Shown piece by piece: positions 1-64,000 of a stretch of 64,000 bases of DNA. The notes beneath the pieces are model-generated. The model did no database searches, was not told the DNA's origin, and worked only from the letters and a program-made list of their open reading frames with translations. The position numbers were made by a program, and so were the translations under genes. Source of the stretch: an uncultured Elusimicrobia bacterium. GTDB taxonomy: Bacteria; Elusimicrobiota; Elusimicrobia; Elusimicrobiales; Elusimicrobiaceae. The stretch is taken from assembly GCA_945913025.1 (NCBI GenBank), contig CAMECJ010000001.1, forward strand, positions 248,001 through 312,000, written 5' to 3'. How positions within the stretch are numbered: position 1 is the first letter of the stretch; each line of letters opens with the position of its first letter.

Positions 1-1
1 C

Positions 2-1726
2 GATGCGAATGAAAAGACGCGTTTGGCGTCCTTAACCCCCTCCCAGCTCGCCGCAGAAACGGCCGAGCGTCAGGAAGCCGCGCTTATCAAGAAACAAGAC
101 AAAAAATCGTTTGAACGGTTTTACAAAAATATCTTCCGCACCAAGAGTGAAGTAAAAGACATCGCTTTCCGCGTCAGAAGAGTATACGCTAGCTATGCGG
201 CCAGCTTGATGATGTTAGGGCAAACCTCGACCGAGTTATTGGGTTCCTCGGGTGGGCAGTTCTTGGTAGGCGTATTTATGCTTGCCACCGCGCTGATGAG
301 AAGATTTGCCTCCAAAATGGTTTCGTCCAACAAAATAACGGATAACCAGCTGACGGGTATGTCGCTGCCGCTGTTGGCGGGAACCGCCGCCGGACTGACC
401 TTGGTTCCCACCGACGGATTTTGGATTCTTGGGTTCGGGATATTGGGTATTGCCCATTACGTCGCCACCGCCGTGCCCGGGCAGCTCGACGCCGCGCGCC
501 TGCAGAACCTTGTATCTGCGGAAATGAGCAGACGCAAACAAGCGGTTACCGATTACGAAAACTTATCTCCTGCCGAACAAACTACAGTACAAGCGAACTG
601 GGACGAAATGGATAAACTTGTATTTGCCAAACCCACAACGAAAGAACGGTTGGATTTGCTCAATCGGATTGAAAAGTCGTGGGCCAGCAAAGCCTCGCGC
701 GATTATTCCTACTTTAACGGTAACGGCTTAGTCGGTATTCTTACGGCCGCTGGTGCGGGCTATCTGTTTGCCGACCTCGGCCCGCAATGGACCAAAGACT
801 TGCTGGATAATGTAGGCTCTTGGCTGGGAGACAAATCCTCCCTCATCACGTTAAACCGCTTGGTATTGGGTTATTCTACCAGTGTCGCCATGTGGCTAGC
901 CTATAAAAACCGCGCCTTGACCAAAGATTTCTTCTCGCTGTTTAACAAGAAAAAAATTACGGCGGAAAACCTTGCGGCCGGCCTAGTAACGCCTAAAGAT
1001 TTCGGCTTAACGCCCGAAACGATGGACCGCCAACTTGTCGGCATACGCAAAAACCTGAAGAAAGTGGAAGACGAATTAGTCAACTACGCCGTAAACTCCG
1101 AACGCAAAATGACGAAGCACCTGCAGGCCTTGATTAACGTGCACAACCGCTTTGTCGCCGCCCAACAGTTGGAACGCGAAGCGGGGCAGGAAACGTCGTC
1201 CGCGTTACTGGCTGATTTCAACCACTTGAGAAACGTCCTCAAGGAATACCAGATATTAATGCAGCGCAGCGACCCGTCCATTATGCTCCAGCGTGAATTT
1301 GACGCGCTCGCCACTGCGCTGTGCGAGGACGGAGCCGCCCTGCAAACGCTGAAAAAGACCCCCGACTATATGCCCGAAGGCTCCTATACGATGCCGAAAG
1401 AATACGCCAAGTACGAAGACGCCATCCAGTTGCTTGCGGAATTGGACCAACTGGCCGGACAAATTTTGAACGGCACCGTCAGCAAAGAAACATACCGCCT
1501 GTTTATTACCTATCAGGCGCGCGTAAATGACCTGTTTTCCGACTACAGAAAGGCAAACCCCGCCGATTCCGCACGCGTACTGCAACAGTTGCAGAAGCTC
1601 AATAAAATCGTCAAAGGCTTAAAAGACAAAGACGCGACATACGGTATTCTAGAACACAACGCAGGCACCACCAGTCCGCAAGACATTCAGGAACTGCGCG
1701 ACGTGCTTGCCGGTTACGCCAACTAA
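2..1726 (+). CDS. Membrane protein of unknown function, 5'-truncated by window edge
   Basis: The frame is open from base 2 without a stop, and the first in-frame start (TTG at 23) has no ribosome site, so the true start probably lies left of the window. Counted from that TTG, Gly/Ala-rich hydrophobic stretches lie near residues 55-67, 76-91, 111-153, 234-252 and 273-293. A charged, helical, Lys/Glu/Gln-rich C-terminal half of about 260 residues has no membrane segment. The layout suggests an inner-membrane protein with a large soluble tail. I recognise no family motif and assign no function. It ends just before a strong terminator, so it closes a transcription unit. Confidence 0.75.
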   Translation, partial: DANEKTRLASLTPSQLAAETAERQEAALIKKQDKKSFERFYKNIFRTKSEVKDIAFRVRRVYASYAASLMMLGQTSTELLGSSGGQFLVGVFMLATALMRRFASKMVSSNKITDNQLTGMSLPLLAGTAAGLTLVPTDGFWILGFGILGIAHYVATAVPGQLDAARLQNLVSAEMSRRKQAVTDYENLSPAEQTTVQANWDEMDKLVFAKPTTKERLDLLNRIEKSWASKASRDYSYFNGNGLVGILTAAGAGYLFADLGPQWTKDLLDNVGSWLGDKSSLITLNRLVLGYSTSVAMWLAYKNRALTKDFFSLFNKKKITAENLAAGLVTPKDFGLTPETMDRQLVGIRKNLKKVEDELVNYAVNSERKMTKHLQALINVHNRFVAAQQLEREAGQETSSALLADFNHLRNVLKEYQILMQRSDPSIMLQREFDALATALCEDGAALQTLKKTPDYMPEGSYTMPKEYAKYEDAIQLLAELDQLAGQILNGTVSKETYRLFITYQARVNDLFSDYRKANPADSARVLQQLQKLNKIVKGLKDKDATYGILEHNAGTTSPQDIQELRDVLAGYAN

Positions 1727-1740
1727 CGTAATTTACCCAA

Positions 1741-1776
1741 AATCCCCGATATTTTTACGTCGGGGATTTTTTTTTG
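1741..1776 (+). terminator. Intrinsic terminator
   Basis: Inverted repeat ATCCCCGA / TCGGGGAT with a ten-base loop, followed by a run of T. It closes the first gene. Confidence 0.85.
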
Positions 1777-1828
1777 CCGAAAAGACGGATAAAATTCGAA
1801 AATTTAAGATGATAAACCCAATGAATTT

Positions 1829-1970
1829 TGTTATAATTGTAGTGTCTAATCATTCACAAACAAACGGGGATTATTCTTCCCCTCTTTCTAACGAGTGAGC
1901 GTTTTGGCGGGGAGCCGGCGCCGGAAAGGTGGAAGAAAAGTCTCTGTTTTATTTCTAAACAGGAGATTAT
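1829..1970 (+). promoter_or_regulatory. Extended -10 promoter and 5' leader of the MFS gene
   Basis: TG at 1829-1830 and TATAAT at 1832-1837 form an extended -10 element; no good -35 is seen. The predicted leader is about 125 nt. It contains a hairpin GGGGA...TCCCC near 1865-1881, then a GC-rich palindrome CCGGCGCCGG near 1917-1926, then the ribosome site AGGAGAT before the ATG. It matches no riboswitch consensus I know, but it is long and structured for a transporter leader. Confidence 0.45.
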
Positions 1971-3335
1971 ATGTTCGCAAAAATTGCAAATTGGTTCAAA
2001 CCGCTGCCGGACGCCGCTCCGCTGTCGGATGAACAGGAAATAAAAAAACTATACCGTTTGTGGCGTATCAAGATGTTCTTCTCGATGTATTTTGGGTATG
2101 CTTTGTTCTACTTTACCCGTAAAAACTTGGATATTATCAAACCTACCTTAATTGAAAATAACCTCTTTACGGTAGAACAGCTGGGTACCATCGGCATGGT
2201 CATTTATTTGACGTACGGTATCGGTAAATTTGTCAGCGGTATCATTGCCGACAAGTGCAATATCCGTTCCGTAATGGCTGTCGGCTTATTTACTTCTTCC
2301 ATTATTAATATTTTGTTTGCGTTTATCCCGCAGTTGGCCGGAATGCTGCCGGTGTCCGCCACTTTCCTGGCGGCTTTTTTATGGGGTTTGAACGGCGCCG
2401 CCCAATCGATGGGGTTTCCGCCTGTAGCCAAAGGGCTCGTATATTGGTTCTCCCCTTCCGAAAGAGCCACCAAATGGACGTTGTGGTCCTCTTCCCACAC
2501 GTTTGGCGCGTTCTTTGTGGCGCAACTGATCTCCTTATTGGCGTGGATGAAATGCGGCTGGCAGATGTCCTTTATCGTTCCGGCCTGTATGGGTATTGCT
2601 TACAGTTTGTTTATGCTGTGGGCGATGACTGACAAACCCACTACCGTGGGACTGCCCGCCATTGAAATATACAGAAATGACAAAATGCCCGTTACCAAAG
2701 AAAAAAGTGATATGTCCCAATGGGAAATCGTTAAAAAATACGTACTGACCAACCCCTTTCTGTGGGCCTTGGCCATTTCGTACGTATTTATTTATTACGT
2801 GCGCTTTGCCACGTTGGACTGGGCGACCACTTTCTTGGTGCAGGACCGCGGGTTTACGCAAGCGGCAGCCGCTTCCGCGGCTTCGGCTATGCCCTTTTTG
2901 GGAATGCCAGGCGGTATCGTAGCGGGTTACTTGGCGGATAAATTCTTCCAAGGCCGCTGCACGCAGATGAACTTGATTTACCTCGTCATTTTGGCCGCAA
3001 GCTGCTGGTGTTTCTATAAATTTGCATCCGTAGACGCCTTTATGCTGACGGCTGTTTTCGCGGCGTTTATCGGATTTTTTGTAGACGGCCCGCAGAACTT
3101 GGCCGGCGGCGTGCAGGCTTCGCGCGTGACGGTGCAGGAATCCGTTTCCGCAGCGTGCGGTTTTACCGGCATGTTTGGTTACTTTGGCGCGATGCTCTCC
3201 AGCAAAGGCGCGGCATTTATCAGCGTTAATTATGGCTGGAAAGGCGTATATGTTTCCTGCATATTTGCGTGTATGATTGCTATGGCTTGTATCGCTACCA
3301 CATGGAAGAAAGAATCAGCCGGCGTAAAGAAATAA
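1971..3335 (+). CDS. MFS transporter, organophosphate:phosphate antiporter (OPA) family, UhpC/UhpT/GlpT-like
   Basis: 454 residues with 12 hydrophobic segments, the family's usual length. The N-terminal part has the OPA-type pattern FGYALFYFTRKN after the first membrane segment and GIGKFVSGIIADK in the loop between helices 2 and 3. NGAAQSMGFPPVAKGLVYW and SPSERATKWTLWSSSHTFG match the helix 4-5 region of hexose-phosphate and glycerol-3-phosphate antiporters. The probable role is exchange of a phosphorylated sugar or glycerol phosphate for inorganic phosphate at the inner membrane; the substrate cannot be read from sequence. No two-component genes adjoin it, which argues against a pure UhpC sensor role. 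It is monocistronic, with its own promoter, an AGGAGAT ribosome site and a terminator. Confidence 0.88.
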   Translation: MFAKIANWFKPLPDAAPLSDEQEIKKLYRLWRIKMFFSMYFGYALFYFTRKNLDIIKPTLIENNLFTVEQLGTIGMVIYLTYGIGKFVSGIIADKCNIRSVMAVGLFTSSIINILFAFIPQLAGMLPVSATFLAAFLWGLNGAAQSMGFPPVAKGLVYWFSPSERATKWTLWSSSHTFGAFFVAQLISLLAWMKCGWQMSFIVPACMGIAYSLFMLWAMTDKPTTVGLPAIEIYRNDKMPVTKEKSDMSQWEIVKKYVLTNPFLWALAISYVFIYYVRFATLDWATTFLVQDRGFTQAAAASAASAMPFLGMPGGIVAGYLADKFFQGRCTQMNLIYLVILAASCWCFYKFASVDAFMLTAVFAAFIGFFVDGPQNLAGGVQASRVTVQESVSAACGFTGMFGYFGAMLSSKGAAFISVNYGWKGVYVSCIFACMIAMACIATTWKKESAGVKK

Positions 3336-3347
3336 TCATTTCCGCCC

Positions 3348-3377
3348 AAAAACCCCGCTCCTGTGAGCGGGGTTTTT
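3348..3377 (+). terminator. Intrinsic terminator
   Basis: Stem AACCCCGCTC / GAGCGGGGTT with a four-base loop, then T5. It closes the MFS gene. Confidence 0.9.
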
Positions 3378-3407
3378 GATTGTCCTCATCTGCAACTGTT
3401 TTCACGC

Positions 3408-3436
3408 TTGATTTTCTGACCAAATGATAGTATACT
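3408..3436 (+). promoter_or_regulatory. Sigma-70-type promoter of a pilin gene
   Basis: TTGATT (3408-3413), a 17-nt spacer and TATACT (3431-3436). Unlike five other pilin promoters in the window, the spacer has no homopolymer tract. Confidence 0.7.
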
Positions 3437-3465
3437 GGGAATAGCATCTGTTTGGAGGTATACTT

Positions 3466-3969
3466 ATGAAAACAGGGTTCACATTAATAGAATTACTTGT
3501 TGTTGTACTGATTATCGGTATTTTATCTTCCGTAGCGCTGCCGCAATATACAAAAGCCGTAGAAAAGAGCCGCGCGGCCGAAGCTATAGCTACCTTAAAA
3601 TCTTTGCGTGATGCGCAGGAGGTTTGTTTTATGGAAAACGGTATTGGTACTGCTATTTGTACCAGTCAAGACTCAAGCGGAAATAACTTATTTAATTCCT
3701 CTTCTGTTACTATTGGAGGAACTCCGCGCACGTGTTCAGGATGTGGGCCTGAAACAAAAAATTGGAGATTCCAAATATCAAATGCTTTTATTGAAGCACA
3801 TAGAACCAACGGGAAGCTCTACTTAACTACAACCGCAGCGCCGGCGTATCAAGGCCGCCCTGCCTATCAAAAAACCGTTTGCCGCGCCGAGGGAAGCGGC
3901 ACAGCCGCTGATTGTAAAGCAATCGGTTTTACCGTGGATGCCGGAAGTGGTGCCTATTCAATGCCGTAA
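3466..3969 (+). CDS. Type IV pilin-like protein (prepilin), orphan
   Basis: 167 residues. A short leader MKT precedes GFTLIELLVVVLIIGIL, so prepilin peptidase should cut after the third residue. The mature protein starts with Phe and has Glu at position 5. The hydrophobic N-terminal helix continues into SSVALPQYTKAVEKSRAAEA, the usual alpha-1 helix of type IV pilins and type II pseudopilins. The C-terminal half is polar, with Cys pairs (CSGCG, CRAEG...CKAIGF) likely to form the disulfide-bounded D-region. GGAGG lies before the ATG. It is a single-gene unit with its own promoter and terminator and no assembly genes nearby. It could be a major or minor pilin or a pseudopilin. Confidence 0.92.
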   Translation: MKTGFTLIELLVVVLIIGILSSVALPQYTKAVEKSRAAEAIATLKSLRDAQEVCFMENGIGTAICTSQDSSGNNLFNSSSVTIGGTPRTCSGCGPETKNWRFQISNAFIEAHRTNGKLYLTTTAAPAYQGRPAYQKTVCRAEGSGTAADCKAIGFTVDAGSGAYSMP

Positions 3970-4028
3970 CGACATAATCAGTTGTTACTTGCGTTAGACA
4001 GAGTGCGATTTATTGGTTTATGTCTGAA

Positions 4029-4060
4029 TAACTCCCCTCACGTGCGAGGGGAGTTTTTTG
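4029..4060 (+). terminator. Intrinsic terminator
   Basis: Stem AACTCCCCTC / GAGGGGAGTT then T6, about 60 bases after the pilin stop. Confidence 0.88.
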
Positions 4061-4140
4061 TGGAGAGAACGACACGCCCCGTACAGCAGGGAGTAGAGCA
4101 ATAAATATCTCCGGCCTATCCGGGGGATTGCCTTGTACAT

Positions 4141-4175
4141 CAAAAACGCCCCCGCCCATAAGGCGGAGGCGTTTA
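4141..4175 (-). terminator. Intrinsic terminator of pyk
   Basis: On the minus strand the stem AACGCCTCCGCC / GGCGGGGGCGTT is followed by T-rich sequence, 20 bases after the pyk stop. Confidence 0.85.
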
Positions 4176-4194
4176 AAACATTCGTACTTTCTAA

Positions 4195-5616
4195 TTAGAT
4201 GGAAAGCACATACAACATATTGGTAGTACCGGCTTTGCCGTAGGGAATACCGGCGGTTACCACGACGTTATCGCCTTCTTTGGCGAGTTTTTCCGCGAGT
4301 ACCGCTTTCTTTGCTTCGGCCGTCATATCCTCAAAGTTCTTTAAGTTTTCAATGACGATCGGCGTTACCCCCCATACCACGGTTAGTTGGCGGGCGGTGG
4401 TGATATTAGGCGTCAAGCCCAAAATCGGCAATCCGCCGGCACGCTGTTGGGAAGCGCGCAGAGTAGTGGAACCGGAATCGGTAAACGTAACGATAACGTT
4501 TGCCGTATCCATATTGGTCGCTACTACGCCGGCCGCAGTAGTAATGGCGCCTTCTTTAGTGGAATCGTTCTTGCGTTCTAACAAGGAAAGGCCTTTGCGG
4601 TAACGGTGGTCTCTTTCCACGGTTTCAATAATACGGCGCATCGTGGCGACGGCTTCATACGGATGATCGCCCTGAGCCGTTTCGGCGGACAGCATTACGG
4701 CGTCCACACCGTCATAAACGGCGGTAGCGACGTCGGAAGCTTCGGCGCGGGTCGGCATAATGTTGTGAATCATAGATTCCAACATCTGCGTAGCCACGAT
4801 GACGGGTTTACCCGCTTTGCGGCAGCCGGAAACGATTTTTTTCTGGAGTACCGGCACGAGTTCGGGGCTGGTTTCCACGCCCAAGTCGCCGCGGGCAACC
4901 ATGATGACGTCGGTCAAATCAATAATTTCGCGCAAGTGTTCAATGGCGGACGGTTTTTCAATTTTGGCGATAATGTGGGCTTTGGATTTCATTAAGCTGC
5001 GAAGCTCAATGATATCTTCGGGTTCCTGTACGAAGGAAAGGCCGATAAAATCGGCTCCCAACATTTCGGCGATTTTCAAATCTTCTTTATCTTTGGCGGT
5101 CAGCGCGGAGAGCGGCAATTTTACCCCGGGCACGTTGACGCCTTTTTTGTTGGACAATTCGCCGCCGGCAATAACGGTGCAGTCGGCGGTATCGGCAGTG
5201 TGGGAATCCACACGCAAGCGGACGACGCCGTCGTTAAGCAAAAGCTCCAGCCCGTCTTTTATCGCGGCGAAAATTTCTTTATGGGGCAGGCAGACGCGGG
5301 TCTGGTCGCCGGGTTCAGGATTCATATCCAAGCGGAATTTGTCGCCTTCGGCGAGTTTAATGCGGTAATCTTTAAAAGTGCCGATGCGGAGTTTCGGGCC
5401 TTGCAAGTCAAACAAAATGCCTAACGTGCAGTTGTATTTTTTTTCCATTTTGCGGATGTTGGTGACTCTTTCCTGATATTCGGGTAAAGAGCCGTGGCTG
5501 CAGTTGCAGCGGAATACGGAAACTCCGGCTAAAACCAATTTTTCGATAGCTTGTTCATTGCTGGTATCGGGACCGATGGTCGCGACGATTTTACAAAAGT
5601 CAGTATTTTTCGGCAT
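4195..5616 (-). CDS. pyk: Pyruvate kinase
   Basis: 473 residues, the normal length for a bacterial enzyme with its C-terminal regulatory domain. It converts phosphoenolpyruvate and ADP to pyruvate and ATP, the last glycolytic step. Visible motifs include KIVATIGPDTS at the N-terminus, an NCSHGS variant of the NFSHG loop, LFDLQGPKLRIG, the signature IIAKIEKPSAIEHL with the catalytic Lys, VMVARGDLGVE, and VIVATQMLESMI. The C-terminal domain begins near residue 345 with TTAAGVVATNM. Cys in place of the common Phe in the SHG loop is a small oddity. It is monocistronic on the minus strand. Confidence 0.97.
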   Translation of the reverse strand: MPKNTDFCKIVATIGPDTSNEQAIEKLVLAGVSVFRCNCSHGSLPEYQERVTNIRKMEKKYNCTLGILFDLQGPKLRIGTFKDYRIKLAEGDKFRLDMNPEPGDQTRVCLPHKEIFAAIKDGLELLLNDGVVRLRVDSHTADTADCTVIAGGELSNKKGVNVPGVKLPLSALTAKDKEDLKIAEMLGADFIGLSFVQEPEDIIELRSLMKSKAHIIAKIEKPSAIEHLREIIDLTDVIMVARGDLGVETSPELVPVLQKKIVSGCRKAGKPVIVATQMLESMIHNIMPTRAEASDVATAVYDGVDAVMLSAETAQGDHPYEAVATMRRIIETVERDHRYRKGLSLLERKNDSTKEGAITTAAGVVATNMDTANVIVTFTDSGSTTLRASQQRAGGLPILGLTPNITTARQLTVVWGVTPIVIENLKNFEDMTAEAKKAVLAEKLAKEGDNVVVTAGIPYGKAGTTNMLYVLSI

Positions 5617-5761
5617 AATTTATTTCTTTTCCTCAGTTTACTTCTTGGAGTAAGGGGCCGGCTCTTCGCCATTTTCCCCCTTCTATCATTATTTTATTAT
5701 TTTTGGGAGAGATTTGTCATTAAATCTTTACAACAAAAACTAAAATCCATACAATATAAAT

Positions 5762-6223
5762 ATGATTGAAACATCGTCTTTATCTCCCAAAAAAGATTAT
5801 TTTGCCCCCATGCATACCGCCGAGCATATTTTAAACCAAACAATGGTGCGCGTTTTCGGCTGTGCGCGGAGCAAAACCAATCATATAGAAAAAAACAAAT
5901 CCAAGTGCGATTATTTTCTCCCCGCTGGGCCGTCCGAAGAACAAATGCACGAAGTGGAACGGTTGGTCAACGAGGTCATCGCTTCCCGCGCCCCCGTGCG
6001 GGCAGAAGTATTGGCGCGCGCGGAGGCGGAAAAACGCGTGGATTTATCCTCCCTTCCGCCGGAAGCGGGCGACCAAGTGCGGCTGGTGTACATAGGCGCA
6101 TACGACGTATGCCCCTGTATCGGCAAACACGTGGAGAACACGGCGGAAATCGGACGGTTTAAAATCATCAGTTACGATTATGCGGACGGCAGGCTGCGCG
6201 TCCGCTTTAAATTGGAAAATTAA
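5762..6223 (+). CDS. AlaX-like alanyl/threonyl-tRNA editing domain protein
   Basis: 153 residues. HTAEHIL near the N-terminus supplies the HxxxH half of the editing-site zinc ligands, and CPCIGKHV near residue 119 supplies the C...H half. This is the arrangement of free-standing AlaX proteins and the second additional domain of alanyl- and threonyl-tRNA synthetases. These hydrolyse mischarged tRNA such as Ser-tRNA-Ala. The catalytic aminoacylation domain is absent, so it should act in trans. No good ribosome site precedes this start; an internal ATG right before HTAEH is possible. The stop is 12 bases before the next gene, so the two are probably cotranscribed. Confidence 0.85.
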   Translation: MIETSSLSPKKDYFAPMHTAEHILNQTMVRVFGCARSKTNHIEKNKSKCDYFLPAGPSEEQMHEVERLVNEVIASRAPVRAEVLARAEAEKRVDLSSLPPEAGDQVRLVYIGAYDVCPCIGKHVENTAEIGRFKIISYDYADGRLRVRFKLEN

Positions 6224-6235
6224 TTAGGAGAAACT

Positions 6236-7111
6236 ATGCAACACTTGCGCAACCAAGTATTCCTTACGCTGGCCCTATTTTTGGCGGCCGGCCTGCTGCA
6301 CGCCCAAGACGGTAAACGCGGCTGGCAGATTGAGCTGAAAAAACTGGCGTTTGACGTTACCTCCACCGAAGTAAAAAACGCCAACGTATATCAGGACTTT
6401 TCGGAAGCCCGCCTAACGTCCGACTCGCAAAGCGCCGTACGCGGCCTTTTTGATATGATTTCGGACTATCACGCCCAGCACTACCTGTGGACCAACGAAC
6501 TGTTAATGGATTACGGACGCACGAAAGTGCGCCCCGTAAACGGCGAAAAAATTACCAACGAAAACGCCGACACCATTTTGCTTACCACCGGATACACCCA
6601 ACGGTTATGGAAGGTAGACGATATTTTAGGCGGTTTTGAAGTGGGTCCATTCGCCAATTTAGGCTACGAAACCGAGTTTACCAAACCCGACCATTCCCCC
6701 CGCAAAAAAATCCTGCGCGGTACGGCAGGTATTAAACTCTTTGAAGGGGAATACATCAAAAGCTTGTTTGCCGCAGTCGTAGGCGAGCGGGATTACACCT
6801 ATAACCCCGCCGCCAGCAAACTGGCGTGGGAAGCCGGTTTTAAAGTGGAACAGCCCGTACGCGAAGGCGTAACAGCCAAGTATTCCGCCTTATACCGCAA
6901 GTATGTAAGCACGTCCGAAAAACGCGCAACCGATTTAAACTATGAGTTTGAAGCCGATGCCCGCCTGGACGTGCAGCTTTACAAAAATCTCTATTTGGCG
7001 CCTTTTGTGTCGTACTATACAGCTAAAGGGAAATACGTTGCCAAACGCGGCGAAAACGTGTATGTGGGCGTATCGTTATCCTTCAGCCACTTGTTTCACG
7101 CGGCACAGTAA
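6236..7111 (+). CDS. Predicted outer-membrane beta-barrel protein, unknown function
   Basis: 291 residues with a clear signal peptide: positive MQHLRNQ, then hydrophobic VFLTLALFLAAGLLHAQ with cleavage after HAQ. The remainder is alternating and aromatic-rich, without membrane helices. It ends in a strand-like VYVGVSLSFSHLFHAAQ, as expected of a small barrel. Sequence such as ADARLDVQLYKNLYLAPFVSYYTA recalls DUF481/DUF3078-type barrels, but family membership is not certain. AGGAG precedes the ATG. It follows the AlaX-like gene by 12 bases; the functional link is unclear. Confidence 0.78.
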   Translation: MQHLRNQVFLTLALFLAAGLLHAQDGKRGWQIELKKLAFDVTSTEVKNANVYQDFSEARLTSDSQSAVRGLFDMISDYHAQHYLWTNELLMDYGRTKVRPVNGEKITNENADTILLTTGYTQRLWKVDDILGGFEVGPFANLGYETEFTKPDHSPRKKILRGTAGIKLFEGEYIKSLFAAVVGERDYTYNPAASKLAWEAGFKVEQPVREGVTAKYSALYRKYVSTSEKRATDLNYEFEADARLDVQLYKNLYLAPFVSYYTAKGKYVAKRGENVYVGVSLSFSHLFHAAQ

Positions 7112-7127
7112 CGGTTAATTTGACCGA

Positions 7128-7166
7128 AACGCGTCTGCGGTGTAATCACCACAGACGCGTTTTTTA
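7128..7166 (+). terminator. Intrinsic terminator
   Basis: Long stem AACGCGTCTG / CAGACGCGTT with extra pairing near the loop, then T6. Confidence 0.88.
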
Positions 7167-7189
7167 CGAAAACCGCCACTATAAAAGAT

Positions 7190-7525
7190 TTATTTTCTCC
7201 GGCGGTAGGTTACGCTGCCGTCCGCTGCGCGCAACACCCATTCGCCATCTGATTTTTCAAGCGTAAAATTCTCCGCGAACTCAATCGTCTGCCCGTTTCC
7301 GACGCTCTTGCCCGTCAGCACCAGCGAATCCCCCCGCAACGCCCACGTTTCATAAACCAATGTTTGCATATTGACGGAAGACGCTTTGCCGTCTTTTTCC
7401 AGCAATACGCCTTGGAATCCGTCCATTCCTGGAATCGGTTCCACCCATTCCCCCAGATAGTTACTTTCTTTACAACAGCCAAATACGCAGGCCGCGCATA
7501 ACAACGAAAAAATAATTTTCTTCAT
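7190..7525 (-). CDS. Small lipocalin-like lipoprotein
   Basis: The start is set at 7525, giving MKKIIFSLLCAACVFGC; AGGCGG lies five bases before this ATG. A longer in-frame start would put charged residues ahead of the signal peptide. The VFGC motif is a lipobox, so the mature protein (about 95 residues) should be lipid-anchored. YLGEWVEPIPGMDGFQGVLL followed by alternating strands such as GDSLVLTGKSVGNGQTIEF resembles short lipocalin-like lipoproteins known from Bacteroidetes. The ligand is unknown. It is a single-gene unit. Confidence 0.75.
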   Translation of the reverse strand: MKKIIFSLLCAACVFGCCKESNYLGEWVEPIPGMDGFQGVLLEKDGKASSVNMQTLVYETWALRGDSLVLTGKSVGNGQTIEFAENFTLEKSDGEWVLRAADGSVTYRRRK

Positions 7526-7615
7526 CAATTCCGCCTCATTCATACATACGGTAAAAAACCGCCTGATATTTTTATTTGTTCTCCAATCAGCCACACCAGT
7601 ATTATACTAAAATAC

Positions 7616-7643
7616 AAAACCCCGCTCCAAAGAGCGGGGTTTT
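7616..7643 (-). terminator. Bidirectional intrinsic terminator
   Basis: Stem AAACCCCGCTC / GAGCGGGGTTT, loop CAAA. It has nearly the same stem as the hairpin at 3348-3377 and closes the porin gene on the minus strand. Confidence 0.88.
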
Positions 7644-7660
7644 ATCGCGGTTAGACGATT

Positions 7661-8869
7661 TTAGAACTTAATCAACATACCCAGCTGGCCTTTGGTGTTG
7701 TCTTTGCCAAATTCAGCTTTGTATTCGCCTTCGTTGCCGTATTTGGCATAGCCGACGCCGGCAAACAATTCCACATATTCGTTATGGGCATATTTGGCCG
7801 TAAGGTCAGCTTCAAAGGTGGCGGTATGATGCGCGAAGCGGCTCTGGAAAGTGTATCCGTCCAGAGACACGGTCCATTTTTCGTAGGGTTTAAAGTCAAA
7901 ACCGACGTTAAACATACGCACGCCGTCTTCGGTATAGTCAAAAATTCCGCCTTTCATCGGATCGCCGAATAACAGGCCGGGTCTGTAGTTGCCAAAAGCA
8001 AAGAAATTGCCGTTGGAGTACAGGAACGCGGCGCGGGCGGTAACGGCTTCAAAGTCAATCGCGCCGTCCGCTTTTACCATATAGCCGGTATCCTTGTGTT
8101 CTTTGACGAGTCTGTCGCCTTCAAAGTTGCGGGCATATTCCACGCTCAACAGCGCGGCTTCGGGATTGAAGGCCAATTTGGCGCCATAGAAACCGATATT
8201 TTTATCGGTGTCAGTCCATACGCCGCTTTCAAAGAATTGCACATTGCGCAGATCATAACCGTAGGCTTGCAAAGAAACCGCATCGGTCAGGTTCAGTTTC
8301 AAATCCGCACCGTAAATGGCGGAGTCTCTGGTAAATTCATCTTCACCATCGCTCAAATCAGCCACTTTACCGGCAATCATCGTGAAGGATTTGAAATCGT
8401 CGCTGTAAGAAATTTTAGCGGCGTCCAACGCGCGGGCCAAGTTGATCCCCTCGGCGTTGTAGTGGGTGGGACCGAAATACATTACGGCGCTGTTTTCATC
8501 ACCGTAGAATTGGCGGCCTATCGTGGCTTCCAAGCAGCAGAACAAATTTGAAAGCACCACATTCGCTTCCACCAATTTCATACCGTCGGCATTGTCGAAA
8601 CCTTCGTTGGCGGTATTGTTGGTTCCCCAGGCATAACCGTATTGAAAAAGTACGTTGGCGCGTACGTCTTCAACAAGGTCAAAAGAAAGACCGGCCAATG
8701 CGCGGGCATTGGTACCGGAATTGTATCTGGAACCAGCCTCCACATCATTATGACGCACATCAGAGGCTATCGTCTGGATTTCGCCTTTGAGGGTCACGTT
8801 TTTAAGTATGTCGGCGCTCGCCGGAAAGGCTACAGCCATAGCCAACAGCAAGCCTAATAGTTTCTTCAT
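7661..8869 (-). CDS. Porin-like outer-membrane beta-barrel protein
   Basis: 402 residues with a signal peptide (MKKLLGLLLAMAVAFPASA, cleaved before DILKNV). The mature part consists of amphipathic strands rich in Tyr, Phe, Gly and Asn and ends in QLGMLIKF, the terminal Phe typical of BAM substrates. Length and composition fit a 14-18-stranded general porin or substrate channel, so it probably carries small solutes across the outer membrane. No specific family was recognised. AGGAGG precedes the ATG by nine bases, and a promoter lies just upstream; together with the strong terminator this suggests high expression. Confidence 0.85.
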   Translation of the reverse strand: MKKLLGLLLAMAVAFPASADILKNVTLKGEIQTIASDVRHNDVEAGSRYNSGTNARALAGLSFDLVEDVRANVLFQYGYAWGTNNTANEGFDNADGMKLVEANVVLSNLFCCLEATIGRQFYGDENSAVMYFGPTHYNAEGINLARALDAAKISYSDDFKSFTMIAGKVADLSDGEDEFTRDSAIYGADLKLNLTDAVSLQAYGYDLRNVQFFESGVWTDTDKNIGFYGAKLAFNPEAALLSVEYARNFEGDRLVKEHKDTGYMVKADGAIDFEAVTARAAFLYSNGNFFAFGNYRPGLLFGDPMKGGIFDYTEDGVRMFNVGFDFKPYEKWTVSLDGYTFQSRFAHHTATFEADLTAKYAHNEYVELFAGVGYAKYGNEGEYKAEFGKDNTKGQLGMLIKF

Positions 8870-8910
8870 TCAGCATTTCCTCCTGTATAATTTAACTACC
8901 CTACTTACTC

Positions 8911-8939
8911 ATTAAAACTAATTAAAAAACTGATTTCAA
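8911..8939 (-). promoter_or_regulatory. Promoter of the porin gene
   Basis: On the minus strand: TTGAAA (8939-8934), a 17-nt spacer, TTTAAT (8916-8911), with the start codon about 40 bases further. Confidence 0.65.
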
Positions 8940-8958
8940 GCTTTTTTACAAATCCCGC

Positions 8959-8987
8959 TTGACACGGAAAACAAGAAGTGTTATCCT
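8959..8987 (+). promoter_or_regulatory. Consensus promoter facing a region without a plus-strand gene
   Basis: TTGACA (8959-8964), a 17-nt spacer and TATCCT (8982-8987). No credible plus-strand reading frame follows before the minus-strand gene at 9128. The predicted transcript would include the hairpin TTCCGC/GCGGAA near 9030-9050 and the stem at 9079-9113. It is a candidate small-RNA promoter. Confidence 0.5.
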
Positions 8988-9078
8988 ATCTATCCCGCGT
9001 ATTTTTCTTCTCTGCAAAAAAGAGTTTCTCCATCGGGAATTTCTTCCGCATTCCGTAAAAGCGGAAATGTTCCGTATA

Positions 9079-9113
9079 AAAATCCGTCCGCCCCAAAACG
9101 GAGCGGACGGAAA
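9079..9113 (-). terminator. Intrinsic terminator of the M42/transketolase/PPC operon
   Basis: On the minus strand a stem CCGTCCGC / GCGGACGG is followed by ATTTTTAT, 15 bases after the PPC gene stop. Confidence 0.82.
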
Positions 9114-9127
9114 TATTGATAAGATAA

Positions 9128-9556
9128 CTAAGCCCACAAAGGAAGTTTGGTTACTTTATCCATACGTCTTACTTTCGGCTCGCCCACCAACTCCTGCACA
9201 TACGCTTCGCAAACGTAGATTTTGGTGCCGGGCATCAAGTGTCCGCCAACGGCGTTAAAATCTTTTCCGGCAAACACTGCGTGCGCGTGCACCTGCGGGC
9301 GATTGTCCTGAATGCTGACGTTACCCGTCAGGCTCAAGAGTTCCAGTTCTTCGTTAATGACTTTTTTCTCGTATTTCTTTTTGGACTGGTCATAATAACC
9401 GACGGTAGCATTGGCGACTGAACCCACCACGCTTACTACGCCGCATTTCACTTGGTTATCGTGGCAAAAATCAGCGAGGGATTCAAGCAAATCCTTGCCT
9501 TTGGGAAGTTTAAAAAGATAAGTCCGTCCGGTCAAGTAAGGTTTTTCTTCTGCCAT
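9128..9556 (-). CDS. PPC/DUF296 domain protein
   Basis: 142 residues forming one PPC (DUF296) domain. The pattern includes YLFKLPKGKDLLESLADFC, CGVVSVVGSVANATVGYYD, then LLSLTGNVSIQDNRPQVHAHAVFAG with the conserved His pair, and GGHLMPGTKIYVCEAYVQEL. The family is small and trimeric. Plant members are fused to AT-hooks, but bacterial single-domain members have no settled function. GGAG precedes the ATG. It is the last gene of a three-gene operon, 19 bases after the transketolase. Confidence 0.9.
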   Translation of the reverse strand: MAEEKPYLTGRTYLFKLPKGKDLLESLADFCHDNQVKCGVVSVVGSVANATVGYYDQSKKKYEKKVINEELELLSLTGNVSIQDNRPQVHAHAVFAGKDFNAVGGHLMPGTKIYVCEAYVQELVGEPKVRRMDKVTKLPLWA

Positions 9557-9575
9557 TTTATTCTCCTGTTCGGGT

Positions 9576-11924
9576 CTACCGCCAAGCGGTATCCCGTTTT
9601 AAATCTTGTGCGTAGGCGCGTACCGCTTCGAGCAGGGATTTTCCATCCAATCCCGCCTCGGCATATACTTTGGCAGCCGACGCGCTTCCGAGGTAAACAC
9701 CGTTCTTGTGCGGGAACAGCGTATGTCTGCGTCCGGATTGGCTTAAAAGCCATCCTTCCAGCGCAGGCAGCGTAAAATCCGTAATGCCCATAGCCGTATG
9801 ACGGTATTCAAGCGGCAGGATTTTTTCTTGTTCTTCTTCGGGCAAGAGTTCAAAAAGCTCACGGCTGGCGGCGTACACCACATTGACGTCCGGCCCGTTT
9901 GCATTCAGTTCGGGCAGCAGTTCTTCCGCCACAATGCGCCCGATACCCGCCCCTTGCACGATAAGAGTGCCTTCCGCTTTGCCTTTGGCGCGGCGCATAT
10001 AATATACGCCGTTTACCGCATTTTGCGCCGGTTCCATACCGAGCGCTTCGCGGTCCAAAAACGCATAAGCAGGACGCACGACAAACGGCGCGAACACGGC
10101 GGGTTTTAACGAAAGTGATTTGGTGACAAGCGGCCAAATTTCGTCCACCTCAAGCGGTACCGCCGTAATGCACGCGCCTTTGGGAAAATTGCCCTGTAAA
10201 AGCTGCAGCGACTGCGGGTCCGCATGCGTCGGGCCGTCCTCTCCCGTCGGCAAACTCGCGTGGCCGTTAAACATAATAAACGTATTGGGGCACAGCCCCG
10301 CTTCGCGCGCGCTTTGTACGCCGATGGCGTGCAAGCGTGCGGCCACGTGTTCAAACGCTAAAAATGCGCCGTATGAAGAAGCCACGCCCGCGTGCTTGCC
10401 GAAAGCGGAAATACCCGTACAAACGGCGGACATTCCGTCCTCACAAATTCCTCCGGCCGACAGACGGCGGGAGTCTGGATTGGAAACGGCGTTAAAAAAG
10501 CCGTCGGGGAAATCTTTGGAAATTGCCCCCGCGCCGGTAGAGCCGTATAAATCAGCTGATGCGGTTAAAAGCGTTCCGCCCGTTTGTTTATTAAGATATG
10601 CCAACACATTGCCAAGCACCCCGCGGGTAGTATACGGCTTTCCTTTTTCAAAAACGAATTCTGCGGGAATATCACACGGATTAAACGTATAAAGCCGGGC
10701 ACAGTCTCCTAGGTCCGCACGGACGGAGCGTTTTTTATCATTTAACCGTTTGGCCGCGTCCGCCAGCCGCTGGGAAACAAAAGCGCATAAGGTTTTATCC
10801 CCTTCTAGCGCGCGGCGCACGGTCAGCAACGATTCCCAATAAAATTTCTCCACGTTTTCTTCGGTTTTTCCGCCCGAAAAACGCGGGAACGACACGCCGA
10901 ACAGTTGCTCAAATTCGCTAAGCGCGGCATAAAACCCGTCGGAAACGAATTTGTGTCCGCTGCCGTGGGAAGCCTTGCCCTCAATGCCGTAACGCCACCC
11001 CTTTACCGTACGGTACACAATCGCCGTCGGCTGGTGGTTGGAAATTTCCGCCGCCAGTTTCTGTGCGGCGTGGATTTGGTTAAAATCGTGCCCGTTGGGA
11101 ACGCGGATGACGTTAAAATCGTGGATAAAAAAGAATTCCATCGGATTCCACTGCACGTAATCGCCGTTGTGTTCTCCGTCGGCGGTCACACGTTCGCTTT
11201 CAATAGACGCTTCGTTCCAGTCAATATGAAAAATGACGTTTTTTAACTGCGCAGCAGCGGCGGTGGCGGCGGCTTCACTCACGCGTCCGGCAGTCATTCC
11301 GCCCTCTCCCTCAATAATATGGACGGCGGGGCAATTTTCCCTGTATGCGTCGGCCGCAGCCAACGCAAGGCCGACGGCGGAACCGTCCCCCACGCCGCTC
11401 GCGCCCGTCGTTGTGCGCACAAATGGAATCAGCGGCTCCGGATGTCCGCCCAAAGGTTTTACGTGAAACCGTTTAAAAAGCGGCGTTCCCTGCGCTTTGT
11501 TATGACGGAAGCCGAGCAAATCCTCCAACCTTAGCTGCAGTTTTTCGTTTTCCGGCAACAGCTCCGGCGTTGCAATCCGCGCCGCTTCGTTGCGAAGCGC
11601 CCACATGGCATACAACCCAAGCGCCTTGTGGCCGGCGGCGTACGAAATCATATCCGCGTCATCACGGTGCGGATTCTTTAATTCGTACGCCATCTCTTTA
11701 TACAAAAGATGTTCCACCATACGCCCGCTGGAAATACTTCCCCCCGGGTGGCCGGAATTGGGTACATAATTATACAAAAGCGCCACCAGAGCGCGGTAAG
11801 CCGTGTCCAGTTTTTCAAACGCGTTTAACTCTTCCGCCGGAAGTTGGTAAGCGGGGTTTTGGGCGTAATCGGTTACGTCCAAGTAAACACCGCGTTTTTT
11901 ACCCCATTCAAATTGTTTGTTCAT
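9576..11924 (-). CDS. tkt: Transketolase-family enzyme, unusually long
   Basis: 782 residues against about 660 for typical transketolases. Thiamine-diphosphate enzyme motifs are present in order: NSGHPGGSISSG near residue 56, ISYAAGHKALGLYAMWAL, TTTGASGVGDGSAVGLALA, a GEGG...DWNEAS variant of the cofactor-binding GDG...NN motif near 200-235, then in the C-terminal half GICEDGMSAVCTGISAFG and PTGEDGPTHADPQSL. It should transfer two-carbon units between sugar phosphates in the non-oxidative pentose phosphate pathway. Phosphoketolase has similar length but different signatures, which are absent. The extra ~120 residues and GEG in place of GDG mark a divergent subfamily. It lies 15 bases after the M42 peptidase gene. 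Confidence 0.85.
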   Translation of the reverse strand: MNKQFEWGKKRGVYLDVTDYAQNPAYQLPAEELNAFEKLDTAYRALVALLYNYVPNSGHPGGSISSGRMVEHLLYKEMAYELKNPHRDDADMISYAAGHKALGLYAMWALRNEAARIATPELLPENEKLQLRLEDLLGFRHNKAQGTPLFKRFHVKPLGGHPEPLIPFVRTTTGASGVGDGSAVGLALAAADAYRENCPAVHIIEGEGGMTAGRVSEAAATAAAAQLKNVIFHIDWNEASIESERVTADGEHNGDYVQWNPMEFFFIHDFNVIRVPNGHDFNQIHAAQKLAAEISNHQPTAIVYRTVKGWRYGIEGKASHGSGHKFVSDGFYAALSEFEQLFGVSFPRFSGGKTEENVEKFYWESLLTVRRALEGDKTLCAFVSQRLADAAKRLNDKKRSVRADLGDCARLYTFNPCDIPAEFVFEKGKPYTTRGVLGNVLAYLNKQTGGTLLTASADLYGSTGAGAISKDFPDGFFNAVSNPDSRRLSAGGICEDGMSAVCTGISAFGKHAGVASSYGAFLAFEHVAARLHAIGVQSAREAGLCPNTFIMFNGHASLPTGEDGPTHADPQSLQLLQGNFPKGACITAVPLEVDEIWPLVTKSLSLKPAVFAPFVVRPAYAFLDREALGMEPAQNAVNGVYYMRRAKGKAEGTLIVQGAGIGRIVAEELLPELNANGPDVNVVYAASRELFELLPEEEQEKILPLEYRHTAMGITDFTLPALEGWLLSQSGRRHTLFPHKNGVYLGSASAAKVYAEAGLDGKSLLEAVRAYAQDLKRDTAWR

Positions 11925-11939
11925 GTGAATACACGCCCC

Positions 11940-12992
11940 CTAGTCTTGAGCGCACTCCCCGAGCCCCTGCTGCGCAGCCAAACACGCCAGCCGGAACACA
12001 TTTTCCGTGTCGCGCTTGCTGATGACTTCCACATTGGAGTGAATGTTGCGCGTTGGAATAGACAGGCCGCACGTCGGCACGCCGGTTTTAGACAAATGCA
12101 CGGCCCCCGCGTCGTTACCGCCGCGCGGCGCTACGCGCACCTGCCGGAGAACGTTATATTGATCACAAATCTGTTTTAAGGCTTCAAACAGCCAAAGCGG
12201 CGTAATGGTGCGCGCGTCTATGGCCGTAATGCCCGCCCCTGCGCCGAGTACCGTAATATAATCCTGCGGAGCAACCGAGGGAATATCAGCCGCGCCCGTC
12301 GTGTCCAGGCACAGTGCCACGTCCGCGTCTATTCCATAGGCCGCCGTCTGCGCGCCGCGCAGCCCGACTTCTTCCTGCACCGTAAACACGGCATACACAT
12401 CATAAAAAGGCTGCTTTAACGCGCGGACAAGTTCCGCCAGCACAAATACGCCAACGCGGTTGTCAAGCGCTTTGGCCGAAATGCGTTCGTCGCCAAATTC
12501 CGCATATTCGCGGTCCAATACGGCCCAGTCGCCCGCTTCCACGCGTTTTTTTGCTTCTTCGGCGGGCAGTCCTAAATCAATAAAAAGTTCCTTGACGCCA
12601 AGCGCGCGGCCGCGGTCGGCTTCCGTCGTAATATGGGCGGGTTTTACGCCGATTACGCCCAATAACTCCCCGTTGCGGGTCTGTACGCGTACCCGCTGGG
12701 CCACCAGGGTGCGCGGGTCAATCCCCCCTACCAGGGTAAACCGCGCAAAGCCGCGGTCGTCTACATAATGAATCATCAGCCCGACTTCGTCCATGTGCGC
12801 GCACAACATCATTTTTTTGCCCGACGTGCCTTTTTTGCGCACAATCAAATTGCCCAGCGCATCGGTATGCATTTCATCCGCATACGGCGCGAGCAGGGTT
12901 TTCAGATACGCCCGCACATCGTGTTCACGACCGGACACTCCGGCCAAACCGGTCAAGGTTTTAAGAATAGAAAAATCAAGTTTATAATCCAT
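11940..12992 (-). CDS. M42-family aminopeptidase/endoglucanase-like metallopeptidase
   Basis: 350 residues from ATG at 12992; an in-frame GTG nine bases earlier is also possible, and neither has a clear ribosome site. Dinuclear-metal peptidase motifs are visible: AGVSGREHDVR at the N-terminus, LCAHMDEVGLMI, the KALDNRVGVF ligand, VQEEVGLRGAQ with the catalytic Glu pair, CLDTTGAADIP, and GGNDAGAVHLS. M42 enzymes (FrvX/PepA-like) are cytoplasmic, form large tetrahedral shells and trim N-terminal residues of peptides. It is first in the operon with the transketolase and PPC genes. Confidence 0.92.
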   Translation of the reverse strand: MDYKLDFSILKTLTGLAGVSGREHDVRAYLKTLLAPYADEMHTDALGNLIVRKKGTSGKKMMLCAHMDEVGLMIHYVDDRGFARFTLVGGIDPRTLVAQRVRVQTRNGELLGVIGVKPAHITTEADRGRALGVKELFIDLGLPAEEAKKRVEAGDWAVLDREYAEFGDERISAKALDNRVGVFVLAELVRALKQPFYDVYAVFTVQEEVGLRGAQTAAYGIDADVALCLDTTGAADIPSVAPQDYITVLGAGAGITAIDARTITPLWLFEALKQICDQYNVLRQVRVAPRGGNDAGAVHLSKTGVPTCGLSIPTRNIHSNVEVISKRDTENVFRLACLAAQQGLGECAQD

Positions 12993-13089
12993 TTTTATCA
13001 CAAAAAGCCAATAAAGGTAAGTACATTATACGCCAAAACTCTTTTTTTTGCAAGCATTTACAGACGCAAAAGCTCCCCGCACGGAAAAA

Positions 13090-13142
13090 CGCGGAACATT
13101 CCGCGCAAAAAAATTGTAAAATGTTGGGGACAGATATATTCT
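13090..13142 (+). promoter_or_regulatory. Promoter of fba with an upstream palindrome
   Basis: TTGTAA (13114-13119), a 17-nt spacer and TATTCT (13137-13142). Eight bases upstream of the -35 lies CGCGGAA-CA-TTCCGCG (13090-13105), a 7-bp-arm palindrome that could be a repressor or activator site. Confidence 0.55.
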
Positions 13143-13156
13143 TTAGGAGGCTGTAT

Positions 13157-14134
13157 ATGACCGTTTCTTATAAAGAACTTGGCTTGGTAAACACCCGCCA
13201 AATGTTCAAAGACGCTATGGCCGGCGGTTACGCCATTCCGGCTTATAACTTTAACAATATGGAACAACTGCAGGCGATCGTCACCGCGTGCGTGCAGACC
13301 GGTTCTCCGGTAATTCTGCAGGTTTCCAGCGGCGCGCGCAAATACGCCAACGCCACCTTGCTGCGCTGGATGGCCCGCGGCGCGGTTGAAATGATGAAAG
13401 AACTCGGAAAACCCGTTCCCTTGTGCTTGCACTTGGACCACGGCGATTCTTTTGAATTGTGCAAAGACTGCATTGACAACGGTTTCTCCTCCGTAATGAT
13501 TGACGGCTCCCACCTGCCGTACGAAGAAAACGTCGCGCTCACCAAAAAAGTGGTGGAATATGCGCACGCCCACGACGTAACCGTGGAAGGCGAACTGGGC
13601 GTTTTAGCCGGTATTGAAGATGAAGTTTCCGCCGAACACCACACCTACACCGACCCCGCCCAAGTGGAAGATTTCGTAACCCGCACCGGCGTAGATTCTT
13701 TGGCCATTTCTATCGGCACCTCTCACGGCGCTTACAAATTTAAAGTAAAACCCGGCGAAAAATTGCCCGAACTGCGCTTTGACATTTTGGAAGAAGTTTC
13801 TAAGCGCCTCCCGGGTTTCCCGATTGTATTGCACGGTTCTTCCAGCGTTCCGCAGTGGGCCGTCAAACAAATCAACGAATACGGCGGCAAAATTGAAGAC
13901 GCCGCCGGCGTGCCGGAAGAACAGCTGCGCAAAGCCGCCAAAATGGCTGTGTGCAAAATCAACGTGGACTCCGACGGCCGCCTGGTGATGACCGCCACCA
14001 TCCGCAAAATCTTCGCCACCAAACCCAGCGAATTTGACCCGCGCAAATACTTGGGGCCGGCCCGCGAAGAACTTATCAAAATGTATGCCGAAAAGAACCA
14101 GAATGTATTTGGTTCCGCCGGCGTTATTAAATAA
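13157..14134 (+). CDS. fba: Class II fructose-bisphosphate aldolase
   Basis: 325 residues from ATG 13157, chosen because AGGAGG lies just before it; the longer frame from 13121 has no ribosome site. It cleaves fructose-1,6-bisphosphate to dihydroxyacetone phosphate and glyceraldehyde 3-phosphate with zinc. Motifs: IPAYNFNNMEQLQA, LCLHLDHGDSFE with metal ligands, VMIDGSHLPYEEN, VEGELGVLAGIEDEV, HTYTDPAQVEDFV, LAISIGTSHGAYKF, and IVLHGSSSVPQ. It is a single gene with its own promoter and a strong terminator, which suits a constitutive glycolytic enzyme. Confidence 0.96.
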   Translation: MTVSYKELGLVNTRQMFKDAMAGGYAIPAYNFNNMEQLQAIVTACVQTGSPVILQVSSGARKYANATLLRWMARGAVEMMKELGKPVPLCLHLDHGDSFELCKDCIDNGFSSVMIDGSHLPYEENVALTKKVVEYAHAHDVTVEGELGVLAGIEDEVSAEHHTYTDPAQVEDFVTRTGVDSLAISIGTSHGAYKFKVKPGEKLPELRFDILEEVSKRLPGFPIVLHGSSSVPQWAVKQINEYGGKIEDAAGVPEEQLRKAAKMAVCKINVDSDGRLVMTATIRKIFATKPSEFDPRKYLGPAREELIKMYAEKNQNVFGSAGVIK

Positions 14135-14149
14135 GTTTTAAGTATCAAG

Positions 14150-14187
14150 AAAAACAGCCTCTTTCATTACGAAAGAGGCTGTTTTTA
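14150..14187 (+). terminator. Intrinsic terminator
   Basis: Stem AACAGCCTCTTTC / GAAAGAGGCTGTT with a five-base loop, then T run. It can also serve the convergent pilin. Confidence 0.92.
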
Positions 14188-14199
14188 CATAAACAAAGG

Positions 14200-14859
14200 T
14201 TATAACGCGTATACCGCTATTCCGCCGTCCGACCAATTTTTACGGGGAGCGGAAAATATCTTTTGGCAATAATCTCCGGCAGTTTTGGTAAAGACCAGCC
14301 CACTTCCCACCCGCTCGGCACAATATAACGTGTTTGGCGGAAGAGAACCGTGTTGCACCCAATACACCCAGCCGGCTCCTTTATAGGCCCCCGTCAAACG
14401 CCCCATATAAATTCCTGTCATGCTTCCGTCGGAATATAATTGCAGACTCCAATCCCCGTTGGAACGCGTATCCTTTACCGCACTATTAGCCGAACGCCAG
14501 TATTCTTTCCCGGTCCAGGGAAGCTCTACATCCAGCTGGTCAAACTGAGTGGCAAACGAGCCGTTTGCCATATAATATGTTTGCTGGGCCTGCCCCAAGG
14601 ATTTGAGCAAAGTAAGCGGCTGCGCCGCGCGGGATTTTTCCACCGCTTTTTGGTACTGCGGCAGCGCAACGGCAGATAAAATGCCGATGATTAACACAAC
14701 AACTAACAGTTCTATTAAGGTAAAACCACGCGTTGTCATTCCAGGGCACCGTGAGGCCCGCACGGTGAACCGGAAATCCAGATTTAAATAAGGTTTACAA
14801 CTTTTATTAAACGGCCTGGATCCCGGCTCCACGGCCGGGATGACGACTTTTTGACACAT
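14200..14859 (-). CDS. Type IV pilin-like protein with a REP-like element in its leader
   Basis: The pilin core starts at GFTLIELLVVVLIIGIL and runs into SAVALPQYQKAVEKSRAAQ. Two starts are possible. ATG at 14859 has GGGGGA nine bases upstream and gives a 43-residue leader. ATG at 14739 gives the usual short MTTR leader but has no ribosome site and lies inside the terminal ATGAC of a repeat element. The extra 120 bases are exactly in frame and are almost wholly the repeat at 14735-14844. Because the leader is removed by prepilin peptidase, a long one may be tolerated. The C-terminal half has paired Cys (YCAERVGS...YCQKIF). A poly-T-spacer promoter lies at 15023-15048. Confidence 0.85.
   Translation of the reverse strand: MCQKVVIPAVEPGSRPFNKSCKPYLNLDFRFTVRASRCPGMTTRGFTLIELLVVVLIIGILSAVALPQYQKAVEKSRAAQPLTLLKSLGQAQQTYYMANGSFATQFDQLDVELPWTGKEYWRSANSAVKDTRSNGDWSLQLYSDGSMTGIYMGRLTGAYKGAGWVYWVQHGSLPPNTLYCAERVGSGLVFTKTAGDYCQKIFSAPRKNWSDGGIAVYAL
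14735..14844. repeat. REP-like composite palindromic element inside pilin leader
   Basis: About 110 bp with outward GTCAT...ATGAC ends. Two hairpins lie in opposite orientation, each ending at an inward ATCCAG/CTGGAT motif: GGGCACCGTG/CACGGTG-type at one side and CCCGGC/GCCGGG at the other. It has the same architecture as the elements at 14906-14982, 27407-27482 and 28156-28236. Confidence 0.75.
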
Positions 14860-14905
14860 AGGATAGATTCCCCCTTATTACGGTTTGGCGGCTTACTTTA
14901 CTTAC

Positions 14906-14982
14906 GTCATTCCCGAATGTTTCTATCGGGAATCTGTCGTTTTGTAACTACGGGATTCCGTACTAAAACTCTACAGAATGAC
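14906..14982. repeat. REP-like composite palindromic element
   Basis: 77 bp from GTCATTCCCG to AGAATGAC, with a first hairpin ATTCCCG/CGGGAAT and a second degenerate one. It is enclosed by a further inverted repeat, GGTTTGGCGG (from 14882) and CCGCCAAACC (15000-15009). Confidence 0.7.
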
Positions 14983-15022
14983 GCAACACAAAGACAGAAC
15001 CGCCAAACCTGGAATTCTCCCC

Positions 15023-15048
15023 ATGGTATCAAAAAAAAAACGGGTCAA
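15023..15048 (-). promoter_or_regulatory. Poly-T-spacer promoter of pilin (14-nt spacer)
   Basis: Minus strand: TTGACC (15048-15043), spacer CG + T10 + GA (14 nt), TACCAT (15028-15023). It has the shortest spacer among five homologous pilin promoters. At 14 nt it should be weak, perhaps an OFF state. Confidence 0.6.
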
Positions 15049-15094
15049 GCCCTTTCGGCCCGGCCCGCTTTCAGCGGAAACTTATCATTAGTTA

Positions 15095-17203
15095 TTACGG
15101 TAACACCTCAAAATGAATTTCTTGCGTTTCTCCCCCGCATGTTACCGCCAAACGGTGTTTTCCAACAGCAATCGGCCACCACGTTTCACAGGTGCGGGCA
15201 GATAAATTCTTTCCGTCCATTGTCCATTTACAGGTATTTTCCGCACACGATGCCGACAATTTAATTTGCTGGGAGTCCGCAGGAAAGGAAGGATCCCATT
15301 TAAACACGTCGCCCGCCGAGGGCGTTAAAATTTGCAGCGCGGGCGCGGCGGAGGCGTGTTTTCCGTCGCACTTGGCGGGCATTTTATCCGTCAAAAAGAC
15401 TTCTTCTTTCGTATGTTTGCACGCGGGCCCGGCCAACAGGCCGCTTTGGGTGCACGCTAGCGCGCGCGTAACGCCTTCCGGCGTTTTAAACGGCGCGGAC
15501 GGATATTTTTCGTTTAAATAAACGGCTAAATCGTGCATAATCGGCCCCGCCCCCGTTATGCCGGACACTTTTTGCATAGCGGACGCGTCAAAATTCCCCA
15601 CCCACACGCCGATTGTCCAGCGCGGCGTATAGGCTAGCGTAAAATTATCTTTATAATCCTTGGAAGTCCCCGTTTTAGCGGCCAGTTCAAACGGTACTGA
15701 CAGCGGCGAATTAAGTCCAAACGCAGGTGCGCGGGCATTGTTATCCTTTAAAATATCCGTTACCAAATAGGCGGTATTTTCATCTAACACGCGCCCTTCT
15801 TTGCCTTGCAGCGAAATAACAGGCTCCGCGGCAATCCGCACGGGAAGATATACGCCGCCGCGCGCCAACGTGGCGTACGCATTGGTTAAATCCAAAAGCC
15901 GCACCTCGCCGTTGCCCAAGGCAAGGCCGAGGCCGTAAAAACCGGCAGGCCTGTTTAAGGTGGTAAGGCCCAGCGAACGCAATAACGATAACAGCGCAGG
16001 CGCACCTGTTTTTTCGGCCGCTTTGACGGCGGGAATATTATACGAACTGGCCAGCGCGGCGCGCGCGGAAACCAAACCGTGGAAACTTTCGTCGTAATTG
16101 CGCGGGCGGAAACCGCCTTCAAAAAATGTATCTTCGTCATCCAGTAACGAAGCGGGTGTCAAAAGTCCCTTTTCAAACGCCAGCGCATACGCAAACGGTT
16201 TTAAGGCAGACCCCGGCTGGCGCAAAGCGCGCGCGCCGTCCACTTGCCCGTGATAAATATCATCGTAAAAATCGGCTGAGCCCACATACGCCAGTACCGC
16301 GCCTGTAGCGTTTTCCAGCACGACTACGGCTGCGTTGGTAACGTTTTCGTCTTTCATGCGGGAAACGTAATTTTTGACAAGCCCCTCGGCATACAGCTGG
16401 AGTTCCCTGTCCAACGTGGACGTTACGTCCGCCGCGCCTTCCGGGATAAGCGGTTTTAACAACCGCGTAAAATGCGGTGCGTCAAACGGGCGTTTTTGCG
16501 CGCGCAGTTCCACCGGTTCGCTGGCGGCCAATTCGTACATTTCTTTATCAATAAAGCCTTCGTCCAGCATACGTTTTAAAACGTATTTCTGGCGGTTTTG
16601 CGCACGGGCCAAATGTTTTAACGGATTGTAATAAGTGGGCGATTTAGCAAGCCCCGCCAGAAACGCAGCCTGCGCCAAAGATAAATCCGCCGCGTTCACG
16701 CCAAAATAAAATTGTGATGCGGACTCTGCCCCCTGGGTTAAATTGCCCAGTTCCAAGAGGTTAAAATATTCGTTTAAAATTTCTTCTTTGGAAAGTTTAC
16801 GCTCCAAAATAAGCGCGTCCCACGCTTCGCCCGCTTTGCCCCGCAGCGTTTTGGGCCGCGGCTCCGCCGCGCGCACCAGCTGTTGGGTAATGGTGGAGGC
16901 CCCCGAAATAATTTTCCCGCCCGAAGCGTTTTGCCACGCGGCGCGCAAAACGGCCTGTATGTCCACCCCCGCGTGCGAAAAGAAACGCTTATCCTCCGCC
17001 GCTACCACCGCCGCAATCAGCCACGGGGAAATTTCGGATAAGGTTACGGGGCGGTAATACGTTTCATTTTCCGAGAGAAACCCGCGCACGGGCGCACCGC
17101 GGCGGTCGTAAATTTGTTTGGAAGGCGTTAAACAAAAAACTTCCCCCCCGCCGATAGCTAGGCAGGGGAGAAGCAGTATCAAAGACTTCCAAATGCGTCT
17201 CAT
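15095..17203 (-). CDS. pbpC: Penicillin-binding protein 1C (peptidoglycan glycosyltransferase/transpeptidase)
   Basis: 702 residues from ATG 17203, four bases after the preceding gene's stop. One N-terminal membrane anchor (IWKSLILLLPCLAIGGG) precedes the glycosyltransferase domain with AAEDKRFFSHAGVD and GASTITQQLVR near residues 70-115. The transpeptidase domain carries GSALKPFAYALA (active Ser-x-x-Lys), SSYNIPAV (SxN) and AAKTGTSKDYKDNF (KTG). The last ~90 residues form the BiPBP_C domain characteristic of PBP1C. It acts in the periplasm on cell-wall synthesis. Pairing with a bacterial alpha-2-macroglobulin gene is the standard arrangement, thought to link wall repair with defence against proteases. 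Confidence 0.95.
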   Translation of the reverse strand: MRRIWKSLILLLPCLAIGGGEVFCLTPSKQIYDRRGAPVRGFLSENETYYRPVTLSEISPWLIAAVVAAEDKRFFSHAGVDIQAVLRAAWQNASGGKIISGASTITQQLVRAAEPRPKTLRGKAGEAWDALILERKLSKEEILNEYFNLLELGNLTQGAESASQFYFGVNAADLSLAQAAFLAGLAKSPTYYNPLKHLARAQNRQKYVLKRMLDEGFIDKEMYELAASEPVELRAQKRPFDAPHFTRLLKPLIPEGAADVTSTLDRELQLYAEGLVKNYVSRMKDENVTNAAVVVLENATGAVLAYVGSADFYDDIYHGQVDGARALRQPGSALKPFAYALAFEKGLLTPASLLDDEDTFFEGGFRPRNYDESFHGLVSARAALASSYNIPAVKAAEKTGAPALLSLLRSLGLTTLNRPAGFYGLGLALGNGEVRLLDLTNAYATLARGGVYLPVRIAAEPVISLQGKEGRVLDENTAYLVTDILKDNNARAPAFGLNSPLSVPFELAAKTGTSKDYKDNFTLAYTPRWTIGVWVGNFDASAMQKVSGITGAGPIMHDLAVYLNEKYPSAPFKTPEGVTRALACTQSGLLAGPACKHTKEEVFLTDKMPAKCDGKHASAAPALQILTPSAGDVFKWDPSFPADSQQIKLSASCAENTCKWTMDGKNLSARTCETWWPIAVGKHRLAVTCGGETQEIHFEVLP

Positions 17204-17207
17204 CACG

Positions 17208-20200
17208 CTAATCAATCACGATCGTTTGCGACGCGGTGCGGCCGAATACGGCGGGTTCGTACATTTGGCTTACCCACGCGCTCGGCCACGCAAACGTACC
17301 GGACGTCAGCGCGGAAACCGCATACGAATACGTATGCATTCCGGCGGGCAGTTCATCGGCAAACGCGGCGATACGGTCGTCGTATTTTTCGTTCCGCGCA
17401 AAAGCGTAATCATCCGCCCCGTTTACCGCCGCCGCAATGTCTGCAGATTCCGTCGCCAGTTCGGAATTGACGATTTGAAATCCGGCAGGAACAAAATCTT
17501 CCGCCACTACAAAGCGGCGCGGCGCAGCGTTTTTAACCGTAAGCGTTACTTTGTAGCGTTCGCCCGCACGCACGGTTTCTACAGGTGTGCCGTCGAGCGC
17601 CGTCAGCTCGCGGGAAATTTCAAAGCCCGCGTTTACCGGCGTTTCGTACGCGCGCGGTTCGTATACCTGGCTGAGCGTATAGTAGAGCGTACCCGCGCCG
17701 GATTTACCGAAAGATACGCGCGTTTCCGTTCCCTGGCCGTACGCTTCGGCAAACGGAACGGAGCCGTTTTTGGCTTCTGACGTTCGCCCCTGAAAGGTTT
17801 GTTCAAATACGGTTTGTGCGCCCAGTTTGACGGAAGCCGCAAAATCCGGATCCGCGCTTTCTTTGGTACGGTAATAGGTGTTAAGCGCGGTAAATACGGC
17901 GGCATTGTCGCTTGTGTTCTCCCAACTGCCTTGCGCGTTTAACTGGCGGATCAGCCACGACGCGCTTTCAAAAGCGTTTTCAAAAGGCTGCTTGGCAAAC
18001 AACAGCGCGTCCAACGCGAGCGCAGTGGTTTTAACACTGCCGATATGCAGCCAAGGCATTTCTTCGGGTGCGTCAAAATATACGGCCTGCGGCGTATAGA
18101 CGGCTTTATTGAAAAGCCCCTGCGCAAGCGCACCTTTTTGCATCTGCGGGCGTTCCAACACCTGCGCAGCCTTGAGCAAATAAGCCTGCGCGGCAGGCGG
18201 CAGCGTATTGCGTTTGGCATACAAGGTATTAAAAGCGGCTGCGGTCTTTTTGCCGTACAGAGACAGCACATAAGCGGTATAAGCGCGGGCCGTTTCCGTT
18301 TCCAAAATGGAATACGCATAGGCCCGTTGGGTATTTTTATTAAACGCATTTTCCAGCCACCCTGCGGCCTTTTCAAGCGATTTTTCCTGCACCTTGTATC
18401 CGGCCTGTTTGGCCAAATAGTTGACTTCCAGCGCATAGGCCGTTACATACGGATCCGGACGGGAGTCTTTCCAATAACCCAGTCCGCCGGAAGCGTATTG
18501 GTATTCCGGCAGCCGGTCCAGAATTTCCTGTGCGCGTTTTTTAAGGTCTTTTATATCGCCCAGTTTAAAATCTTCCGCCAATTTCGCCCCCATAATGACG
18601 GGTAAAACCTTAGACATCTGCTGTTCCAAACAGTCGTACGGATACGTCATCAGGTAGACCATAGAACCTTTCAAATGAATAAGCGCGGTAGACGCAAGCG
18701 AGAACGTAATTTGGTTATCCGCCTGCGCGTTTAAATTGGCTGGTTTATCAAGCAGTTCCTCCTGCTCTTTTTCCGTGAACGAATACAACGCAAGCGTTTG
18801 CTTTTTTTCCACGGGAGAAACCGTCAGTTTGGCCAGTACACCGTCAGAGGATTTTCTGCCGCTGACGGCAAACGACACCTCGGCTTCGCCGTTTTCCGCG
18901 GCTTCGCACACCCAGGTTACTTCTTTGGCGCCGCCAAGCGGCACGGTAACGGTTTGTTCGGCGGGGCCCGTCAGTTTGAGCGCGCCTTTGGCTTCGGCGG
19001 TAACGGTCAGTTCGCCTTTTTTATCTTCGTAATTGTACACCACCGCGCCGCAGGAGAATTTATCCCCTTTGCGCGCAAAGCGCGGCAGGTTGGACGTAAC
19101 CATTACGGGTTTGGAAACTTTTACGGACGCTTCGCCCGAGCCGAATTCGTCCGCCGTTACGGCAACCGCCATAATGCGGAATTTGGTCAAATTGTCGGGC
19201 AGTGTAAATTTCACTTCCGCGCGGCCTTTTTTATCCGTTTGGACGGACGCGTTAAAATACGGCGTAAACGAGAAATTATTTCTCAAATCCGTACCGCCCA
19301 GTTTGGCGTCGCTTCCGCCTCCGCCGCCGCGGTTTTCGCCTTTTTCGCCGAAGTTCCGTTGGCCGACGACATAAACGCGGTTATCCATCGTAAATACGGA
19401 TATAGGGAGCGAGCCGTAAAATTGGCTGAACAAGTCCGGCGTTTTATACCCCGTCAGCGCCAATACGCCTTCATCTACAGCCATTACCGCTACCTCGGCG
19501 GGAACGGCTTTTCCGCCCGCTTTGGCGGTCAGTTTGAGCGTTACTTCCTGCCGGGGAAGATAGGTTTCTTTGTTCGGTTTAACCGTTACGGCGATGCGTT
19601 TGCTTTCGGGCTCCACATTCAGGTTGACGTACCCCACTTTGCCCTGCGGTTTGCCCAAATCAACCCCTTTATCGTCCACCGGCGCGCCGCTTCTGCCGCG
19701 CACCAGCGTAACGCCCACATACACGTTGGGCAGGTAGTTCGCCTTTATCGGCACTTCAATATAATCCGCCCCGCCTTTGACAACGGTTGTCCACGCATCC
19801 AAAATACCCCCGCGTTCCACGGTAACGAGCGCGAGCGCGTTTTCGTACGGGGACTGTATGCTAATGCGCGCTTTCTTGCCGGGTTTATAAGAATTTTTAT
19901 CCTGCTTTAAAACCAATAAATCGTCATCCGTCTGCCGCCAATACGCCTGACCTTCGCCGTACACCATTACATTAAACCCGCCCAGAACTTTGCGGCCGGA
20001 CGCGTCGGACGACGTAAGCGTTACAAAGTAGTTGCCCGCTTCGGGCGGAGTAAACGTAAATTTTGCACCCTTTTCGGGTACCTCAAAGGTTTGGACGGGC
20101 AGTTCGGTAACCTGTTTTTCGCTGACCCATTCCAACCTGCCGGACAAGCCCGTCTTGCGTACGCTGTACCATTGTTCTTTGCGAATGTTGGCTACCACGG

Positions 20201-22862
20201 ATGCGGCAACGCGTTTGCCCTGCACCGTAACGGCCACCACGTCGGCCTCCACGGGTTTCTTTTGTTTGGCATATTCCGTAAGCACCTTGGTACCCAGGTA
20301 AAAATCCGCTGGGTGGACCATTACGGAAGAACGGGCAAACAGTTCCTGCCGCGCAGGCGACTGCACCCCCAATTCCGCATACACCCGCACGGGTGCAACT
20401 GCAGAAGGCATGACCGCCGAGAACGACAGCGCGCCCTGCGCGTCCGTTTTACCGGACGAACTCAATAGCAGTTTACCATTGTCCTGATATTCGTTTTCGC
20501 GCAAGAAATAAGGCGAAAATTCATACTCCGCAAAATCTTTAGCTTCAAACCACGCCATTTCGCGGCGCAGCGTCCAAGACGCTTTGGAATCCGCCAGCGG
20601 CGCGCCGAAATTGTACTGCGCCGACGCGGCAAATTTGGCTTTCTCTCCCGCAATATAATTTTCCGATTCGGGACGGAGCGTCACTTTAAACTCGGCCTGT
20701 TTGACGGCTTCTACGCGGAAAGAATAATACGCGGCGCGCGGGTCCTTATCCCCTTTTAACTGCGGGGTAAAGGTAACGTCCCACGAACCGGTATGGGCCG
20801 TTTTGGGAATATCAAACGAAACGTCAAACGTGCCGAAAGCGGAAGACACGGTTACTTCTTTGGCCAGCACGGTTTCCCCGCGGGAGTCGGCCACCGTCAG
20901 GTTGCCGCGCACCGCGTCCGGCAGCGTCCACGCGCCGCCCTTCATTTGGCGCATTACGCCTTTGAGGTGCACCGTTTCGCCAGGGAGGTAAACGCCGCGG
21001 TCCGAAAACAGCGCGGAACGCGTCTGCTCGGCGCCCGGGTTATAGTCATAATCTAAGTTAAAACGCCACGGTTCAAGCCCGTTGTTCCACAAGCTGCTGA
21101 CGACCGCATCGCCGCCCGCGCTGGACACGAACGCATAAATTTCCGGCTGGCCCCAATCGGCGGACGGAACGTCCAGCTTTTTCCACCCGGGCGCAAGCGC
21201 GAGGCCGTTCATATCCGTAGAACCTGTCCACAAAATTTTGTTGTCTTTAGCGCGCAGTTCCACAGCCAGGTTGGGCATCGGTTCGCCCGTTTCCAATGAC
21301 GTAGCCCACAGCAGGATATTCTCCGGCGACGTTTTAAATGTAATCCCAACATCGGTAATATTGTCGGTGGACGAAATCCAGCAGCCTTCTTCACCGTAAT
21401 TTTTACCTTTAAGCAACACTTGGCTGAAGATAATGCTGTCTTTGGCGGTGGGGTTAAATTTCGTTAAATCAAAAAATGTTTTCAACATTTTGTCTTTTAC
21501 GTCTTTAAATTCGTAGGCGCCGTCAAACGTCATATCGGCAAGCGGCGTGCGTTTGCAGTAGCGGGCGGAACGCGTATCAAACGGAATGAAATTTTCCTTA
21601 TTAAACCGAGCGGCCTGCACAGGCAAAGAAGGCGTATTCATCAAATCAATGGGCAGGCGCGGTTTTAAATAACTTTCCAACACGCCGAATCCGCCCGAAA
21701 AATCCGCCGCGGGGCAATAGCCGGAATTAGATACGGTAAACGTATAATCCTGCCCCAGGCGGTTGCCGTAAATGTCGCGCAAATCTTTGGAGAGCGTAAC
21801 GGTTACGTTTTGGTTCGGTTCTAATTGTAAGAAAGAAAGATCGGTGGCGAAGAACGCACTGCCGGCGTTTATTTCTTCGTCGGACAGGTGATAGCGTTCT
21901 TGATAATACTTGCGGCCGGAATCGTTGGGAACGGAATCAATGACCACGTCGCTGCCCAACTGGTCAAGCTCGCGGTCCGACAATTTACGCACGGCGGAAG
22001 CAGGTTCTACAGAGGCGGCAGCCGCCAGTTCGCGCATACGCACCGGAGTAGAAAAACGCACTATAGGAGAATACGGCAGGCAGCCTGTGTTTACCTCTCC
22101 CAAAACCGTTAAGTCCGGATACGTGTAAAAATGCGTGGAATACGGGCGGGCCATTCCCAACGCGCCCGACGCGGCTTTTAGTCCTGCAGCAAGCGTAAGC
22201 GTATATTTTGTGCCTTTTTCCAACGTTTTAAGCGGAGTGACGGCTACGATATTATTTTTATTGTAATACGAAAAATCTTTTTCAAATTCCACTTGGCTGA
22301 CGGGGCGGAAGGAGAGCGGAACGGCCGCGCCGGACGCAGGCGACAGGGTAACATAGCCGGACAGGGCCGCCACCTTAACGGGCATATTGAAAATAAGGTA
22401 GAAGGTGGGACTAAGCGCAATCCAATGTTCGCCGGCGGACGGACGGACGGACTGCACCTGCGGAACGGGCGTTGTAAACATAAACGAATAAGGGGAGGAA
22501 AGCGTTTGCCCCGATACGCGGGATTTAAACCCCGCTTTTACGCGCACAGTAAAACGGGAGGCTGCCGGCCAGTCGGCGGACGGCTCAAAAATAACGGTTT
22601 GCGTCCCCGAAAAACGGCAGGATCCTTCTACAGCAGGCGTGATAATAAGCGGGCAATCTTCCGCAGAAAACCGTCCGGATTCGGACAACGCGGCCACCGG
22701 TTGGTTAAACGTCACGCTGACGGCTTGACGTCCGGCGGACGGAACGGCGCCTTGCGGCGCGGCGGACAACACTTTTAAAGCGGGCGCGCCATATGCTCCC
22801 GAGGATACACACGCGGCGGCTAAACAAACAGCCAAACGCCGGAAAAAACGGTTTTGTATCAT
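17208..22862 (-). CDS. Bacterial alpha-2-macroglobulin with thioester motif
   Basis: 1884 residues, somewhat longer than E. coli YfhM (about 1650). The signal peptide (MIQNRFFRRLAVCLAAACVSSGAYG) has Cys residues but no clean lipobox. The chain holds tandem beta-sandwich (MG) domains, including GVYLPGETVHLKG near residue 620 (MG2/bait-side region), a Gly-rich NRGGGGGSD linker, PYFNASVQTDKKGRAEVKF, and the thioester motif DCLEQQMSK near residue 1410 in the helical TED domain. The intact CLEQ means it can trap attacking proteases covalently. It is first in the operon with pbpC. Four to five bases separate the stop from the pbpC start. Confidence 0.93.
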   Translation of the reverse strand: MIQNRFFRRLAVCLAAACVSSGAYGAPALKVLSAAPQGAVPSAGRQAVSVTFNQPVAALSESGRFSAEDCPLIITPAVEGSCRFSGTQTVIFEPSADWPAASRFTVRVKAGFKSRVSGQTLSSPYSFMFTTPVPQVQSVRPSAGEHWIALSPTFYLIFNMPVKVAALSGYVTLSPASGAAVPLSFRPVSQVEFEKDFSYYNKNNIVAVTPLKTLEKGTKYTLTLAAGLKAASGALGMARPYSTHFYTYPDLTVLGEVNTGCLPYSPIVRFSTPVRMRELAAAASVEPASAVRKLSDRELDQLGSDVVIDSVPNDSGRKYYQERYHLSDEEINAGSAFFATDLSFLQLEPNQNVTVTLSKDLRDIYGNRLGQDYTFTVSNSGYCPAADFSGGFGVLESYLKPRLPIDLMNTPSLPVQAARFNKENFIPFDTRSARYCKRTPLADMTFDGAYEFKDVKDKMLKTFFDLTKFNPTAKDSIIFSQVLLKGKNYGEEGCWISSTDNITDVGITFKTSPENILLWATSLETGEPMPNLAVELRAKDNKILWTGSTDMNGLALAPGWKKLDVPSADWGQPEIYAFVSSAGGDAVVSSLWNNGLEPWRFNLDYDYNPGAEQTRSALFSDRGVYLPGETVHLKGVMRQMKGGAWTLPDAVRGNLTVADSRGETVLAKEVTVSSAFGTFDVSFDIPKTAHTGSWDVTFTPQLKGDKDPRAAYYSFRVEAVKQAEFKVTLRPESENYIAGEKAKFAASAQYNFGAPLADSKASWTLRREMAWFEAKDFAEYEFSPYFLRENEYQDNGKLLLSSSGKTDAQGALSFSAVMPSAVAPVRVYAELGVQSPARQELFARSSVMVHPADFYLGTKVLTEYAKQKKPVEADVVAVTVQGKRVAASVVANIRKEQWYSVRKTGLSGRLEWVSEKQVTELPVQTFEVPEKGAKFTFTPPEAGNYFVTLTSSDASGRKVLGGFNVMVYGEGQAYWRQTDDDLLVLKQDKNSYKPGKKARISIQSPYENALALVTVERGGILDAWTTVVKGGADYIEVPIKANYLPNVYVGVTLVRGRSGAPVDDKGVDLGKPQGKVGYVNLNVEPESKRIAVTVKPNKETYLPRQEVTLKLTAKAGGKAVPAEVAVMAVDEGVLALTGYKTPDLFSQFYGSLPISVFTMDNRVYVVGQRNFGEKGENRGGGGGSDAKLGGTDLRNNFSFTPYFNASVQTDKKGRAEVKFTLPDNLTKFRIMAVAVTADEFGSGEASVKVSKPVMVTSNLPRFARKGDKFSCGAVVYNYEDKKGELTVTAEAKGALKLTGPAEQTVTVPLGGAKEVTWVCEAAENGEAEVSFAVSGRKSSDGVLAKLTVSPVEKKQTLALYSFTEKEQEELLDKPANLNAQADNQITFSLASTALIHLKGSMVYLMTYPYDCLEQQMSKVLPVIMGAKLAEDFKLGDIKDLKKRAQEILDRLPEYQYASGGLGYWKDSRPDPYVTAYALEVNYLAKQAGYKVQEKSLEKAAGWLENAFNKNTQRAYAYSILETETARAYTAYVLSLYGKKTAAAFNTLYAKRNTLPPAAQAYLLKAAQVLERPQMQKGALAQGLFNKAVYTPQAVYFDAPEEMPWLHIGSVKTTALALDALLFAKQPFENAFESASWLIRQLNAQGSWENTSDNAAVFTALNTYYRTKESADPDFAASVKLGAQTVFEQTFQGRTSEAKNGSVPFAEAYGQGTETRVSFGKSGAGTLYYTLSQVYEPRAYETPVNAGFEISRELTALDGTPVETVRAGERYKVTLTVKNAAPRRFVVAEDFVPAGFQIVNSELATESADIAAAVNGADDYAFARNEKYDDRIAAFADELPAGMHTYSYAVSALTSGTFAWPSAWVSQMYEPAVFGRTASQTIVID

Positions 22863-22890
22863 ATTTTTTCTCCCCTAATAAATTATTTTT

Positions 22891-22919
22891 ATTGTAGCAT
22901 TTAGAAAGCTATATGTTAA
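22891..22919 (-). promoter_or_regulatory. Promoter of the alpha-2-macroglobulin/pbpC operon
   Basis: Minus strand: TTAACA (22919-22914), a 17-nt spacer, TACAAT (22896-22891). GGGGAGA precedes the ATG. Confidence 0.65.
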
Positions 22920-23003
22920 TTCGCGGGCGGGAAAAAACTCTTGTTTTTTTACCTTTCTTCTAGTAAACTAATAATTAGGTTCTAAATAAAGGAGCATACA
23001 GCT

Positions 23004-23783
23004 ATGAAAAAGTTATGGGTATTATTACTATTGGGATTATCCTTTCCGGCAGGAGCGGAAATTGTTTCCACCATCAGCTATAATCCGGCGCGTATGGGGC
23101 AGTATGACTATTTGAAAGTGTCTAAAGACGCCGTGTTTAAGGGCGGTTTGTCCGTGCCGGCCGGAGGAGCTTTGAATGTAAATTCAAGCGGCACCGTATC
23201 GATGGAATGGGACGCGGCCAACGCAGATAAAATTTATAAAGTAGATACTGTTACAGGCGGAGCCAACACAGCTGTGGAAATGCCGAATACCACGTTCCGT
23301 GGCGGAACGGCGTTGCCCTCCAACGCGCCCGAGTATTATGCCACAAATACCCCTGGCCCTACAACCACTTTGGAGGTAGGACTTAACGGCGGTAGCCTTT
23401 CTGCTGCTACGAATCAGGATTCGTATGTTGGCACGCTCAACGGAACGAACTACCAACATTATACGACGAATTTAAACGCCAATACGTTAAACATAACAGG
23501 CAACGGAGAAAACCCTGTCGGTTTAACACAGGAAGACGGAACGTATGGGGTTTCTCAAACATACGGTTTTCACTTGGCAGGGGTAGATATCCCTTATCCG
23601 GCGGGGAGCTTTGTACAGAAAACGGGATCTACCTCTTTAGCCGAGAATTCACGCTTATGTTGGGTACCACGCTGCACGACGGAAGGAAATGTGGCTTGGG
23701 TATTAAGTTTGGTAAACAGTGATTCTTGCTCGATGCGAACAAACTTCTCCTGCACTGTGAGCACGGGTACCAGTAGGAATTAG
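23004..23783 (+). CDS. Secreted protein of unknown function
   Basis: 259 residues with a signal peptide (MKKLWVLLLLGLSFPAGA, cleaved before EIVSTIS). The mature part is Gly, Asn and Thr rich, low in charge and strand-like (for example GGLSVPAGGALNVNSSGTV), resembling adhesin or pilus-associated repeats. Four Cys lie in the last 50 residues (CWVPRC, CSMRTNFSC), probably two disulfides. There are no membrane helices beyond the signal. AGGAG precedes the ATG. It may be an exported cell-surface or minor-pilus protein, but no family was recognised. Confidence 0.7.
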   Translation: MKKLWVLLLLGLSFPAGAEIVSTISYNPARMGQYDYLKVSKDAVFKGGLSVPAGGALNVNSSGTVSMEWDAANADKIYKVDTVTGGANTAVEMPNTTFRGGTALPSNAPEYYATNTPGPTTTLEVGLNGGSLSAATNQDSYVGTLNGTNYQHYTTNLNANTLNITGNGENPVGLTQEDGTYGVSQTYGFHLAGVDIPYPAGSFVQKTGSTSLAENSRLCWVPRCTTEGNVAWVLSLVNSDSCSMRTNFSCTVSTGTSRN

Positions 23784-23805
23784 ACGAGCGAGCTTTTGTA
23801 TTGTA

Positions 23806-23847
23806 CGAATAAATATCCCCCCGCATGGCGGGGGGATATTTATTCGT
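23806..23847. terminator. Bidirectional intrinsic terminator
   Basis: Near-perfect palindrome ATAAATATCCCCCCGC / GCGGGGGGATATTTAT, 22 bases after the preceding stop. Confidence 0.85.
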
Positions 23848-24060
23848 ATTCAACCATATCTCGTGCTAAAACGCGAAGAATGCCACTAATACTCATAAAC
23901 ACCCAACTGCGGGGCGCACCGTATTTGCAGGCCGCCCGTTGGGGTACTTTCACTACATACAAAAGCCTCTTGCTAAATCACGGGGTGCTACAGCATATAG
24001 TGTTCTGTCCGCCCCAATGATATGGGGCGTTTTCTTAGGATAGTTTGACAAAGCAAAATA
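23848..24060. other. Structured intergenic stretch of unknown role
   Basis: No credible gene. It contains an extended stem near 23911-23951 (CCCAAC/GTTGGG outside, GCGG/CCGC inside). A plus-strand terminator-like hairpin CGCCCC/GGGGCG at 24010-24029 is followed by TTTTCTT. Because the upstream gene already has its own terminator, the second one suggests a small transcript in between; no clear promoter was found. Confidence 0.3.
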
Positions 24061-25608
24061 TTACTTATCCGTTCTATAGTGGCACCCCGCCGAGGTTTTG
24101 TTCTTCAGCGCGGCATACGTAATTAAAAGCGCCGTCTGCGTTCCGTTTCGAAGATCCAACAACTCCTGACATAATGCCGCCCCTTTATAAAACACATCAA
24201 TTTCATTATGCAGGTGGCGTAAAATCTTCTCCGCGCGGCCCAAGTGTTTGGCACTGCGGATAAGCCCCACATAATTCCACATCGTACTGCGCAGCGTTGC
24301 CAAATCTTGTTTAACAAGGCTGATGTCCGGCTTGTCGGAGGGAACCACCCAGTCTTTGGGAGTGGGAATATGAAAATTTTCCCTCTTGATCTCCGCAGCA
24401 TCCGCATGCGCACACAGGTAACCCATTGCCACCGCTTCCAATAACGACGTACTGGCCAAACGGTTCGCCCCATGATAGCCTGTACACGCCGTTTCGCCAA
24501 TGGCGTTTAAATGCAAAATGTTTGTTCTCCCCTCCGGCGTAGCGTACACGCCGCCGCAAAAATAATGCGCCGCCGGAACCACAGGCACGGGAACTTTGGT
24601 TAGATCAAAACCCTCGTCCAAACATTTTTTGTAAATCGCGGGGAAGCGTTCTTTCGTTTCTTCAGCGGGATTATGGGAAATATCCAAATAGACGCAATCG
24701 TGCGACGTTTTCAACCGTTCCTCTTCAATGGCGCGGGAAACCACATCGCGCGGAGCCAAATCTTTCAGCGGATGGTATTTTGCCATAAACGCTTCGCCCT
24801 TTACGTTGCGTAAAATCGCGCCTTCGCCCCGCAACGCTTCGGAAAGCAAAAAGCTCTTCCCTTTGGCAAACACGGTGGGGTGGAATTGGACAAATTCCAT
24901 ATTCATCACACGCGCGCCGACGCGGTACGCCATCGCAATGCCGTGCCCGTAGGAATGTTCCGAATTGGTGGTATGACGGTAAACCTGTCCGACGCCCCCC
25001 GTCGCCAGTATCGTTTTTTTCGCCGTAACGGCAAACACTTCGCCCGTTTTGTTATCCAGCACATACGCGCCAAAAACTGTCAGCGGACGGTAGCGGTCCA
25101 TCGGGTCAACGGAGCTGTGGGACAACGTAAGCAAATCAATGGCGGAGGCGTATTCCCGCACGGTAACCAGCGGATTTTTGCGCACAGCGGCCTGAATGGC
25201 CGAAAGCATCGCGTGGCCCGTGGTATCTTTGGAATAAATAATGCGGTTTTTGCGGTGGGCGCCCTCGCGCGTGAAACGCAGCGCGTGGTTTTCGTCGCGG
25301 TCGAAAGGAACGTTTAAATCTTTCAAAAACACTTCTTCCACCGCTTTACACCCCGCTTCGGACAAAACACGGACGGCGGAATCGTTACACAGCCCCGCGG
25401 TGGCCAGACGGACGTCCTCTAACAACTCGTCCATACGCAGGTTGGGCTCGTAAACAATTCCCCCCTGCGCCAAATCGCTGTTGGCTTGGGTCATTTCCCC
25501 GCAGCACAAGAGCATCGTTTTAAGACCTTTCTTGGCGGCTTCGTGAGCGTATACACAGCCTGCAATCCCGCCGCCGATAACCAAACAATCGGTAGGAATA
25601 ATTTTCAT
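24061..25608 (-). CDS. nadB: L-aspartate oxidase
   Basis: 515 residues, standard for NadB. It oxidises L-aspartate to iminoaspartate with FAD, the first step of de novo NAD synthesis; in anaerobes fumarate serves as electron acceptor. The N-terminal dinucleotide fold is LVIGGGIAGCVYA, followed by SDLAQGGIVY, GAHRKNRIIYSKDTTGHAM, and the catalytic region EFVQFHPTVFA and SEALRGEGAILRN. DLAPRDVVSRAIEEE, HYFCGGVYATPEGRTN and GANRLASTSLLEAV are also conserved. It is monocistronic here; nadA and nadC are not in the window. Confidence 0.95.
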   Translation of the reverse strand: MKIIPTDCLVIGGGIAGCVYAHEAAKKGLKTMLLCCGEMTQANSDLAQGGIVYEPNLRMDELLEDVRLATAGLCNDSAVRVLSEAGCKAVEEVFLKDLNVPFDRDENHALRFTREGAHRKNRIIYSKDTTGHAMLSAIQAAVRKNPLVTVREYASAIDLLTLSHSSVDPMDRYRPLTVFGAYVLDNKTGEVFAVTAKKTILATGGVGQVYRHTTNSEHSYGHGIAMAYRVGARVMNMEFVQFHPTVFAKGKSFLLSEALRGEGAILRNVKGEAFMAKYHPLKDLAPRDVVSRAIEEERLKTSHDCVYLDISHNPAEETKERFPAIYKKCLDEGFDLTKVPVPVVPAAHYFCGGVYATPEGRTNILHLNAIGETACTGYHGANRLASTSLLEAVAMGYLCAHADAAEIKRENFHIPTPKDWVVPSDKPDISLVKQDLATLRSTMWNYVGLIRSAKHLGRAEKILRHLHNEIDVFYKGAALCQELLDLRNGTQTALLITYAALKNKTSAGCHYRTDK

Positions 25609-25709
25609 ATAATAATATTATATAAAAACGTATGGCAGCCGGAGCGAAAACGCCGCTCAAAATGTGCTATGATATACAAGGTCCGTTCCAAAGCGGAAAG
25701 GCGCAGAAC

Positions 25710-27353
25710 ATGAAATTATCCCCTTTTGTCAAAAATATCCTTTTGCTCCTTCTTTTGTGTTTGGCGGGCGGAGCTTTCAGTCTGGCCGGCGGGCAAGACG
25801 TCAGCTGGGATTTGCTCAATTACCACTTATATACCCCCTTCGCTTTCTTAAACGGACGCTGGGGCACGGACGTCATACCGGCGGGCATCCACACCTTCTT
25901 TAACCCGCTGCTTGATATCCCGTACTACTTAATGGTTGTTTATCTGAACAACTGGCCCAAGCTGACCGCTTTTCTGCAAGGTATTCCCTACGGTATCTTT
26001 TGTTTTGCGGGATACAAAACCTGCCGCTTAATATTAGACGAAAAGACAGGAAAAATGCCCGCCCTCATCGCCGCGCTCATCGGACTGACGGGCAGTATGG
26101 CGTTATCCCAAGCCGGATTTTCCAGCAACGAAGTTACATTATCTGCCCTCGTTGTCTTGTCCGTTTACGGCATATTCCGGTTTTTCTTCCGCCCGAACCC
26201 GACGGGAAAAATGCTTTTCTTCTCCGCATTTTTGGCTGGGGCGGCCGCCGGACTCAAATACACGGCGGCGCCGTTTACGCTAGGGCTCACGGCGGTATTT
26301 TTGTTCAACGTATCTAAAACGGAAAAACCCGTTAAAAACTTTTTTCTGTTCGCACTCGGCGGCCTGACGGGTTTTTTACTGACGGACGGTTGGTTTGCCT
26401 GGCATTTGTGGAAAGAATACAAAAACCCCGTATTCCCGTTTTTCAACCAGCTGTTCCGCTCGCCGTTCTTTGAAAGCGTCAATTTTGATGAAACCCGCTT
26501 TTACCCGCGCTCACTTCTTCAATGGCTATTCTATCCCTTCTTTTGGATCTTCCCTTCTACCGCAGCAACGGAAATCGAAACGGCCGACCCGCGTCTGGCG
26601 TTGGGATATATTTCCTTTTTTATTTTGGCGGCGCGCCTTGCGTTCCACCGGACTATGAAAGCAAAACGGATATGGTTTTCCGTTCTGTTGTTTACGTCAA
26701 TATCTTACCTGCTGTGGCTGTATTTTTACTCCACGCTGCGCTACGCCGTACCGCTTGAGCTGTTTAGCGGGATTTTACTGGCCGGTGCGCTGCGTTCTTG
26801 GTTGTCCTACAAACACACGGCCGTTGCGGGCACCGTACTGGCGGTACTGATATGGCCATTGACAGACGCCCCGAATTGGGGAAAGGATACATTTGCCGCC
26901 CAAACCATCGCTGTAAGCGGACTGCCGGAGGTGGAAAACAACGCCTTAGTGGTTTATTTCGGTGCGCCGATGTCCTTTTTATCGCCGTTCTTTACGGAAG
27001 GAACGAAATTTGTCGGAGGGATTACCTTCCCCGTTGACAAATATCCGCCCGAACACCAAAAACGCGCCCGCCAGCGCAACCCGCTTCCGCCGGCCTACTA
27101 CAGGTATAAGTTTAAGGACGAAATCCTCCGCGCCATAATTTCGCACGACGGGCCGATTTACATTGTGGCCGTGCCTTGGCCGATGATGCTCGACCCCATT
27201 ACATTGGCCCCTTACGGCTTAAAAGCGGACGAAAAGGACTGTCGGTTTGTGAACACCAACATTAATCTGTATTCACGCGGGTGGAACGTGTGCAAGGTGC
27301 AGAAACTGGAAACTCCTCCTCCGCAACAGACTAGCCATTCTGCCGCCAATTAA
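25710..27353 (+). CDS. Multi-span membrane protein, GT-C/GT87-like putative glycosyltransferase
   Basis: 547 residues from ATG 25710 (AAAGG upstream); the longer frame starts in poorly coding sequence. About 11-12 hydrophobic segments are visible. The first periplasmic loop reads QDVSWDLLNYHLYTPFAFL, with an acidic residue after helix 1 as in GT-C glycosyltransferases of the mannosyltransferase/DUF2029 type, which use polyprenyl-linked sugars. A large periplasmic C-terminal segment follows the last helix. Substrate and pathway cannot be inferred. It stands alone and is divergent from nadB. Confidence 0.72.
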   Translation: MKLSPFVKNILLLLLLCLAGGAFSLAGGQDVSWDLLNYHLYTPFAFLNGRWGTDVIPAGIHTFFNPLLDIPYYLMVVYLNNWPKLTAFLQGIPYGIFCFAGYKTCRLILDEKTGKMPALIAALIGLTGSMALSQAGFSSNEVTLSALVVLSVYGIFRFFFRPNPTGKMLFFSAFLAGAAAGLKYTAAPFTLGLTAVFLFNVSKTEKPVKNFFLFALGGLTGFLLTDGWFAWHLWKEYKNPVFPFFNQLFRSPFFESVNFDETRFYPRSLLQWLFYPFFWIFPSTAATEIETADPRLALGYISFFILAARLAFHRTMKAKRIWFSVLLFTSISYLLWLYFYSTLRYAVPLELFSGILLAGALRSWLSYKHTAVAGTVLAVLIWPLTDAPNWGKDTFAAQTIAVSGLPEVENNALVVYFGAPMSFLSPFFTEGTKFVGGITFPVDKYPPEHQKRARQRNPLPPAYYRYKFKDEILRAIISHDGPIYIVAVPWPMMLDPITLAPYGLKADEKDCRFVNTNINLYSRGWNVCKVQKLETPPPQQTSHSAAN

Positions 27354-27406
27354 AAAAAGGAGTCATCTCCGAATGTTAGCAGCCTGCAAGGCGCGGAAAA
27401 ACAGTC

Positions 27407-27482
27407 GTCATCCCCGAAAGTCTCTGTCGGGGATCTTCTTCTAATTTATAACGACTGGATCCTGAAACAAGTTCAGGATGAC
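27407..27482. repeat. REP-like composite palindromic element
   Basis: 76 bp, GTCAT...ATGAC ends. First hairpin ATCCCCGA/TCGGGGAT; second ATCCTGAA/TTCAGGAT; central CTGGAT motif. Partial REP halves lie on both sides of it. The rest of the 27354-27681 gap shows no gene. Confidence 0.75.
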
Positions 27483-27681
27483 GCGGGCGGGAACTTGGGG
27501 ATGACAATATTTTATATTTACATAGTCCCTTCGTATTTTTCTTTCCTATCTGCAGAAAAAATATTCCTACCGAAACAACACTAGGTACCGCTGTAAGCTT
27601 TATTGCCCCAGCAGGCGGCCTGCAAGGTGTAGAGAGCCGCCCTCCGGAGGCATTTATCGGCATACTATTTAGCCTGAAACG

Positions 27682-28254
27682 CTAATCCGCATAATAGCAG
27701 GATCCGCTGTACGTTCCGCAGACAATACAAATGGAATTAGACGTAGTATATTTTGTAAATCCTAATTGTTTGCAATCGGCGCCTTCACAAGAACGCGCGC
27801 CGGTTATGCGGTGTAACCCTAACTTAAACTGGGCGTTTCCGCCTTTATATTCCGCATATACAGGATTATTAATGTGAGAACAATCTACATCTCCCGTATA
27901 GGAAAAATTTTTGGAATCTAATATTTCAACAGATAAAGAATCTTTTATATACATCAGCGACCGGTTTCCCGCATTTGGGTTCTCCAAACAGTATGCACTA
28001 ATTGCCATATTGAGGTTTTTTAAAGTTGTCCACGCCTCGGCAGTACGGCTTTTGAGTACGGCCTTTTGGTACTGCGGCAGCGCCACCGACGACAAAATAC
28101 CAATAATAAGTACCACCACCAACAATTCAATTAGAGTAAAACCTTTAATCGCATTGTCATACTGAACTTGTTTCAGTATCCAAGCGGAAGATTTTATTTG
28201 ATTAACAACTGGATTCTGAAATAAATTCAGAATGACGAGAAACAAACCTTTCAT
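27682..28254 (-). CDS. Type IV pilin-like protein with an in-frame REP insertion in its leader
   Basis: 190 residues from ATG 28254, chosen because AGGAGA sits seven bases upstream exactly as in the sister pilins. Their genes begin MKGFTLIELL. Here MKG is followed by 35 extra residues that translate a REP-like element, and then KGFTLIELLVVVLIIGIL resumes. Eight-base direct repeats flank the insertion, and deleting 105 bases would restore the normal start. The leader is therefore about 38 residues, but the predicted prepilin-peptidase site and mature pilin are intact. The C-terminus (RSCEGADCKQLGFTK...CIVCGT...CYYAD) closely parallels the pilin at 45489-45956, so the two are recent paralogs. 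Confidence 0.88.
   Translation of the reverse strand: MKGLFLVILNLFQNPVVNQIKSSAWILKQVQYDNAIKGFTLIELLVVVLIIGILSSVALPQYQKAVLKSRTAEAWTTLKNLNMAISAYCLENPNAGNRSLMYIKDSLSVEILDSKNFSYTGDVDCSHINNPVYAEYKGGNAQFKLGLHRITGARSCEGADCKQLGFTKYTTSNSICIVCGTYSGSCYYAD
28156..28236. repeat. REP-like element inserted in pilin leader, flanked by direct repeats
   Basis: 81-bp core with GTCAT...ATGAC ends and hairpins ATACTGAA/TTCAGTAT and ATTCTGAA/TTCAGAAT. The direct repeats AAACCTTT at 28139-28146 and 28244-28251 bound a 105-bp insertion. Confidence 0.8.
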
Positions 28255-28370
28255 TTTATTTTCTCCTATTAAAAAGTTATCCTGCCGGATTTCTGCCCGA
28301 AATCCGCCTTTTTTAAACACACAACACATCATCGGGCGCTCCCAGGCAAAAAATCTTTTGGGATGACTTT

Positions 28371-28398
28371 ATGTTATCAAAAAAAAAAAACAAAACAA
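28371..28398 (-). promoter_or_regulatory. Poly-T-spacer promoter of pilin (16-nt spacer)
   Basis: Minus strand: TTGTTT (28398-28393), spacer TG + T12 + GA, TAACAT (28376-28371). Its -35 is weaker than in the sister promoters. Confidence 0.55.
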
Positions 28399-28474
28399 CC
28401 CCTGACGCCAAACGGAAAAATTCAAAAAAACAGTTGCAACTTATTTGGATATTTGTTATTATATATCTCCTGAT

Positions 28475-28503
28475 TTTACACTCATCATAAAAATTGGTAT
28501 AAT
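28475..28503 (+). promoter_or_regulatory. Strong promoter of a 28-codon gene
   Basis: TTTACA (28475-28480), a 17-nt spacer and TATAAT (28498-28503). The short leader holds a hairpin AGATAAG/CTTATCT (about 28513-28536) ahead of the ribosome site. Confidence 0.75.
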
Positions 28504-28560
28504 ATTTTAGAAAGATAAGAAGGATTCTCCTTATCTGATTTTTAAAAAGGAGAAGAAGAA

Positions 28561-28647
28561 ATGGCTAAAATGTTGGAAAAACTCGCCGAAGCCCTTGTTA
28601 AACTGGGCGAAAACGTCAGCGGCGCCAATTATATGATTGGCCGCTAA
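28561..28647 (+). CDS. Unannotated 28-residue peptide gene
   Basis: ATG at 28561 follows AAGGAGAAGAAGAA, an excellent ribosome site, and a near-consensus promoter 60 bases upstream. The product begins as an amphipathic Lys/Glu/Leu helix (MAKMLEKLAEALVKLGE) and ends in a short tail (NVSGANYMIGR). There is no signal peptide, Cys or membrane segment. The length is below usual gene-caller cutoffs. The sequence after the stop carries several strong stems (28691-28713 and 28716-28738) and a T7 run near 28781, so the transcript may be about 280 nt and structured. No family was recognised. It could be a regulatory peptide, a dual-function RNA or a membrane-active peptide. Confidence 0.6.
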   Translation: MAKMLEKLAEALVKLGENVSGANYMIGR

Positions 28648-28715
28648 CCGCACACAGGCGGGAAGCCAAAATGCAGTTTGAAGCCGGTTTATTGCAACGC
28701 CGGCGGACAGGGGAA

Positions 28716-28738
28716 GACACACATCTTCCGCCTGTCTA
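28716..28738 (+). other. Strong RNA hairpin downstream of the small peptide gene
   Basis: GACAGG-GGAAGA ... TCTTCC-GCCTGTC forms a long near-perfect stem, preceded by GCCGG/CCGGC at 28691-28713. A T7 run follows about 45 bases later. The role is unknown. Confidence 0.45.
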
Positions 28739-28814
28739 AAACGGCAAAACAGAAATCCGTAAAGCGCAGGCTGTATGGTTTTTTTATATCTCCGTTACCT
28801 GCACACAACCCGCA

Positions 28815-28850
28815 TACAAAACATCCGCCCCCGAAGAGGCGGACGTTTGA
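28815..28850 (-). terminator. Intrinsic terminator of the following minus-strand pilin
   Basis: Minus strand: stem ACGTCCGCC / GGCGGATGT, then TTTTGT. Confidence 0.7.
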
Positions 28851-28862
28851 GAAAAAACAGCC

Positions 28863-29390
28863 TTATTTTGTGCAGCTCTTAGACGAATCCGAACAGGTGG
28901 CATACCCCACGGAAACACACAAATCTTGTCCCAAATCCGAGTTATAATGACATTGTGTATCCGTACGTCCGTTTTCACCGAAAGACTCAGGATAAACGAG
29001 GATAGAATAATCGCCCTGAGCAGTTCCCTTCATACGCTTAGCTTCTACATAACCGTCGTAAACGGTAATTTCAAAATACTTCGTTTTCGTACAAAAATCG
29101 GTATTTGCGGTGCAATTTTTTTGGTTTGCCAAACTGATGTCTAAGTATTTGATTTTCGGACGCGAAATACAGTGTCCTTCGCCACAGGAGTCGTCATAAT
29201 ACCGTTCCACTGCACCCAGCACCGTATTCGCGGCAACAAGCCCGTCTGAAAAGCGGCTGCGCTCAATGGCCTGTTTGTAAGATCCCGCACCCACCGCCGC
29301 CAAAATCGCCACGATAATAACCACAGCCATCAACTCGGTCAACGTAAAACCGCGGCGGCGCGAAAAAACAGATAGAAATAACTGGTCCAT
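28863..29390 (-). CDS. Type IV pilin-like protein, divergent subtype
   Basis: 175 residues. Leader MDQLFLSVFSRRR then GFTLTELMAVVIIVAILAAVGAGSYKQAIERSR, so the mature Phe1 and Glu5 are kept but the helix sequence differs from the dominant pilin type (TELMAVVIIVAILAAV instead of IELLVVVLIIGILSSV). It has many Cys in the C-terminal domain (DSCGEGHCIS, NCTANTDFCTK, QCHYNSDLGQDLC, TCSDSSKSC). It is divergently arranged with the pilin at 29520, so the two may be coregulated minor pilins. Confidence 0.9.
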   Translation of the reverse strand: MDQLFLSVFSRRRGFTLTELMAVVIIVAILAAVGAGSYKQAIERSRFSDGLVAANTVLGAVERYYDDSCGEGHCISRPKIKYLDISLANQKNCTANTDFCTKTKYFEITVYDGYVEAKRMKGTAQGDYSILVYPESFGENGRTDTQCHYNSDLGQDLCVSVGYATCSDSSKSCTK

Positions 29391-29422
29391 ATATTCCCCC
29401 TCGTCTAAAACAATATACTCTT

Positions 29423-29451
29423 ATTATAACCTTTTTTGGCTTCGTTTTAAC
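29423..29451 (-). promoter_or_regulatory. Promoter of the minus-strand pilin
   Basis: Minus strand: GTTAAA (29451-29446), a 17-nt spacer, TATAAT (29428-29423). No poly-T spacer. Confidence 0.6.
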
Positions 29452-29469
29452 TGTTTCCGATTTATACCG

Positions 29470-29498
29470 TTGAAAAGAATGCTCAAAACCGATATACT
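29470..29498 (+). promoter_or_regulatory. Promoter of the plus-strand pilin
   Basis: TTGAAA (29470-29475), a 17-nt spacer, TATACT (29493-29498), with the same -10 as the pilin promoter at 3431. AAGGAG lies before the ATG. Confidence 0.7.
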
Positions 29499-29519
29499 TA
29501 ATTAAGTAAGGAGAACGCT

Positions 29520-30017
29520 ATGAAAACAAATAATTTTGGTTTTACATTAATTGAACTTTTAACCGCCGTACTGATTCTCGGGATTTTAACTTCCGTTGCA
29601 CTTCCCCAGTACCGCCGTTCCGTGCAGCGCGCAGAAGCGATGGAAGCAATGGTAAACATAAAAGCCCTGTTTGACTCGGCCAAACGCTACCGTTCGGCCA
29701 ATTCGGCTGCACCTGCCAAACTAAACGGACTGGACATTTCTTTCTTTGACGCCGATGACGATAACTCCTCCACCTTCCATATGGGCAAATACACGTATAC
29801 GTTTTATAATGACAGAATTTCCACCTGCAGGGGCGACACAAACAGCAGCTACTGTTTTAATATGTATTATAACCACAGCCAGTTGGGCCGAGACGCAATG
29901 ACCTGCGTATCGCAAGGATCCGGAAAATATAGTTGGATATGCGAAGCCATAGCATACAATCCCATCCGCGGGGCCGGAGACGCCTGCGGAATAGAATACA
30001 ATATGAGTAAAGAATAA
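29520..30017 (+). CDS. Type IV pilin-like protein
   Basis: 165 residues. Leader MKTNNFG, then FTLIELLTAVLILGILTSVALPQYRRSVQRAEAMEAM. The mature N-terminal helix has Glu5. The globular part carries Asp-rich SFFDADDDNSSTF and Cys residues (STCRGDTNSSYC, MTCVS, WICEA, DACGIEY). It is a single-gene unit with its own promoter and terminator, divergent from another pilin 130 bases away. Its role as a fibre subunit, minor pilin or pseudopilin cannot be decided. Confidence 0.9.
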   Translation: MKTNNFGFTLIELLTAVLILGILTSVALPQYRRSVQRAEAMEAMVNIKALFDSAKRYRSANSAAPAKLNGLDISFFDADDDNSSTFHMGKYTYTFYNDRISTCRGDTNSSYCFNMYYNHSQLGRDAMTCVSQGSGKYSWICEAIAYNPIRGAGDACGIEYNMSKE

Positions 30018-30030
30018 AATTTGTTCCCGT

Positions 30031-30063
30031 TAAAAAACCCGCTCGTTGAGAGCGGGTTTTTTG
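30031..30063. terminator. Intrinsic terminator between convergent genes
   Basis: Stem AAAACCCGCTC / GAGCGGGTTTT, then T. It is shared by the pilin and the helicase gene. Confidence 0.88.
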
Positions 30064-30081
30064 TTGAATAAATCCAGCCGT

Positions 30082-31725
30082 CTATCTACGTTTGCGTTTA
30101 CCCCATTTGTTGGGTGTTGCCCCGCGCGCGGCGGAAAACTTTTTTTGGGGACGCCGTATTTCTGCGCGCGCCTTGGCGGCCAGTTTCTTTTTGCTGATTC
30201 CTACTTTTACGGTGCGGAACGGATTTTTATCCGCAGTTTCCTCCGGCGTTTCCAGCACGCGCGCGGCGGCGGACGCTTTGCGGAATGTGCTTACTTTTTT
30301 GGGCACATGTTTTTCGGCGGCTTTAAATGAAGATTTCGCCCCGCGCGTTCCGGCGGGTTCGGCTGACGGCTTTTCTCTCCGAGGTCCGGCGGTTTTTTCC
30401 GGCAGATTTTCCCCGCGCTTTCCGGCGGTTTTTGCAAGCGGAGCCGGAGTGCGCAGTTCTCCGCCCTGCGGTAAATAGACTTTCCCTTCCGCCAGAAGTT
30501 CCTTGGCGATTTGCGTCGCTTTCGACGGGCGGACCTCGCATTTTGCGCGTTCCTTTTTGCGGGATTTGGCGTGCGCACGGCCCTCTTCCTGCGCCACAAA
30601 TTTAGGCTCTGGCAAAGGTTCAATGGTTTTCTGCACCGTTTTAACGGGCACGGTAAATTTGGCGGCTTTGCAGATGTCTTTCCACTTTTGGCCGTCATCT
30701 GAAATCAGCGAAATGGCGCTCCCCACTGCGCCCGCGCGGCCCGTGCGGCCGATACGGTGGATGTAATCCTCGGGGCATTGGGGTAAATCGTAATTAATCA
30801 CGTGCGCGATGTGCGGCACGTCGATACCGCGCGCGGCGACGTCCGTCGCCACCAAAATGCGCACCGTCTGGTTTTTAAAAAATTCCAGCACCTGACGGCG
30901 GCGGTTTTGGCGCAAATCCCCGTGCAGGGCATTTACTTTTTGTCCGTATAATTTTAACTGTTTAGCCAGCCGCTCCGCCCCGTGCTTGGTGCGTGTAAAA
31001 ATAAGAATACTTCCCCTGCGGGTATTTAACTCGTGCAGCAGCTGAGGCAGTTTTTCCCGCACGTCCACGTGTACGATTTCCTGCAGCACCAGATCGGCGG
31101 GAGAAACCACCGAGCCAATCTGTACGCGCACGGGATCTTTTAAAAATTCCCCTGCAAGCGCGGTAATTTCTTTGGGAAGCGTAGCCGAAAACAGGAGCGT
31201 CTGGCGCGGCGGCGGCAGAACGGCGGCGATTTTGCGCATATCGGAAATAAACCCCATATCAAGCATACGGTCCGTTTCGTCCAACACCAAATAATGCGTG
31301 TTTTTTAAATCGATACTTTTGCGGCCCAAGTGGTCGATTACGCGGCCGGGGGTGGCGATAATCACGCGCGGGTGCTTGCGCAGGGCGGCAAACTGTTTAT
31401 GGATATTATCCCCCCCGATGATAAGCGCAGCAGGCAACGGGTGTTCTTCGTCCGTCAATTTTAACAGTTCGTCATACGTCTGCTGGGCGAGCTCGCGCGT
31501 GGGCGATAAAATAAGCGCATTGGCGGGCGGATTTTCCGCAAGGCGCGCCGCCAGCGGCAGCAAAAACGCCAGGGTTTTTCCCGTGCCCGTTTGGGCCGTC
31601 GCCAGGACGTCCCGCCCTTGTAACGCGGGCGGCACCGCGCGCGTTTGGACGGGCGTCGGCTCCGTGATTCCTTGACGGCTTAACGCGGTTTGTAAAAATT
31701 CGGGAAGCAGGGTAAACATGTTCAT
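30082..31725 (-). CDS. DEAD-box RNA helicase (RhlE-like) with a basic tail
   Basis: 547 residues from ATG 31725, chosen because GGAGGG lies six bases upstream. Helicase core in order: the Q motif around ITEPTPVQTRAVP, ATAQTGTGKT (Walker A), SPTRELAQQTYDELL, IIATPGRVIDHL, VLDETDRMLDMGF (motif II reads DETD rather than DEAD), FSATLP, RGIDVPHIAHVINYDLP, and HRIGRTGRAG. The last ~170 residues are Lys/Arg/Ala/Pro rich and low-complexity, an RNA-binding tail. The probable role is RNA remodelling, ribosome assembly or mRNA decay. The stop of the ABC-F gene is two bases upstream, so they are cotranscribed. Confidence 0.94.
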   Translation of the reverse strand: MNMFTLLPEFLQTALSRQGITEPTPVQTRAVPPALQGRDVLATAQTGTGKTLAFLLPLAARLAENPPANALILSPTRELAQQTYDELLKLTDEEHPLPAALIIGGDNIHKQFAALRKHPRVIIATPGRVIDHLGRKSIDLKNTHYLVLDETDRMLDMGFISDMRKIAAVLPPPRQTLLFSATLPKEITALAGEFLKDPVRVQIGSVVSPADLVLQEIVHVDVREKLPQLLHELNTRRGSILIFTRTKHGAERLAKQLKLYGQKVNALHGDLRQNRRRQVLEFFKNQTVRILVATDVAARGIDVPHIAHVINYDLPQCPEDYIHRIGRTGRAGAVGSAISLISDDGQKWKDICKAAKFTVPVKTVQKTIEPLPEPKFVAQEEGRAHAKSRKKERAKCEVRPSKATQIAKELLAEGKVYLPQGGELRTPAPLAKTAGKRGENLPEKTAGPRREKPSAEPAGTRGAKSSFKAAEKHVPKKVSTFRKASAAARVLETPEETADKNPFRTVKVGISKKKLAAKARAEIRRPQKKFSAARGATPNKWGKRKRR

Positions 31726-31727
31726 TA

Positions 31728-33578
31728 CTATCCCTCCGCCAGCGCGGCTTCGCACTCTTCGTTTAGGCGCAGCCACTCTTCTTCCGCGTCTTTTAACTGG
31801 CCGTTTAAGAGTGCGAGTTCAATGCTTGCGTCCGCCGTGTACTGCACGACTAACTGTTCCTCCAATGCGGCTTTGCGGGCGGATAATTTTTCGATTTTAT
31901 CGTCCAGCGCGCGGATTTCTTTTTTCAAGGGAGCCACGCGCGCGCGCCGTTCGGCGGCCGCTTTGCGCTGGGCTTCTTTGGAAGTCATTTTGTCGCTGGC
32001 GAGGTCGTTACGGTCGTTATTTTTTAACAGCTGGGCTTTGTAATCTTCCAAATCGCCCGTAAACGTCTGGCACGTGCCGCGGCGGACAATCCACAGCGTG
32101 TCGCACGTCAGTTCAATCACGTGCAAATCGTGCGTAATCAGCACCACCGCGCCTTCGTAATTGTTTAACGCCTCCAGTAATGCCTGGCGGGACTGGATAT
32201 CCAAATGGTTGGTGGGTTCGTCCAAAATCAGCAGGTGCGGCGCGTCCTTGGTAATCAGCGCCAAAAGCAGGCGGGATTTTTCGCCCCCCGAAAGTTTGCC
32301 GATTTCCGTGTCCGACTTGGCCTTGTTGAGCCCGAACGCCCCCAGCTGCGCGCGGACCTCGGTTTCCTTGGCGAGCGGCATGACGGCGGAAAGCTGTTCG
32401 TACGGCGTTTTTTCCACATCCAGCTCTTCCGTTTGGTGCTGGGAGAAATAGGCGATTTTCATCTTTTTGGCGACCGTCATTTTCCCGCTCATTAAAAGCA
32501 AACGGTGGGATAAAATTTTGGCAAGCGTAGACTTCCCGTTCCCGTTGGCGCCCAAGAGAGCAATACGGTCCCCGGGTTCAATACGCAAATTAATATGCGA
32601 GAGGACGGGTTTATCGTCGTATCCGGCCGCGCCGTCTTCAATCGTAATGAGCGAGTTTTGAAGCGGTTCCGGCGATGGAAACTGAAAATGCGTTTCTGGA
32701 TCTTTTGGGATTTGCGGCGCGCTGCCCAGTTTTTCAATCATCTTGATACGGCTCTGCGCCTGCTTGGCCTTAGTGGCTTTGTAGCGGAAGCGGTCCACAA
32801 ACGACTGTAAGTGCGCCACCACGCGTTCGTGCTTGGCCGCGGCCAGACGCGCACCTTCAATGGCGGCGGCGCGGGTGCATTCGTATGTATCGTAATTGCC
32901 GTTGTAAAGTTTTAACTGCCCCTCTTCTACGTGGATAATTTTATCGCACAGGCGGTTTAAAATGTGACGGTCGTGGCTGACGATAAAAATGGTTTTATCC
33001 AGACGGACAAGGTAATTTTCCAGCCACATCGCGGTTTCCAAATCCAGGTGGTTGGTCGGTTCGTCCAAGAGAAGACAATTAGACGGCGCGTACAGCGCAG
33101 ACGCCAAATTGGCACGTACCTGCCAACCGCCGGAAAATTCTTTCAAAGGGCGTTTAAAATCTTGGTTTACAAACCCGAGGCCGCTTAAAATGGCGCTGGC
33201 GCGCGCCTCGGCGCTGTGCGCGCCCAAAAATTCGAGTTTATCAAACACCTCGCCCATTCGTTCGCCGGAAATATCGGGGTTTTCGAGTTCTTTGTTTAGC
33301 GCGGTTAATTCTTTATCAGCCGCCAAAACGTAATCCAATAGCGGTACGGACGGGTCCGCAATTTCCTGCGCCACGGACGCGATTTTGGTGCCGCGCGAAA
33401 TATCAATCTTTCCGCCGTCGGGCGAGAATTTGCCTTCAATCAATTTAAAAAGCGTACTTTTGCCGCACCCGTTGGGGCCGACAAGGCCGACTTTTTGGCC
33501 GTCTTGAATCATCACGGACGTATCTTCAAAAAGGGTGCGCAAACCGAAATGGAAGGAAAGATTTTTAATGTCTATCAT
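31728..33578 (-). CDS. ABC-F family ribosome-associated ATPase (Uup/Ydif-like)
   Basis: 616 residues with two ABC domains and no membrane part. Walker A motifs GPNGCGKSTL (about residue 35) and GANGNGKSTL (about residue 345). Signature motifs FSGGWQVRANLA and LSGGEKSRLLLA. Walker B LLLDEPTNHLD and LILDEPTNHLD. The inter-domain linker near 240-290 is helical and Lys/Arg rich (ATKAKQAQSRIKMIEKL), and a coiled-coil C-terminus (KKEIRALDDKIEKLSARKAALEEQ) follows as in Uup/Ydif. It acts on translating ribosomes. It shares an operon with the RNA helicase. Confidence 0.95.
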   Translation of the reverse strand: MIDIKNLSFHFGLRTLFEDTSVMIQDGQKVGLVGPNGCGKSTLFKLIEGKFSPDGGKIDISRGTKIASVAQEIADPSVPLLDYVLAADKELTALNKELENPDISGERMGEVFDKLEFLGAHSAEARASAILSGLGFVNQDFKRPLKEFSGGWQVRANLASALYAPSNCLLLDEPTNHLDLETAMWLENYLVRLDKTIFIVSHDRHILNRLCDKIIHVEEGQLKLYNGNYDTYECTRAAAIEGARLAAAKHERVVAHLQSFVDRFRYKATKAKQAQSRIKMIEKLGSAPQIPKDPETHFQFPSPEPLQNSLITIEDGAAGYDDKPVLSHINLRIEPGDRIALLGANGNGKSTLAKILSHRLLLMSGKMTVAKKMKIAYFSQHQTEELDVEKTPYEQLSAVMPLAKETEVRAQLGAFGLNKAKSDTEIGKLSGGEKSRLLLALITKDAPHLLILDEPTNHLDIQSRQALLEALNNYEGAVVLITHDLHVIELTCDTLWIVRRGTCQTFTGDLEDYKAQLLKNNDRNDLASDKMTSKEAQRKAAAERRARVAPLKKEIRALDDKIEKLSARKAALEEQLVVQYTADASIELALLNGQLKDAEEEWLRLNEECEAALAEG

Positions 33579-33698
33579 AGGATAATACTATTTTACCAAA
33601 TATGGACGGGGTGCGCCGCCAAACGCACAAAAACAAGAAGAGTCTTTGGAAAAGCGGAAGATCCCCGACAGAGACTCTCGGGGATGACGTGTAAATAA

Positions 33699-33745
33699 CG
33701 CCGTGCGGATTAGAATAACATTGCCTAGCTTCGGCTGATTTTTCA
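33699..33745. repeat. Partial copy of a dispersed intergenic repeat
   Basis: The 47 bp from CCGTGCGGATTAGAATAACA to GGCTGATTTTTCA match the end of the repeat at 48061-48205 and its right flank. A half REP hairpin (ATCCCCGA/TCGGGGAT) lies just left. Confidence 0.65.
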
Positions 33746-33761
33746 ATTTCAGGATAGCTGT

Positions 33762-33906
33762 TAAAGGGAAAACGGCCCTGATTCTGGATTCCGGCTCCAC
33801 GGCCGGAATGACGGCGAGAGGAAGCCTTCGGGAATAACGATAAAACGGAGCGGCCCAAACAAACCTTAGTCGTTATTTAAATGCCGTGCGGATTAGAATA
33901 ACATTG
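33762..33906. repeat. 145-bp dispersed intergenic repeat, copy A
   Basis: It has the same length and order of blocks as 48061-48205: TAAAGGGAAAACGGCCCT, a REP hairpin with CCGGCTCCACGGCCGG, GAGGAAGCCTTC, ACGGAGCGG, CGTTATT and GATTAGAATAACATTG. With the adjoining copies it fills most of the 33579-34045 gap, which has no gene. Confidence 0.75.
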
Positions 33907-33941
33907 TAGACGATTATATGATTTTTCAAAACCGTTTTTAG

Positions 33942-34006
33942 TTGGCGGGATTTAGTTGGGCGTATAGGCATGCCTGAATGGCACGTCAAGCCCAAGAGAC
34001 CGCCAA
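33942..34006. other. Nested stem-loop next to dispersed repeat
   Basis: Outer arms TTGGCGG (33942-33948) and CCGCCAA (34000-34006); inner arms TTGGGC (33956-33961) and GCCCAA (33990-33995); apical TGCC/GGCA. It matches the layout, not the sequence, of the structure at 48241-48302. Confidence 0.4.
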
Positions 34007-34045
34007 ATAAATAGGTTTTGGAAAATTGTTTATCCTAAATAAGCA

Positions 34046-34080
34046 AGAACGGGCAGAAAAACACTTTCTGCCCGTTCTGC
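34046..34080 (-). terminator. Hairpin terminator of thrS
   Basis: Stem GAACGGGCAGAAA / TTTCTGCCCGTTC, 30 bases after the thrS stop; the T tail is weak. Confidence 0.65.
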
Positions 34081-34110
34081 GAATTGTAGAAGTGACGTAC
34101 AGCCGTTATC

Positions 34111-35862
34111 CTATTTAAGCAGGTTTACCAAGCTAAAAGAGGCCGCTTCTTCCTTCATCTTGCTAATCACCTCGTCCACATTCATCGCCGCCGTATTCGT
34201 GCCGTCTTTGAGGCGTACGGTCAGCTTGCCTTCGGCCGCTTCCTTCGCGCCGATAATGGCCGTATACGGGATGCGCTGCAGGTGCGCTTCGCGGATTTTC
34301 AGGCCCAGTTTTTCGGGTCTTACGTCCAGTTCGGGGCGCAAGCCGGCCGCACGCATTTTGGCGGCCACTTCTTTGGCGAACAGAATCTGGTCGTCGGTCA
34401 GCGTCAACAGTTTAATCTGCACCGGAGCCAGCCAGAGCGGGAACCAACCCGCAAAATGTTCGATAATCACGCCCGTAAAGCGTTCGATGGAACCAAACAT
34501 CGCGCGGTGCACCATAATCGGGCGCTGGCGGCCTTCGGAAGAAACAAATTCCAGGTCAAAGCGTTGGGGCAGGTTGAAATCGAACTGAATAGTAGATAAT
34601 TGCCACAGGCGTCCGATGGCGTCCATCACTTTAATATCGATTTTCGGCCCGTAGAAAGCCGCTTCCCCCGCATGCGTGGTGTAAGGAATGTTGTTGGTTT
34701 CCAACACGTGTTTGAGCGCGTTTTCGGCGCGTTCCCAGTCTTTCACGTCACCGGTGAAATGTTCCGGATGTTCGGGGTCGCGCGTGGAAAGCTCCACGGC
34801 GTATTTTTCAAAGCCGAAAGTTTTGAAAATGTGCATCGCAAATTCAAAGCACTGTTTGACTTCTTCTTCCACCTGTTCGGGCGTGCAGAAGATATGCGCA
34901 TCGTCCTGCGTAAACCCGCGCACGCGCAATAAACCGTGCAGCGCGCCGGAGCGTTCATAACGGTACACCGTGCCAAGCTCGGAGAGGCGCAGCGGCAAAT
35001 CGCGGTAGCTTCTTAAATGGGTTTTATAAATTTCCACGTGGAAGGGGCAGTTCATCGGTTTAATTTGGTATTTTTCGCCGTCGACTTCCATCGGGTGGAA
35101 CATGCTGTCCGAATAAAAACCCGCGTGGCCGCTGACTTCAAACAGGTGCAGCCGCGCGATGTGCGGGCTGACGACCAAATCGTAACCGCGTTTTAAATTT
35201 TCTTCTTTAATCCAGTCCTCTAAGAGTTTGCGCAGCATACCGCCTTTGGGGTGCATCAAAATAAGGCCGGGACCTACATTGTCGTTAATGGAGAATAAAT
35301 CCAGTTCGGGGCCGAGTTTGCGGTGGTCGCGCTTGGCGGCTTCTTCCTGCTGCTTGATATAGGCGTTCAGTTCGTCTTTCGTATCAAAACACAGGCCGTA
35401 AATGCGCTGCAGCATGGGGCGTTTTTCGTCCCCGCGCCAGTACGCGCCGGCAATAGCGGTTAATTTAAAGCTGTTTACTTTACCCGTGTGTTCCACGTGC
35501 GGGCCGCGGCAGAGGTCGGCATAGTCGCCGTTGGTGTAAACGGTAATCGTGCCGTCTTCCAATTCTTCCAACAATTCCAGTTTATACGTTTCGCCGCGTT
35601 TAGTGAAAAATTCTTTGGCTTCGGCTTTCGTCATCTCTTTGCGCTCAAAAGGCTGGCGCGCTTTGATGATTTCTTTCATTTTCGTTTCAATGGCTTTGAG
35701 GTCCTCGGGCGTGAACTGTTTGGGACAGTCAAAGTCATAATAAAAGCCGTTTTCGATGGCCGGACCGATACCGAGTTTCGTACCGGGGAACAACTGCTGC
35801 ACCGCCTGCGCCATAACATGCGCGCACGAGTGGCGTTTTGTTTCTAATTCTTTGTTTTCCAT
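34111..35862 (-). CDS. thrS: Threonyl-tRNA synthetase lacking the TGS domain
   Basis: 583 residues; typical bacterial ThrRS has about 640. The protein begins directly in the editing domain (KRHSCAHVMAQAVQQLFP with HxxxH; CRGPHVEHTGKV further on), so the ~60-residue N-terminal TGS domain is missing, and none is encoded upstream. The class II catalytic core is complete: MLRKLLEDWIKEENLKRGYD, the zinc-site MNCPFHVEIYK, RYERSGALHGLLRVRGFTQDDAHIF (motif 2), and GSIERFTGVIIEHFAGWFPLW (motif 3). The anticodon-binding domain follows. It charges tRNA-Thr. It is a single-gene unit. Confidence 0.96.
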   Translation of the reverse strand: MENKELETKRHSCAHVMAQAVQQLFPGTKLGIGPAIENGFYYDFDCPKQFTPEDLKAIETKMKEIIKARQPFERKEMTKAEAKEFFTKRGETYKLELLEELEDGTITVYTNGDYADLCRGPHVEHTGKVNSFKLTAIAGAYWRGDEKRPMLQRIYGLCFDTKDELNAYIKQQEEAAKRDHRKLGPELDLFSINDNVGPGLILMHPKGGMLRKLLEDWIKEENLKRGYDLVVSPHIARLHLFEVSGHAGFYSDSMFHPMEVDGEKYQIKPMNCPFHVEIYKTHLRSYRDLPLRLSELGTVYRYERSGALHGLLRVRGFTQDDAHIFCTPEQVEEEVKQCFEFAMHIFKTFGFEKYAVELSTRDPEHPEHFTGDVKDWERAENALKHVLETNNIPYTTHAGEAAFYGPKIDIKVMDAIGRLWQLSTIQFDFNLPQRFDLEFVSSEGRQRPIMVHRAMFGSIERFTGVIIEHFAGWFPLWLAPVQIKLLTLTDDQILFAKEVAAKMRAAGLRPELDVRPEKLGLKIREAHLQRIPYTAIIGAKEAAEGKLTVRLKDGTNTAAMNVDEVISKMKEEAASFSLVNLLK

Positions 35863-35967
35863 TTGGTTTTCGCTATGCTCCCGCCGGCCACAACGACCGG
35901 GCCGGAAGTCAAAGGTCCTTGAATTAAGATATAATATTATATCAAATTGAGGAGTATGCGGACCGCT

Positions 35968-37707
35968 ATGCGTTTTTTAAAAAAATATCTTTTTTCCCCT
36001 TTTAAATCCGACTGGAAATTATTACTCGTTTTATCTGTTCCCGCCCTGTTATTGTGTGCGTTCGGGCTCGGCCAGCTCGGGCGGATGACGCTCACGAATT
36101 TACTGGCGGCGGAAAGCGTAAAATTAATCTGCGAATTTTTATTTTTGGGAGTGCTGCTCTCGCTACTTAACCTGATCGGCCTTAAAAACAAGTTCGCCGC
36201 GGGAGCGGGCGCGTTCCTTTATTATATGACGATGACCGCCGACCTGATTTTGCTGTGGTATTTTAAAGAACGCTTCGGCGCAAAATACTTGGATACGATG
36301 GAAGGCGGCGATTACGGCTTTTTGGCCGACTGGCGCGTGCTTTCTTACTTTACGGTGGTGGCTTTATTTTGTTGGTTTGCGGTTAAAAAGTTTTTTGTTC
36401 CTGCTGCACGAAAAACCGCACTCAACCGTCTGACGGTTTGTTTGGCGGGGATAGGCCTTTTGTATGCGGCGAACCCGCTTAAATTATTACCCGCGCCGGA
36501 TAATTTTTATACTTCTTATTTGATGCCGCCCTCCATCGTATACACGGTGCGCGCCGTACTGGCTAATCCGCCCAAAGCGCGCGTAACGGAGACAATCCCC
36601 GCAGACGTGCAGCCGCTCGCCGAAAAATATAATGTATTTTCCGCCCAAAATACGGGTGTCGGTAAACCGTATAAGCGCGTGATTTTAATAGCGTCCGAAT
36701 CGCTGTCCAACAAGTATTTGTACCGCTTTAATCCGAATATTCCCCCCCAGGCCAGCCAAACGATGGACGCGCTGTTTGAACAATATCCCGCCGCCTCGCT
36801 GCGGCACGTGACGCTTTCCACGCTGTACGGACTGTCCGTCATTTTTACGTCGCACCCGTTTGTAAAATTATCGTACGAAAACGGCTACCCCGTTTCGTTC
36901 GTCAAAATACTAAAAAACCGCGGCTACAAAACCGCTTTCCTGCGCGGCGCGGACGAAACATATATGGACGAAAACATCCTGTTCAAGCAGGCGGGATTTG
37001 ACGAAGTTATCGGCGCCACTTATTTTGAAACGCGCCCCGAATATAAGAAATATATTGACTGGTGGGGCCTTACCGACCGCAAACTGTTTGAATATGCGGA
37101 AGAATATATCGCCCTGCACCAAAACGAACCGCTGTTTTTAACGCTTTTGACGGTGGACTCGCACGTGCCGCTTGGCCGCACGGATTATCTGGGGCAGGAA
37201 TACGAAGAAATAGATGCCCAGTTTTACAATCTCCCCACCCTGCCGCGCGCGTTTGCGCGCTTTGGGCAGGACGTCAAACGGTTTTTAAGCGCGCTTCACG
37301 AAAAGGGCCTGTTGGACGACAGCACGCTGGTGCTGATAACAGCCGACCACCCGTCCTATTCCAACACGCCGACGAACGCCCTGTTTAAACCGTACCGCAC
37401 CGAATACGACAATTTGCCGTTTGTGATTGTTACCAAAACACCGATTAAAAAACCGCTGACGGATAACCCGCTGGCCAGCCAGTTAGACATTGCCCCCACG
37501 GTATTGGATTTGCTGAATATAGAACAGCCAAAGGCGTTTTTCGGCCACAGCCTGTTTGATACGGCGGCCAAGCGCAGTATTTTTGACGTAAAAGAGGACT
37601 ATGCCGTTGTAACCGCAGACGGCGAAAAGCGGGTGCTTGCCTTAAACTCCACAGACCCGCAGGACCGCGCAATTATCCGCCTGATTACCACGCTTCCCAA
37701 ACTTTAA
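35968..37707 (+). CDS. Membrane sulfatase-like phosphotransferase (LTA synthase/phosphoethanolamine transferase type)
   Basis: 579 residues from ATG 35968; GAGGAG lies 13 bases upstream. An ATG at 35956 is too close to that site. Five hydrophobic segments in the first ~200 residues precede a periplasmic alkaline-phosphatase-fold domain with VILIASESLSNKY (nucleophile region near 240), TLSTLYGLSVIFTSHP, TLLTVDSHVPLGR and LITADHPSYSNTP (metal-binding Asp-His). The family moves phosphoglycerol or phosphoethanolamine from lipids to envelope glycans. In a Gram-negative, modification of lipid A or a periplasmic glycan is most likely. It is monocistronic. Confidence 0.85.
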   Translation: MRFLKKYLFSPFKSDWKLLLVLSVPALLLCAFGLGQLGRMTLTNLLAAESVKLICEFLFLGVLLSLLNLIGLKNKFAAGAGAFLYYMTMTADLILLWYFKERFGAKYLDTMEGGDYGFLADWRVLSYFTVVALFCWFAVKKFFVPAARKTALNRLTVCLAGIGLLYAANPLKLLPAPDNFYTSYLMPPSIVYTVRAVLANPPKARVTETIPADVQPLAEKYNVFSAQNTGVGKPYKRVILIASESLSNKYLYRFNPNIPPQASQTMDALFEQYPAASLRHVTLSTLYGLSVIFTSHPFVKLSYENGYPVSFVKILKNRGYKTAFLRGADETYMDENILFKQAGFDEVIGATYFETRPEYKKYIDWWGLTDRKLFEYAEEYIALHQNEPLFLTLLTVDSHVPLGRTDYLGQEYEEIDAQFYNLPTLPRAFARFGQDVKRFLSALHEKGLLDDSTLVLITADHPSYSNTPTNALFKPYRTEYDNLPFVIVTKTPIKKPLTDNPLASQLDIAPTVLDLLNIEQPKAFFGHSLFDTAAKRSIFDVKEDYAVVTADGEKRVLALNSTDPQDRAIIRLITTLPKL

Positions 37708-37719
37708 CCGCTCCTTAGC

Positions 37720-37750
37720 AAAGGCCCCGTTCCAAACGGGGCCTTTTTTG
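37720..37750 (+). terminator. Intrinsic terminator
   Basis: Stem AAAGGCCCCGTT / AACGGGGCCTTT, then T run. Confidence 0.9.
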
Positions 37751-37834
37751 TTTTGCCCGCCATCCCGCGCACAACGACGGGAAATATGCTAAAATAAAAC
37801 TGTGTATTTCTATTCTTAACCGGAGGATTTAACT

Positions 37835-38143
37835 ATGCAAACGACGGCCCAAGGAGGAGGAATGTTCTTCTGGGTGCTTTTGATGGCGTTCGTCTTTGTA
37901 TTTATGATTATACTGCCCGCGCGCAGCCAAAAGAAACGCGAGCAGGAACTCTTAAACAAAGTCAACGCGCTGCAAAAAGGCGATCAGGTGATCATTTCCG
38001 GCGGAATTATCGGCACCGTGGCCGGTTTTAAGGATAACGCGATTGAAATCAAAGTCGCCGAATCCGTTAAACTGACCGTGCTGAAAACCGCCGTCGTAGG
38101 ATTTGTAAACGAATCGGCAGCCAAAGAAGGAGGCTCAAAGTAA
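37835..38143 (+). CDS. yajC: Preprotein translocase accessory subunit YajC
   Basis: 102 residues: a single N-terminal membrane helix (MFFWVLLMAFVFVFMIILPARSQKKREQE), then the soluble YajC domain with LQKGDQVIISGGIIGTVAGF and a short tail. It binds the SecDF complex in the inner membrane. GGAGG precedes the ATG. Its stop overlaps the secD start by one base (TAATG), so translation is probably coupled. Confidence 0.96.
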   Translation: MQTTAQGGGMFFWVLLMAFVFVFMIILPARSQKKREQELLNKVNALQKGDQVIISGGIIGTVAGFKDNAIEIKVAESVKLTVLKTAVVGFVNESAAKEGGSK

Positions 38144-39558
38144 TGTCCAACAAACTAGCCGTAAAGTGGGGACTCATCATCGCCATTTTACTCGGATCGT
38201 TGTATCTGATTTACCCCAACTACAAGTGGTACTCTAAGCCGCTTACCGAACGCGAAACGCTTGACGCGCTCGGCGAACGCCCCAAACGTATGCTGAACTT
38301 GGGCCTTGATTTAAGAGGCGGATCCAGCCTGCTTTTGGAACTGGAAGTATCCAAATTAAGCGCCAAGGAACCGCTTAACGAAGCCATGGCCCGCGCGATT
38401 GAAATTATCCGCAACCGTATTGACCAATACGGCGTGGCGGAAACCTCCATTACCAAACAGGGCGACAAATGGATTATGGTACAGCTGCCCGGGGTATCCA
38501 ACCCGCAGCGCGCGGAAGAACTGATCGGCAAAACCGCCATGCTGGAATTCCGTATTGTAAAGAACGATACCTCCATCGCCCAACAAGCCTTTGAAAAACT
38601 GGAATCTACGGACAAACCGTTTGATGACAACGGCAATTTGCTGCCCGAAATCGCCAAACTGGTGCCCGCCGGATACCAAATTATGCGCAATAAAGACGGC
38701 GGATACACCCTGGTCACCGACACCGCCCCCGTAACGGGCGCGGACCTGGAAAATGCCCGCGTCGTGATGATGGGAGAAAACGGGTACCCCGAAGTGTCCT
38801 TCGAATTTAACGCCGAAGGCAGCAAAAAATTCGGCCAGCTGACCGGAGCCAATATCGGCAAAAACCTGGCGATTGTGCTGGACAACACCGTCCAGTCCGC
38901 ACCCACTATTCAAGCCCGCATTACCAAACAGGGCCGCATCTCCGGTACTTTTTCCGCCGAAGAAGCCCGCGCTTTGGCTATCGTGCTTAAAGCAGGCGCC
39001 TTGCCCGCCCCCGTCAAAGTAATTGAAAAGAAAACCATCGGCCCGACCTTGGGGGAAGACTCCATTAAATCCGGTCTGTCCGCTTCTTTCTATGCGTTCG
39101 TCATCATCTTGGCGTTTATGCTCGTTTACTACAAAGCGGCCGGTTTCATCGCCGATATTGCCTTGGCGTTAAACTTTGTGCTTACCGTAGCGATTATGAG
39201 CTACTTCTCCGCCACGCTGACGCTGCCCGGTATCGCGGGTATGATTCTGTCCTTGGCGATGGCTATTGACGCCAACGTGCTTATTATTGAACGTATGCGC
39301 GAAGAAAAACTCTTAGGCAGGCCGGTGTACGAAATCATCAACTTAGGTTACGACAAAGCGTGGTCGGCCATTTTTGACTCCAACATCACCACCATTATCG
39401 TGGGCGCGTGCTTGCTGCAGTTTGGAACGGGCCCCGTGAAAGGCTTTGCCGTAACGCTTATCATCGGCCTCTTGGTCAGCTTGTTTACCGCCGTATTCGT
39501 TACGCGCGCCATTTACGAGCTGGTTTTAACCTCTAACACCAAGGAGATCAGCTTATGA
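38143..39558 (+). CDS. secD: Protein translocase subunit SecD
   Basis: 471 residues. The N-terminal helix is followed by LGLDLRGGSSLLLELE and the first periplasmic domain. NRIDQYGVAETSI, LPGVSNPQRAEELIGKTAMLEF and VLDNTVQSAPTIQARI are SecD hallmarks. Five C-terminal membrane segments contain AMAIDANVLIIERMREE, the RND-type proton-relay region. With SecF and YajC it uses the proton gradient to pull secreted proteins across the inner membrane. It overlaps secF by four bases (ATGA). Confidence 0.97.
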   Translation: MSNKLAVKWGLIIAILLGSLYLIYPNYKWYSKPLTERETLDALGERPKRMLNLGLDLRGGSSLLLELEVSKLSAKEPLNEAMARAIEIIRNRIDQYGVAETSITKQGDKWIMVQLPGVSNPQRAEELIGKTAMLEFRIVKNDTSIAQQAFEKLESTDKPFDDNGNLLPEIAKLVPAGYQIMRNKDGGYTLVTDTAPVTGADLENARVVMMGENGYPEVSFEFNAEGSKKFGQLTGANIGKNLAIVLDNTVQSAPTIQARITKQGRISGTFSAEEARALAIVLKAGALPAPVKVIEKKTIGPTLGEDSIKSGLSASFYAFVIILAFMLVYYKAAGFIADIALALNFVLTVAIMSYFSATLTLPGIAGMILSLAMAIDANVLIIERMREEKLLGRPVYEIINLGYDKAWSAIFDSNITTIIVGACLLQFGTGPVKGFAVTLIIGLLVSLFTAVFVTRAIYELVLTSNTKEISL

Positions 39559-40595
39559 TGCACTTACTTCCCAAAACAAACATTGATTTCCTTAAATTCA
39601 GAAAAGTATATTACACGCTGTTTGCCGTACTGTTAATCGGCGGCATTGTCAGCTTCTGCACGAAAGGTTTTAATATGGGTATAGACTTTACCGGCGGCAC
39701 AATGGTGCAGGTAAAGTTTAACGGCGCGGTGGAAATGGAACAAGTGCGCAGCGCGCTGTCCGCCACAGGGGCCAACTCCGAACTCCAATCGTTCGGAGAC
39801 AGCTCCTACGCCATCAGCGAAAAAAGCACCGCAGACGAAGTCGGCGTCGTACAGGCCCGTATTGAAAAAGCGTTAAATACGCTGAACGTACCCTACACTG
39901 TACTGCAAACCAACTCCGTGGGGCCGGCCGTCGGCGAAAGTATGACGGAAAGAGCCCTGTGGGCAATTTTGCTGTCTTTGGTGTTCATCATCATTTACGT
40001 AGCGTTCCGCTTCAGCAACATTTTGTGGGGCCTTTCGGGCGTCGTCGCCCTGTTCCACGATCTGTTTGCGATGGCGGTGGCGTTCTCGCTTACGCAGCGC
40101 GAAATTGACCTCGTGGTCGTGGCCGCGTTCTTAACGGTGGCCGGTTTCTCCATTAACGATACGATTGTTATCTTTGACCGTATGCGCGAGAACATCCGCC
40201 TCCACCCCAAAATGTCGTTTGGAGAATTAATCAACCTCTCTATCAATGAAACTTTATCCCGAACGGTAATTACCACCTTAACGGTATTGTTTGCGCTCGT
40301 GGTATTGTATTTCTTCGGAGGGGAAGTGATTAACTCGTTTGCGTTTGCGATGCTCATCGGATGCATTTCCGGCGTGTACAGCACCATTGCGCTGACCACG
40401 CCGCTCGTGTATACGTGGAGCCGCGGACAACTTAACGACGGCTCCAATCCCGTTAAGTCAGCCGCCAAACCGGCCGTTAAAAAAATCTCCGCGGAAGTAA
40501 AGCGCGAAGAAAGCGCCGCCGAAGGTTATGCGCCTGCCAAACCCAAAAAGACCGTAACCAAAATTAAACGCACGCGCAGAAACAGAAAGAATTAG
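39555..40595 (+). CDS. secF: Protein translocase subunit SecF
   Basis: 346 residues. The first membrane segment is followed by GFNMGIDFTGGTMVQVKF. SVGPAVGESMTERA starts the membrane core, and FSINDTIVIFDRMREN is the conserved proton-relay motif. The last ~50 residues are a Lys/Ala/Arg-rich cytoplasmic extension (KKTVTKIKRTRRNRKN) longer than in E. coli SecF, which may touch the ribosome or lipids. Start by ATG at 39555 within the secD stop; a second ATG follows immediately. Third gene of the yajC-secD-secF operon. A stable hairpin without a T tail lies at 40603-40635. Confidence 0.97.
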   Translation: MMHLLPKTNIDFLKFRKVYYTLFAVLLIGGIVSFCTKGFNMGIDFTGGTMVQVKFNGAVEMEQVRSALSATGANSELQSFGDSSYAISEKSTADEVGVVQARIEKALNTLNVPYTVLQTNSVGPAVGESMTERALWAILLSLVFIIIYVAFRFSNILWGLSGVVALFHDLFAMAVAFSLTQREIDLVVVAAFLTVAGFSINDTIVIFDRMRENIRLHPKMSFGELINLSINETLSRTVITTLTVLFALVVLYFFGGEVINSFAFAMLIGCISGVYSTIALTTPLVYTWSRGQLNDGSNPVKSAAKPAVKKISAEVKREESAAEGYAPAKPKKTVTKIKRTRRNRKN

Positions 40596-40720
40596 TAAAC
40601 TTAGCCGGACGGGGTTGTAAAAAACTCCGTCCGGCGGTTTAAACAAGCGCGGGGGCCGGATTTTAATTTTCCAAACCGCCAAAAAGTTCCCCGCATTTAT
40701 TTAAGCCGTTAAAAAACCGT

Positions 40721-41359
40721 ATGCGAAAAATCAAACGCTTTAAAATCGCCCCCCGCCAGAAAGAAATTCTGCGCAAATTATTGCGCGGCGGCGGCCTGTT
40801 GCGCCAAGCGGGATTTACGAACGAATTGGAAGTCACCCAATATATTTTAAACGCATTTACCCTGCTGGACCCTGGCGTCGTATACGAATTTAACCAGGAC
40901 GCACACTGGGAACTGGACGACGAAAGCGCCGTCCATAAAGAAATGTTTACCGCCTGTGCCGTTACGCTGGGGAATAAAATTGAACCGTTTTTACGGGAAG
41001 CCCAAACCCACGGAGAACCGAGAAACATCGTGGCGGGCAGTATTGTTTTGGAATTTTTAAAAAACGCAATCAGTTTTGTAACCGATTTGGTGCGCGAACA
41101 GGCGCAAAAAGAAGAATACGAAACATTAGATCCGCAGTTTGTTTATCTTCCCCCCTTCGGTTTGTATGCGCCGCCCAAACTGCTGCGCGAAGCCGTCCGG
41201 CTGGAAAAAACATTGGCGGAAAAAACCTTACCGCTTATTTTGGAAAAAATCAACGCGGAAAAAATTGATTTAACGCTGGCGGACGGCGTTTTATCGCCCG
41301 CTTACACGGCCGTATTTTTAGTGCCGTGGCAGAAAATGCGTAAAAAAGGAAAAAAATAA
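40721..41359 (+). CDS. Cytoplasmic protein of unknown function upstream of DUF374 gene
   Basis: 212 residues, no signal or membrane segment. Basic start (MRKIKRFKIAPRQKEIL), central helical region, and C-terminal LPPFGLYAPPKLLREAVRLEKTL...LADGVLSPAYTAVFLVPWQKM. No family motif was recognised. Its stop overlaps the next start (TAATG), so the two proteins are translationally coupled and probably act together, perhaps in envelope lipid metabolism. Confidence 0.8.
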   Translation: MRKIKRFKIAPRQKEILRKLLRGGGLLRQAGFTNELEVTQYILNAFTLLDPGVVYEFNQDAHWELDDESAVHKEMFTACAVTLGNKIEPFLREAQTHGEPRNIVAGSIVLEFLKNAISFVTDLVREQAQKEEYETLDPQFVYLPPFGLYAPPKLLREAVRLEKTLAEKTLPLILEKINAEKIDLTLADGVLSPAYTAVFLVPWQKMRKKGKK

Positions 41360-42036
41360 TGCCCGATATTAAGTATACCGACTGGAAACACGCCGCCGGT
41401 TCCACCCTTGCTTACTGGTACACCGTTTTTTTGGGCTGGACCACCCGCATCTACTGGTTTAAATCCGAAGAAGGCGAGCGCCTTGAGAAAGAAGGAAAAG
41501 GCCTTATCTACGCCGTTTGGCACAACCAACAGCTGTTTTTGTTATATCCGTACAAAGGGCAGAAAATCGCTCCGCTCATCAGCCAGTCCAGCGACGGAGA
41601 ATATATTGCACGATGTCTGCCTAAATTCGGAATGTTGGCGGTACGCGGTTCGTCAAGCCGCGGCGGAGCGCGCGCGCTGATCCACTTAATGCACGCCGCG
41701 CGAGACGGCTACCGCCCGATGCTCACGCCCGACGGCCCCCGCGGCCCGATTTACAAAGTACAATCCGGCATTTTGTTTTTGGCCAAGAAAACGGGATTTC
41801 CGATTATTCCCGTAGGCACCGCGCTGAGCCGCAAAATTAAAGTGGGCTCTTGGGACAAAATGCGCGTGCCGCTGCCGTTTGGCAAAACCGCGCTGACGTA
41901 CGGGAAAACCGTCCGCGTAAAGGACGACGCGGATATGGAACGCGCCGCCAAAGAATTGGAAGAACAGCTAAACTGGGCCTCAGATCAATCGGAAATGTTC
42001 GTCAATAAACAACATTTTGACCATACGAAAGGGTAA
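41359..42036 (+). CDS. DUF374 lysophospholipid acyltransferase-like protein
   Basis: 225 residues. Motifs of the DUF374 branch of the acyltransferase superfamily: IYAVWHNQQLFLLYPYKG (the H-x4-D-like site), SSDGEYIARCLPKFGMLAVRGSSSRGGARAL, LTPDGPRGPIYKVQSGILFLAKKTGFPIIPVG. An N-terminal hydrophobic stretch probably anchors it to the inner leaflet. Related proteins transfer acyl chains in lipid A or phospholipid assembly; the exact acceptor is unknown. It follows the unknown gene with a one-base overlap. No clear terminator follows. Confidence 0.87.
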   Translation: MPDIKYTDWKHAAGSTLAYWYTVFLGWTTRIYWFKSEEGERLEKEGKGLIYAVWHNQQLFLLYPYKGQKIAPLISQSSDGEYIARCLPKFGMLAVRGSSSRGGARALIHLMHAARDGYRPMLTPDGPRGPIYKVQSGILFLAKKTGFPIIPVGTALSRKIKVGSWDKMRVPLPFGKTALTYGKTVRVKDDADMERAAKELEEQLNWASDQSEMFVNKQHFDHTKG

Positions 42037-42073
42037 GCTTATTTCCACAAGATAAACTGACCTGCCATAACCA

Positions 42074-42568
42074 CTACGGTAGCACATAAGAGTACCAGTC
42101 GCCGCTGACAGTTTCGTTCGTTCCTCCAAGAGAACGGCAAACCCGCCGTGCAAGTTCTGTACTGGCACCACATTCACGGACAGACGGTTTATCAGAATGT
42201 TCCAACCAACGAATATACCGCAATTCCCCACCCAACCAAATTGAATTGTTAACCCCAAGGATATTTTTATTTTGGCCTTGAAATAAATCTATAGAATAAC
42301 GAGGGCAGCTCGCCACCCCACCAAATTCATATTCATTTATAAGGCAATGGGCCGGCAATTCAAAATCCAACTCGTTAAAGAAAAAGGAATAACTTCCATT
42401 CGCCAAAAAATACAACTCTTGCGCCTTTGCCATAGCCTCCACCGAAGAAATCAACTGAATATAACGGCTTTTCTCCACCGCCACTTGGTATTGCGGCAGC
42501 GCAACGGCGGATAAAATGCCAATAATTAAAACGACGACTAACAATTCGATGAGGGTAAAACCCTTCAT
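42074..42568 (-). CDS. Type IV pilin-like protein
   Basis: 164 residues: MKGFTLIELLVVVLIIGILSAVALPQYQVAVEKSRYIQLISSVEAMAKAQELYFLANGSYSFFFNELDFELP. The minimal three-residue leader, mature Phe1 and Glu5 match the classic form. The body resembles the pilins at 14200 and 52251 (YFLANGSY..., the same stretch between helix and D-region). Cys: HCLINEY, VASCPRYS, ECGAS, RVCRSLGG. AGGAGAATGTGAT precedes the ATG. The poly-T-spacer promoter lies about 400 bases upstream, separated by several REP fragments. Confidence 0.92.
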   Translation of the reverse strand: MKGFTLIELLVVVLIIGILSAVALPQYQVAVEKSRYIQLISSVEAMAKAQELYFLANGSYSFFFNELDFELPAHCLINEYEFGGVASCPRYSIDLFQGQNKNILGVNNSIWLGGELRYIRWLEHSDKPSVRECGASTELARRVCRSLGGTNETVSGDWYSYVLP

Positions 42569-42959
42569 ATCACATTCTCCTATTAAACAAGTCGCTTCTG
42601 TTCAGGATCTACCGATTTTGACGAAATAAACTACAATCAAAATGCTCCGAACAGAAACATTTCAGGATGACGATTAAAAAACAACAGACTCCGGATTACG
42701 ACTTTCCGGAGTGACGCTGTGAGTGCTTCCGGCATGACGACAAAAGATAAAAAGGTCATCCCGTAGCGTCCTTATACGGGATCTTTTCCTCAGAAAACGA
42801 CAGACTCCTGCTTATAATCCCCGTGAATAACGCTACAAAAGCAAACCGCCAAACTTATAAAAAAAGTCATCCCAAGTCGTTTCTGCTCAAGATCTACCAA
42901 TTTTGATGAAATAAATCTCAATTGGGAGCCCCCTCACAGGAACACCACGGAATACCCCT
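42569..42959. repeat. Array of degenerate REP-like fragments in pilin leader region
   Basis: Multiple GTCAT/ATGAC half-elements lie here, for example at 42660-42672, 42738-42744 and GTCATCCCGTA...TACGGGATC near 42758-42782. Two copies of a block (TCGCTTCTG or TCGTTTCTG, then AGGATCTACC or AAGATCTACC) at about 42589 and 42876 also occur upstream of the pilin at 52251. No gene is seen. Confidence 0.55.
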
Positions 42960-42986
42960 ATCGTATCAAAAAAAAAAACGGGTCAA
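42960..42986 (-). promoter_or_regulatory. Poly-T-spacer promoter of pilin (15-nt spacer)
   Basis: Minus strand: TTGACC (42986-42981), spacer CG + T11 + GA, TACGAT (42965-42960). Confidence 0.6.
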
Positions 42987-43150
42987 CCCCCAGCAGGGGC
43001 AGGCAACTTTTCCGCGCTCCTCTGATTAATTGAGCCACACTGTTTTGGATATAGCCCCTCTTCTAAATAAACCAGCCTGGCGGGGGCTGCCCACGTATAA
43101 ACGCATTTCGCATCCGGCTGCAAAAAGCCCTGCGGAACAAAAAATTCCAT
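42983..43150 (-). CDS. Possible 55-residue protein, unknown
   Basis: ATG at 43150 with AGAGAGG about ten bases upstream, 28 bases after the MscS gene stop. The product starts MEFFVPQGFLQPDAKCVYTW and contains two Cys and no signal. The TGA lies within the -35 box of the next pilin promoter. It could be a real small downstream gene or a decayed fragment; nothing about its function is visible. Confidence 0.35.
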   Translation of the reverse strand: MEFFVPQGFLQPDAKCVYTWAAPARLVYLEEGLYPKQCGSINQRSAEKLPAPAGG

Positions 43151-43178
43151 AGGGCTTATCCTCTCTCTAAAAACGGCT

Positions 43179-44456
43179 TTATTTTATTTTTTCTTCGGCC
43201 TTGGCAATTTCCCGTATTCCGTACGCAATATTGCGTCCGCTGGGCTGTTGGTAGGCGTAAAGGCCAAACTCGTGCAAGACGGAGAACAAGTGGTCGAAAA
43301 TATCGCTCTGCAAGGCTTCGTAATCCGTCCACACGGTAGTATTTAAAAAGCAATACACTTCCAGCGGAATCCCCTGTGCCTCGGGCTTTAACTGGCGCAC
43401 CATCAGCGTAAAATTCGGGTCGCCCGATACCACAAACGGCCGCGACTGCAAATAAAGCTCCGCATAGTGCCGAAACGTACCGATATTAGTTAAATGGCGC
43501 CCGTTCAGCACGTTTTCTTTTACGTCGCGCTCGGCATTAAACGCTTTTATTTCGGCTTCTTTCATTTCCAGATAATTCTTTAACAATTTGATTTTTTTAA
43601 GACGCTCAAACATCGGGCGGTCCAAAAATTTTACGCTGTCCACGTCAATAACAATACTGCGCTGAATACGGCGCGCTTTGGCCGCATACATACCGCTCCA
43701 GTTTTTAAACGGTTTGGAAATCATATCATACGTCGGCACGCTGACAATCGTCATATCAAAATTCTGCACGCGCACGCTGGTGAGCGAAATATCAATAATG
43801 TTGCCGTCCGCGCCGGCGGAGTCCACGGTAATCCAGTCTCCGATTTTGATTAGGTTGTTCGTCGTCAGCTGAATGCTGGCGGCAAAGCCCAAAATGGGAT
43901 CCTTAAAAATTAAAGAAAAAACCGCCGCCAACGCGGACAAGCCCGTAATAATATACATCGGCTTGCGCCCGAGCAATAAGGACAAAACAAACAATCCCGT
44001 AATCAAAAATACTACAATTTTAACGGCCTGCACCAACCCTTTTACGGGGATATTCGGGTTGCGGCCGTACAAATGATTCAGCGTATTTAAGAACGCGTTC
44101 AGCAGCCACGCAAAACTGAGTACCACAAACAGCCCCGTCACTTTACCCATCAGCGTGGAAATCCACCCTACGTTCTCCATAATAAACACGGGGTGGAGAT
44201 GGATGGCCAGCATAGCGGCGGCCACTACGCCAAGCGCGGTAAAAAAGCGGTGTTCCGTCATCGCTTTTACCCACTTATCGGCTTTTAATTTAGCAAACAG
44301 AAAAACCAGATACTTATTGCAAAACCACGTAAAAATACGCGCGGAAAAATATAAAACCGCCAAAAACAAAACGGCCGCCAATACCTGCGCGATTATCGTA
44401 TGATAGACTTGCGGAATATAGGAAATTCGTTCAATGTAAGATAAAATAAGTTTCAT
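43179..44456 (-). CDS. MscS-family mechanosensitive channel, YbdG-like
   Basis: 425 residues. Several N-terminal membrane segments precede the pore helix and MscS core: GLSALAAVFSLIFKDPILGFAASIQLTTNNLIKIGDWITVDSAG, then NIIDISLTSVRVQNFDMTIVSVPTYDMI. The extended C-terminal cytoplasmic domain with GMYAAKARRIQRSIVIDV and a ~50-residue helical insert (KIKLLKNYLEMKEAEIKAFN) is the YbdG signature. It should release osmolytes on hypo-osmotic shock. It is divergent from the lipoprotein at 44493. Confidence 0.93.
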   Translation of the reverse strand: MKLILSYIERISYIPQVYHTIIAQVLAAVLFLAVLYFSARIFTWFCNKYLVFLFAKLKADKWVKAMTEHRFFTALGVVAAAMLAIHLHPVFIMENVGWISTLMGKVTGLFVVLSFAWLLNAFLNTLNHLYGRNPNIPVKGLVQAVKIVVFLITGLFVLSLLLGRKPMYIITGLSALAAVFSLIFKDPILGFAASIQLTTNNLIKIGDWITVDSAGADGNIIDISLTSVRVQNFDMTIVSVPTYDMISKPFKNWSGMYAAKARRIQRSIVIDVDSVKFLDRPMFERLKKIKLLKNYLEMKEAEIKAFNAERDVKENVLNGRHLTNIGTFRHYAELYLQSRPFVVSGDPNFTLMVRQLKPEAQGIPLEVYCFLNTTVWTDYEALQSDIFDHLFSVLHEFGLYAYQQPSGRNIAYGIREIAKAEEKIK

Positions 44457-44492
44457 CGTCCGCCTCCTTAAAAAGTTACTATAATAAAGTGT

Positions 44493-45386
44493 ATGAAAAA
44501 AACTCTTTGCGGCGCAATTTTAATTTTTCTGCTCGGCGGCTGTTATACCCCGATAAATAACTCCGGCGTGGCCACCACCAAACCGTGGCTGGAGGTTTCC
44601 GGCAAAAAAACGGGCTTCGACGGAAAACAATACGATTCCTGCTACCGTTTTAACGTCCGTTTCTGGCCGCAGGAAGCCGCCGAAAATATAGATTTAAAAG
44701 ACGCCTGTATATCCGCCTGCTGCTGGCGCGCGGATAAAGAGGAAATCACCCTTGATTTTAACAAAAATTTTGAGGCGGACTTAGCTATCCACGGCCGCGC
44801 GCGCAAGTATTCCCCCGCCAAAATTACGTTTACAGTGTCCCACTCTAACTTGGTAAATACCACCAAAGTAACCGTTTTCCCCAAAGGAGCCGTTTCCAAC
44901 AACGGGCTTGTAAAACTGTCTTACAAAGAATACGAAAATCCGGCGCGCTTGGCGCAAATTGCCAAAAACGCCCAAACGTTGGCAAAAGCAAACAGTGTTA
45001 CCTCCACACCGCAAGAAGAACCCCAATCCGTTAAACAACGCGCCGTGAAAACACCGAAAAAATCTTCCGTACCGAAAGCGGCCGATACGGCCAAAGCGTT
45101 GGTACAACGCCAAGCGGGAGCTAAAATCGACAATTTTTTCTATCACATGAATAAAACCTATAAACAACAGGGAGCGGTTTTCCTGATCAGCGAGCGCATT
45201 TTGCACGCGCGCGCGGCCGCCGAGCCGGACGTATATACCGTCTCCTGCCAAGCCAAGGCGCGCACGGGCATCGACGTACAGAACCTGCGGGCGTCCACGT
45301 TTTCGTGCGGATTATGGACCGTCAACATAACGGCGGGAACCGTGGAGCCGGACGATAAACGCGCACGACTGATTTGGGGGAAATAA
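44493..45386 (+). CDS. Lipoprotein of unknown function
   Basis: 297 residues. Signal peptide MKKTLCGAILIFLLGGC with a perfect lipobox LGGC, so lipid-anchored after cleavage. The first ~130 mature residues are beta-rich with Cys (DACISACCWRADKEE) and an Ig-like strand pattern (AKITFTVSHSNLVNTTKVTVFP). A Lys/Ser/Pro-rich linker (about 165-205) joins a C-terminal domain (KIDNFFYHMNKTYKQQGAVFLIS...YTVSCQAKARTGIDVQ). No family was recognised. Single-gene unit with a strong terminator. Confidence 0.8.
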   Translation: MKKTLCGAILIFLLGGCYTPINNSGVATTKPWLEVSGKKTGFDGKQYDSCYRFNVRFWPQEAAENIDLKDACISACCWRADKEEITLDFNKNFEADLAIHGRARKYSPAKITFTVSHSNLVNTTKVTVFPKGAVSNNGLVKLSYKEYENPARLAQIAKNAQTLAKANSVTSTPQEEPQSVKQRAVKTPKKSSVPKAADTAKALVQRQAGAKIDNFFYHMNKTYKQQGAVFLISERILHARAAAEPDVYTVSCQAKARTGIDVQNLRASTFSCGLWTVNITAGTVEPDDKRARLIWGK

Positions 45387-45434
45387 CGCCTGAATAACAA
45401 CTTATTAAAACAAACCTATGCAGGCATACAACGG

Positions 45435-45470
45435 ACAAGGCTTCTTTCAAAAAGAAAGAAGCCTTGTTTT
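45435..45470. terminator. Bidirectional intrinsic terminator
   Basis: Stem ACAAGGCTTCTTTC / GAAAGAAGCCTTGT, then T4. Shared by the lipoprotein and the convergent pilin. Confidence 0.9.
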
Positions 45471-45488
45471 CATTTGTTTTGATATTGT

Positions 45489-45956
45489 TTAATCGGCGTA
45501 GTAACATTTAGGATTTGTGCCACACAAACAAATATCCGTATCAGAACTAAATTTTGTAAACCCCAATTTGTCACACGAATCGCCACTGCAAGAGCGGCGG
45601 CCAGTTTTAGGGTGAATACCTACCTGAAAAGAATATCCTCCCCCTCCTTCCCACCGTGCTTGCATATCGTGCAATTTGGAACTATTGCTGCACTGAATCG
45701 CCCCATAATAGGTAAAGTTTTTGGAATTTTTTACCTCAATAGACAAAGGGCCGTCCAACTTAAAATCCTCAACTGCACTTGGATTTTCCAAACAATATGC
45801 ATTGATGGCCGTATTGATATTTTTCAAGTTTACCCACGCTTCAGCCGTGCGGCTTTTCAGCACCGCTTTTTGGTATTGCGGCAACGCCACCGATGATAAA
45901 ATACCGATAATTAAGACAACAACCAACAATTCAATTAATGTGAACCCTTTTTGCAT
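45489..45956 (-). CDS. Type IV pilin-like protein
   Basis: 155 residues: MQKGFTLIELLVVVLIIGILSSVALPQYQKAVLKSRTAEAWVNLKNINTAINAYCLENPSA. It is nearly identical in the first 60 residues and similar throughout to the pilin at 27682-28254 (same RSC...GDSCDKLGFTK...CYYAD tail), but with the normal short leader. AGGAGG precedes the ATG. It has a poly-T-spacer promoter about 80 bases upstream and a terminator downstream. Confidence 0.93.
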   Translation of the reverse strand: MQKGFTLIELLVVVLIIGILSSVALPQYQKAVLKSRTAEAWVNLKNINTAINAYCLENPSAVEDFKLDGPLSIEVKNSKNFTYYGAIQCSNSSKLHDMQARWEGGGGYSFQVGIHPKTGRRSCSGDSCDKLGFTKFSSDTDICLCGTNPKCYYAD

Positions 45957-46034
45957 AAAACCCTCCTTAACGTGTCGTTTTAAGGGATATTTACAGATTA
46001 AAACTTACCTGCCTCAAAAACAACCGCTATAGCC

Positions 46035-46062
46035 ACTGTATCAAAAAAAAAAAACGAGTCAA
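46035..46062 (-). promoter_or_regulatory. Poly-T-spacer promoter of pilin (16-nt spacer)
   Basis: Minus strand: TTGACT (46062-46057), spacer CG + T12 + GA, TACAGT (46040-46035). Confidence 0.6.
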
Positions 46063-46150
46063 GACCCAGCGACTAAGCTCTCCATTTCCTACCGTGATCA
46101 TTTGATTAGTCGGGCCAGATGATTTTAGAAATGATGCAAAAAAAGACAAC

Positions 46151-46186
46151 AAAAAAAGAGCAAAACGGTTCCGTTCTGCTCTTTGT
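46151..46186 (-). terminator. Intrinsic terminator of ferritin gene
   Basis: Minus strand: stem AAAGAGCAGAACGG / CCGTTTTGCTCTTT then T run. Confidence 0.88.
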
Positions 46187-46211
46187 ATCCTTCCGAAAAC
46201 TGCCGTTGTGA

Positions 46212-46721
46212 TTAGCCGATAACGGGCGCCACAAACGTGCGGGCGGCCAGTTCGCGGTCCAACATCAAAAGGGCTTTTTTGTCCTCGCCAATGAGTTTCA
46301 AAGTGGCAATCAGTTGGCGAACGTTGGCTTCTTCTTCCACCTGTTCTTTAATATACCAGTCTAAGAACGACAGGGCCGCGCGGTCGTGTTCTTCTTCCGC
46401 CACATCGACAAGTCCGTTGATTTTGGAGGTTACCAACTGTTCGTGGGCGAGCACCTGTTCAAAAACCGCCACAATGTCGGTACCTTTCAGTTCCGGTTTT
46501 TCGATAGCGGCCAAGGTAACTTTTCCGCCGCGTTCGTGCACATAATCGTACATTCCCATCCCATGCGCGTGTTCTTCCTGCACCTGCACGCCGAACCAGT
46601 TGGCAAACCCGTTCAAATGCAGTTCTTCAAAGTGGGATTTCATCGCCAAATACAAGTATTCCGAATAAAATTCCGCATTAATTTGCGCATTAAACGCTTC
46701 TTCCATTTTTTTGCTAAACAT
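46212..46721 (-). CDS. ftnA: Non-haem ferritin
   Basis: 169 residues, typical bacterial ferritin length. The four-helix bundle carries ferroxidase ligands: EEAFNAQINAEFYSEYLYLAM (Glu of helix A), FANWFGVQVQEEHAHGMGMYDYV (Glu-x-x-His of helix B), and VLAHEQLVTSKINGLVDVAEEEHDRAALSFLDWYIKEQVEEEA (helices C/D). It oxidises and stores iron in the cytoplasm and protects against oxygen. A Shine-Dalgarno GGAG lies before the ATG. Single-gene unit. Confidence 0.95.
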   Translation of the reverse strand: MFSKKMEEAFNAQINAEFYSEYLYLAMKSHFEELHLNGFANWFGVQVQEEHAHGMGMYDYVHERGGKVTLAAIEKPELKGTDIVAVFEQVLAHEQLVTSKINGLVDVAEEEHDRAALSFLDWYIKEQVEEEANVRQLIATLKLIGEDKKALLMLDRELAARTFVAPVIG

Positions 46722-46802
46722 ATCGTCTCCTTTTGCCCAGAGGGCTTATTAAGAATTAATCTTAATTATATTATAACTCTTTTCAAGCCGCCCGAAAACA
46801 CT

Positions 46803-47972
46803 TTATTTGCGACGGAAAAGCTCCGTCGCGCGGTTAAAAATTCCGTGGCAGAAGGCAATCGTCATTCCGTAATTGGACACGGGAACGCCCGCCGTACGCA
46901 GTTTTTCCAAACGGCGCAGAATTTGCGTCCGCGTGACCATGCACCCGCCGCATTGTACGGCCAGTTTATACCGGGATAAATTCTCCGGCAGCGCGTCCAA
47001 ATTCGCTAATACGGTAAACTCCAGTTTTTTACCCGTGTATTTCTGCAGCCACGCGGGGATTTTGGTGCGGCCGATATCGTCGCACTTGTTGACGGTGTGG
47101 GAGCAAGATTCCATAATCAAAATTTTATCGCCTTCCTGCAAAGCGTCTATTGCCCGCGTGCCCGCTAAAAAGGCTTCAAAATCTCCCTTTTGGCGGGAAA
47201 ATAAAATGCTGAAACTCGTCAGCGGAATTTGCGGCGGCACGACGGAATTGACAAACTTAAACGCTTGCGAATCCGTTACCACCAAGGCGGGCGTATGCGT
47301 TTTTAAATAGGCGGCCAGTTCCGTATCTTTCAAGCACACAGCCGCCGCCCCGATATCCAACAAATTGCGAATCGTCTGCACCTGCGGCAAAATCAACCGT
47401 CCCGCCGGAGCGGACGCGTCTACGGGAATAACCAACACCACTTCGTCCCCCGCTTGAACGTATCCGTCCAAAATTCCGCAAGGCGCGTGTGAAGAGGGCG
47501 GCAGATGTTTTTTGATTAACGATAAAAGGGCGGGCAGATCGGGTTTTTTGCACGAAAATTCCAACACGTCCACGCCTTTTATGTCGGCCTGCAGTTTTTG
47601 CTCGTCGCTTTTATTATGCACCAAGAAAAACGGAATATGATGAGCCGTAAAAGCGGACATTAATTGTTGGTCGTACGAATCCAATTCTCCGGCAAAAACC
47701 AAAACGGCAAGATCCGCCTGTTCCAGCGAATCCAAGGTGCGTTTGACGCGTTCTTGTCCGAGTAACGAAGTATCGTCCACCCCCGCCGTATCTACGAGCG
47801 TAACGGGACCGATGTCCAACAGCTCAATAATTTTTTTGACGGGGTCCGTCGTCGTTCCCGCCAGAGCAGATACCACGGACGTATCCTGCCCCGTCAGCGT
47901 ATTTATAAGCGAGCTTTTGCCCGCATTCATTTTACCGAAAATGCCGATATGCGGCCTGTTTAACTGTACCAT
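46803..47972 (-). CDS. hydF: [FeFe]-hydrogenase maturation GTPase HydF
   Basis: 389 residues. N-terminal GTPase domain: GIFGKMNAGKSSLINTLTGQ (P-loop), ALAGTTTDPVKK, LVDTAGVDD and VHNKSDEQ. The C-terminal cluster-binding domain has ESCSHTVNKCDDIGR and, about 50 residues on, VQCGGCMVTR, the Cys-x-His...Cys-x-x-Cys [4Fe-4S] motif of HydF. It is the scaffold that delivers the H-cluster precursor to the hydrogenase. HydE, HydG and the hydrogenase are not in the window, but HydF implies they exist elsewhere. Confidence 0.95.
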   Translation of the reverse strand: MVQLNRPHIGIFGKMNAGKSSLINTLTGQDTSVVSALAGTTTDPVKKIIELLDIGPVTLVDTAGVDDTSLLGQERVKRTLDSLEQADLAVLVFAGELDSYDQQLMSAFTAHHIPFFLVHNKSDEQKLQADIKGVDVLEFSCKKPDLPALLSLIKKHLPPSSHAPCGILDGYVQAGDEVVLVIPVDASAPAGRLILPQVQTIRNLLDIGAAAVCLKDTELAAYLKTHTPALVVTDSQAFKFVNSVVPPQIPLTSFSILFSRQKGDFEAFLAGTRAIDALQEGDKILIMESCSHTVNKCDDIGRTKIPAWLQKYTGKKLEFTVLANLDALPENLSRYKLAVQCGGCMVTRTQILRRLEKLRTAGVPVSNYGMTIAFCHGIFNRATELFRRK

Positions 47973-48060
47973 ATAGGAATTATATAAAAATCCCGCACGC
48001 TGCGCGCCGCACCCTGCGGAATGACGCCTAGCGGAAAAAGCATCAGTTCAGGATGAAGGC

Positions 48061-48205
48061 TAAAGGGAAAACGGCCCTAATTCTGGATTCCGGCTCCACG
48101 GCCGGAATGACGGCGTGAGGAAGCCTTCAAACATAACGATGGAACGGAGCGGTCTAAATAAACAACCGTCGTTATTCAACTGCCGTGCAGATTAGAATAA
48201 CATTG
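48061..48205. repeat. 145-bp dispersed intergenic repeat, copy B
   Basis: Collinear with 33762-33906, equal in length, with point differences. It contains a REP hairpin CCGGCTCCACGGCCGG. The match to the third, partial copy (33699-33745) continues to about 48226. Confidence 0.75.
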
Positions 48206-48240
48206 CATAGCTTCGGCTGATTTTTCAGATTTGCGCTAAA

Positions 48241-48302
48241 TTTGCGTTGCAAGTTGCCCGAGGAAGTACTGCTAGGTACGCCGAGTGGCAAGGGAACGCA
48301 AA
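48241..48302. other. Nested stem-loop next to dispersed repeat
   Basis: Outer arms TTTGCGTT (48241-48248) and AACGCAAA (48295-48302); inner TTGCC (48254-48258) and GGCAA (48287-48291); apical GTAC/GTAC. A separate stable hairpin GGATAAGAAA/TTTCTTATCC lies at about 48343-48370. The 47973-48454 gap has no gene. Confidence 0.4.
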
Positions 48303-48454
48303 GTTAGCCAAATGTGGAAAATAGTTGCCTGCAAAAGCAACCGCGGATAAGAAATTTCTTTCTTATCCGTGGTGCGTAAATCGCAACTTAACACCAGCCG
48401 TTAACATCAGCCATTATCCCCGCCAATAAGGTATAATAATGGGGAGTATCACTT

Positions 48455-49498
48455 ATGCCGTACCTTACCGAGGATAACAAAACTTGTATGAACAAATTTG
48501 ATGCCTACCTGAAAGACCGCGCAAAATTAGTGGAAAAAAATCTTTCCAAATATATCGGGAAAATTAAAAACTCCCCGAAGATTTTAACCGACGCGATGGA
48601 CTATTCCCTCCAAGCCGGCGGCAAACGCGTGCGCCCCGTTTTACTTATGGCTACCGCCGAAGCCTTCGGCAAAAAAGCGGCAGACGTTATGCCCGCAGCC
48701 TGCGCGGTGGAAATGCTGCATACTTATTCTTTAATTCACGACGATCTGCCCTCTATGGACAACGACTCCCTGCGCCGCGGCAAACCCACCAACCATAAAG
48801 TGTTCGGCGAGGATTTGTCTCTTCTGGCGGGCGACGCGCTTTTAACCTATGTGTTTGAAGTATTTGCGCAAAACGGAAAAGTAAAAGCCGTAGGCGCGGA
48901 AAATACGCTAAACGCCCTGATGAATTTTGCCAACTGCGCCGGAGCCTCCGGTATGGTGGGCGGACAAACCGCCGACGTTTACGCCGAAGGAATGGGCACG
49001 CAGGACGCGCACAGCTTCCGTGCGGACAAAATCCGCAAGCAGTCCAAGCCGCTGGCGGACAAGAGCCTGCACTATTTTATGCTCCCATCCACCGTCAAAG
49101 AAACCACACCCGAAACCATTTTAAATTACATCCACGCCAACAAAACGGGCGCGCTCATCCGCGGCAGCGTAGAAACGGGGGCCCTGTTGGCCGGAGCCAA
49201 AGGGAGCGATCTCGCCAATATCAAAAAATACGCCAACTGTATCGGCCTCGTGTTCCAAATCGTAGACGATATTTTGGACGTCACCGCCTCGGCCAAGCAG
49301 CTCGGCAAATCCAACAGCGACAAAGAAAACGGCAAACTCACTTTCGTCAGCCTTTACGGGCTGGAAGGCAGCCGCAAACACGCGCAGCTGCTCATTGCCA
49401 ACGCGCAAAAAGCGCTCAATGCGCTCAAAAACGTTAAAAAGAAAAATTTATGGCCGCTTTACGAAATGGCCGAGTTCTTTAAAACGAGGACCTATTAA
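48455..49498 (+). CDS. ispA: Polyprenyl diphosphate synthase (farnesyl/geranylgeranyl type)
   Basis: 347 residues. GGGGAG lies eight bases before ATG 48455; a second ATG at 48488 (MNKFDAYLKDR) matches the usual family start. SLQAGGKRVRPVLLMATAEAF, the first Asp-rich motif SLIHDDLPSMDNDSLRRGKPT, GMVGGQTADV, HANKTGALI, and the second Asp-rich motif QIVDDILDVT are all present. Between GGQTADVYAEG and YIHANKTG there are about 40 extra residues (SFRADKIRKQSKPLADKSLHY...), longer than usual. TATAAT at 48432-48437 is a likely -10. It is followed 20 bases later by dxs. Confidence 0.93.
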   Translation: MPYLTEDNKTCMNKFDAYLKDRAKLVEKNLSKYIGKIKNSPKILTDAMDYSLQAGGKRVRPVLLMATAEAFGKKAADVMPAACAVEMLHTYSLIHDDLPSMDNDSLRRGKPTNHKVFGEDLSLLAGDALLTYVFEVFAQNGKVKAVGAENTLNALMNFANCAGASGMVGGQTADVYAEGMGTQDAHSFRADKIRKQSKPLADKSLHYFMLPSTVKETTPETILNYIHANKTGALIRGSVETGALLAGAKGSDLANIKKYANCIGLVFQIVDDILDVTASAKQLGKSNSDKENGKLTFVSLYGLEGSRKHAQLLIANAQKALNALKNVKKKNLWPLYEMAEFFKTRTY

Positions 49499-49518
49499 CT
49501 TATAAAACGGGAGAATTT

Positions 49519-51375
49519 ATGAAAGTCCTTCCCAGCATTCACAGCCCCAAAGATTTACGGCTGATTAAAAAGGAGCATCTTCCCACGCTGTGTGAGGAAC
49601 TCCGCCAGACCATCATTGAAACCGCCAGCAAAAACGGCGGGCACTTGGGTTCCAGTCTGGGTGCGGTGGAAATTATTACCGCGCTTCACTACGTATTTAA
49701 TACGCCGGAAGATAAAATCGTGTACGACACGGGCCACCAAGCCTATGCCCATAAACTGCTGACGGGCCGGCAAGCCGAATTTGCTACGATTCGCACCAAA
49801 AACGGGCTGAGCGGGTTTCCCAAACGGCACGAGAGCGAATACGACACCTTTGGCGTGGGCCACGCTTCCACCGCCATTTCGGCGGCATTGGGAATGGCCG
49901 TGGCGCGCGACCAAAAGAAAGAAAACTCTAAGGTGATCGCCGTCGTAGGCGACGGCTGTATGACGGGCGGTATGGCCTATGAAGCCATGCAGAACGCGGG
50001 GCTTTTACGCTCGGACCTTTTGGTTATTTTAAACGATAACCAGATGTTTATCTCCCAACGCGTGGGCGCCTTGGGCAAAGCGCTTACCAAACTGCTGGCG
50101 GCCAAATACGTACAGCTCGCCGAAGAAAAAGCCGCCAACTTTTTAAAACGCTTTGACGAACTGGGCAACAACGCCGCCAAACTGGCCAAACGCGCGCGCG
50201 CCATTTTATTCCCGGGTACGCTGTTTGAAGAAATGGGATTTCGCTATTTCGGCCCCGTCAACGGAAACGATATCAATGAAATGATTGAAGTGCTACAAAG
50301 TGTAAAAGACGTCAAAGGACCTGTCATGCTGCACGTGGTAACCAAAAAAGGCAAAGGCTATAAACCCGCCGAAGAAAAACCCACCAAATTCCACGGCGTT
50401 GGACTATTTGATGTGGAAACGGGCGATTCTTTAGGCAAATCCAATGCCGTTACGTTTACCAAAGCGTTTTCGGACGCACTTTTAAAACTGGCGGAAAAAG
50501 ACAACCGCATTACCGCCATTACCGCTGCCATGCCGGAAGGTACGGGGTTAGACGCGTTCCGCGACAAATTTCCCTCCCGTTATTTTGACGTAGGCATCGC
50601 CGAAGAACACGCCGCCACGTTTGCCGCCGGTATGGCCGCAAACGGCAGCAAACCTATCGTGGCATTGTATTCTACCTTTGCCCAACGCTGTTATGACCAA
50701 ATTTTGCACGATGTTGCCCTGCAAAATCTGCCCGTCGTGTTCGCTTTGGACCGCGCGGGCATTGTGGGCGAGGACGGCCCCACCCACCACGGCGTGTTTG
50801 ACATCAGCTTTTTAAGAAGTATCCCCAACCTGATTATCGCCGCTCCGGCAGACGAAAACGAAGTACAGCACCTGCTCAAAACCGCGTTTGACGCAAACGC
50901 ACCGTTTGTACTGCGTTATCCGCGCGGGGCGGGATTTGGCGTAACGGTGGACGAAACGCCGTCCGACGTAGAAATCGGTAAAGGCGTCTGGCTGAAAAAG
51001 GGAAAAGACGCCACAATTCTGGCTATCGGCAACCGTGTGCACCCCGCCTTGCAAGCGGCGGAAAAACTGGCCGAAAAAGGAATTGACTGCGGCGTTATCA
51101 ATATGCGTTTTGTAAAACCGTTAGACGTAAAAATCATCGGCGAAGCGTTAAAACATTCCCCCCGTCTGGTAACGGTGGAAGACAATGTGCTCGCAGGCGG
51201 TTTCGGATCTGCGGTCGCGGAATACCTTTCGGACAAACACGCCGACTACAATTTACTGCGCTTAGGCATCGGCGACGAATTTGTAGAACACGCCAAAGCC
51301 GCCCAGCTGTACGATTGCACGGGAATCAGCGCGGAACAAATAGAGAAACACATTTCAAAATGGCTTAAAAAGTGA
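49519..51375 (+). CDS. dxs: 1-deoxy-D-xylulose-5-phosphate synthase
   Basis: 618 residues, standard. It condenses pyruvate and glyceraldehyde 3-phosphate with thiamine diphosphate, the first step of the MEP isoprenoid pathway. Motifs: GHLGSSLGAVEIITALHYVF, VYDTGHQAYAHKLLTGR, GVGHASTAISAALGMA, VVGDGCMTGGMAYEAMQNAG (cofactor), RYFDVGIAEEHAATFAAGMA, LDRAGIVGEDGPTHHGVFD. GGGAG precedes the ATG. Operon with ispA and a LOG-family gene. Confidence 0.97.
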   Translation: MKVLPSIHSPKDLRLIKKEHLPTLCEELRQTIIETASKNGGHLGSSLGAVEIITALHYVFNTPEDKIVYDTGHQAYAHKLLTGRQAEFATIRTKNGLSGFPKRHESEYDTFGVGHASTAISAALGMAVARDQKKENSKVIAVVGDGCMTGGMAYEAMQNAGLLRSDLLVILNDNQMFISQRVGALGKALTKLLAAKYVQLAEEKAANFLKRFDELGNNAAKLAKRARAILFPGTLFEEMGFRYFGPVNGNDINEMIEVLQSVKDVKGPVMLHVVTKKGKGYKPAEEKPTKFHGVGLFDVETGDSLGKSNAVTFTKAFSDALLKLAEKDNRITAITAAMPEGTGLDAFRDKFPSRYFDVGIAEEHAATFAAGMAANGSKPIVALYSTFAQRCYDQILHDVALQNLPVVFALDRAGIVGEDGPTHHGVFDISFLRSIPNLIIAAPADENEVQHLLKTAFDANAPFVLRYPRGAGFGVTVDETPSDVEIGKGVWLKKGKDATILAIGNRVHPALQAAEKLAEKGIDCGVINMRFVKPLDVKIIGEALKHSPRLVTVEDNVLAGGFGSAVAEYLSDKHADYNLLRLGIGDEFVEHAKAAQLYDCTGISAEQIEKHISKWLKK

Positions 51376-51381
51376 GGGCTT

Positions 51382-52197
51382 ATGAACAAAGAACAAGAAA
51401 AAATCACCCACGCACAATCCTATTTAAAAGCGTATGAAGATATCCAACTCTTGAAGCAAGACGTTATGCGCCCCGTACGCATGGAGTTGGAAACCTTAAA
51501 GCCGGAACTTTATTTAAAACACCACGGGATTGAAGAGACTATCGTCTGCTTCGGAAGTGCGCGCGTACGGGAAACGCCCGACGCCGAAAAACGCGCGGCC
51601 GAAGCCAAAAAAGCCTTGGAAGCCAATCCGAATGACAAAACTTTGCAAAACCGCCTATATGAAGCCGAAGGACTGTTAAAACTTTCCAAGTATTACGACG
51701 AAAGCCGCAAATTTGCAAATTTGGTCGTGGAAAAAGCGGGCGACCGTTTCGCCGTAGTTACCGGCGGAGGCCCCGGGCTGATGGAAGCGGCCAACCGCGG
51801 CGCGTTTGAAAAAGGCGGAAAGAGCATTGGGTTTAACATTACGCTTCCGCACGAACAGAACCCCAATCCGTACATTACCGAAAACTTGGCGTTCTTGTTC
51901 CACTATTTCGCCATCCGCAAATTACATCTTGTGATGCGCTCCAAAGCGTTTGTGGTGTTCCCGGGCGGGTTCGGCACGTTTGACGAACTGTTTGAAGTGC
52001 TGACGCTCGTCAAAACAGGCAAAAAACAGGAATTGCCGATTATACTGGTGGGTAAACAATTCTGGAACGACGTAGTCAATATTCAGGCGCTTTCTTCCTA
52101 TGGTGTAATTTCACCCGAAGAAGCCGCCTCGTGCGTGATTGTGGAAACCGCCGAAGAAGCGTGGGCCGAAATTGCCAAATTCTACAATATCAAATAG
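51382..52197 (+). CDS. LOG-family Rossmann-fold protein (TIGR00730-like)
   Basis: 271 residues. AVVTGGGPGLMEAANRGAFEKGGKSIGFNI and VVFPGGFGTFDELFEVLTLVKTGK are the PGGxGTxxE-type motifs of LOG/lysine-decarboxylase-like proteins, which hydrolyse nucleoside 5'-monophosphates at the N-glycosidic bond. An N-terminal helical extension of about 85 residues, including a Lys/Glu/Ala-rich segment (PDAEKRAAEAKKALEANP), precedes the Rossmann core. It follows dxs by six bases; linkage to isoprenoid synthesis recalls cytokinin-type chemistry but is only suggestive. Confidence 0.9.
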   Translation: MNKEQEKITHAQSYLKAYEDIQLLKQDVMRPVRMELETLKPELYLKHHGIEETIVCFGSARVRETPDAEKRAAEAKKALEANPNDKTLQNRLYEAEGLLKLSKYYDESRKFANLVVEKAGDRFAVVTGGGPGLMEAANRGAFEKGGKSIGFNITLPHEQNPNPYITENLAFLFHYFAIRKLHLVMRSKAFVVFPGGFGTFDELFEVLTLVKTGKKQELPIILVGKQFWNDVVNIQALSSYGVISPEEAASCVIVETAEEAWAEIAKFYNIK

Positions 52198-52210
52198 TTT
52201 GACCGCCAAA

Positions 52211-52247
52211 CAATACCGCCGGTTTACAGCCCGGCGGTATTGTTTTG
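52211..52247. terminator. Bidirectional intrinsic terminator
   Basis: Stem CAATACCGCCGG / CCGGCGGTATTG then T4. Its stem is shared with the terminator at 52942-52982. It serves the LOG gene and the convergent pilin. Confidence 0.88.
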
Positions 52248-52250
52248 GGA

Positions 52251-52751
52251 TTAAACTTGAAAACCTGCATAGAGAGCATTGTGCGTTGGAGATTTGCCCG
52301 AAATACTTTGGCAAACACGCCAAGACAAGCTGTCTTCGTTCTTCTCTGCCCAACAAATAAAATAATCACGGGCAAAATATCTCTCCAAAGTCGGCGCCCC
52401 AGGGCTCTTGTCATTACAATAAGCAGAAAAAGAGTACGGATTATCGTCAAATGACTGCAAATAGCAATAAAAATCCCCATATTCAAGACGACGGCCTGTG
52501 ATAAGCCTTCCCCCGCTTGGCATACCAATATCTAAGTCTTCAAATTGCGTCGTATAAGTACCGTTAGCCATATAATACACGTTTTCCGCCTCCGAAATGC
52601 TGCGCAGCAGTGAAATCAACCGCATTGTGCGCGTTTTTTGCACCGCTTTTTGGTATTGCGGGAGTGCAACACTCGCCAAAATGCCAATGATAAGCACAAC
52701 CACCAACAATTCAATTAGCGTAAAACCTTTCATTTTATTTTCCTCTATCAA
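52251..52751 (-). CDS. Type IV pilin-like protein
   Basis: 166 residues: MKGFTLIELLVVVLIIGILASVALPQYQKAVQKTRTMRLISLLRSISEAENVYYMANGTYTTQFEDLDIGMP. Classic short leader and Glu5. The middle (YYMANGTYTTQFEDLDI) resembles the pilin at 14200 (YYMANGSFATQFDQLDV). Cys: FYCYLQ, AYCNDK, FICWAEK, RVCQSI. GAGG precedes the ATG. The mRNA leader contains a REP-type hairpin (ATCCTGGG/CCCAGGAT) just before the ribosome site, and a poly-T-spacer promoter about 100 bases upstream. Confidence 0.92.
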   Translation of the reverse strand: MIEENKMKGFTLIELLVVVLIIGILASVALPQYQKAVQKTRTMRLISLLRSISEAENVYYMANGTYTTQFEDLDIGMPSGGRLITGRRLEYGDFYCYLQSFDDNPYSFSAYCNDKSPGAPTLERYFARDYFICWAEKNEDSLSWRVCQSISGKSPTHNALYAGFQV

Positions 52752-52849
52752 AAAAGTTATCCTGGGTCGCTTCTGCCCAGGATCTACCGATTTCGGCGAA
52801 ATAAACCCTAATTGGGAGATCTCGAACAGAAACCCTATGGAATAACCCT

Positions 52850-52877
52850 ATCGTATCAAAAAAAAAAAACGGGTCAA
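52850..52877 (-). promoter_or_regulatory. Poly-T-spacer promoter of pilin (16-nt spacer)
   Basis: Minus strand: TTGACC (52877-52872), spacer CG + T12 + GA, TACGAT (52855-52850). Confidence 0.6.
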
Positions 52878-52941
52878 GCCCAACAGCGGGACTCCCCTTT
52901 TCTATCCGCACTCCGTAAAAGTATTTGAAACAAAAATGCGG

Positions 52942-52982
52942 CAAAAAAATACCGCCGGTTTGCTGCCCGGCGGTATTTTTTG
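52942..52982 (-). terminator. Bidirectional intrinsic terminator
   Basis: Stem AATACCGCCGG / CCGGCGGTATT with T runs on both sides, 13 bases after the histone-like gene stop. Confidence 0.9.
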
Positions 52983-52994
52983 CTTCAAACTAAA

Positions 52995-53300
52995 TTATTT
53001 TTTCTTTGCAACTTTTTTAGCAGCCGGCTTTTTGACGGCGGCTTTTTTTACAGCCGGTTTTTTTGCGGCCGTTTTTTTAGCGCAAGCCTTTTTGGCGCAC
53101 GCTTTCTTGGCACAAGCTTTTTTGGCCGGTTTAACGGCCGCAGCTTTTACCGCAGTTTTCTTCACGGCCGCTTTTTTGGCGCAGCAGGATTTTTTGGCAC
53201 ACGCTTTTTTAGCCGGTTTAACGGCGGCTTTTTTCACGGTTACTTTTTTAGCGGCCGGTTTTTTGGCGGCGGCTTTTTTCACGGTTTTTTTAACAGCCAT
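52995..53300 (-). CDS. Histone H1-like Lys/Ala-rich DNA-binding protein with Cys repeats
   Basis: 101 residues from ATG 53300; AGGAG lies just before it, while the longer frame begins in non-coding-like sequence. Almost only Lys, Ala, Pro and Val, in KKAAVKPAKK-type repeats like the eukaryotic H1 tail and chlamydial/bacterial Hc1-type proteins. It probably binds and compacts DNA by charge. Unusual are six Cys placed in the same register (KKACAKKSCCAKK, then three ACAKK repeats), which could cross-link or bind metal. Single-gene unit with a strong terminator. Confidence 0.82.
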   Translation of the reverse strand: MAVKKTVKKAAAKKPAAKKVTVKKAAVKPAKKACAKKSCCAKKAAVKKTAVKAAAVKPAKKACAKKACAKKACAKKTAAKKPAVKKAAVKKPAAKKVAKKK

Positions 53301-53439
53301 TTTAGTTCTCCTGAGACAATTAGTTTTAACCTCATAAAAATAATAGCACAAATTCCATTAAAATTCAACTTTTTCTCGTCTTAAAATAATTTTTTTTAAA
53401 AAATCAAGTCCGTTTTGCCGCCGTCGGAAACTTGACTTT

Positions 53440-53856
53440 TTATTTTTTCTTCGTCGGAGATTTACGCATTTTTGCAAACGCTTCCCACACGCCTTCGCGT
53501 CCGCACAACGCCGTAAAAATAAATGGGTTAAACGTATTTTTATATGCGGCAATTCCCGCGCATGCAAATAAAAACGCATACAAAAAATGTGTTTCCCGCA
53601 CGTAAAATCCGCGCCACAACGCGCCCGCAGCCGCACCCAAAATCAGCACAATATAACACCAGTTGCACACATAAAAAAATTTCAGCGCGCGCACCAAATC
53701 ATTCACTTTCAACACGCGCAAAGAAAGGGGTAAAACCGCGCTTTTGCCTAGCGCAAACAAAAGGCCGATTCCTATCCCCAAAGCATAATCGCCGGTATAA
53801 ATCTGCCCTGCCCCCGGGAAAATCAAACTAAACAATACGCTCACGGCAGCCGTCAT
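53440..53856 (-). CDS. Small multi-span membrane protein, TM2/DUF5683-like
   Basis: 138 residues from ATG 53856, which overlaps the preceding stop by four bases (ATGA). SVLFSLIFPGAGQIYTGDYALGIGIGLLFALG is the Pro-Gly-x-Gly-Q-x-Y hairpin typical of TM2-like and DUF5683 proteins. Two further hydrophobic segments follow (FFYVCNWCYIVLILGAAAGAL, FLYAFLFACAGIAAY) and a basic tail. The function is unknown. It is translationally coupled to the CYTH-domain gene. Confidence 0.72.
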   Translation of the reverse strand: MTAAVSVLFSLIFPGAGQIYTGDYALGIGIGLLFALGKSAVLPLSLRVLKVNDLVRALKFFYVCNWCYIVLILGAAAGALWRGFYVRETHFLYAFLFACAGIAAYKNTFNPFIFTALCGREGVWEAFAKMRKSPTKKK

Positions 53857-54479
53857 TTGTTCCCCCACAGACCAAGCAGCGCACACGCCGTTTTTACCTT
53901 GGAACAACGCATCGGTTTTAGGCCGCTCTCCCGCGACAACAGCGCACACAGCGCGTCTAATTTTTCCACTGAACCGCGTTTTAATTCCAGTTCAATTTCT
54001 TTCATTTTAAGCGTGCGCCCGCATACCAAAATTTCGCACGAATCAAACGCGAGTTCAAACTCCGCCCCGCCCCAAAATACGCGGCGGGATTGGCGGCGGT
54101 TACGGATTTCAAAACTCGGCGACAAACCACGTACATCAAGACCTTTCCAACTTTTTTTGCGGTTTAAAAATTCCAGCGTTTGCGTGATATTTTTTATTTT
54201 CTCAAGCGGTAAAGTTTCCTCGCGCCGGACGGCTTTTCCGTTTGTAGTTTCCGTTCGGGTTTTGAAAGTGGCTTCAAAAGATCCGTCTGTGCTGCGCACG
54301 CGCAAAGCAATTTTTTTCGCTTCAAAAGAAGGGTCATTGTGATCCAGATAAACGTCTTTTATTTTTAAATTTTGGCAAGAGGATATTTTATCAGCCGACA
54401 CATTGACCGCCCGCAGCATACGCGCAAACGCGCGCGGGACGTTGGCATCCCATTTAAATTCGGTTTCCATATTCTTCAT
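53853..54479 (-). CDS. CYTH-domain protein (triphosphatase-like)
   Basis: 208 residues. The N-terminus METEFKW gives the ExExK signature; RVRSTDGSFEATFKTR, RREETLP, RNRRQSRRVFWGGAEFELAFDS and MKEIELELKRGS are the alternating charged strands of the CYTH tunnel fold. Members hydrolyse inorganic triphosphate or thiamine triphosphate with metal, or bind nucleotides. A start three codons later (54470) would place ExExK right at the N-terminus and is equally possible. Coupled to the TM2-like gene. Confidence 0.85.
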   Translation of the reverse strand: MKNMETEFKWDANVPRAFARMLRAVNVSADKISSCQNLKIKDVYLDHNDPSFEAKKIALRVRSTDGSFEATFKTRTETTNGKAVRREETLPLEKIKNITQTLEFLNRKKSWKGLDVRGLSPSFEIRNRRQSRRVFWGGAEFELAFDSCEILVCGRTLKMKEIELELKRGSVEKLDALCALLSRESGLKPMRCSKVKTACALLGLWGNK

Positions 54480-54523
54480 AAGTTTAGTGTAGCAAAAAAG
54501 TATAATAAGGTTAGGAGGTTTTT

Positions 54524-55009
54524 ATGAAACAATTACGTCAGCCCACATCTTTACAATGCTTTGCCTGCGGACGGAAAAACCCGTTTGGCCTTAAACTGGA
54601 ATGGTTTAACAATTACGACGAGAAATGCGTGGAAACCTCGTTCACGCTGGACGACAATTACTGCTCCTACCCTGGGACCGTCCACGGCGGAATTTTAGCG
54701 ACGATTTTAGACGAAACCTCCGGCCGCGCCGTGCTCTTGGATAACAATTTTGAACGCTTGATGGTAACGCTCAAAATGGAAGTCGTCTACAAAAAAAACA
54801 CGCCCACGAACACGCCTTTAAAAGCCGTCGGGCGAGTGCTGAAAGACGGCGGTTCCCGCGCACAGGTGGAAGGCGAAATTATCCTGCCGGACGGCACGGT
54901 ATCGGCCAAATGCACGAGCATTTTGTTTAAAATTCCGCAGGCGGTGAAAGACAAATGGGGCCCCGAAGCCGAAGAATGGGCGCGCACCACGCCGAAAATG
55001 GAGGAATAA
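54524..55009 (+). CDS. PaaI/4HBT-type hotdog thioesterase
   Basis: 161 residues. CFACGRKNPFGLKLEW at the N-terminus and YPGTVHGGILATILDETSGRAV form the hotdog helix with His-Gly-Gly and the catalytic acidic residue; LKMEVVYKKNTPTNTPL and AKCTSILFKIP follow as strands. It should hydrolyse an acyl-CoA in the cytoplasm; substrate unknown. The CFACG start is shared with a widespread PaaI-like subgroup. AGGAGG precedes the ATG. Confidence 0.9.
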   Translation: MKQLRQPTSLQCFACGRKNPFGLKLEWFNNYDEKCVETSFTLDDNYCSYPGTVHGGILATILDETSGRAVLLDNNFERLMVTLKMEVVYKKNTPTNTPLKAVGRVLKDGGSRAQVEGEIILPDGTVSAKCTSILFKIPQAVKDKWGPEAEEWARTTPKMEE

Positions 55010-55028
55010 CTGCCGTTTGCAATAGGAC

Positions 55029-55057
55029 TTGAGCAAACGCCCGAAATTTGCTAGAAT
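55029..55057 (+). promoter_or_regulatory. tRNA promoter
   Basis: TTGAGC (55029-55034), a 17-nt spacer, TAGAAT (55052-55057), 16 bases before the tRNA. Confidence 0.75.
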
Positions 55058-55072
55058 AGATTTATAGATTTA

Positions 55073-55148
55073 GGATCGGTAGCTTAGTTGGTAGAGCGCC
55101 TGCTTTACACGCAGGAGGTCAGGGGTTCGAGTCCCTTCCGGTCCACCA
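55073..55148 (+). tRNA. tRNA-Val (anticodon TAC)
   Basis: 76-base cloverleaf: acceptor GGATCGG/CCGGTCC, D-arm with TTGGTAGAGC, anticodon stem CCTGC/GCAGG around TTTACAC, T-arm with GGTTCGAGTCC, encoded CCA. It marks the left border of the AT-rich island. Confidence 0.95.
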
Positions 55149-55154
55149 TTTGTT

Positions 55155-55182
55155 AAGGCATCTTGTCAAAGGTGCCTTTTTT
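55155..55182 (+). terminator. tRNA terminator
   Basis: Stem AAGGCATCTT / AAGGTGCCTT (one G-T pair), then T6. Confidence 0.85.
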
Positions 55183-55264
55183 GTTGGGTTGTTTTCCCCA
55201 CTCACGTCGGTAAAATATAGCGGTTTTTATCTATGCAGGTCATAGAGTGCTTTTAGGTGGGCAT

Positions 55265-55291
55265 AAAAAAGGCCCATTTCGGGCCTTTTTC
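55265..55291. terminator. Second intrinsic terminator before the island
   Basis: Stem AAAAGGCCC / GGGCCTTTT with T tail; bidirectional. Confidence 0.75.
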
Positions 55292-55356
55292 TCTAACTGC
55301 CAAATCCGCAGGATCCAAAATGCTACAATGAATAAAAGTAGATTTTGAGAAGACTT

Positions 55357-56250
55357 ATGACGAACCTATTCCTTCCAATTTATCGCAATTTAGAAAAAGA
55401 AACTCTTAAATTATCTGAAGACATCTTTTTTAATGATGAACAAATAAATGTATATTCCACTAAAATCGCTGAATTATTGGTTCGAACAGTAGTAGAAATA
55501 GAATCTTTATCTAAAGAACTATACTTTAAAAATGGAGGGCAGAAGGAAGAACCATATTTTGACACAGATTGTATTGCCTTTTTGGAACAAAAATGGAAAT
55601 TAAGCAAAAAAGAGGTATTAGTTATTGCCCCTAATTTCTATTTTCAAGATTCTGCTAATAAAATATTAACTCCCTTATATAAAGCAAACAAACATGGGAC
55701 AAGTGGTTCTGATTGGAAGAAGGCATATCAAGCGCTAAAACACGATAGAAGCAAAAACTTTAAAAGGGCCTCTGTAAAACATTTAATACGCGCATTAGCA
55801 GCATTGTATATTCTAAATATCTACAATAAAACAGATGAAGAAATACGCAAAGAAACCTCTTTACTGGATACATCTTTTGGCTCTCAAATCTTTTCGGCCA
55901 AAAAGCAGGTTGAATTTCTATTTGCGGAGAATATAAAACTACCCAATAATGCAAGTTGTATTTGTATAGAAAAAGTTCCAGATTATGTTTACAAAAAAAT
56001 AATTAAAGCATATAAAGAAGATACTCTTAAACAAATTAATTTTTTCAAAAATTCACCAGAAGGAAAAGCTTTCTTACAGAAACATCCAGAACTTTCCCTT
56101 TCCGACATAAATATTTTATCTATTCCACAATTTCGATGTAGCAAATTTCTCAGTGAATGTATGGCTGCAGGACAATCGGCCATACAATTGTTGAGAACAT
56201 CTCCCAAAGAAATTGTACTCAATAAAGGTCAAGAAATTTATCCTGATTGA
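55357..56250 (+). CDS. Island protein of unknown function, possible HEPN-like
   Basis: 297 residues from ATG 55357 (GAGAAG upstream; extended -10 TGCTACAAT at 55321-55329). AT-rich codon use differs from the chromosome to the left. All-helical prediction, no signal. The segment YQALKHDRSKNFKRASVKHLIRALAALYILN has a Lys-His-Asp-Arg motif between two helices, reminiscent of HEPN-fold RNases or their degenerate relatives; the canonical RNxxxH is not seen. The last 13 bases overlap tail-to-tail with the recombinase gene. Island context (recombinase, type III R-M) makes a defence role possible but unproven. Confidence 0.75.
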   Translation: MTNLFLPIYRNLEKETLKLSEDIFFNDEQINVYSTKIAELLVRTVVEIESLSKELYFKNGGQKEEPYFDTDCIAFLEQKWKLSKKEVLVIAPNFYFQDSANKILTPLYKANKHGTSGSDWKKAYQALKHDRSKNFKRASVKHLIRALAALYILNIYNKTDEEIRKETSLLDTSFGSQIFSAKKQVEFLFAENIKLPNNASCICIEKVPDYVYKKIIKAYKEDTLKQINFFKNSPEGKAFLQKHPELSLSDINILSIPQFRCSKFLSECMAAGQSAIQLLRTSPKEIVLNKGQEIYPD

Positions 56251-57869
56251 TTTGCTTTCCAAACTTTTTCTTGTTTCTCAAAATCTACTTGGCCCTCGGC
56301 AAGATTCATTAGTTCGCGCAATGTTAAATTACTCGGATTTTTGTATTCTAAAATATCGGTCACTATGTATGGCGATAAATAACATAAATTAACATATCGC
56401 ATAATGGTACGCTTTGTCATGTGTTGTTCTTTCTCTAAATCCCTAACGCAAATCCCTTGGCCTATTCGTTTTTTCAGTTGCCAGCCGCGTGCAAGGCCAC
56501 GCACTAAACTTTCATTAAGTTGCCGTACAGTTAAAATATTGTGGGCACTCCCATTACACAATTTTACCGATGAAACATTGGCTACCATAAATTTCCCGCG
56601 CACATATAAATTACCTTCCATCCGTTCTAGCGAAAGGGGTTTTCTCTCTAATTTCTCCGTTATTTTCGGGCAATTGATTAAATCGGTTTTTATTTGTTTT
56701 TCATCTAAAAGAATCGTCAAATAATGCGCTTTCCCTGCCGTTTGGCATGTTGCCTTAACAATCCAGGAACGCATTTGTTTATCCGTTATGCCGATTCTAT
56801 CGGACAGAGGCTCTAATTCCTCAAAATCTGTCTGCCGGAGCATATCAAGCACAAATCCGTCCAACTGCTCCACGGGCAAATAATGCCCACCAACGCCGTT
56901 GTAGTAATATAGTATTTTTCTACGGGGACTTTTTGAGGAAGTAAACCGGAATTTTTTCCCTTTATCATCGTACAACTTGCCAGCGAGCACCGTTTTATGA
57001 AACTTATAATGACAAAACGCATTGGGGTCATGAAAACGCCGCCGGATTACTTGTTGTACCTGTTCCCATAACTCTCGGGAAATAATGGGTTTATGCACTC
57101 CGTTATAAATTTTGTTTTGTCTGTAATGTGTGATTTTACCCAGGTAAACAGGATTAGTCAGCATACGTTGCACAGTGTTTTTCTTAAACGATTCGCCGCC
57201 ACATGTACGTTGGCTATGTTTGGTAACCCACTTCTTAGTATGTATCCCCTGCTCATTTAGCCACTCGGCAACTTCAAGCATATTTTGCACTTCAAGGTAT
57301 TTCTGAAAAATTTGCCGAACGATTTCCGCTTCCGGCTCATTTACCACAAGATGTCTGTCGTTGAGGTCATATCCTAATGGCAAATTGCCCCCCATCCATA
57401 GCCCCTTGGCTTTGCTGGCAGCGATTTTATCACGCACACGTTCGGCAGATACTTCCCGCTCAAATTGTGCAAAAGACAAAAGCATATTAAGCGTGAGTTT
57501 TCCTATAGAATTGCTCGTATCAAACGACTGAGTTATAGATACAAAGTTACACTCGTACTTGGCAAATTCCTGCATCATTTTATGGAAATCAAAGATAGAG
57601 CGCGAAAGACGGTCCACTTTATAGACGACAACTACCTGTATATTGCGCTCGCGGATTTCTTCCAAAAGCGCTTGCAAGCCGGGGCGCTCCATCGTGCCAC
57701 CGCTAATCCCGCCATCCTCAAAAGTTTTATAATACTCCCACCCGTTAAATGCTTGCGAGAGGATATAGGCCTTACACGCCTCTTCTTGGTTTTGGAGCGA
57801 ATTAAACTCCATTTCTAACCCGCGCTCCGTAGATTTACGAGTATATATCGCACAATTAATTTTGGGCAT
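56238..57869 (-). CDS. Large serine recombinase (site-specific integrase/resolvase family)
   Basis: 543 residues. The N-terminal catalytic domain starts INCAIYTRKSTERG with the nucleophile Ser13 and has GISGGTMERPGLQALLEEI, VYKVDRLSRSIFDF and MLLSFAQFEREVSAERVRDKIAASK. The Recombinase domain (about 150-290) holds LPLGYDLNDRHLVVNEPEAEIVRQIF and NPVYLGKI. The zinc-ribbon position (VLAGKLYDDKGKKFRF) lacks the usual Cys pairs. It should integrate or excise the island. A C-terminal helical region includes a DNA-binding-like RLAR stretch. It overlaps the DUF2924 gene by 14 bases and is the last gene of a four-gene operon. Confidence 0.93.
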   Translation of the reverse strand: MPKINCAIYTRKSTERGLEMEFNSLQNQEEACKAYILSQAFNGWEYYKTFEDGGISGGTMERPGLQALLEEIRERNIQVVVVYKVDRLSRSIFDFHKMMQEFAKYECNFVSITQSFDTSNSIGKLTLNMLLSFAQFEREVSAERVRDKIAASKAKGLWMGGNLPLGYDLNDRHLVVNEPEAEIVRQIFQKYLEVQNMLEVAEWLNEQGIHTKKWVTKHSQRTCGGESFKKNTVQRMLTNPVYLGKITHYRQNKIYNGVHKPIISRELWEQVQQVIRRRFHDPNAFCHYKFHKTVLAGKLYDDKGKKFRFTSSKSPRRKILYYYNGVGGHYLPVEQLDGFVLDMLRQTDFEELEPLSDRIGITDKQMRSWIVKATCQTAGKAHYLTILLDEKQIKTDLINCPKITEKLERKPLSLERMEGNLYVRGKFMVANVSSVKLCNGSAHNILTVRQLNESLVRGLARGWQLKKRIGQGICVRDLEKEQHMTKRTIMRYVNLCYLSPYIVTDILEYKNPSNLTLRELMNLAEGQVDFEKQEKVWKANQSG

Positions 57870-58305
57870 ATTTTTTACCTGTTAATCCGAAAAACTTGGG
57901 ACCGCTAACGTGACTTCGCACGATTTTCTCCGCCAGTGCTGTTAAATTGGGATATATTTTCCCTTCCCACTCGTAGGCGTTTTCCCCTTTTACGGTCACT
58001 TGATACGTCCGTCCTTTATAGGTTTTAGTCAGTATCGTGCCCACAGCCAACGCATAGCGTTTTTTATGCGCGTGCTCGATATACTTGTCGGGATTGCTCG
58101 CATAACGGTCAAGCCGCGTGATGTATTTTTCTTGTAATTTACAACGCCCTAGCTCACATTGGATGGCATACCATAGCGGGCGCAACTTGGCCTTAACGCC
58201 TCTCAAAGGGCTGGTATAGAATGCATTCCAATAAAACCGCAGTTCTTTGGAGGATAGCCCTTTTAATTCTTCATAACTTTTTGGCAAATAACACTTTCTT
58301 CTCAT
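57856..58305 (-). CDS. DUF2924 protein
   Basis: 149 residues, basic. PKSYEELKGLSSKELRFYWNAFY at the N-terminus is the usual start of the family, and GTILTKTYKGRTYQVTVKGENAYEWEGKIYPNLTALAEKIVRSHVSGPKFFGL is its conserved C-terminal part. DUF2924 genes commonly sit next to recombinase genes of this type, so it probably assists or regulates recombination. It overlaps both neighbours (4 and 14 bases). Confidence 0.85.
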   Translation of the reverse strand: MRRKCYLPKSYEELKGLSSKELRFYWNAFYTSPLRGVKAKLRPLWYAIQCELGRCKLQEKYITRLDRYASNPDKYIEHAHKKRYALAVGTILTKTYKGRTYQVTVKGENAYEWEGKIYPNLTALAEKIVRSHVSGPKFFGLTGKKYAQN

Positions 58306-58505
58306 GACAAAATATCTTTAATCTGACGGATTTTATCTACCGAACGGCTTTGATTACAATAGGCCTTGGCTAAAGTTTCCAAAAATTTAGCGACTAACAA
58401 AACAATATCTCTTTCACGAAGATTTCGGGGAGGCCGCCCATGAGAATTACCCGATCGGCCTTTTACAAATCGCCCTGAAGTCGGCGGCAAATGGCGCGGT
58501 GTCAT
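58302..58505 (-). CDS. Small DUF5681-like protein
   Basis: 67 residues from ATG 58505, which overlaps the upstream stop (ATGA); a longer frame would overlap that gene by 97 bases. SGRFVKGRSGNSHGRPPRN is the FxxGxSGNxxGRPP motif of DUF5681, found in phage, integron and transposon proteins and presumed to contact DNA. Overlaps the DUF2924 gene by four bases. Confidence 0.72.
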   Translation of the reverse strand: MTPRHLPPTSGRFVKGRSGNSHGRPPRNLRERDIVLLVAKFLETLAKAYCNQSRSVDKIRQIKDILS

Positions 58506-58810
58506 TTGGCAAGCCCAAAGAATACATAACCGCTGATTTGGCGTTTGACGATCGTCATTGCCACACGTGAGATGCTTTTGAATACTTTCCCTTCGCATTC
58601 AAAGCCGTTTTCCAGCACTTTTACTTCTATGGTTTTACCACGATAGGTTTTAGTGAGGATGCTACCGGGCACAGGCAAGCGGTTATCGCGTGGCCGGACA
58701 GGCAGGTTTTCAAGCGGTGTTTCTTCGGTAATAATAGGACTCACTACCCGTAAAACAGCAGGTTGCGCGGGTTTAGTTTTTGTTACTGATTTTTTAGTGT
58801 TTTTCTTCAT
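58502..58810 (-). CDS. Short DUF2924-like protein
   Basis: 102 residues. The Lys-rich start (MKKNTKKSVTKTKPAQPAV) is followed by a Pro-rich linker and GSILTKTYRGKTIEVKVLENGFECEGKVFKSISRVAMTIVKRQISGYVFFGL, a paralog of the C-terminal half of the next DUF2924 protein. It lacks the N-terminal half of that family. GGAGAT, the ribosome site, lies in one arm of the inverted repeat at 58812-58877. First gene of the four-gene recombinase operon. Confidence 0.8.
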   Translation of the reverse strand: MKKNTKKSVTKTKPAQPAVLRVVSPIITEETPLENLPVRPRDNRLPVPGSILTKTYRGKTIEVKVLENGFECEGKVFKSISRVAMTIVKRQISGYVFFGLAK

Positions 58811-58811
58811 A

Positions 58812-58877
58812 ACTTATCTCCTTAAGTAAGCGATTTTTACTTCGTACTACATTCACGCTTACTATTGGGAGATAAGT
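58812..58877 (-). promoter_or_regulatory. Long inverted repeat covering the ribosome site of the recombinase operon
   Basis: Arms ACTTATCTCC (58812-58821) with GGAGATAAGT (58868-58877) and GTAAGCG (58826-58832) with CGCTTAC (58856-58862). In the transcript the hairpin would bury the Shine-Dalgarno GGAGAT. It overlaps the 33-bp element shared with 63476-63508. Confidence 0.6.
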
Positions 58878-58881
58878 CAAG
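58849..58881 (-). promoter_or_regulatory. Shared 33-bp upstream element, copy 1
   Basis: On the minus strand it begins CTTGACTT, contains TCTCCC, and ends CGTGAATGT. 28 of 33 positions are identical to 63476-63508. TTGACT may be a -35; no clear -10. Confidence 0.55.
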
Positions 58882-58908
58882 TTATTTATGAGATGTTTAA
58901 AATGCTTA

Positions 58909-61152
58909 TCAAATAAACACTTCTATTGGCTTCCAGATATTACGATTGGTCATATCTTCGGTCCACTCGGTATTACTTAGATATAGTTGATTGCCAATTG
59001 CGCGGACAAAGCCCCATTTAATATTTGGATGCTTTTTGGCGTATGTTTTCATGGCCTCAAATTTATTTTCCACGTATGTGTCGATATTTGCAGATTCTCC
59101 CTCCGCATTCATTCCGCCCTTTGCCTCTATAACCCAAATATCACCATTTTTAAGCTGTATTATATAATCCGGATAGAAATTATTTCTTCTAAATGCCTTT
59201 CTGTACACAATGCTAAAATATTCGTCTCCTTTGTCTCCGTTTTTGTATACATACTGTACCGGATCGTAGTGTTCACACCATTCTTCGAATACAATTTCTG
59301 TATGAGTCCGGTTGGGCGGCATTAAAATGTTGCTTCCATATTTCTCAAACACATTTTTGGATAAGAATTTCGTAGCAGATATTTTTTTATGTTGCTTATA
59401 ATACTGATACGTAGGGATCGCCCACTTTTCAGTAATGATATCGGTTTCTTTTAGATCGCCAATTTCCGTTTTATTTACCTGTTTAAACACTTCCACTAGC
59501 CGATCTCTATTATTTACTAAAAATGCGTTATATTCACGCAAACTCATGCCTTCTAACAATTTATTTTCATGTTCAAATGCTTGTTCCTCTTGGGACAAGA
59601 AAGAAAACTGTTTTTCTTCAGGACCAAACAGAATACGTAAGGCATTGTTAGAAATATTTTCATCGATACCTATTGCGGCTGCTATTTTCCGTTTAGCATC
59701 ACGTATAATAAACCCATCATCATGGTTATTAATCTGATGTTCGCCGCCAAAAATGGTGTTCAGGTTCAATATATCATGGGTAGTTCTAGCAACACCTTCT
59801 ATTGCTGTTGTTTTAAGTTTTGTACCAAACACATAGCCTTTTGCTGTTTCCATCTCATGTTTATCGAGTCGACCATTTTGATCCAAATCACACTCATTCA
59901 ACATGGCTTTTCGTATTACTTGTACTACGGCTTCGGGATTAACAGCAAATCTGTCACTTCCATTAAGGACATCTTTTTCCAACAACCAATTGGGTGCACC
60001 TGATTTCCGCTTGTATTGATATGTGTAAAAAGAATCCGAAATACTATTTGTAAGGCCTTCACTAAACTGATTATCTAACGTATATAGATAACAATTATCC
60101 ACTAGCGCATTATCATAATGCTTTCTTCCCGGCATCCTGCGGATTCTACCGACGGTTTGGACATTAAATCGCTCTGTTCCGCCTTCTCTCAATTTTACGA
60201 GTATTTTGGCCCGAGGGCAGTCCCACCCTGTCGCAATGGCCTGTTTAAACAACAAGAAGGCATATCTCCCATCAAGTTTTGTGATCTCCTCCGGATTATC
60301 GGGATGGTCACCGCTAAACCATGACGTAACAAGCCCGGAACTTTCAGGATATCCCATATCTTCTAACGCTTGTTTAACACGTTTAATCCAATCCTCACTT
60401 CCATTCGGAAATTGTATGAGAACAAGAGGACGTATTTTGAGTCCCATTTTGTCATATTCTGCTTGGATCTCTTTTCGTTTCTTGTCCGCTAATTCTAGAA
60501 GTAACAAGTCATCATCTTGTTTGTTATTATCTTGAATTGCTTGAGATACTCCTTCGTTAATAGAAATACCCGTAGCAATCAGCCCGGCCGCAATCACTTC
60601 ATCATCTTTAATTTCTTCAAGAGAATCACCCTTACTCATCGGGGTGGCAGAAACACGTAACACATGTTTTGGTTGTATATTAGCCACATATTCGTTAGCC
60701 GTATCACGGTATTTGTGTTCTTCATCAATAATCATGAATATATCAATCTGGCTATTATGACAGGCTAATACTTTAGTCATTAAATCCTTCTGTTCTCCCT
60801 CCCGTAGTACAACATTGGATTTTTTATTAATTTTATCCCAGTTGATAAAATACACTTTTCCTCGAGGATCAGGTTCATTTATAAAATCGTACACATCCCC
60901 ATCCATGATACCGGATGTCAGCTCTTGAAAAGTTAGTTGAGATTGTTTTTCCAATCCGCCCGCTCCCGGACATAGCCATAAAAATACGGTATTCGGGTTT
61001 TCATCTAAATAATCATCAATAAATCGGCACACTACCACCGTTTTACCGGAGCCTGTCGGGGCATATAAGACCACTTCTTCATGATCGGCACATTTTTTTA
61101 GAAGGCCTTCCTCATGTTTAGTTTGAAAATCTATTATCTCTCCGTTAAACAT
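58909..61152 (-). CDS. res: Type III restriction enzyme, Res (helicase-nuclease) subunit
   Basis: 747 residues, shorter than the ~970 of EcoP15I Res. Walker A VVLYAPTGSGKTVVV (about residue 32), IDEEHKYRDTANEY (DEEH box), LRVSATPMS, IATGWDCPRAKILVKLR and VQTVGRIRRMPG form the SF2 helicase core. NNFYPDYIIQLKNGDIWVIEAKGG near residue 685 is the C-terminal PD-(D/E)xK nuclease. Near residue 420, CDLDQNGRLDKHEM matches an EF-hand calcium loop at every ligand position. It cuts DNA with the Mod subunit after translocation. Start ATG overlaps the mod stop by one base. Confidence 0.93.
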   Translation of the reverse strand: MFNGEIIDFQTKHEEGLLKKCADHEEVVLYAPTGSGKTVVVCRFIDDYLDENPNTVFLWLCPGAGGLEKQSQLTFQELTSGIMDGDVYDFINEPDPRGKVYFINWDKINKKSNVVLREGEQKDLMTKVLACHNSQIDIFMIIDEEHKYRDTANEYVANIQPKHVLRVSATPMSKGDSLEEIKDDEVIAAGLIATGISINEGVSQAIQDNNKQDDDLLLLELADKKRKEIQAEYDKMGLKIRPLVLIQFPNGSEDWIKRVKQALEDMGYPESSGLVTSWFSGDHPDNPEEITKLDGRYAFLLFKQAIATGWDCPRAKILVKLREGGTERFNVQTVGRIRRMPGRKHYDNALVDNCYLYTLDNQFSEGLTNSISDSFYTYQYKRKSGAPNWLLEKDVLNGSDRFAVNPEAVVQVIRKAMLNECDLDQNGRLDKHEMETAKGYVFGTKLKTTAIEGVARTTHDILNLNTIFGGEHQINNHDDGFIIRDAKRKIAAAIGIDENISNNALRILFGPEEKQFSFLSQEEQAFEHENKLLEGMSLREYNAFLVNNRDRLVEVFKQVNKTEIGDLKETDIITEKWAIPTYQYYKQHKKISATKFLSKNVFEKYGSNILMPPNRTHTEIVFEEWCEHYDPVQYVYKNGDKGDEYFSIVYRKAFRRNNFYPDYIIQLKNGDIWVIEAKGGMNAEGESANIDTYVENKFEAMKTYAKKHPNIKWGFVRAIGNQLYLSNTEWTEDMTNRNIWKPIEVFI

Positions 61153-63092
61153 TATTCAGCAGCCTCCCTTAATTCTTGCCCAAAAAATTCTTTAGGAATA
61201 TATTTATATCCCTTTTCCTGCAGTAGTTTTAATTCTTTGGCATTAAATATAATATTTTGGTTCACCCAAACATGTTCAATTTGAGCATATTTCTTTTTAT
61301 CCAAAATAATATTCTTAAAATCTGTCTTATTTAGAATGAGGACATTCTTTTTATTATCTATCTCGATAGCATTTTGAATTTCAATCATTTCTTTAACGTG
61401 CAAAGCAAGAGCATTACTTAAAAGATAATCTTCCGGCTTACGTGGCGTCCATTCGCATTTGAAGTATTTGACATTGGCATTAAATCCATCCGCCATTGGA
61501 ATATCACTTTCCAAATAATTACCTTTTAAAGGTTTGTCATTAATATCCTTTCCTTTAATGCTACATACTGTTCTAGGCCAAGTGACATATTGGGCAATAC
61601 CCTTTGCCTCCCACTCAGGCTCTCCTTTTTTAATGCCCATTTTGGTAAACTCTTTTTCTTCGGCTTCAGATATTTCATTATTAGTAACCATGATCCAACG
61701 GCGATTTCCACCATCTTCGGCATTGAGTAAATTTACAGCATGACCAGTAGTTCCTGATCCCGCAAAAAAGTCTACAATTACTGCATTTGGTTTATTAGCC
61801 ACGAAAAAGCGTACGGTATCATGTACAGCATATAGAGATTTCGGGAAAGGGAAGCGACGATCTACAAGAATATTTTGCAAAAGTTTTGTTCCGTATTCAG
61901 TAGCATTATGCGAGGAAATAGCCCATTGATTGCCAGGGATAAACAATGCTTTATACTCAGAATCGTCAATGATAGCGGCCCCATCCTCTCCATAGCCGGA
62001 TATTTTTAATTCTCCTCTTTGTATTTTTTCTTGCACTCCCTTAGGAGCATAAGATATTCCCATTTTATTGCCACTCAACTTTCCAAAATATACATACCCC
62101 ATATCAATGAGTTTCTTTAATTTTACCGGAGTATACATCCAACGGCCTTCCGTCCCATTTTTGTGAATTGGCCAAATAGCCACTTCATTATCGCGGATTT
62201 GAATACTATCTCTAGATTGATTCTTAGGCAATACATTCCCAATTCTTATAAATTTTCCTTCTTTGGAGAATATAATTGGATAGAAACATCCTGGAGAATC
62301 ATTTCTTCCGCTTCCAGTACCAGAACGCAATAAACCAGCTAAGCGTACAGAATCCTTTCCAGTAGCTTTAATATTGCCTAACCACTCTTTAGATAAATTT
62401 AATCTAGCAACGCTTGAATTTCCAACTTGTACAAAGAATATATATTCATTAACCCTTGCCAATTCGGCTTCCCTAGCCACCCCTTTAACATTAATTACCG
62501 TACTAACCATATAAATCCTAGAATTTGGAAACATTTCTTCTAGAAGACACCCTAATCGCATGTATTCTTTTTCATCAATCGTACAAATCAGAACGGAATC
62601 TGCTGGGTTTAGCAAATTTTTAGCTATTGCCAATCGATTCTTCATCATAGATAACCACTTACTGTGTCGATAGACATCATTACTATCAACATAATCATTA
62701 TTGTATTTCCAGTCTCGTGCACCAGAATTGTACGGAGGATCTATGTAGATACAGTCAGCCTTTCCTTTGTGTGTTTTTTCCAATAAATAAAGAGCTTGAA
62801 GGTTATCGCCTTCTATGATAAAATTCCATGGCAATTTTTCATCTTTACATAACCGTCTTGTTTTATCAGCGCAAAATACGGGAATATTTTCTTTTAACTT
62901 ATCATCAACTTCTTCGGAGTGTTCTTCCCATACAAGGCCATATTTCTTTTCCCGTAACTGATTTTCGATTTCATTGAAAGCACGAATGGAAGCATCATCG
63001 GTATGCGTTTGTTTCAAACCTTCCAAGAAGGAAATCATTCTATCTCTCTTTTTCTTTGATAAATTTTCAGCCATAAGGATTCGCCGTACCAT
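61152..63092 (-). CDS. mod: Type III DNA adenine methyltransferase, Mod subunit
   Basis: 646 residues from ATG 63092, which has GAGG six bases upstream; ATG 63074 (MAENLSKKK) lacks one. DCIYIDPPYNSGARDWKYNNDY (motif IV DPPY, about residue 118) comes before VIVDFFAGSGTTGHAVN (motif I, about residue 450). This order defines beta-class N6-adenine methyltransferases such as type III Mod. The segment between holds the target-recognition domain, so the DNA target cannot be predicted. No simple repeat tract lies in the reading frame, so there is no sign of phase variation here. Preceded by a candidate attenuator RNA. Confidence 0.94.
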   Translation of the reverse strand: MVRRILMAENLSKKKRDRMISFLEGLKQTHTDDASIRAFNEIENQLREKKYGLVWEEHSEEVDDKLKENIPVFCADKTRRLCKDEKLPWNFIIEGDNLQALYLLEKTHKGKADCIYIDPPYNSGARDWKYNNDYVDSNDVYRHSKWLSMMKNRLAIAKNLLNPADSVLICTIDEKEYMRLGCLLEEMFPNSRIYMVSTVINVKGVAREAELARVNEYIFFVQVGNSSVARLNLSKEWLGNIKATGKDSVRLAGLLRSGTGSGRNDSPGCFYPIIFSKEGKFIRIGNVLPKNQSRDSIQIRDNEVAIWPIHKNGTEGRWMYTPVKLKKLIDMGYVYFGKLSGNKMGISYAPKGVQEKIQRGELKISGYGEDGAAIIDDSEYKALFIPGNQWAISSHNATEYGTKLLQNILVDRRFPFPKSLYAVHDTVRFFVANKPNAVIVDFFAGSGTTGHAVNLLNAEDGGNRRWIMVTNNEISEAEEKEFTKMGIKKGEPEWEAKGIAQYVTWPRTVCSIKGKDINDKPLKGNYLESDIPMADGFNANVKYFKCEWTPRKPEDYLLSNALALHVKEMIEIQNAIEIDNKKNVLILNKTDFKNIILDKKKYAQIEHVWVNQNIIFNAKELKLLQEKGYKYIPKEFFGQELREAAE

Positions 63093-63123
63093 CAGAATCC
63101 TCAAAAAGAGATAGATCCGTGTA

Positions 63124-63392
63124 TAAAAAAACGGCTGCACTATCTGAGCTATCGAACTAACCCAAAAGAAACAGCCGTAACCTCTTGCCGCCTAAAAAGA
63201 CGGCAAGAAGTATTTTCAGCGTATTAGCGTGGGCTCATGACTTCCCACACAGTACGCCTAAATTGGCTGCTTTTGGAGTTCGATATGCCTTTGATTTCTC
63301 AAAAGCTTTTCCTTTTCAGGATTCCAAAAACAGTTAAAAATGTCTTTGCCCTATTTTGGGCTCTATTTTTCTCCCTAATACTAAGTCTTAAT
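63124..63392 (-). ncRNA. Candidate structured leader RNA/attenuator of the mod-res operon
   Basis: Minus-strand transcript predicted from the extended -10 TGCTACAAT (63407-63399) to T7 at 63131-63125. P1, a long-range helix of 21 bp with two 3-nt bulges, pairs 63265-63285 with 63150-63158, 63162-63168 and 63172-63176. It encloses P2 (GCGTA/TACGC with GTGGG/CCCAC, 63219-63257) and P3 (CTTGCCG/CGGCAAG, 63184-63207). The 3' arm of P1 contains GGCTG, also the 5' arm of a terminator ACGGCTG/CAGCCGT (63172-63178 with 63131-63137). P1 and the terminator are mutually exclusive. No open frame of note lies inside. It matches no RNA family I know. Confidence 0.45.
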
Positions 63393-63475
63393 ACTTTTAT
63401 TGTAGCAAACATATACCATAAACGCGCAAATTCCACTTAATTGCGCTAATTTCGCTACTTTCTTCCATATTTCCG

Positions 63476-63508
63476 CTTGACTTCTCTCCCTATAAGAAAC
63501 GTGAATGT
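63476..63508 (+). promoter_or_regulatory. Shared 33-bp upstream element, copy 2
   Basis: CTTGACTT...CGTGAATGT, 28 of 33 identical to the element at 58849-58881; 38 bases before the ATG of the next gene. Confidence 0.55.
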
Positions 63509-63546
63509 GTGTACAGGCAAGATACACAATACTCCAGGAGAAAAAT

Positions 63547-63879
63547 ATGAGTATTAGATGCCAAATCAAAATAACTTATCTTCGTCAGGATGTGTTACTG
63601 TACCACCACCATGACGGCTATCCTGAAGGAGTTGGTCGCGATTTAATAAAGCGCCGCAACCAACTCAATATTTGGGATGGCAATATCATCGTCAACAATC
63701 TCGTAAAAGATATCAAAGATGCGTACGAAATCTCCTACCAAGTCCACACGGATATTGACTACTGGTACGAGATTGACTGTAACCGCAAAACGATCCGGTG
63801 TTGGAAGGTCAAAGGATATAACCTTTCAGATCACGCGGAAGTTATCAAAGGCAAAGAATCTATCCTTCACGCTGATTAG
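63547..63879 (+). CDS. Small protein of unknown function, mobile-element type
   Basis: 110 residues from ATG 63547 (AGGAG upstream; a longer frame has no ribosome site). MSIRCQIKI followed by LYHHHDGYPEGVGRDLI gives the H-x-D-G-Y-P pattern seen in small phage and plasmid proteins of unknown function. The rest is strand-like with Trp and Tyr (TDIDYWYEIDCNRKTIRCW). No signal or membrane segment. Shares its upstream element with the recombinase operon, so it belongs to the island. Confidence 0.72.
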   Translation: MSIRCQIKITYLRQDVLLYHHHDGYPEGVGRDLIKRRNQLNIWDGNIIVNNLVKDIKDAYEISYQVHTDIDYWYEIDCNRKTIRCWKVKGYNLSDHAEVIKGKESILHAD

Positions 63880-64000
63880 ACAACAACGGCAGCAATAGTT
63901 TCCTTATTGTTTGTATGGCTTCGTCTTCGCTGATGTTCAGCTCGTCAATGTATTTGGCACATTGGATCGCACTCGGTAAGGTTTGCGCAGATTGATATAC
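63860..64000 (-). CDS. C-terminal end of a gene truncated by the window edge
   Basis: Open minus-strand frame from the edge to TAG at 63860-63862: 46 residues ending RKLLLPLLSNQREG, with an acidic helical segment (YIDELNISEDEA). It overlaps the convergent small gene by 20 bases. Too short to assign. Confidence 0.45.
   Translation of the reverse strand, partial: VYQSAQTLPSAIQCAKYIDELNISEDEAIQTIRKLLLPLLSNQREG

What the first reader, a model, noticed from the sequence alone, without database searches (positions are those of the whole stretch)
15023..15048. Homopolymer tracts as promoter spacers of five pilin genes: candidate phase variation
Five pilin promoters (15023-15048, 28371-28398, 42960-42986, 46035-46062, 52850-52877) share the plan TTGACC/TTGACT/TTGTTT - two bases - T(n) - GA - TAnnnT. 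The tract is 10, 12, 11, 12 and 12, giving spacers of 14, 16, 15, 16 and 16. RNA polymerase is very sensitive to spacer length near 17, and homopolymers slip during replication. Such spacers switch surface genes in Neisseria (porA, opc). The 14-nt copy may be OFF. The three other pilin genes have ordinary 17-nt spacers.
Basis: partly seen in the sequence, partly recalled or inferred. Interest (0 to 1): 0.82.

Follow-up and report, generated by a model that had tools for sequence, protein, structure and literature searches.

The report
Homopolymer-spaced promoters of pilin genes
In a gut bacterium of the Elusimicrobiaceae, every run of ten or more A/T bases in the assembly sits inside a near-identical promoter, almost always in front of one of dozens of surface pilin genes; these runs may work as independent volume knobs for surface variation, but actual switching has not been shown.

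Summary
The five tracts belong to a genome-wide promoter family, TTGACcCG-T(10-13)-GATAnnnT. All 77 T-runs of 10 or more in this 1.76-Mb Elusimicrobiaceae genome are followed by GATAnnnT. Of these, 73 lie 31-519 bp upstream of a pilin (115 pilins in all); the other four precede a truncated pilin and three predicted secreted proteins. The tract is almost never interrupted, although its flanks vary. The family occurs in 59 of 90 Elusimicrobiaceae genomes (1,460 copies, up to 103 per genome). Length is strongly peaked: T12 71%, T11 13%, T10 6%, T13-14 10%. The constrained quantity is the spacer, 16 nt: species with one extra 5' base have T11, and some relatives use A11 instead of T, again giving 16. 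Near-identical leaders carry T10, T11, T12 or T13, so lengths do change. I favour a weak sigma70/extended -10 promoter whose spacer is tuned to 16 and detuned by slippage (phase or rheostat variation, about 50%). The main rival is a fixed A-tract spacer with shared regulation. MutS is present and no strain or read data were available, so switching is unproven. New variant of a known kind.

The parts
15023..15048 (-). Promoter 1: -35 TTGACC (15048-15043), CG, T10 tract (15040-15031), GA, -10 TACCAT (15028-15023); spacer 14
14200..14859 (-). Pilin driven by promoter 1; N_methyl at residues 44-66; long in-frame leader made of a REP-like repeat
28371..28398 (-). Promoter 2: TTGTTT-TG-T12-GA-TAACAT; tract 28379-28390; spacer 16
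27682..28332 (-). Pilin driven by promoter 2 (N_methyl 62-85, repeat-derived leader)
42960..42986 (-). Promoter 3: TTGACC-CG-T11-GA-TACGAT; tract 42968-42978; spacer 15; about 395 nt from the pilin N-methyl region
42074..42568 (-). Pilin driven by promoter 3 (N_methyl 2-24)
46035..46062 (-). Promoter 4: TTGACT-CG-T12-GA-TACAGT; tract 46043-46054; spacer 16
45489..45956 (-). Pilin driven by promoter 4 (N_methyl 2-25)
52850..52877 (-). Promoter 5: TTGACC-CG-T12-GA-TACGAT; tract 52858-52869; spacer 16
52251..52751 (-). Pilin driven by promoter 5 (N_methyl 6-30); the same chromosomal site beside dxs carries tract promoters in other species

Best explanation
The five tracts are members of a large, dedicated promoter family for surface pilins. 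Each is a weak sigma70-type promoter: a good -35 (TTGAC), a non-consensus -10 preceded by TG (extended -10), and a spacer that is almost entirely one A/T homopolymer. RNA polymerase works best when the spacer is 16 nt, so selection keeps most copies at T12 (or at T11/A11 when flanking bases add one). Replication slippage moves single promoters to 15, 14 or 17 nt and so lowers or changes their output. Each of some 70 pilin genes thus drifts independently between expression states, and cells in a population would show different mixtures of pilins. Shown here: the promoter architecture, its near-exclusive use for surface genes, tract purity, conservation of the 16-nt spacer, and length differences between near-identical copies. 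Inferred: the effect of length on expression, the slippage rate, and that the variation is adaptive.
For: 77 of 77 T-runs of 10 or more in the genome are this element; 73 precede pilins, 3 precede predicted secreted proteins and 1 a truncated pilin. Tract purity: one interrupted tract besides the 73 pure ones in G000, and about 2 of roughly 105 in G055, while flanking positions vary freely. Homopolymer used in either strand orientation: TTGACAAATC-A11-CGATAAT in G011 (74 copies), G004 (42), G062 (29), G015 (13), upstream of pilins where inspected. Spacer 16 kept: T12+CG, T11+TCG, A11+AATC. Length differences: about 300-nt near-identical leaders with T10 vs T12, L086/L087 T12 vs T13, identical 62-nt leaders T10 vs T11 in G049; length does not track leader relatedness. 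0 of 73 have TATAAT, so output should be sensitive to spacing. Precedents: M. hyorhinis vlp A-tract (PMC10502178); S. pyogenes R28 T-tract, 9T vs 10T (PMC7098570).
Against: Length is sharply peaked (T12 in 71% of 1,460 copies, 92% in G055), so most copies are in one state. MutS is present, which limits slippage. An extended -10 can reduce dependence on -35 spacing (general knowledge). No strain, read or transcript data. Cassette exchange between loci could also move tract lengths around without slippage. These are draft assemblies, so single-base length errors in homopolymers cannot be excluded for individual copies.
Confidence: 0.5

Rival explanations
1. Fixed structural spacer with shared regulation. 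The pure A/T tract is needed as rigid, overtwisted A-tract DNA (or as a binding site) that lets this weak promoter work, or be recognised, as one regulon. Lengths of 10, 11 and 13 are tolerated drift, not an adaptive switch. A poly(dA-dT) helix has about 10 bp per turn, so a 16-nt spacer would give roughly the twist of an ordinary 17-nt one.
For: Tight length peak and 16-nt rule. MutS present. In related species the -10 is one arm of an 11-13 bp dyad GATAAATTTTG-N8-CAAAATTTATC centred on the start codon, with compensatory changes (positions 6, 11, 12, 13), which looks like a repressor operator. CG-T-GAT core shared in both orientations. Near-constant use for one gene class.
Against: The dyad is missing from the window genome (best 9 of 13 pairs, mostly 2-5). 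38% of copies in this genome are off the modal length. Length varies even among near-identical leaders. Mixed A/T spacers would also be rigid, yet nearly all tracts are pure.
Confidence: 0.35
2. The element is conserved mainly because it is the 5' homology edge of exchanged pilin cassettes (gene-conversion anchor). Repeated copying between loci homogenises the promoter, and its role in expression variation is incidental.
For: At positional equivalents in relatives the flanking DNA is often recognisable (up to 94-95% upstream at one site, 90-99% downstream at another) but the pilin differs in 5 of 6 cases, and in the sixth the leader differs. Leaders up to 100% identical sit on genes only 54-80% identical, with unrelated upstream sequence.
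Against: The motif is only about 28 bp; homogenisation alone does not explain a 16-nt spacer kept across three architectures, an inverted A-type, or restriction to the position before pilins. -35 variants differ between copies with the same leader.
Confidence: 0.1
3. Chance or artefact: ordinary AT-rich promoters, or assembly noise.
For: A Markov model of the window gives about 6 runs of 10 or more.
Against: 77 of 77 tracts in the same motif; reversed-pattern control 0; conserved in 59 of 90 genomes, including unrelated assemblies.
Confidence: 0.02

Closest known systems
Mycoplasma hyorhinis vlp genes
   Same: [quoted passage not shown] indels switch transcription ON/OFF (Citti and Wise 1995, as reviewed in PMC10502178)
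   Different: Handful of lipoprotein genes in one cluster (own knowledge) against 77 dispersed promoters, almost all pilins; here lengths are tightly peaked and switching is not shown; T on the sense strand in most species, A in a few
Bordetella pertussis fim2/fim3 and Neisseria porA/opc promoters
   Same: Homopolymer in the promoter of fimbrial or outer-membrane genes; length sets expression (own knowledge)
   Different: C/G tracts, single genes; fim tract lies upstream of the -10 in an activator-dependent promoter; here a shared A/T tract over a whole gene family
Helicobacter pylori sabA T-tract
   Same: T homopolymer sets adhesin transcription by a rheostat-like mechanism (PMC4081817)
   Different: Tract lies adjacent to and upstream of the -35, lengths range T5-T22; here it is the spacer, mainly T10-T13
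Streptococcus pyogenes Spy1336/R28 T-tract
   Same: T homopolymer of 8-13 with two main lengths; one-base indel changes transcript levels (PMC7098570)
   Different: Thought to act on regulator-site spacing; single locus
60 pilE-like genes of unknown function in Elusimicrobium minutum
   Same: Same family of bacteria, same expansion of type IV pilin-like genes (own knowledge of Herlemann et al. 2009; paper not held)

Membership tests
sigma70-type promoter with extended -10 | -35 TTGACA-like and -10 TAnnnT at 15-18 nt | tested here: met
   TTG in 72 of 73; spacers 14:5, 15:19, 16:44, 17:2, 18:2
sigma70-type promoter with extended -10 | TGn directly before the -10 | tested here: met
   TGA from the last T of the tract plus GA; GATA in 73 of 73, partly by the search pattern; all 77 tracts followed by GATAnnnT without selection
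sigma70-type promoter with extended -10 | Transcription start about 7 nt after the -10 | not testable with these tools
   A conserved A (66 of 73) lies 7 nt after the -10, but no transcript data
Phase-variable simple-repeat promoter (contingency locus) | Uninterrupted simple repeat between -35 and -10 of a surface gene | tested here: met
Phase-variable simple-repeat promoter (contingency locus) | Tract length differs between otherwise near-identical copies | tested here: met
   T10 vs T12, T12 vs T13; T10 vs T11
Phase-variable simple-repeat promoter (contingency locus) | Tract length polymorphic between cells or strains of one species | not testable with these tools
   One genome per species; no reads
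Phase-variable simple-repeat promoter (contingency locus) | Expression changes with tract length | not testable with these tools
   Spacer held at 16 across architectures suggests it
Type IV pilin / pseudopilin family | Class III signal peptide and N_methyl domain (PF07963) | tested here: met
   115 hits in the genome, 111 above cut-off; all five window genes
Pilin antigenic variation by cassette exchange (pilE/pilS-like) | Exchange of pilin sequence at a conserved site | tested here: inconclusive
   Positional equivalents hold different pilins in 5 of 6 cases, but between species, and there is no silent-cassette evidence

The most novel reading that the evidence does not exclude
A genome-wide combinatorial surface system: 70-100 pilin promoters, each an independent homopolymer-spacer switch tuned to 16 nt, combined with exchange of pilin cassettes at fixed chromosomal sites, so that each cell displays its own pilin mixture. 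This would explain the long-unexplained pilE-like gene expansion of Elusimicrobiota.
Probability: 0.35. Interest if true: 0.9.

Novelty: new variant of a known kind. Interest (0 to 1): 0.74.

Why it matters
Homopolymer promoter switches are known for single genes or small clusters. Here nearly the whole A/T-homopolymer content of a genome, and 1,460 copies across a bacterial family, are devoted to one promoter design in front of a huge pilin family whose function is unknown. It gives a direct handle on that open question: tract lengths can be read from existing metagenomes, and the 16-nt rule can be tested with simple reporters. The A-tract and T-tract versions with the same spacer are a natural experiment on how spacer DNA and length set promoter strength.

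Tried and rejected
DNA-uptake sequence: rejected, copies are 1:1 with pilin or secreted-protein starts, not scattered. Alternative sigma or sigma54 promoter: no -24/-12 motif; TTGAC/TAnnnT fits sigma70. Loss of mismatch repair as the cause of long tracts: MutS is present in all 21 genomes searched. Comparing tract lengths at positional equivalents in relatives as a slippage test: abandoned, because the pilin cassette itself is usually different there. Paralogue length correlation: no memory above chance, but few close pairs. The G049/G050 sample was chosen to include all listed non-T12 copies of G049, so its length mixture is not a frequency estimate. Rfam: only a tRNA in the window. The consensus promoter scanner found only promoters 4 and 5 of the three in the part scanned; promoter 3 has a 15-nt spacer, outside its 16-18 rule. 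Herlemann 2009 is not held.

Full report
Observation. They precede five ORFs with the N_methyl pilin domain. The window holds three more pilins with ordinary 17-nt spacers and no tract (sequence). The count of long A/T runs in the window is not itself surprising under a Markov model (about 6 expected); the position is.

Scale. The window lies in a 1.76-Mb assembly. Its dxs protein finds Elusimicrobia/Elusimicrobiaceae MAGs from gut and rumen, including Candidatus Avelusimicrobium, as nearest named relatives. The genome encodes 115 proteins with an N_methyl segment. Searching the pattern gave 56 copies at once, with none for the reversed control. The 201 T10 windows of the genome are completely accounted for by 77 tracts, and a search for tracts of T10-14 followed by GATAnnnT returns 77: every A/T homopolymer of 10 or more is this element. 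Of the 77, 73 lie 31-519 bp upstream of a pilin on the same strand. The other four precede a truncated pilin (MYQKGFTL followed by unrelated sequence), two paralogous proteins with signal peptides, and a 455-residue protein with a signal peptide. 42 pilins lack the tract.

Anatomy. Aligned on the tract, the conserved block starts about 13 nt before it, with no information further upstream. It reads (R)GGnCTTGACCCG - T(n) - GATAnnnT - RGGG. The last T of the tract plus GA makes TGA before TAnnnT, an extended -10. None of 73 has TATAAT; the commonest are TAACAT and TACGAT. A conserved A lies 7 nt after the -10, where a transcription start would be expected. Lengths in this genome are T12 45, T11 22, T10 5, T13 1 among the pilin copies, giving spacers 16 (44), 15 (19), 14 (5), 17 (2), 18 (2).

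Purity. Only one interrupted tract was found upstream of a pilin in this genome. In G055, with 103 T10-14 copies, two clear interruptions were seen, while the base two before the tract is C or T about equally. Sites a few bases away are random, so an unconstrained spacer would long have decayed. The homopolymer is selected or actively maintained.

The 16-nt rule. Family-wide (90 genomes) 59 carry the T element, 1,460 copies in all: T10 90, T11 187, T12 1,043, T13-14 140. In G062 and G011, whose T-type promoters have T11, most inspected copies carry one extra base before the tract (TTGACA-TCG-T11-GA), again 16 nt. Several species use the other strand: TTGACA-AATC-A11-C-GATAAT, 74 copies in G011, 42 in G004, 29 in G062, 13 in G015, upstream of pilins in the loci inspected; again 16 nt. 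Three architectures converge on one spacer length. This is good evidence that these are promoters and that spacer length is under selection.

Do lengths change? Yes, on the time scale of recent copies. The window's T10 copy has a promoter-leader segment about 95% identical over some 300 nt to a copy with T12 elsewhere in the genome. Two species share a 95% identical leader beside dxs with T12 and T13. In G049, copies with an identical 62-nt leader have T10 and T11. Among paralogues length does not follow leader relatedness. I first compared positional equivalents in the closest relatives (G063, 96% in one housekeeping gene), but flanking genes are conserved while the pilin itself differs in 5 of 6 cases, so these are not clean orthologues. 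They show instead that pilin cassettes are replaced at fixed sites, with the promoter at the 5' edge.

How it most likely works. A weak promoter with an extended -10 and a homopolymer spacer will be sensitive to single-base slippage. Selection keeps most copies near 16 nt, and slippage supplies off-length copies: 38% in this genome, 8% in G055. This fits a slow phase-variation or rheostat system acting independently on each pilin gene. It is not proven: MutS is present, the length peak is far narrower than in H. pylori sabA (T5-T22; PMC4081817), and no reads or strains were available. I put switching as the selected function at about one half. The chief rival is a fixed A-tract spacer with common regulation. 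In several relatives the -10 forms one arm of an 11-13 bp dyad around the start codon with compensatory changes, which looks like an operator; the dyad is absent from this genome.

Comparison. The nearest known case is the vlp family of Mycoplasma hyorhinis, with an A tract in the promoter of each member (PMC10502178). Single-locus cases are S. pyogenes R28 (8-13 T, 9T and 10T commonest, one-base effect on transcripts; PMC7098570), H. pylori sabA, and, from my own knowledge, Bordetella fim and Neisseria porA/opc. The present system differs in number, dispersal, restriction to pilins and related secreted proteins, use of both tract orientations, and the strict 16-nt rule. The 60 pilE-like genes of unknown function reported for Elusimicrobium minutum (own knowledge; paper not held) are the likely counterpart.

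Limits. Draft assemblies, one genome per species, no transcript data; lengths of single copies may carry assembly error. The A-type and T-type promoters were linked to pilins in inspected loci only, not in every genome.

Noticed in passing
window 14200-14859 (-) and 27682-28332 (-); leaders of many pilins: Palindromic GTCATTCC...GGAATGAC repeats (REP/MITE-like) lie in pilin leaders; in these two genes such repeats are read in frame and form a long N-terminal extension before the FTLIEL cleavage region.
   Followed up: partly
L089, L092, L114, L115, L119, L238-L277 (G049, G050 and other species): GATAAATTTTG-N8-CAAAATTTATC dyad overlapping the -10 and centred on the ATG, with compensatory changes; spacing suggests leaderless mRNAs and a shared repressor operator.
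   Followed up: partly
G011/G004/G062 A-type promoters versus T-type: The A-type core (ATC-A11-CG) is the reverse complement of the T-type core (CG-T11-GAT), as if the spacer core were used in either orientation.
   Followed up: no
G000 versus G063/G041 at the FBA/PBP1C, L018, L036, L040, L052, L077 sites: Chromosomal pilin sites are shared between species but their pilin or leader cassette is usually different.
   Followed up: partly
G012, G047, G049, G069, G070, G073: T10 is commoner than T11 (for example 4:0, 3:0, 5:4), unexpected if lengths change only one base at a time.
   Followed up: no
all pilins of G000: Tract-promoter pilins lie on the G-rich strand in 96% of cases, other pilins in 55%, suggesting placement on the leading strand; the skew includes the genes themselves.
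   Followed up: no
G000 C8:94023, C2:32521, C1:27289 (L082, L167, L166): Three predicted secreted, non-pilin proteins use the same promoter.
   Followed up: partly
L064 (G000 C6:15881): Truncated pilin with an intact T12 promoter: reading frame departs right after MYQKGFTL.
   Followed up: no

Follow-up and report, generated by a model that had tools for sequence, protein, structure and literature searches.

What kind of RNA lies in front of the type III restriction–modification (R-M) operon of this uncultured Elusimicrobia bacterium, and does it serve that operon alone? R-M genes are usually thought of as protein-controlled, with C proteins as their controllers. In the window, by which we mean the whole analyzed stretch of 64 000 nt, the initial annotation had described an RNA switch on the minus strand upstream of mod, in which a long-range helix closing over two local hairpins competes with a terminator hairpin. 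The two genes of the operon, mod followed by res, are adjacent on the same strand and match Pfam N6_N4_Mtase and ResIII, respectively, as expected for a type III R-M operon. We picked the mod start (ATG at 63092) by eye; a GAGG is located 7 nt upstream of this ATG. The Pfam entry TypeIII_RM_meth had no match in the window genome and a match in 1 of 90 family genomes, and mod homologues were found at E 1e-20 in 2 of the 90 family genomes, the window genome counted. The features of the locus are the following:

63399–63407, minus strand: extended -10 promoter-like element TGCTACAAT, predicted start point near 63392 (sequence)
63371–63375, minus strand: GGGAG, counterpart of an AGGAG motif seen in a subset of copies (sequence)
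63348–63361, minus strand: small, optional 5' hairpin P0 (GCCC AAAATA GGGC; sequence)
63126–63333 (G000:C1:311126-311333), minus strand: conserved RNA core, a full-length family copy (covariance-model match of 131.4 bits over model positions 1–201 of 201, the window copy being itself among the 69 training sequences)
63324–63333, minus strand: arm A CUGUUUUUGG, anti-antiterminator, partner of arm B (alignment and pair counts)
63310–63321, minus strand: hairpin H1 (UCCU GAAA AGGA; sequence and alignment)
63287–63306, minus strand: hairpin H2 (sequence and alignment)
63278–63285, minus strand: hypervariable strand N UAUCGAAC, fully complementary to N'
63267–63276, minus strand: arm B CCAAAAGCAG, alternative partner of A or C (alignment, folding and pair counts)
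63218–63258, minus strand: hairpin H3, with the apical loop palindrome UCAUGA (63240–63235) as a proposed kissing loop
63180–63211, minus strand: hairpin H4 (alignment)
63170–63177, minus strand: arm C CGGCUGUU, common to the antiterminator (with B) and the terminator (with D; folding and pair counts)
63150–63157, minus strand: hypervariable strand N' GUUCGAUA, within the terminator loop (N:N' pairing test)
63132–63137, minus strand: arm D (CAGCCG), 3' side of the terminator stem (sequence and pair counts)
63125–63131, minus strand: T7 tract of the intrinsic terminator (sequence)
61155–63092, minus strand: mod, type III R-M DNA methylase of 646 aa (Pfam N6_N4_Mtase, E 1.1e-17)
58909–61152, minus strand: res of the same operon, 747 aa (Pfam ResIII, E 3.7e-13)

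The RNA element extends from 63333 to 63126, its T tract ends at 63125, 33 nt upstream of the mod ATG, and its parts follow each other from 5' to 3' in the order A, H1, H2, N, B, H3, H4, C, N', D and T tract. The initial annotation had correctly placed the long-range helix, both local hairpins, the terminator hairpin and its T7 run (63131–63125). It had overlooked arm A at the 5' side (63333–63324), and the element starts farther upstream than it had assumed. Its three-way junction holds for the antiterminated state, but it had been drawn without arm A and so without the competing A:B helix. By eye, P0-like hairpins also precede the core in some other copies. Directly behind mod-res (56238–58810, minus strand) we recognized by eye a gene of 543 aa resembling a large serine recombinase, as well as two small ORFs that have a 'GTILTKTYKGRTYQV'-like or 'GSILTKTYRGKTIEV'-like stretch in common; the R-M operon may be part of an integrated element. 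A second mod-like match is found about 15 kb past the window end (G000:C1:327458-327919, 40% identity over residues 39–201, with an internal stop), and the covariance model detects no copy of the RNA at this locus (L232).

By DNA search, 42 of 101 genomes carry similar stretches, the window genome counted; in two of the 42 the matches are weak, short and in another family, perhaps by chance. A gapped pattern scan of named genomes, in which the exact A and B words were required and C, D, N, N' and the hairpins were left unconstrained, yielded at least 100 stretches. Among those listed 95 match the family profile, 90 of them labelled Elusimicrobiota or Candidatus Praeruminimicrobium and 5 labelled 'uncultured bacterium'. 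Pattern matches in Scytonema, Clostridioides, AUK067, Evansella and Draconibacterium were discarded, as was the single match in a viral contig: all of them fit only around the A:B helix that the pattern requires, have no match in the profile search and reach at most 32.8 bits with the covariance model described next. We built a covariance model (R1) from an alignment of 69 diverse copies (A1). At E 0.001, with at most 7 candidates scored per genome, R1 matches 93 of 340 Elusimicrobiota genomes, comprising 62 of 66 genomes of the window genus, 18 of 18 of its sister genus and 13 of a second family (f21); the single-contig genome G118, from another genus of the window family, gave no R1 match. 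The second family is probably Endomicrobiaceae, since the copy of Candidatus Praeruminimicrobium purgamenti (L132) equals an f21 copy (L248) in N and in the sequence from C to D. Eighteen copies are present in the window genome (20 model rows, of which 2 are short antisense matches), and two f21 genomes show 22 and 25 model matches at E 1e-6. The element at this R-M locus is therefore one member of a large dispersed family.

Within the window the model detects no second copy, just two weak antisense matches over the same place. A search of Rfam 15 with the whole window and ten other copy-bearing loci gave nothing above the gathering threshold except tRNA, which excludes a known Rfam family for these loci; with 62900–63500 and E values up to 10 we obtained four matches, all far below gathering and seemingly unrelated. 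A distant blastn search of phage and plasmid collections with the window copy gave no match. Two neighbouring copies (L258 and L267, G314:C15:6739-6915 and 6972-7159) lie in the second family upstream of a gene that we assigned by eye as EcoRI-type methylase-like. Such a pair within one genome, together with the many dispersed copies per genome, is also what one would see if the element were a mobile repeat or a plain terminator (MITE- or REP-like) with no regulatory role. For the counts below, copies at least 90% alike were merged, which reduced 144 copies to 116; four cut-off or arm-lacking profile matches (one copy each in L068, L101, L096 and L046) and antisense or weak matches below 60 bits were left out. 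In the second-family set 29 of 30 loci were parsed, L259 passing the N:N' count only via a probable chance site, and the pairing and folding tests cover 28 loci, without L267, which was parsed to the same element as L258, and without the unparsed L273.

The strand N is hypervariable, with 102 different 8-mers among the 116 copies, and all eight N:N' positions are paired (Watson–Crick or G-U) in 110 of the 116, compared to 1.5% with shuffled partners. At least seven positions are Watson–Crick paired in 113 of 116 copies, and at least seven are paired in 16.5% of the partner-shuffled cases; the pairing is lost in two copies, L068 and L021. In A1 two-sided changes are seen at each of the 9 N:N' pairs and at each of the 23 pairs that make up H3 and H4. 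The structure composed of A:B, N:N', H3, H4 and C:D has 92.5% paired cells versus 76.4% after shuffling and scores above every one of 500 shuffles on each of the five measures, and its paired cells drop to 37–51% if the partners are slid by 1–3 columns. Compensatory substitutions in homologous loci and conservation of the region were the two comparative checks to which the initial annotation had tied its fold; the homologous loci do carry compensatory changes (in N:N', H3 and H4), and the region is conserved among them. That diverged copies retain their pairing by compensation argues against a mobile repeat.

For the antiterminator, the structure of N:N' and B:C has 89.4% paired cells versus 31–55% when slid and lies above all shuffles on three of five measures, with no excess over shuffling on the other two (pairs changed on both sides, 456/500; further pair types, 124/500). 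B:C itself is paired in 97.5% of cells, and its changes in A1 are one-sided only. We consider B:C to be real for four reasons. First, the B columns 83–84, which lie outside A:B, hold only C or U opposite a G of arm C in all 138 cells of A1. Second, arm C is nearly frozen, with 3 changes over 8 positions in 116 copies, whereas arm D has 141 changes, mostly to wobble pairs; this asymmetry is expected if C has two partners. Third, copy L250 carries a single base change in every one of the four arms, and A:B, B:C and C:D are all retained. Fourth, only 7 of 28 second-family copies retain the outermost A:B pair, but 26 of 28 retain its base in B, which has a second partner in C. In that family the restriction of two B positions to C or U is violated in 9 of 28 copies, and all eight B:C pairs are present in 12 of 28 only. 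Covariation of A:B is slight, 1 of its 10 pairs having changed on both sides in A1, and in 84 of the 116 copies A and B are constant partly because the scan pattern required these words; in the 32 copies from outside the pattern scan we counted 1 change in A, 19 in B, 1 in C and 37 in D. The outer stem of C:D is paired in 96.3% of the A1 cells, and the positions conserved in sequence are mostly within the switching arms. At the base of H4 (A1 near columns 143–146 and 181–182) a conserved unpaired U is seen by eye beside a covarying purine:pyrimidine pair, a possible contact site.

The two arrangements, A:B with C:D (terminator) and N-B:C-N' (antiterminator), are mutually exclusive and common to the family copies: A:B takes up arm B, B:C takes the end of B and three bases beyond it, and C:D takes the same C arm. 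The segment 63300–63110 folds at -75.7 kcal/mol compared to a shuffle mean of -46.2 kcal/mol (z -6.8), and none of 200 shuffles was as good. The long helix of the initial annotation is the fold of lowest energy only before the last arm is transcribed; once arm A is included, the window copy is most stable with A:B and the terminator (-90.6 versus -81.1 kcal/mol for the long helix). In folds of prefixes lacking arm D the B:C antiterminator is best in 114 of 116 copies, and in full-length folds A:B and C:D each appear in 112 of 116. When both states were forced, the terminated one was lower in 111 of 116 copies, by a median of 6.35 kcal/mol, these energies being thermodynamic and for secondary structure alone. 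In the second family B:C forms in 24 of 28 prefix folds (it is absent in 4 of 28), and A:B and C:D each form in 27 of 28 full-length folds; L258 lacks the terminated state at full length. This predicted folding behavior is what a cotranscriptional attenuator needs.

The same full-length minimum-energy folds, which favor A:B and C:D, would also suit an RNA without any antiterminator, in which N:N' is a pseudoknot with the terminator loop and the transcript is a compact structured RNA that always terminates. N' does lie within this loop, the RNAalifold consensus is A:B with C:D, and B:C varies on one side only in A1 and is weaker in the second family. However, a pseudoknot leaves unexplained why C is frozen and D drifts, why columns 83–84 of B hold only C or U opposite G in A1, and why the last G of B is retained where its A:B pair is lost; we regard it as unlikely. 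The opposition of terminator and antiterminator claimed at the outset is well supported by the N:N' complementarity, the B:C pair counts, the C/D asymmetry, L250 and the folding. An intrinsic terminator between promoter and gene is present in the sequence as the C:D stem with its T tract, and a conserved, mutually exclusive antiterminator accompanies it, B:C being weaker in the second family.

Upstream of the core, between 75 and 20 nt, extended -10 forms (TGnTAnAAT, TGnTATAAT or TGnTATACT) occur in 38 of 115 copies compared to 2.1 expected by shuffling, and no excess of TTGACA -35 boxes was observed (1 of 115 copies). Of the 115 copies, 28 also have AGGAG in this interval, where 4.0 would be expected, and for most of them there is no start codon that the motif could serve. 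In some copies the AGGAG or GGGAG site lies about 40–55 nt upstream of the core, and 63375–63371 is its counterpart in the window. The motif might be used for ribosome standby or by a protein. We looked for a leader peptide in the 30 copies that carry AGGAG or GGGAG: in 18 a suitably spaced start codon is missing, and the other 12 encode 1 to 69 codons, 9 of them at most 9, with no common peptide seen, so that a leader-peptide attenuator was rejected for these copies.

Promoter-like elements at one end and a complete terminator at the other would equally fit a family of stand-alone genes for trans-acting small RNAs, whose downstream genes are incidental, and self-complementary loops of the kind described below are typical of RNA–RNA contact. 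Against this stands the relation of the element to its neighbours. When ORFs of at least 100 aa were sought on both strands, the first one downstream of the RNA shared its strand in 102 of 106 judgeable copies (10 of 116 were not judgeable) and lay within 150 nt in 98 of the 102, and the nearest upstream ORFs of the 116 copies, taken as a control, are on the same strand in 60, on the opposite strand in 44 and absent in 12. Particular classes of downstream genes are preferred as well, and a pairing that would disarm the terminator is conserved. A trans-acting RNA is thus less probable still than the pseudoknot.

In an RNA-strand search 108 of the 116 copies had a downstream ORF, and 101 passed the distance and length filter. 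Of these 101 resolved genes 66 encode type IV pilin-like proteins, all matching Pfam N_methyl, with additional matches to ComP_DUS in 16 and to Pilin_GH in 14. The pilin-like start codons lie 30–58 nt downstream of the RNA in 62 of 65 cases. A position so nearly fixed is not accounted for by a pseudoknot, and it makes a mobile repeat, already at odds with the compensated pairing, very improbable. Matching by coordinates places 12 of the 18 copies of the window genome upstream of N_methyl genes. This genome (1.76 Mb) contains 111 N_methyl (pilin/pseudopilin) genes over the Pfam cut-off, eight of the matches lying within the window; 99 of the 111 have no model copy and about a tenth carry the RNA. 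None of the eight pilin genes within the window has the RNA upstream, by inspection of the upstream sequence and by the covariance model. Runs of 10–12 T are found upstream of the pilin-like genes at 14.7, 28.1, 45.9 and 52.7 kb (minus strand), and three of these four runs sit between TTGAC -35-like and GATAC -10-like elements, e.g. CTTGACCCG-T12-GATACGAT; we note these sites as candidate phase-variable promoters.

We scanned 29 of the 35 non-pilin proteins with Pfam (L049, L067, L069, L086, L088 and L138 were left out). Nine of the 29 are R-M, methyltransferase or similar proteins: the window mod, a second type III mod (L002), EcoRI-type methylases (L011 and L073), HSDR_N proteins (L033 and L083), a helicase with a PLD domain (L111) and, below the curated cut-off, MmeI-like methylases (L004 and L015). 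Most others are surface-related. They include six glycosyltransferases (families 2, 8 and 9), a polysaccharide pyruvyl transferase, a TupA-like ATP-grasp protein, two MptE-like and three beta-barrel proteins, and BamE-domain, sulfatase-domain and YrbL-like proteins; one further protein has a sub-threshold GPDPase_memb match and three have no match. In the second family, judged by eye, only 4 of 27 downstream genes are pilin-like and the other targets are varied, including lipoprotein-like and secreted proteins, GT8-like proteins and an EcoRI-type methylase.

A switch specific to R-M control, as the setting of the window copy had suggested, can be weighed against these genes and a tree of the 116 copies. 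The copy nearest to that of the window lies upstream of the other type III mod (L002, distance 0.52), and the copies of the MmeI-like methylases are also near (L004, 0.69; L015, 0.76), though L007 (0.63) and L006 (0.67), which have other neighbour genes, are nearer. Moreover, the RNA is found upstream at 6 of 12 EcoRI-type methylase loci, one of the six being weaker (59.8 bits); these 12 loci were modelled from 13 places, L245 being omitted as a second piece of the L243 ORF, and L241 starts at a contig edge, which leaves no room upstream for the RNA to be seen. The majority of the resolved downstream genes, however, are pilin-like, in the window genome as in the whole set, and for 6 of 10 R-M-linked copies the nearest neighbour on the tree is not R-M-linked. 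We therefore rejected control of R-M genes only, to which we assign a very small likelihood. From the same six neighbours it follows that R-M genes probably came under the RNA several times. R-M and DNA-methyltransferase genes of several unrelated kinds nevertheless recur among the targets as a minority, so that control by RNA does appear to occur for R-M genes.

The apical loop of H3 is a further peculiarity of the family. Of the 38 distinct H3 loops, 24 have a 6-nt and 34 a 4-nt palindrome, compared to 3.7 and 16.9, respectively, after shuffling of the loops, where loops of related copies are not independent. Among the distinct loops of the other hairpins we observed no such excess (6-nt palindromes in 0 of 52 for H1, 3 of 73 for H2 and 1 of 86 for H4). 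The 6-nt palindromes are UAAUUA, UUAUAA, UCAUGA, UUCGAA, UUGCAA, CUGCAG, CUAUAG, CUCGAG and CAGCUG, the 4-nt cores GAUC, AGCU and GGCC, and a minority of loops, e.g. GUUGCU and UAGCA, have no palindrome. Palindromes of 4 or 6 nt, for the most part of these kinds, are also present in 25 of 28 H3 loops of the second family. The H3 sequence provides the self-complementary apical loop that a kissing loop requires. The exchange of one palindrome for another at a fixed position suggests that two RNA molecules pair through their H3 loops and so dimerize; a dimeric protein could explain the palindromes as well. We put forward, as a tentative idea that we hold to be rather less than an even bet, a new class of attenuator whose input is leader dimerization via these loops. 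Read-through of pilin, surface-glycan and R-M genes would then depend on how much of a given leader, or of all leaders sharing its loop, is present; the family has many H3 loop sequences, and different loops need not cross-pair. If true, this would be an RNA-only, self-counting control of the surfaces used by phages and DNA and of the R-M systems that police them. An excerpt from a review states that functional RNA oligomers are rarely observed in nature (PMC7357161).

Taken together, our findings argue, with a probability of roughly 0.8, that the element is a cis-acting transcription attenuator, i.e. a riboswitch-like leader RNA, of a dispersed Elusimicrobiota family. In the proposed course of events A:B would form first during transcription. 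As soon as C and N' leave the polymerase, N:N' would act as a toehold by which B is pulled from A to C, so that the antiterminator is favored until D is made and competes for C. Left to itself, the antiterminator would lose to the terminator, which is the more stable final state in most copies, and a short leader RNA of about 270 nt would be released; a signal that stabilizes the H3/H4 junction closed by the antiterminator would allow transcription into mod-res. We infer that the signal works in the gene-on direction because the terminated state is lower in energy, and our best reading of the modelled folds is an operon that is off by default unless a signal holds the N-B:C-N' helix over the H3/H4 junction. 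Candidate inputs are dimerization of the RNA through H3, a small molecule or a protein, and loop–loop dimerization is a plausible part of the signal. Since in the window family the switch is wired mainly to pilin-like genes and also to surface-glycan, outer-membrane and R-M genes, the R-M operon of the window is best explained as one member of a surface-and-defence regulon.

Trp-type attenuators work by the logic of alternative 1:2, 2:3 and 3:4 helices. The present RNA likewise has a chain of mutually exclusive helices (A:B, B:C and C:D) ending in an intrinsic terminator but, unlike them, gives no sign of a leader peptide in the 30 copies with AGGAG or GGGAG, and we know of no counterpart of its hypervariable N:N' helix and H3/H4 module in classical attenuators. 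The c-di-GMP-I and cGAMP (GEMM) riboswitches control pilin and surface genes in other phyla; many copies per genome, a surface and pilus regulon and an expression platform at the level of transcription are shared with them, whereas no Rfam 15 match above gathering links the window or the ten copy-bearing loci to them. Retroviral dimer initiation sites and the hairpins of the guanidine-II riboswitch are reported also to carry 4–6 self-complementary nt in an apical loop; here, in contrast, many different palindromes occupy one loop of one attenuator family, and dimerization is a prediction. The RptR repressor is reported to provide a protein-based control of R-M gene expression (PMC12255303). 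With it and the C proteins our RNA would share the control of R-M gene expression; it differs from such DNA-binding repressors in being an RNA leader and in standing before pilin and glycan genes as well. We found no description of this Elusimicrobiota RNA in the full text of open-licence PubMed Central papers, and because an Rfam match is lacking too, the family is apparently new. The attenuator logic is already known; the RNA family, the palindromic-loop module and the regulon appear to be new.

The finding adds an apparently undescribed family of RNA switches with strong comparative support from gut bacteria of a poorly studied phylum. One kind of leader stands upstream of pilin-like, surface-glycan, outer-membrane and several unrelated R-M genes, which would make it a concrete case of RNA control over R-M genes, and the palindromic-loop module suggests regulation via RNA dimerization. 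The signal of this orphan switch could reveal how these gut bacteria choose what to display.
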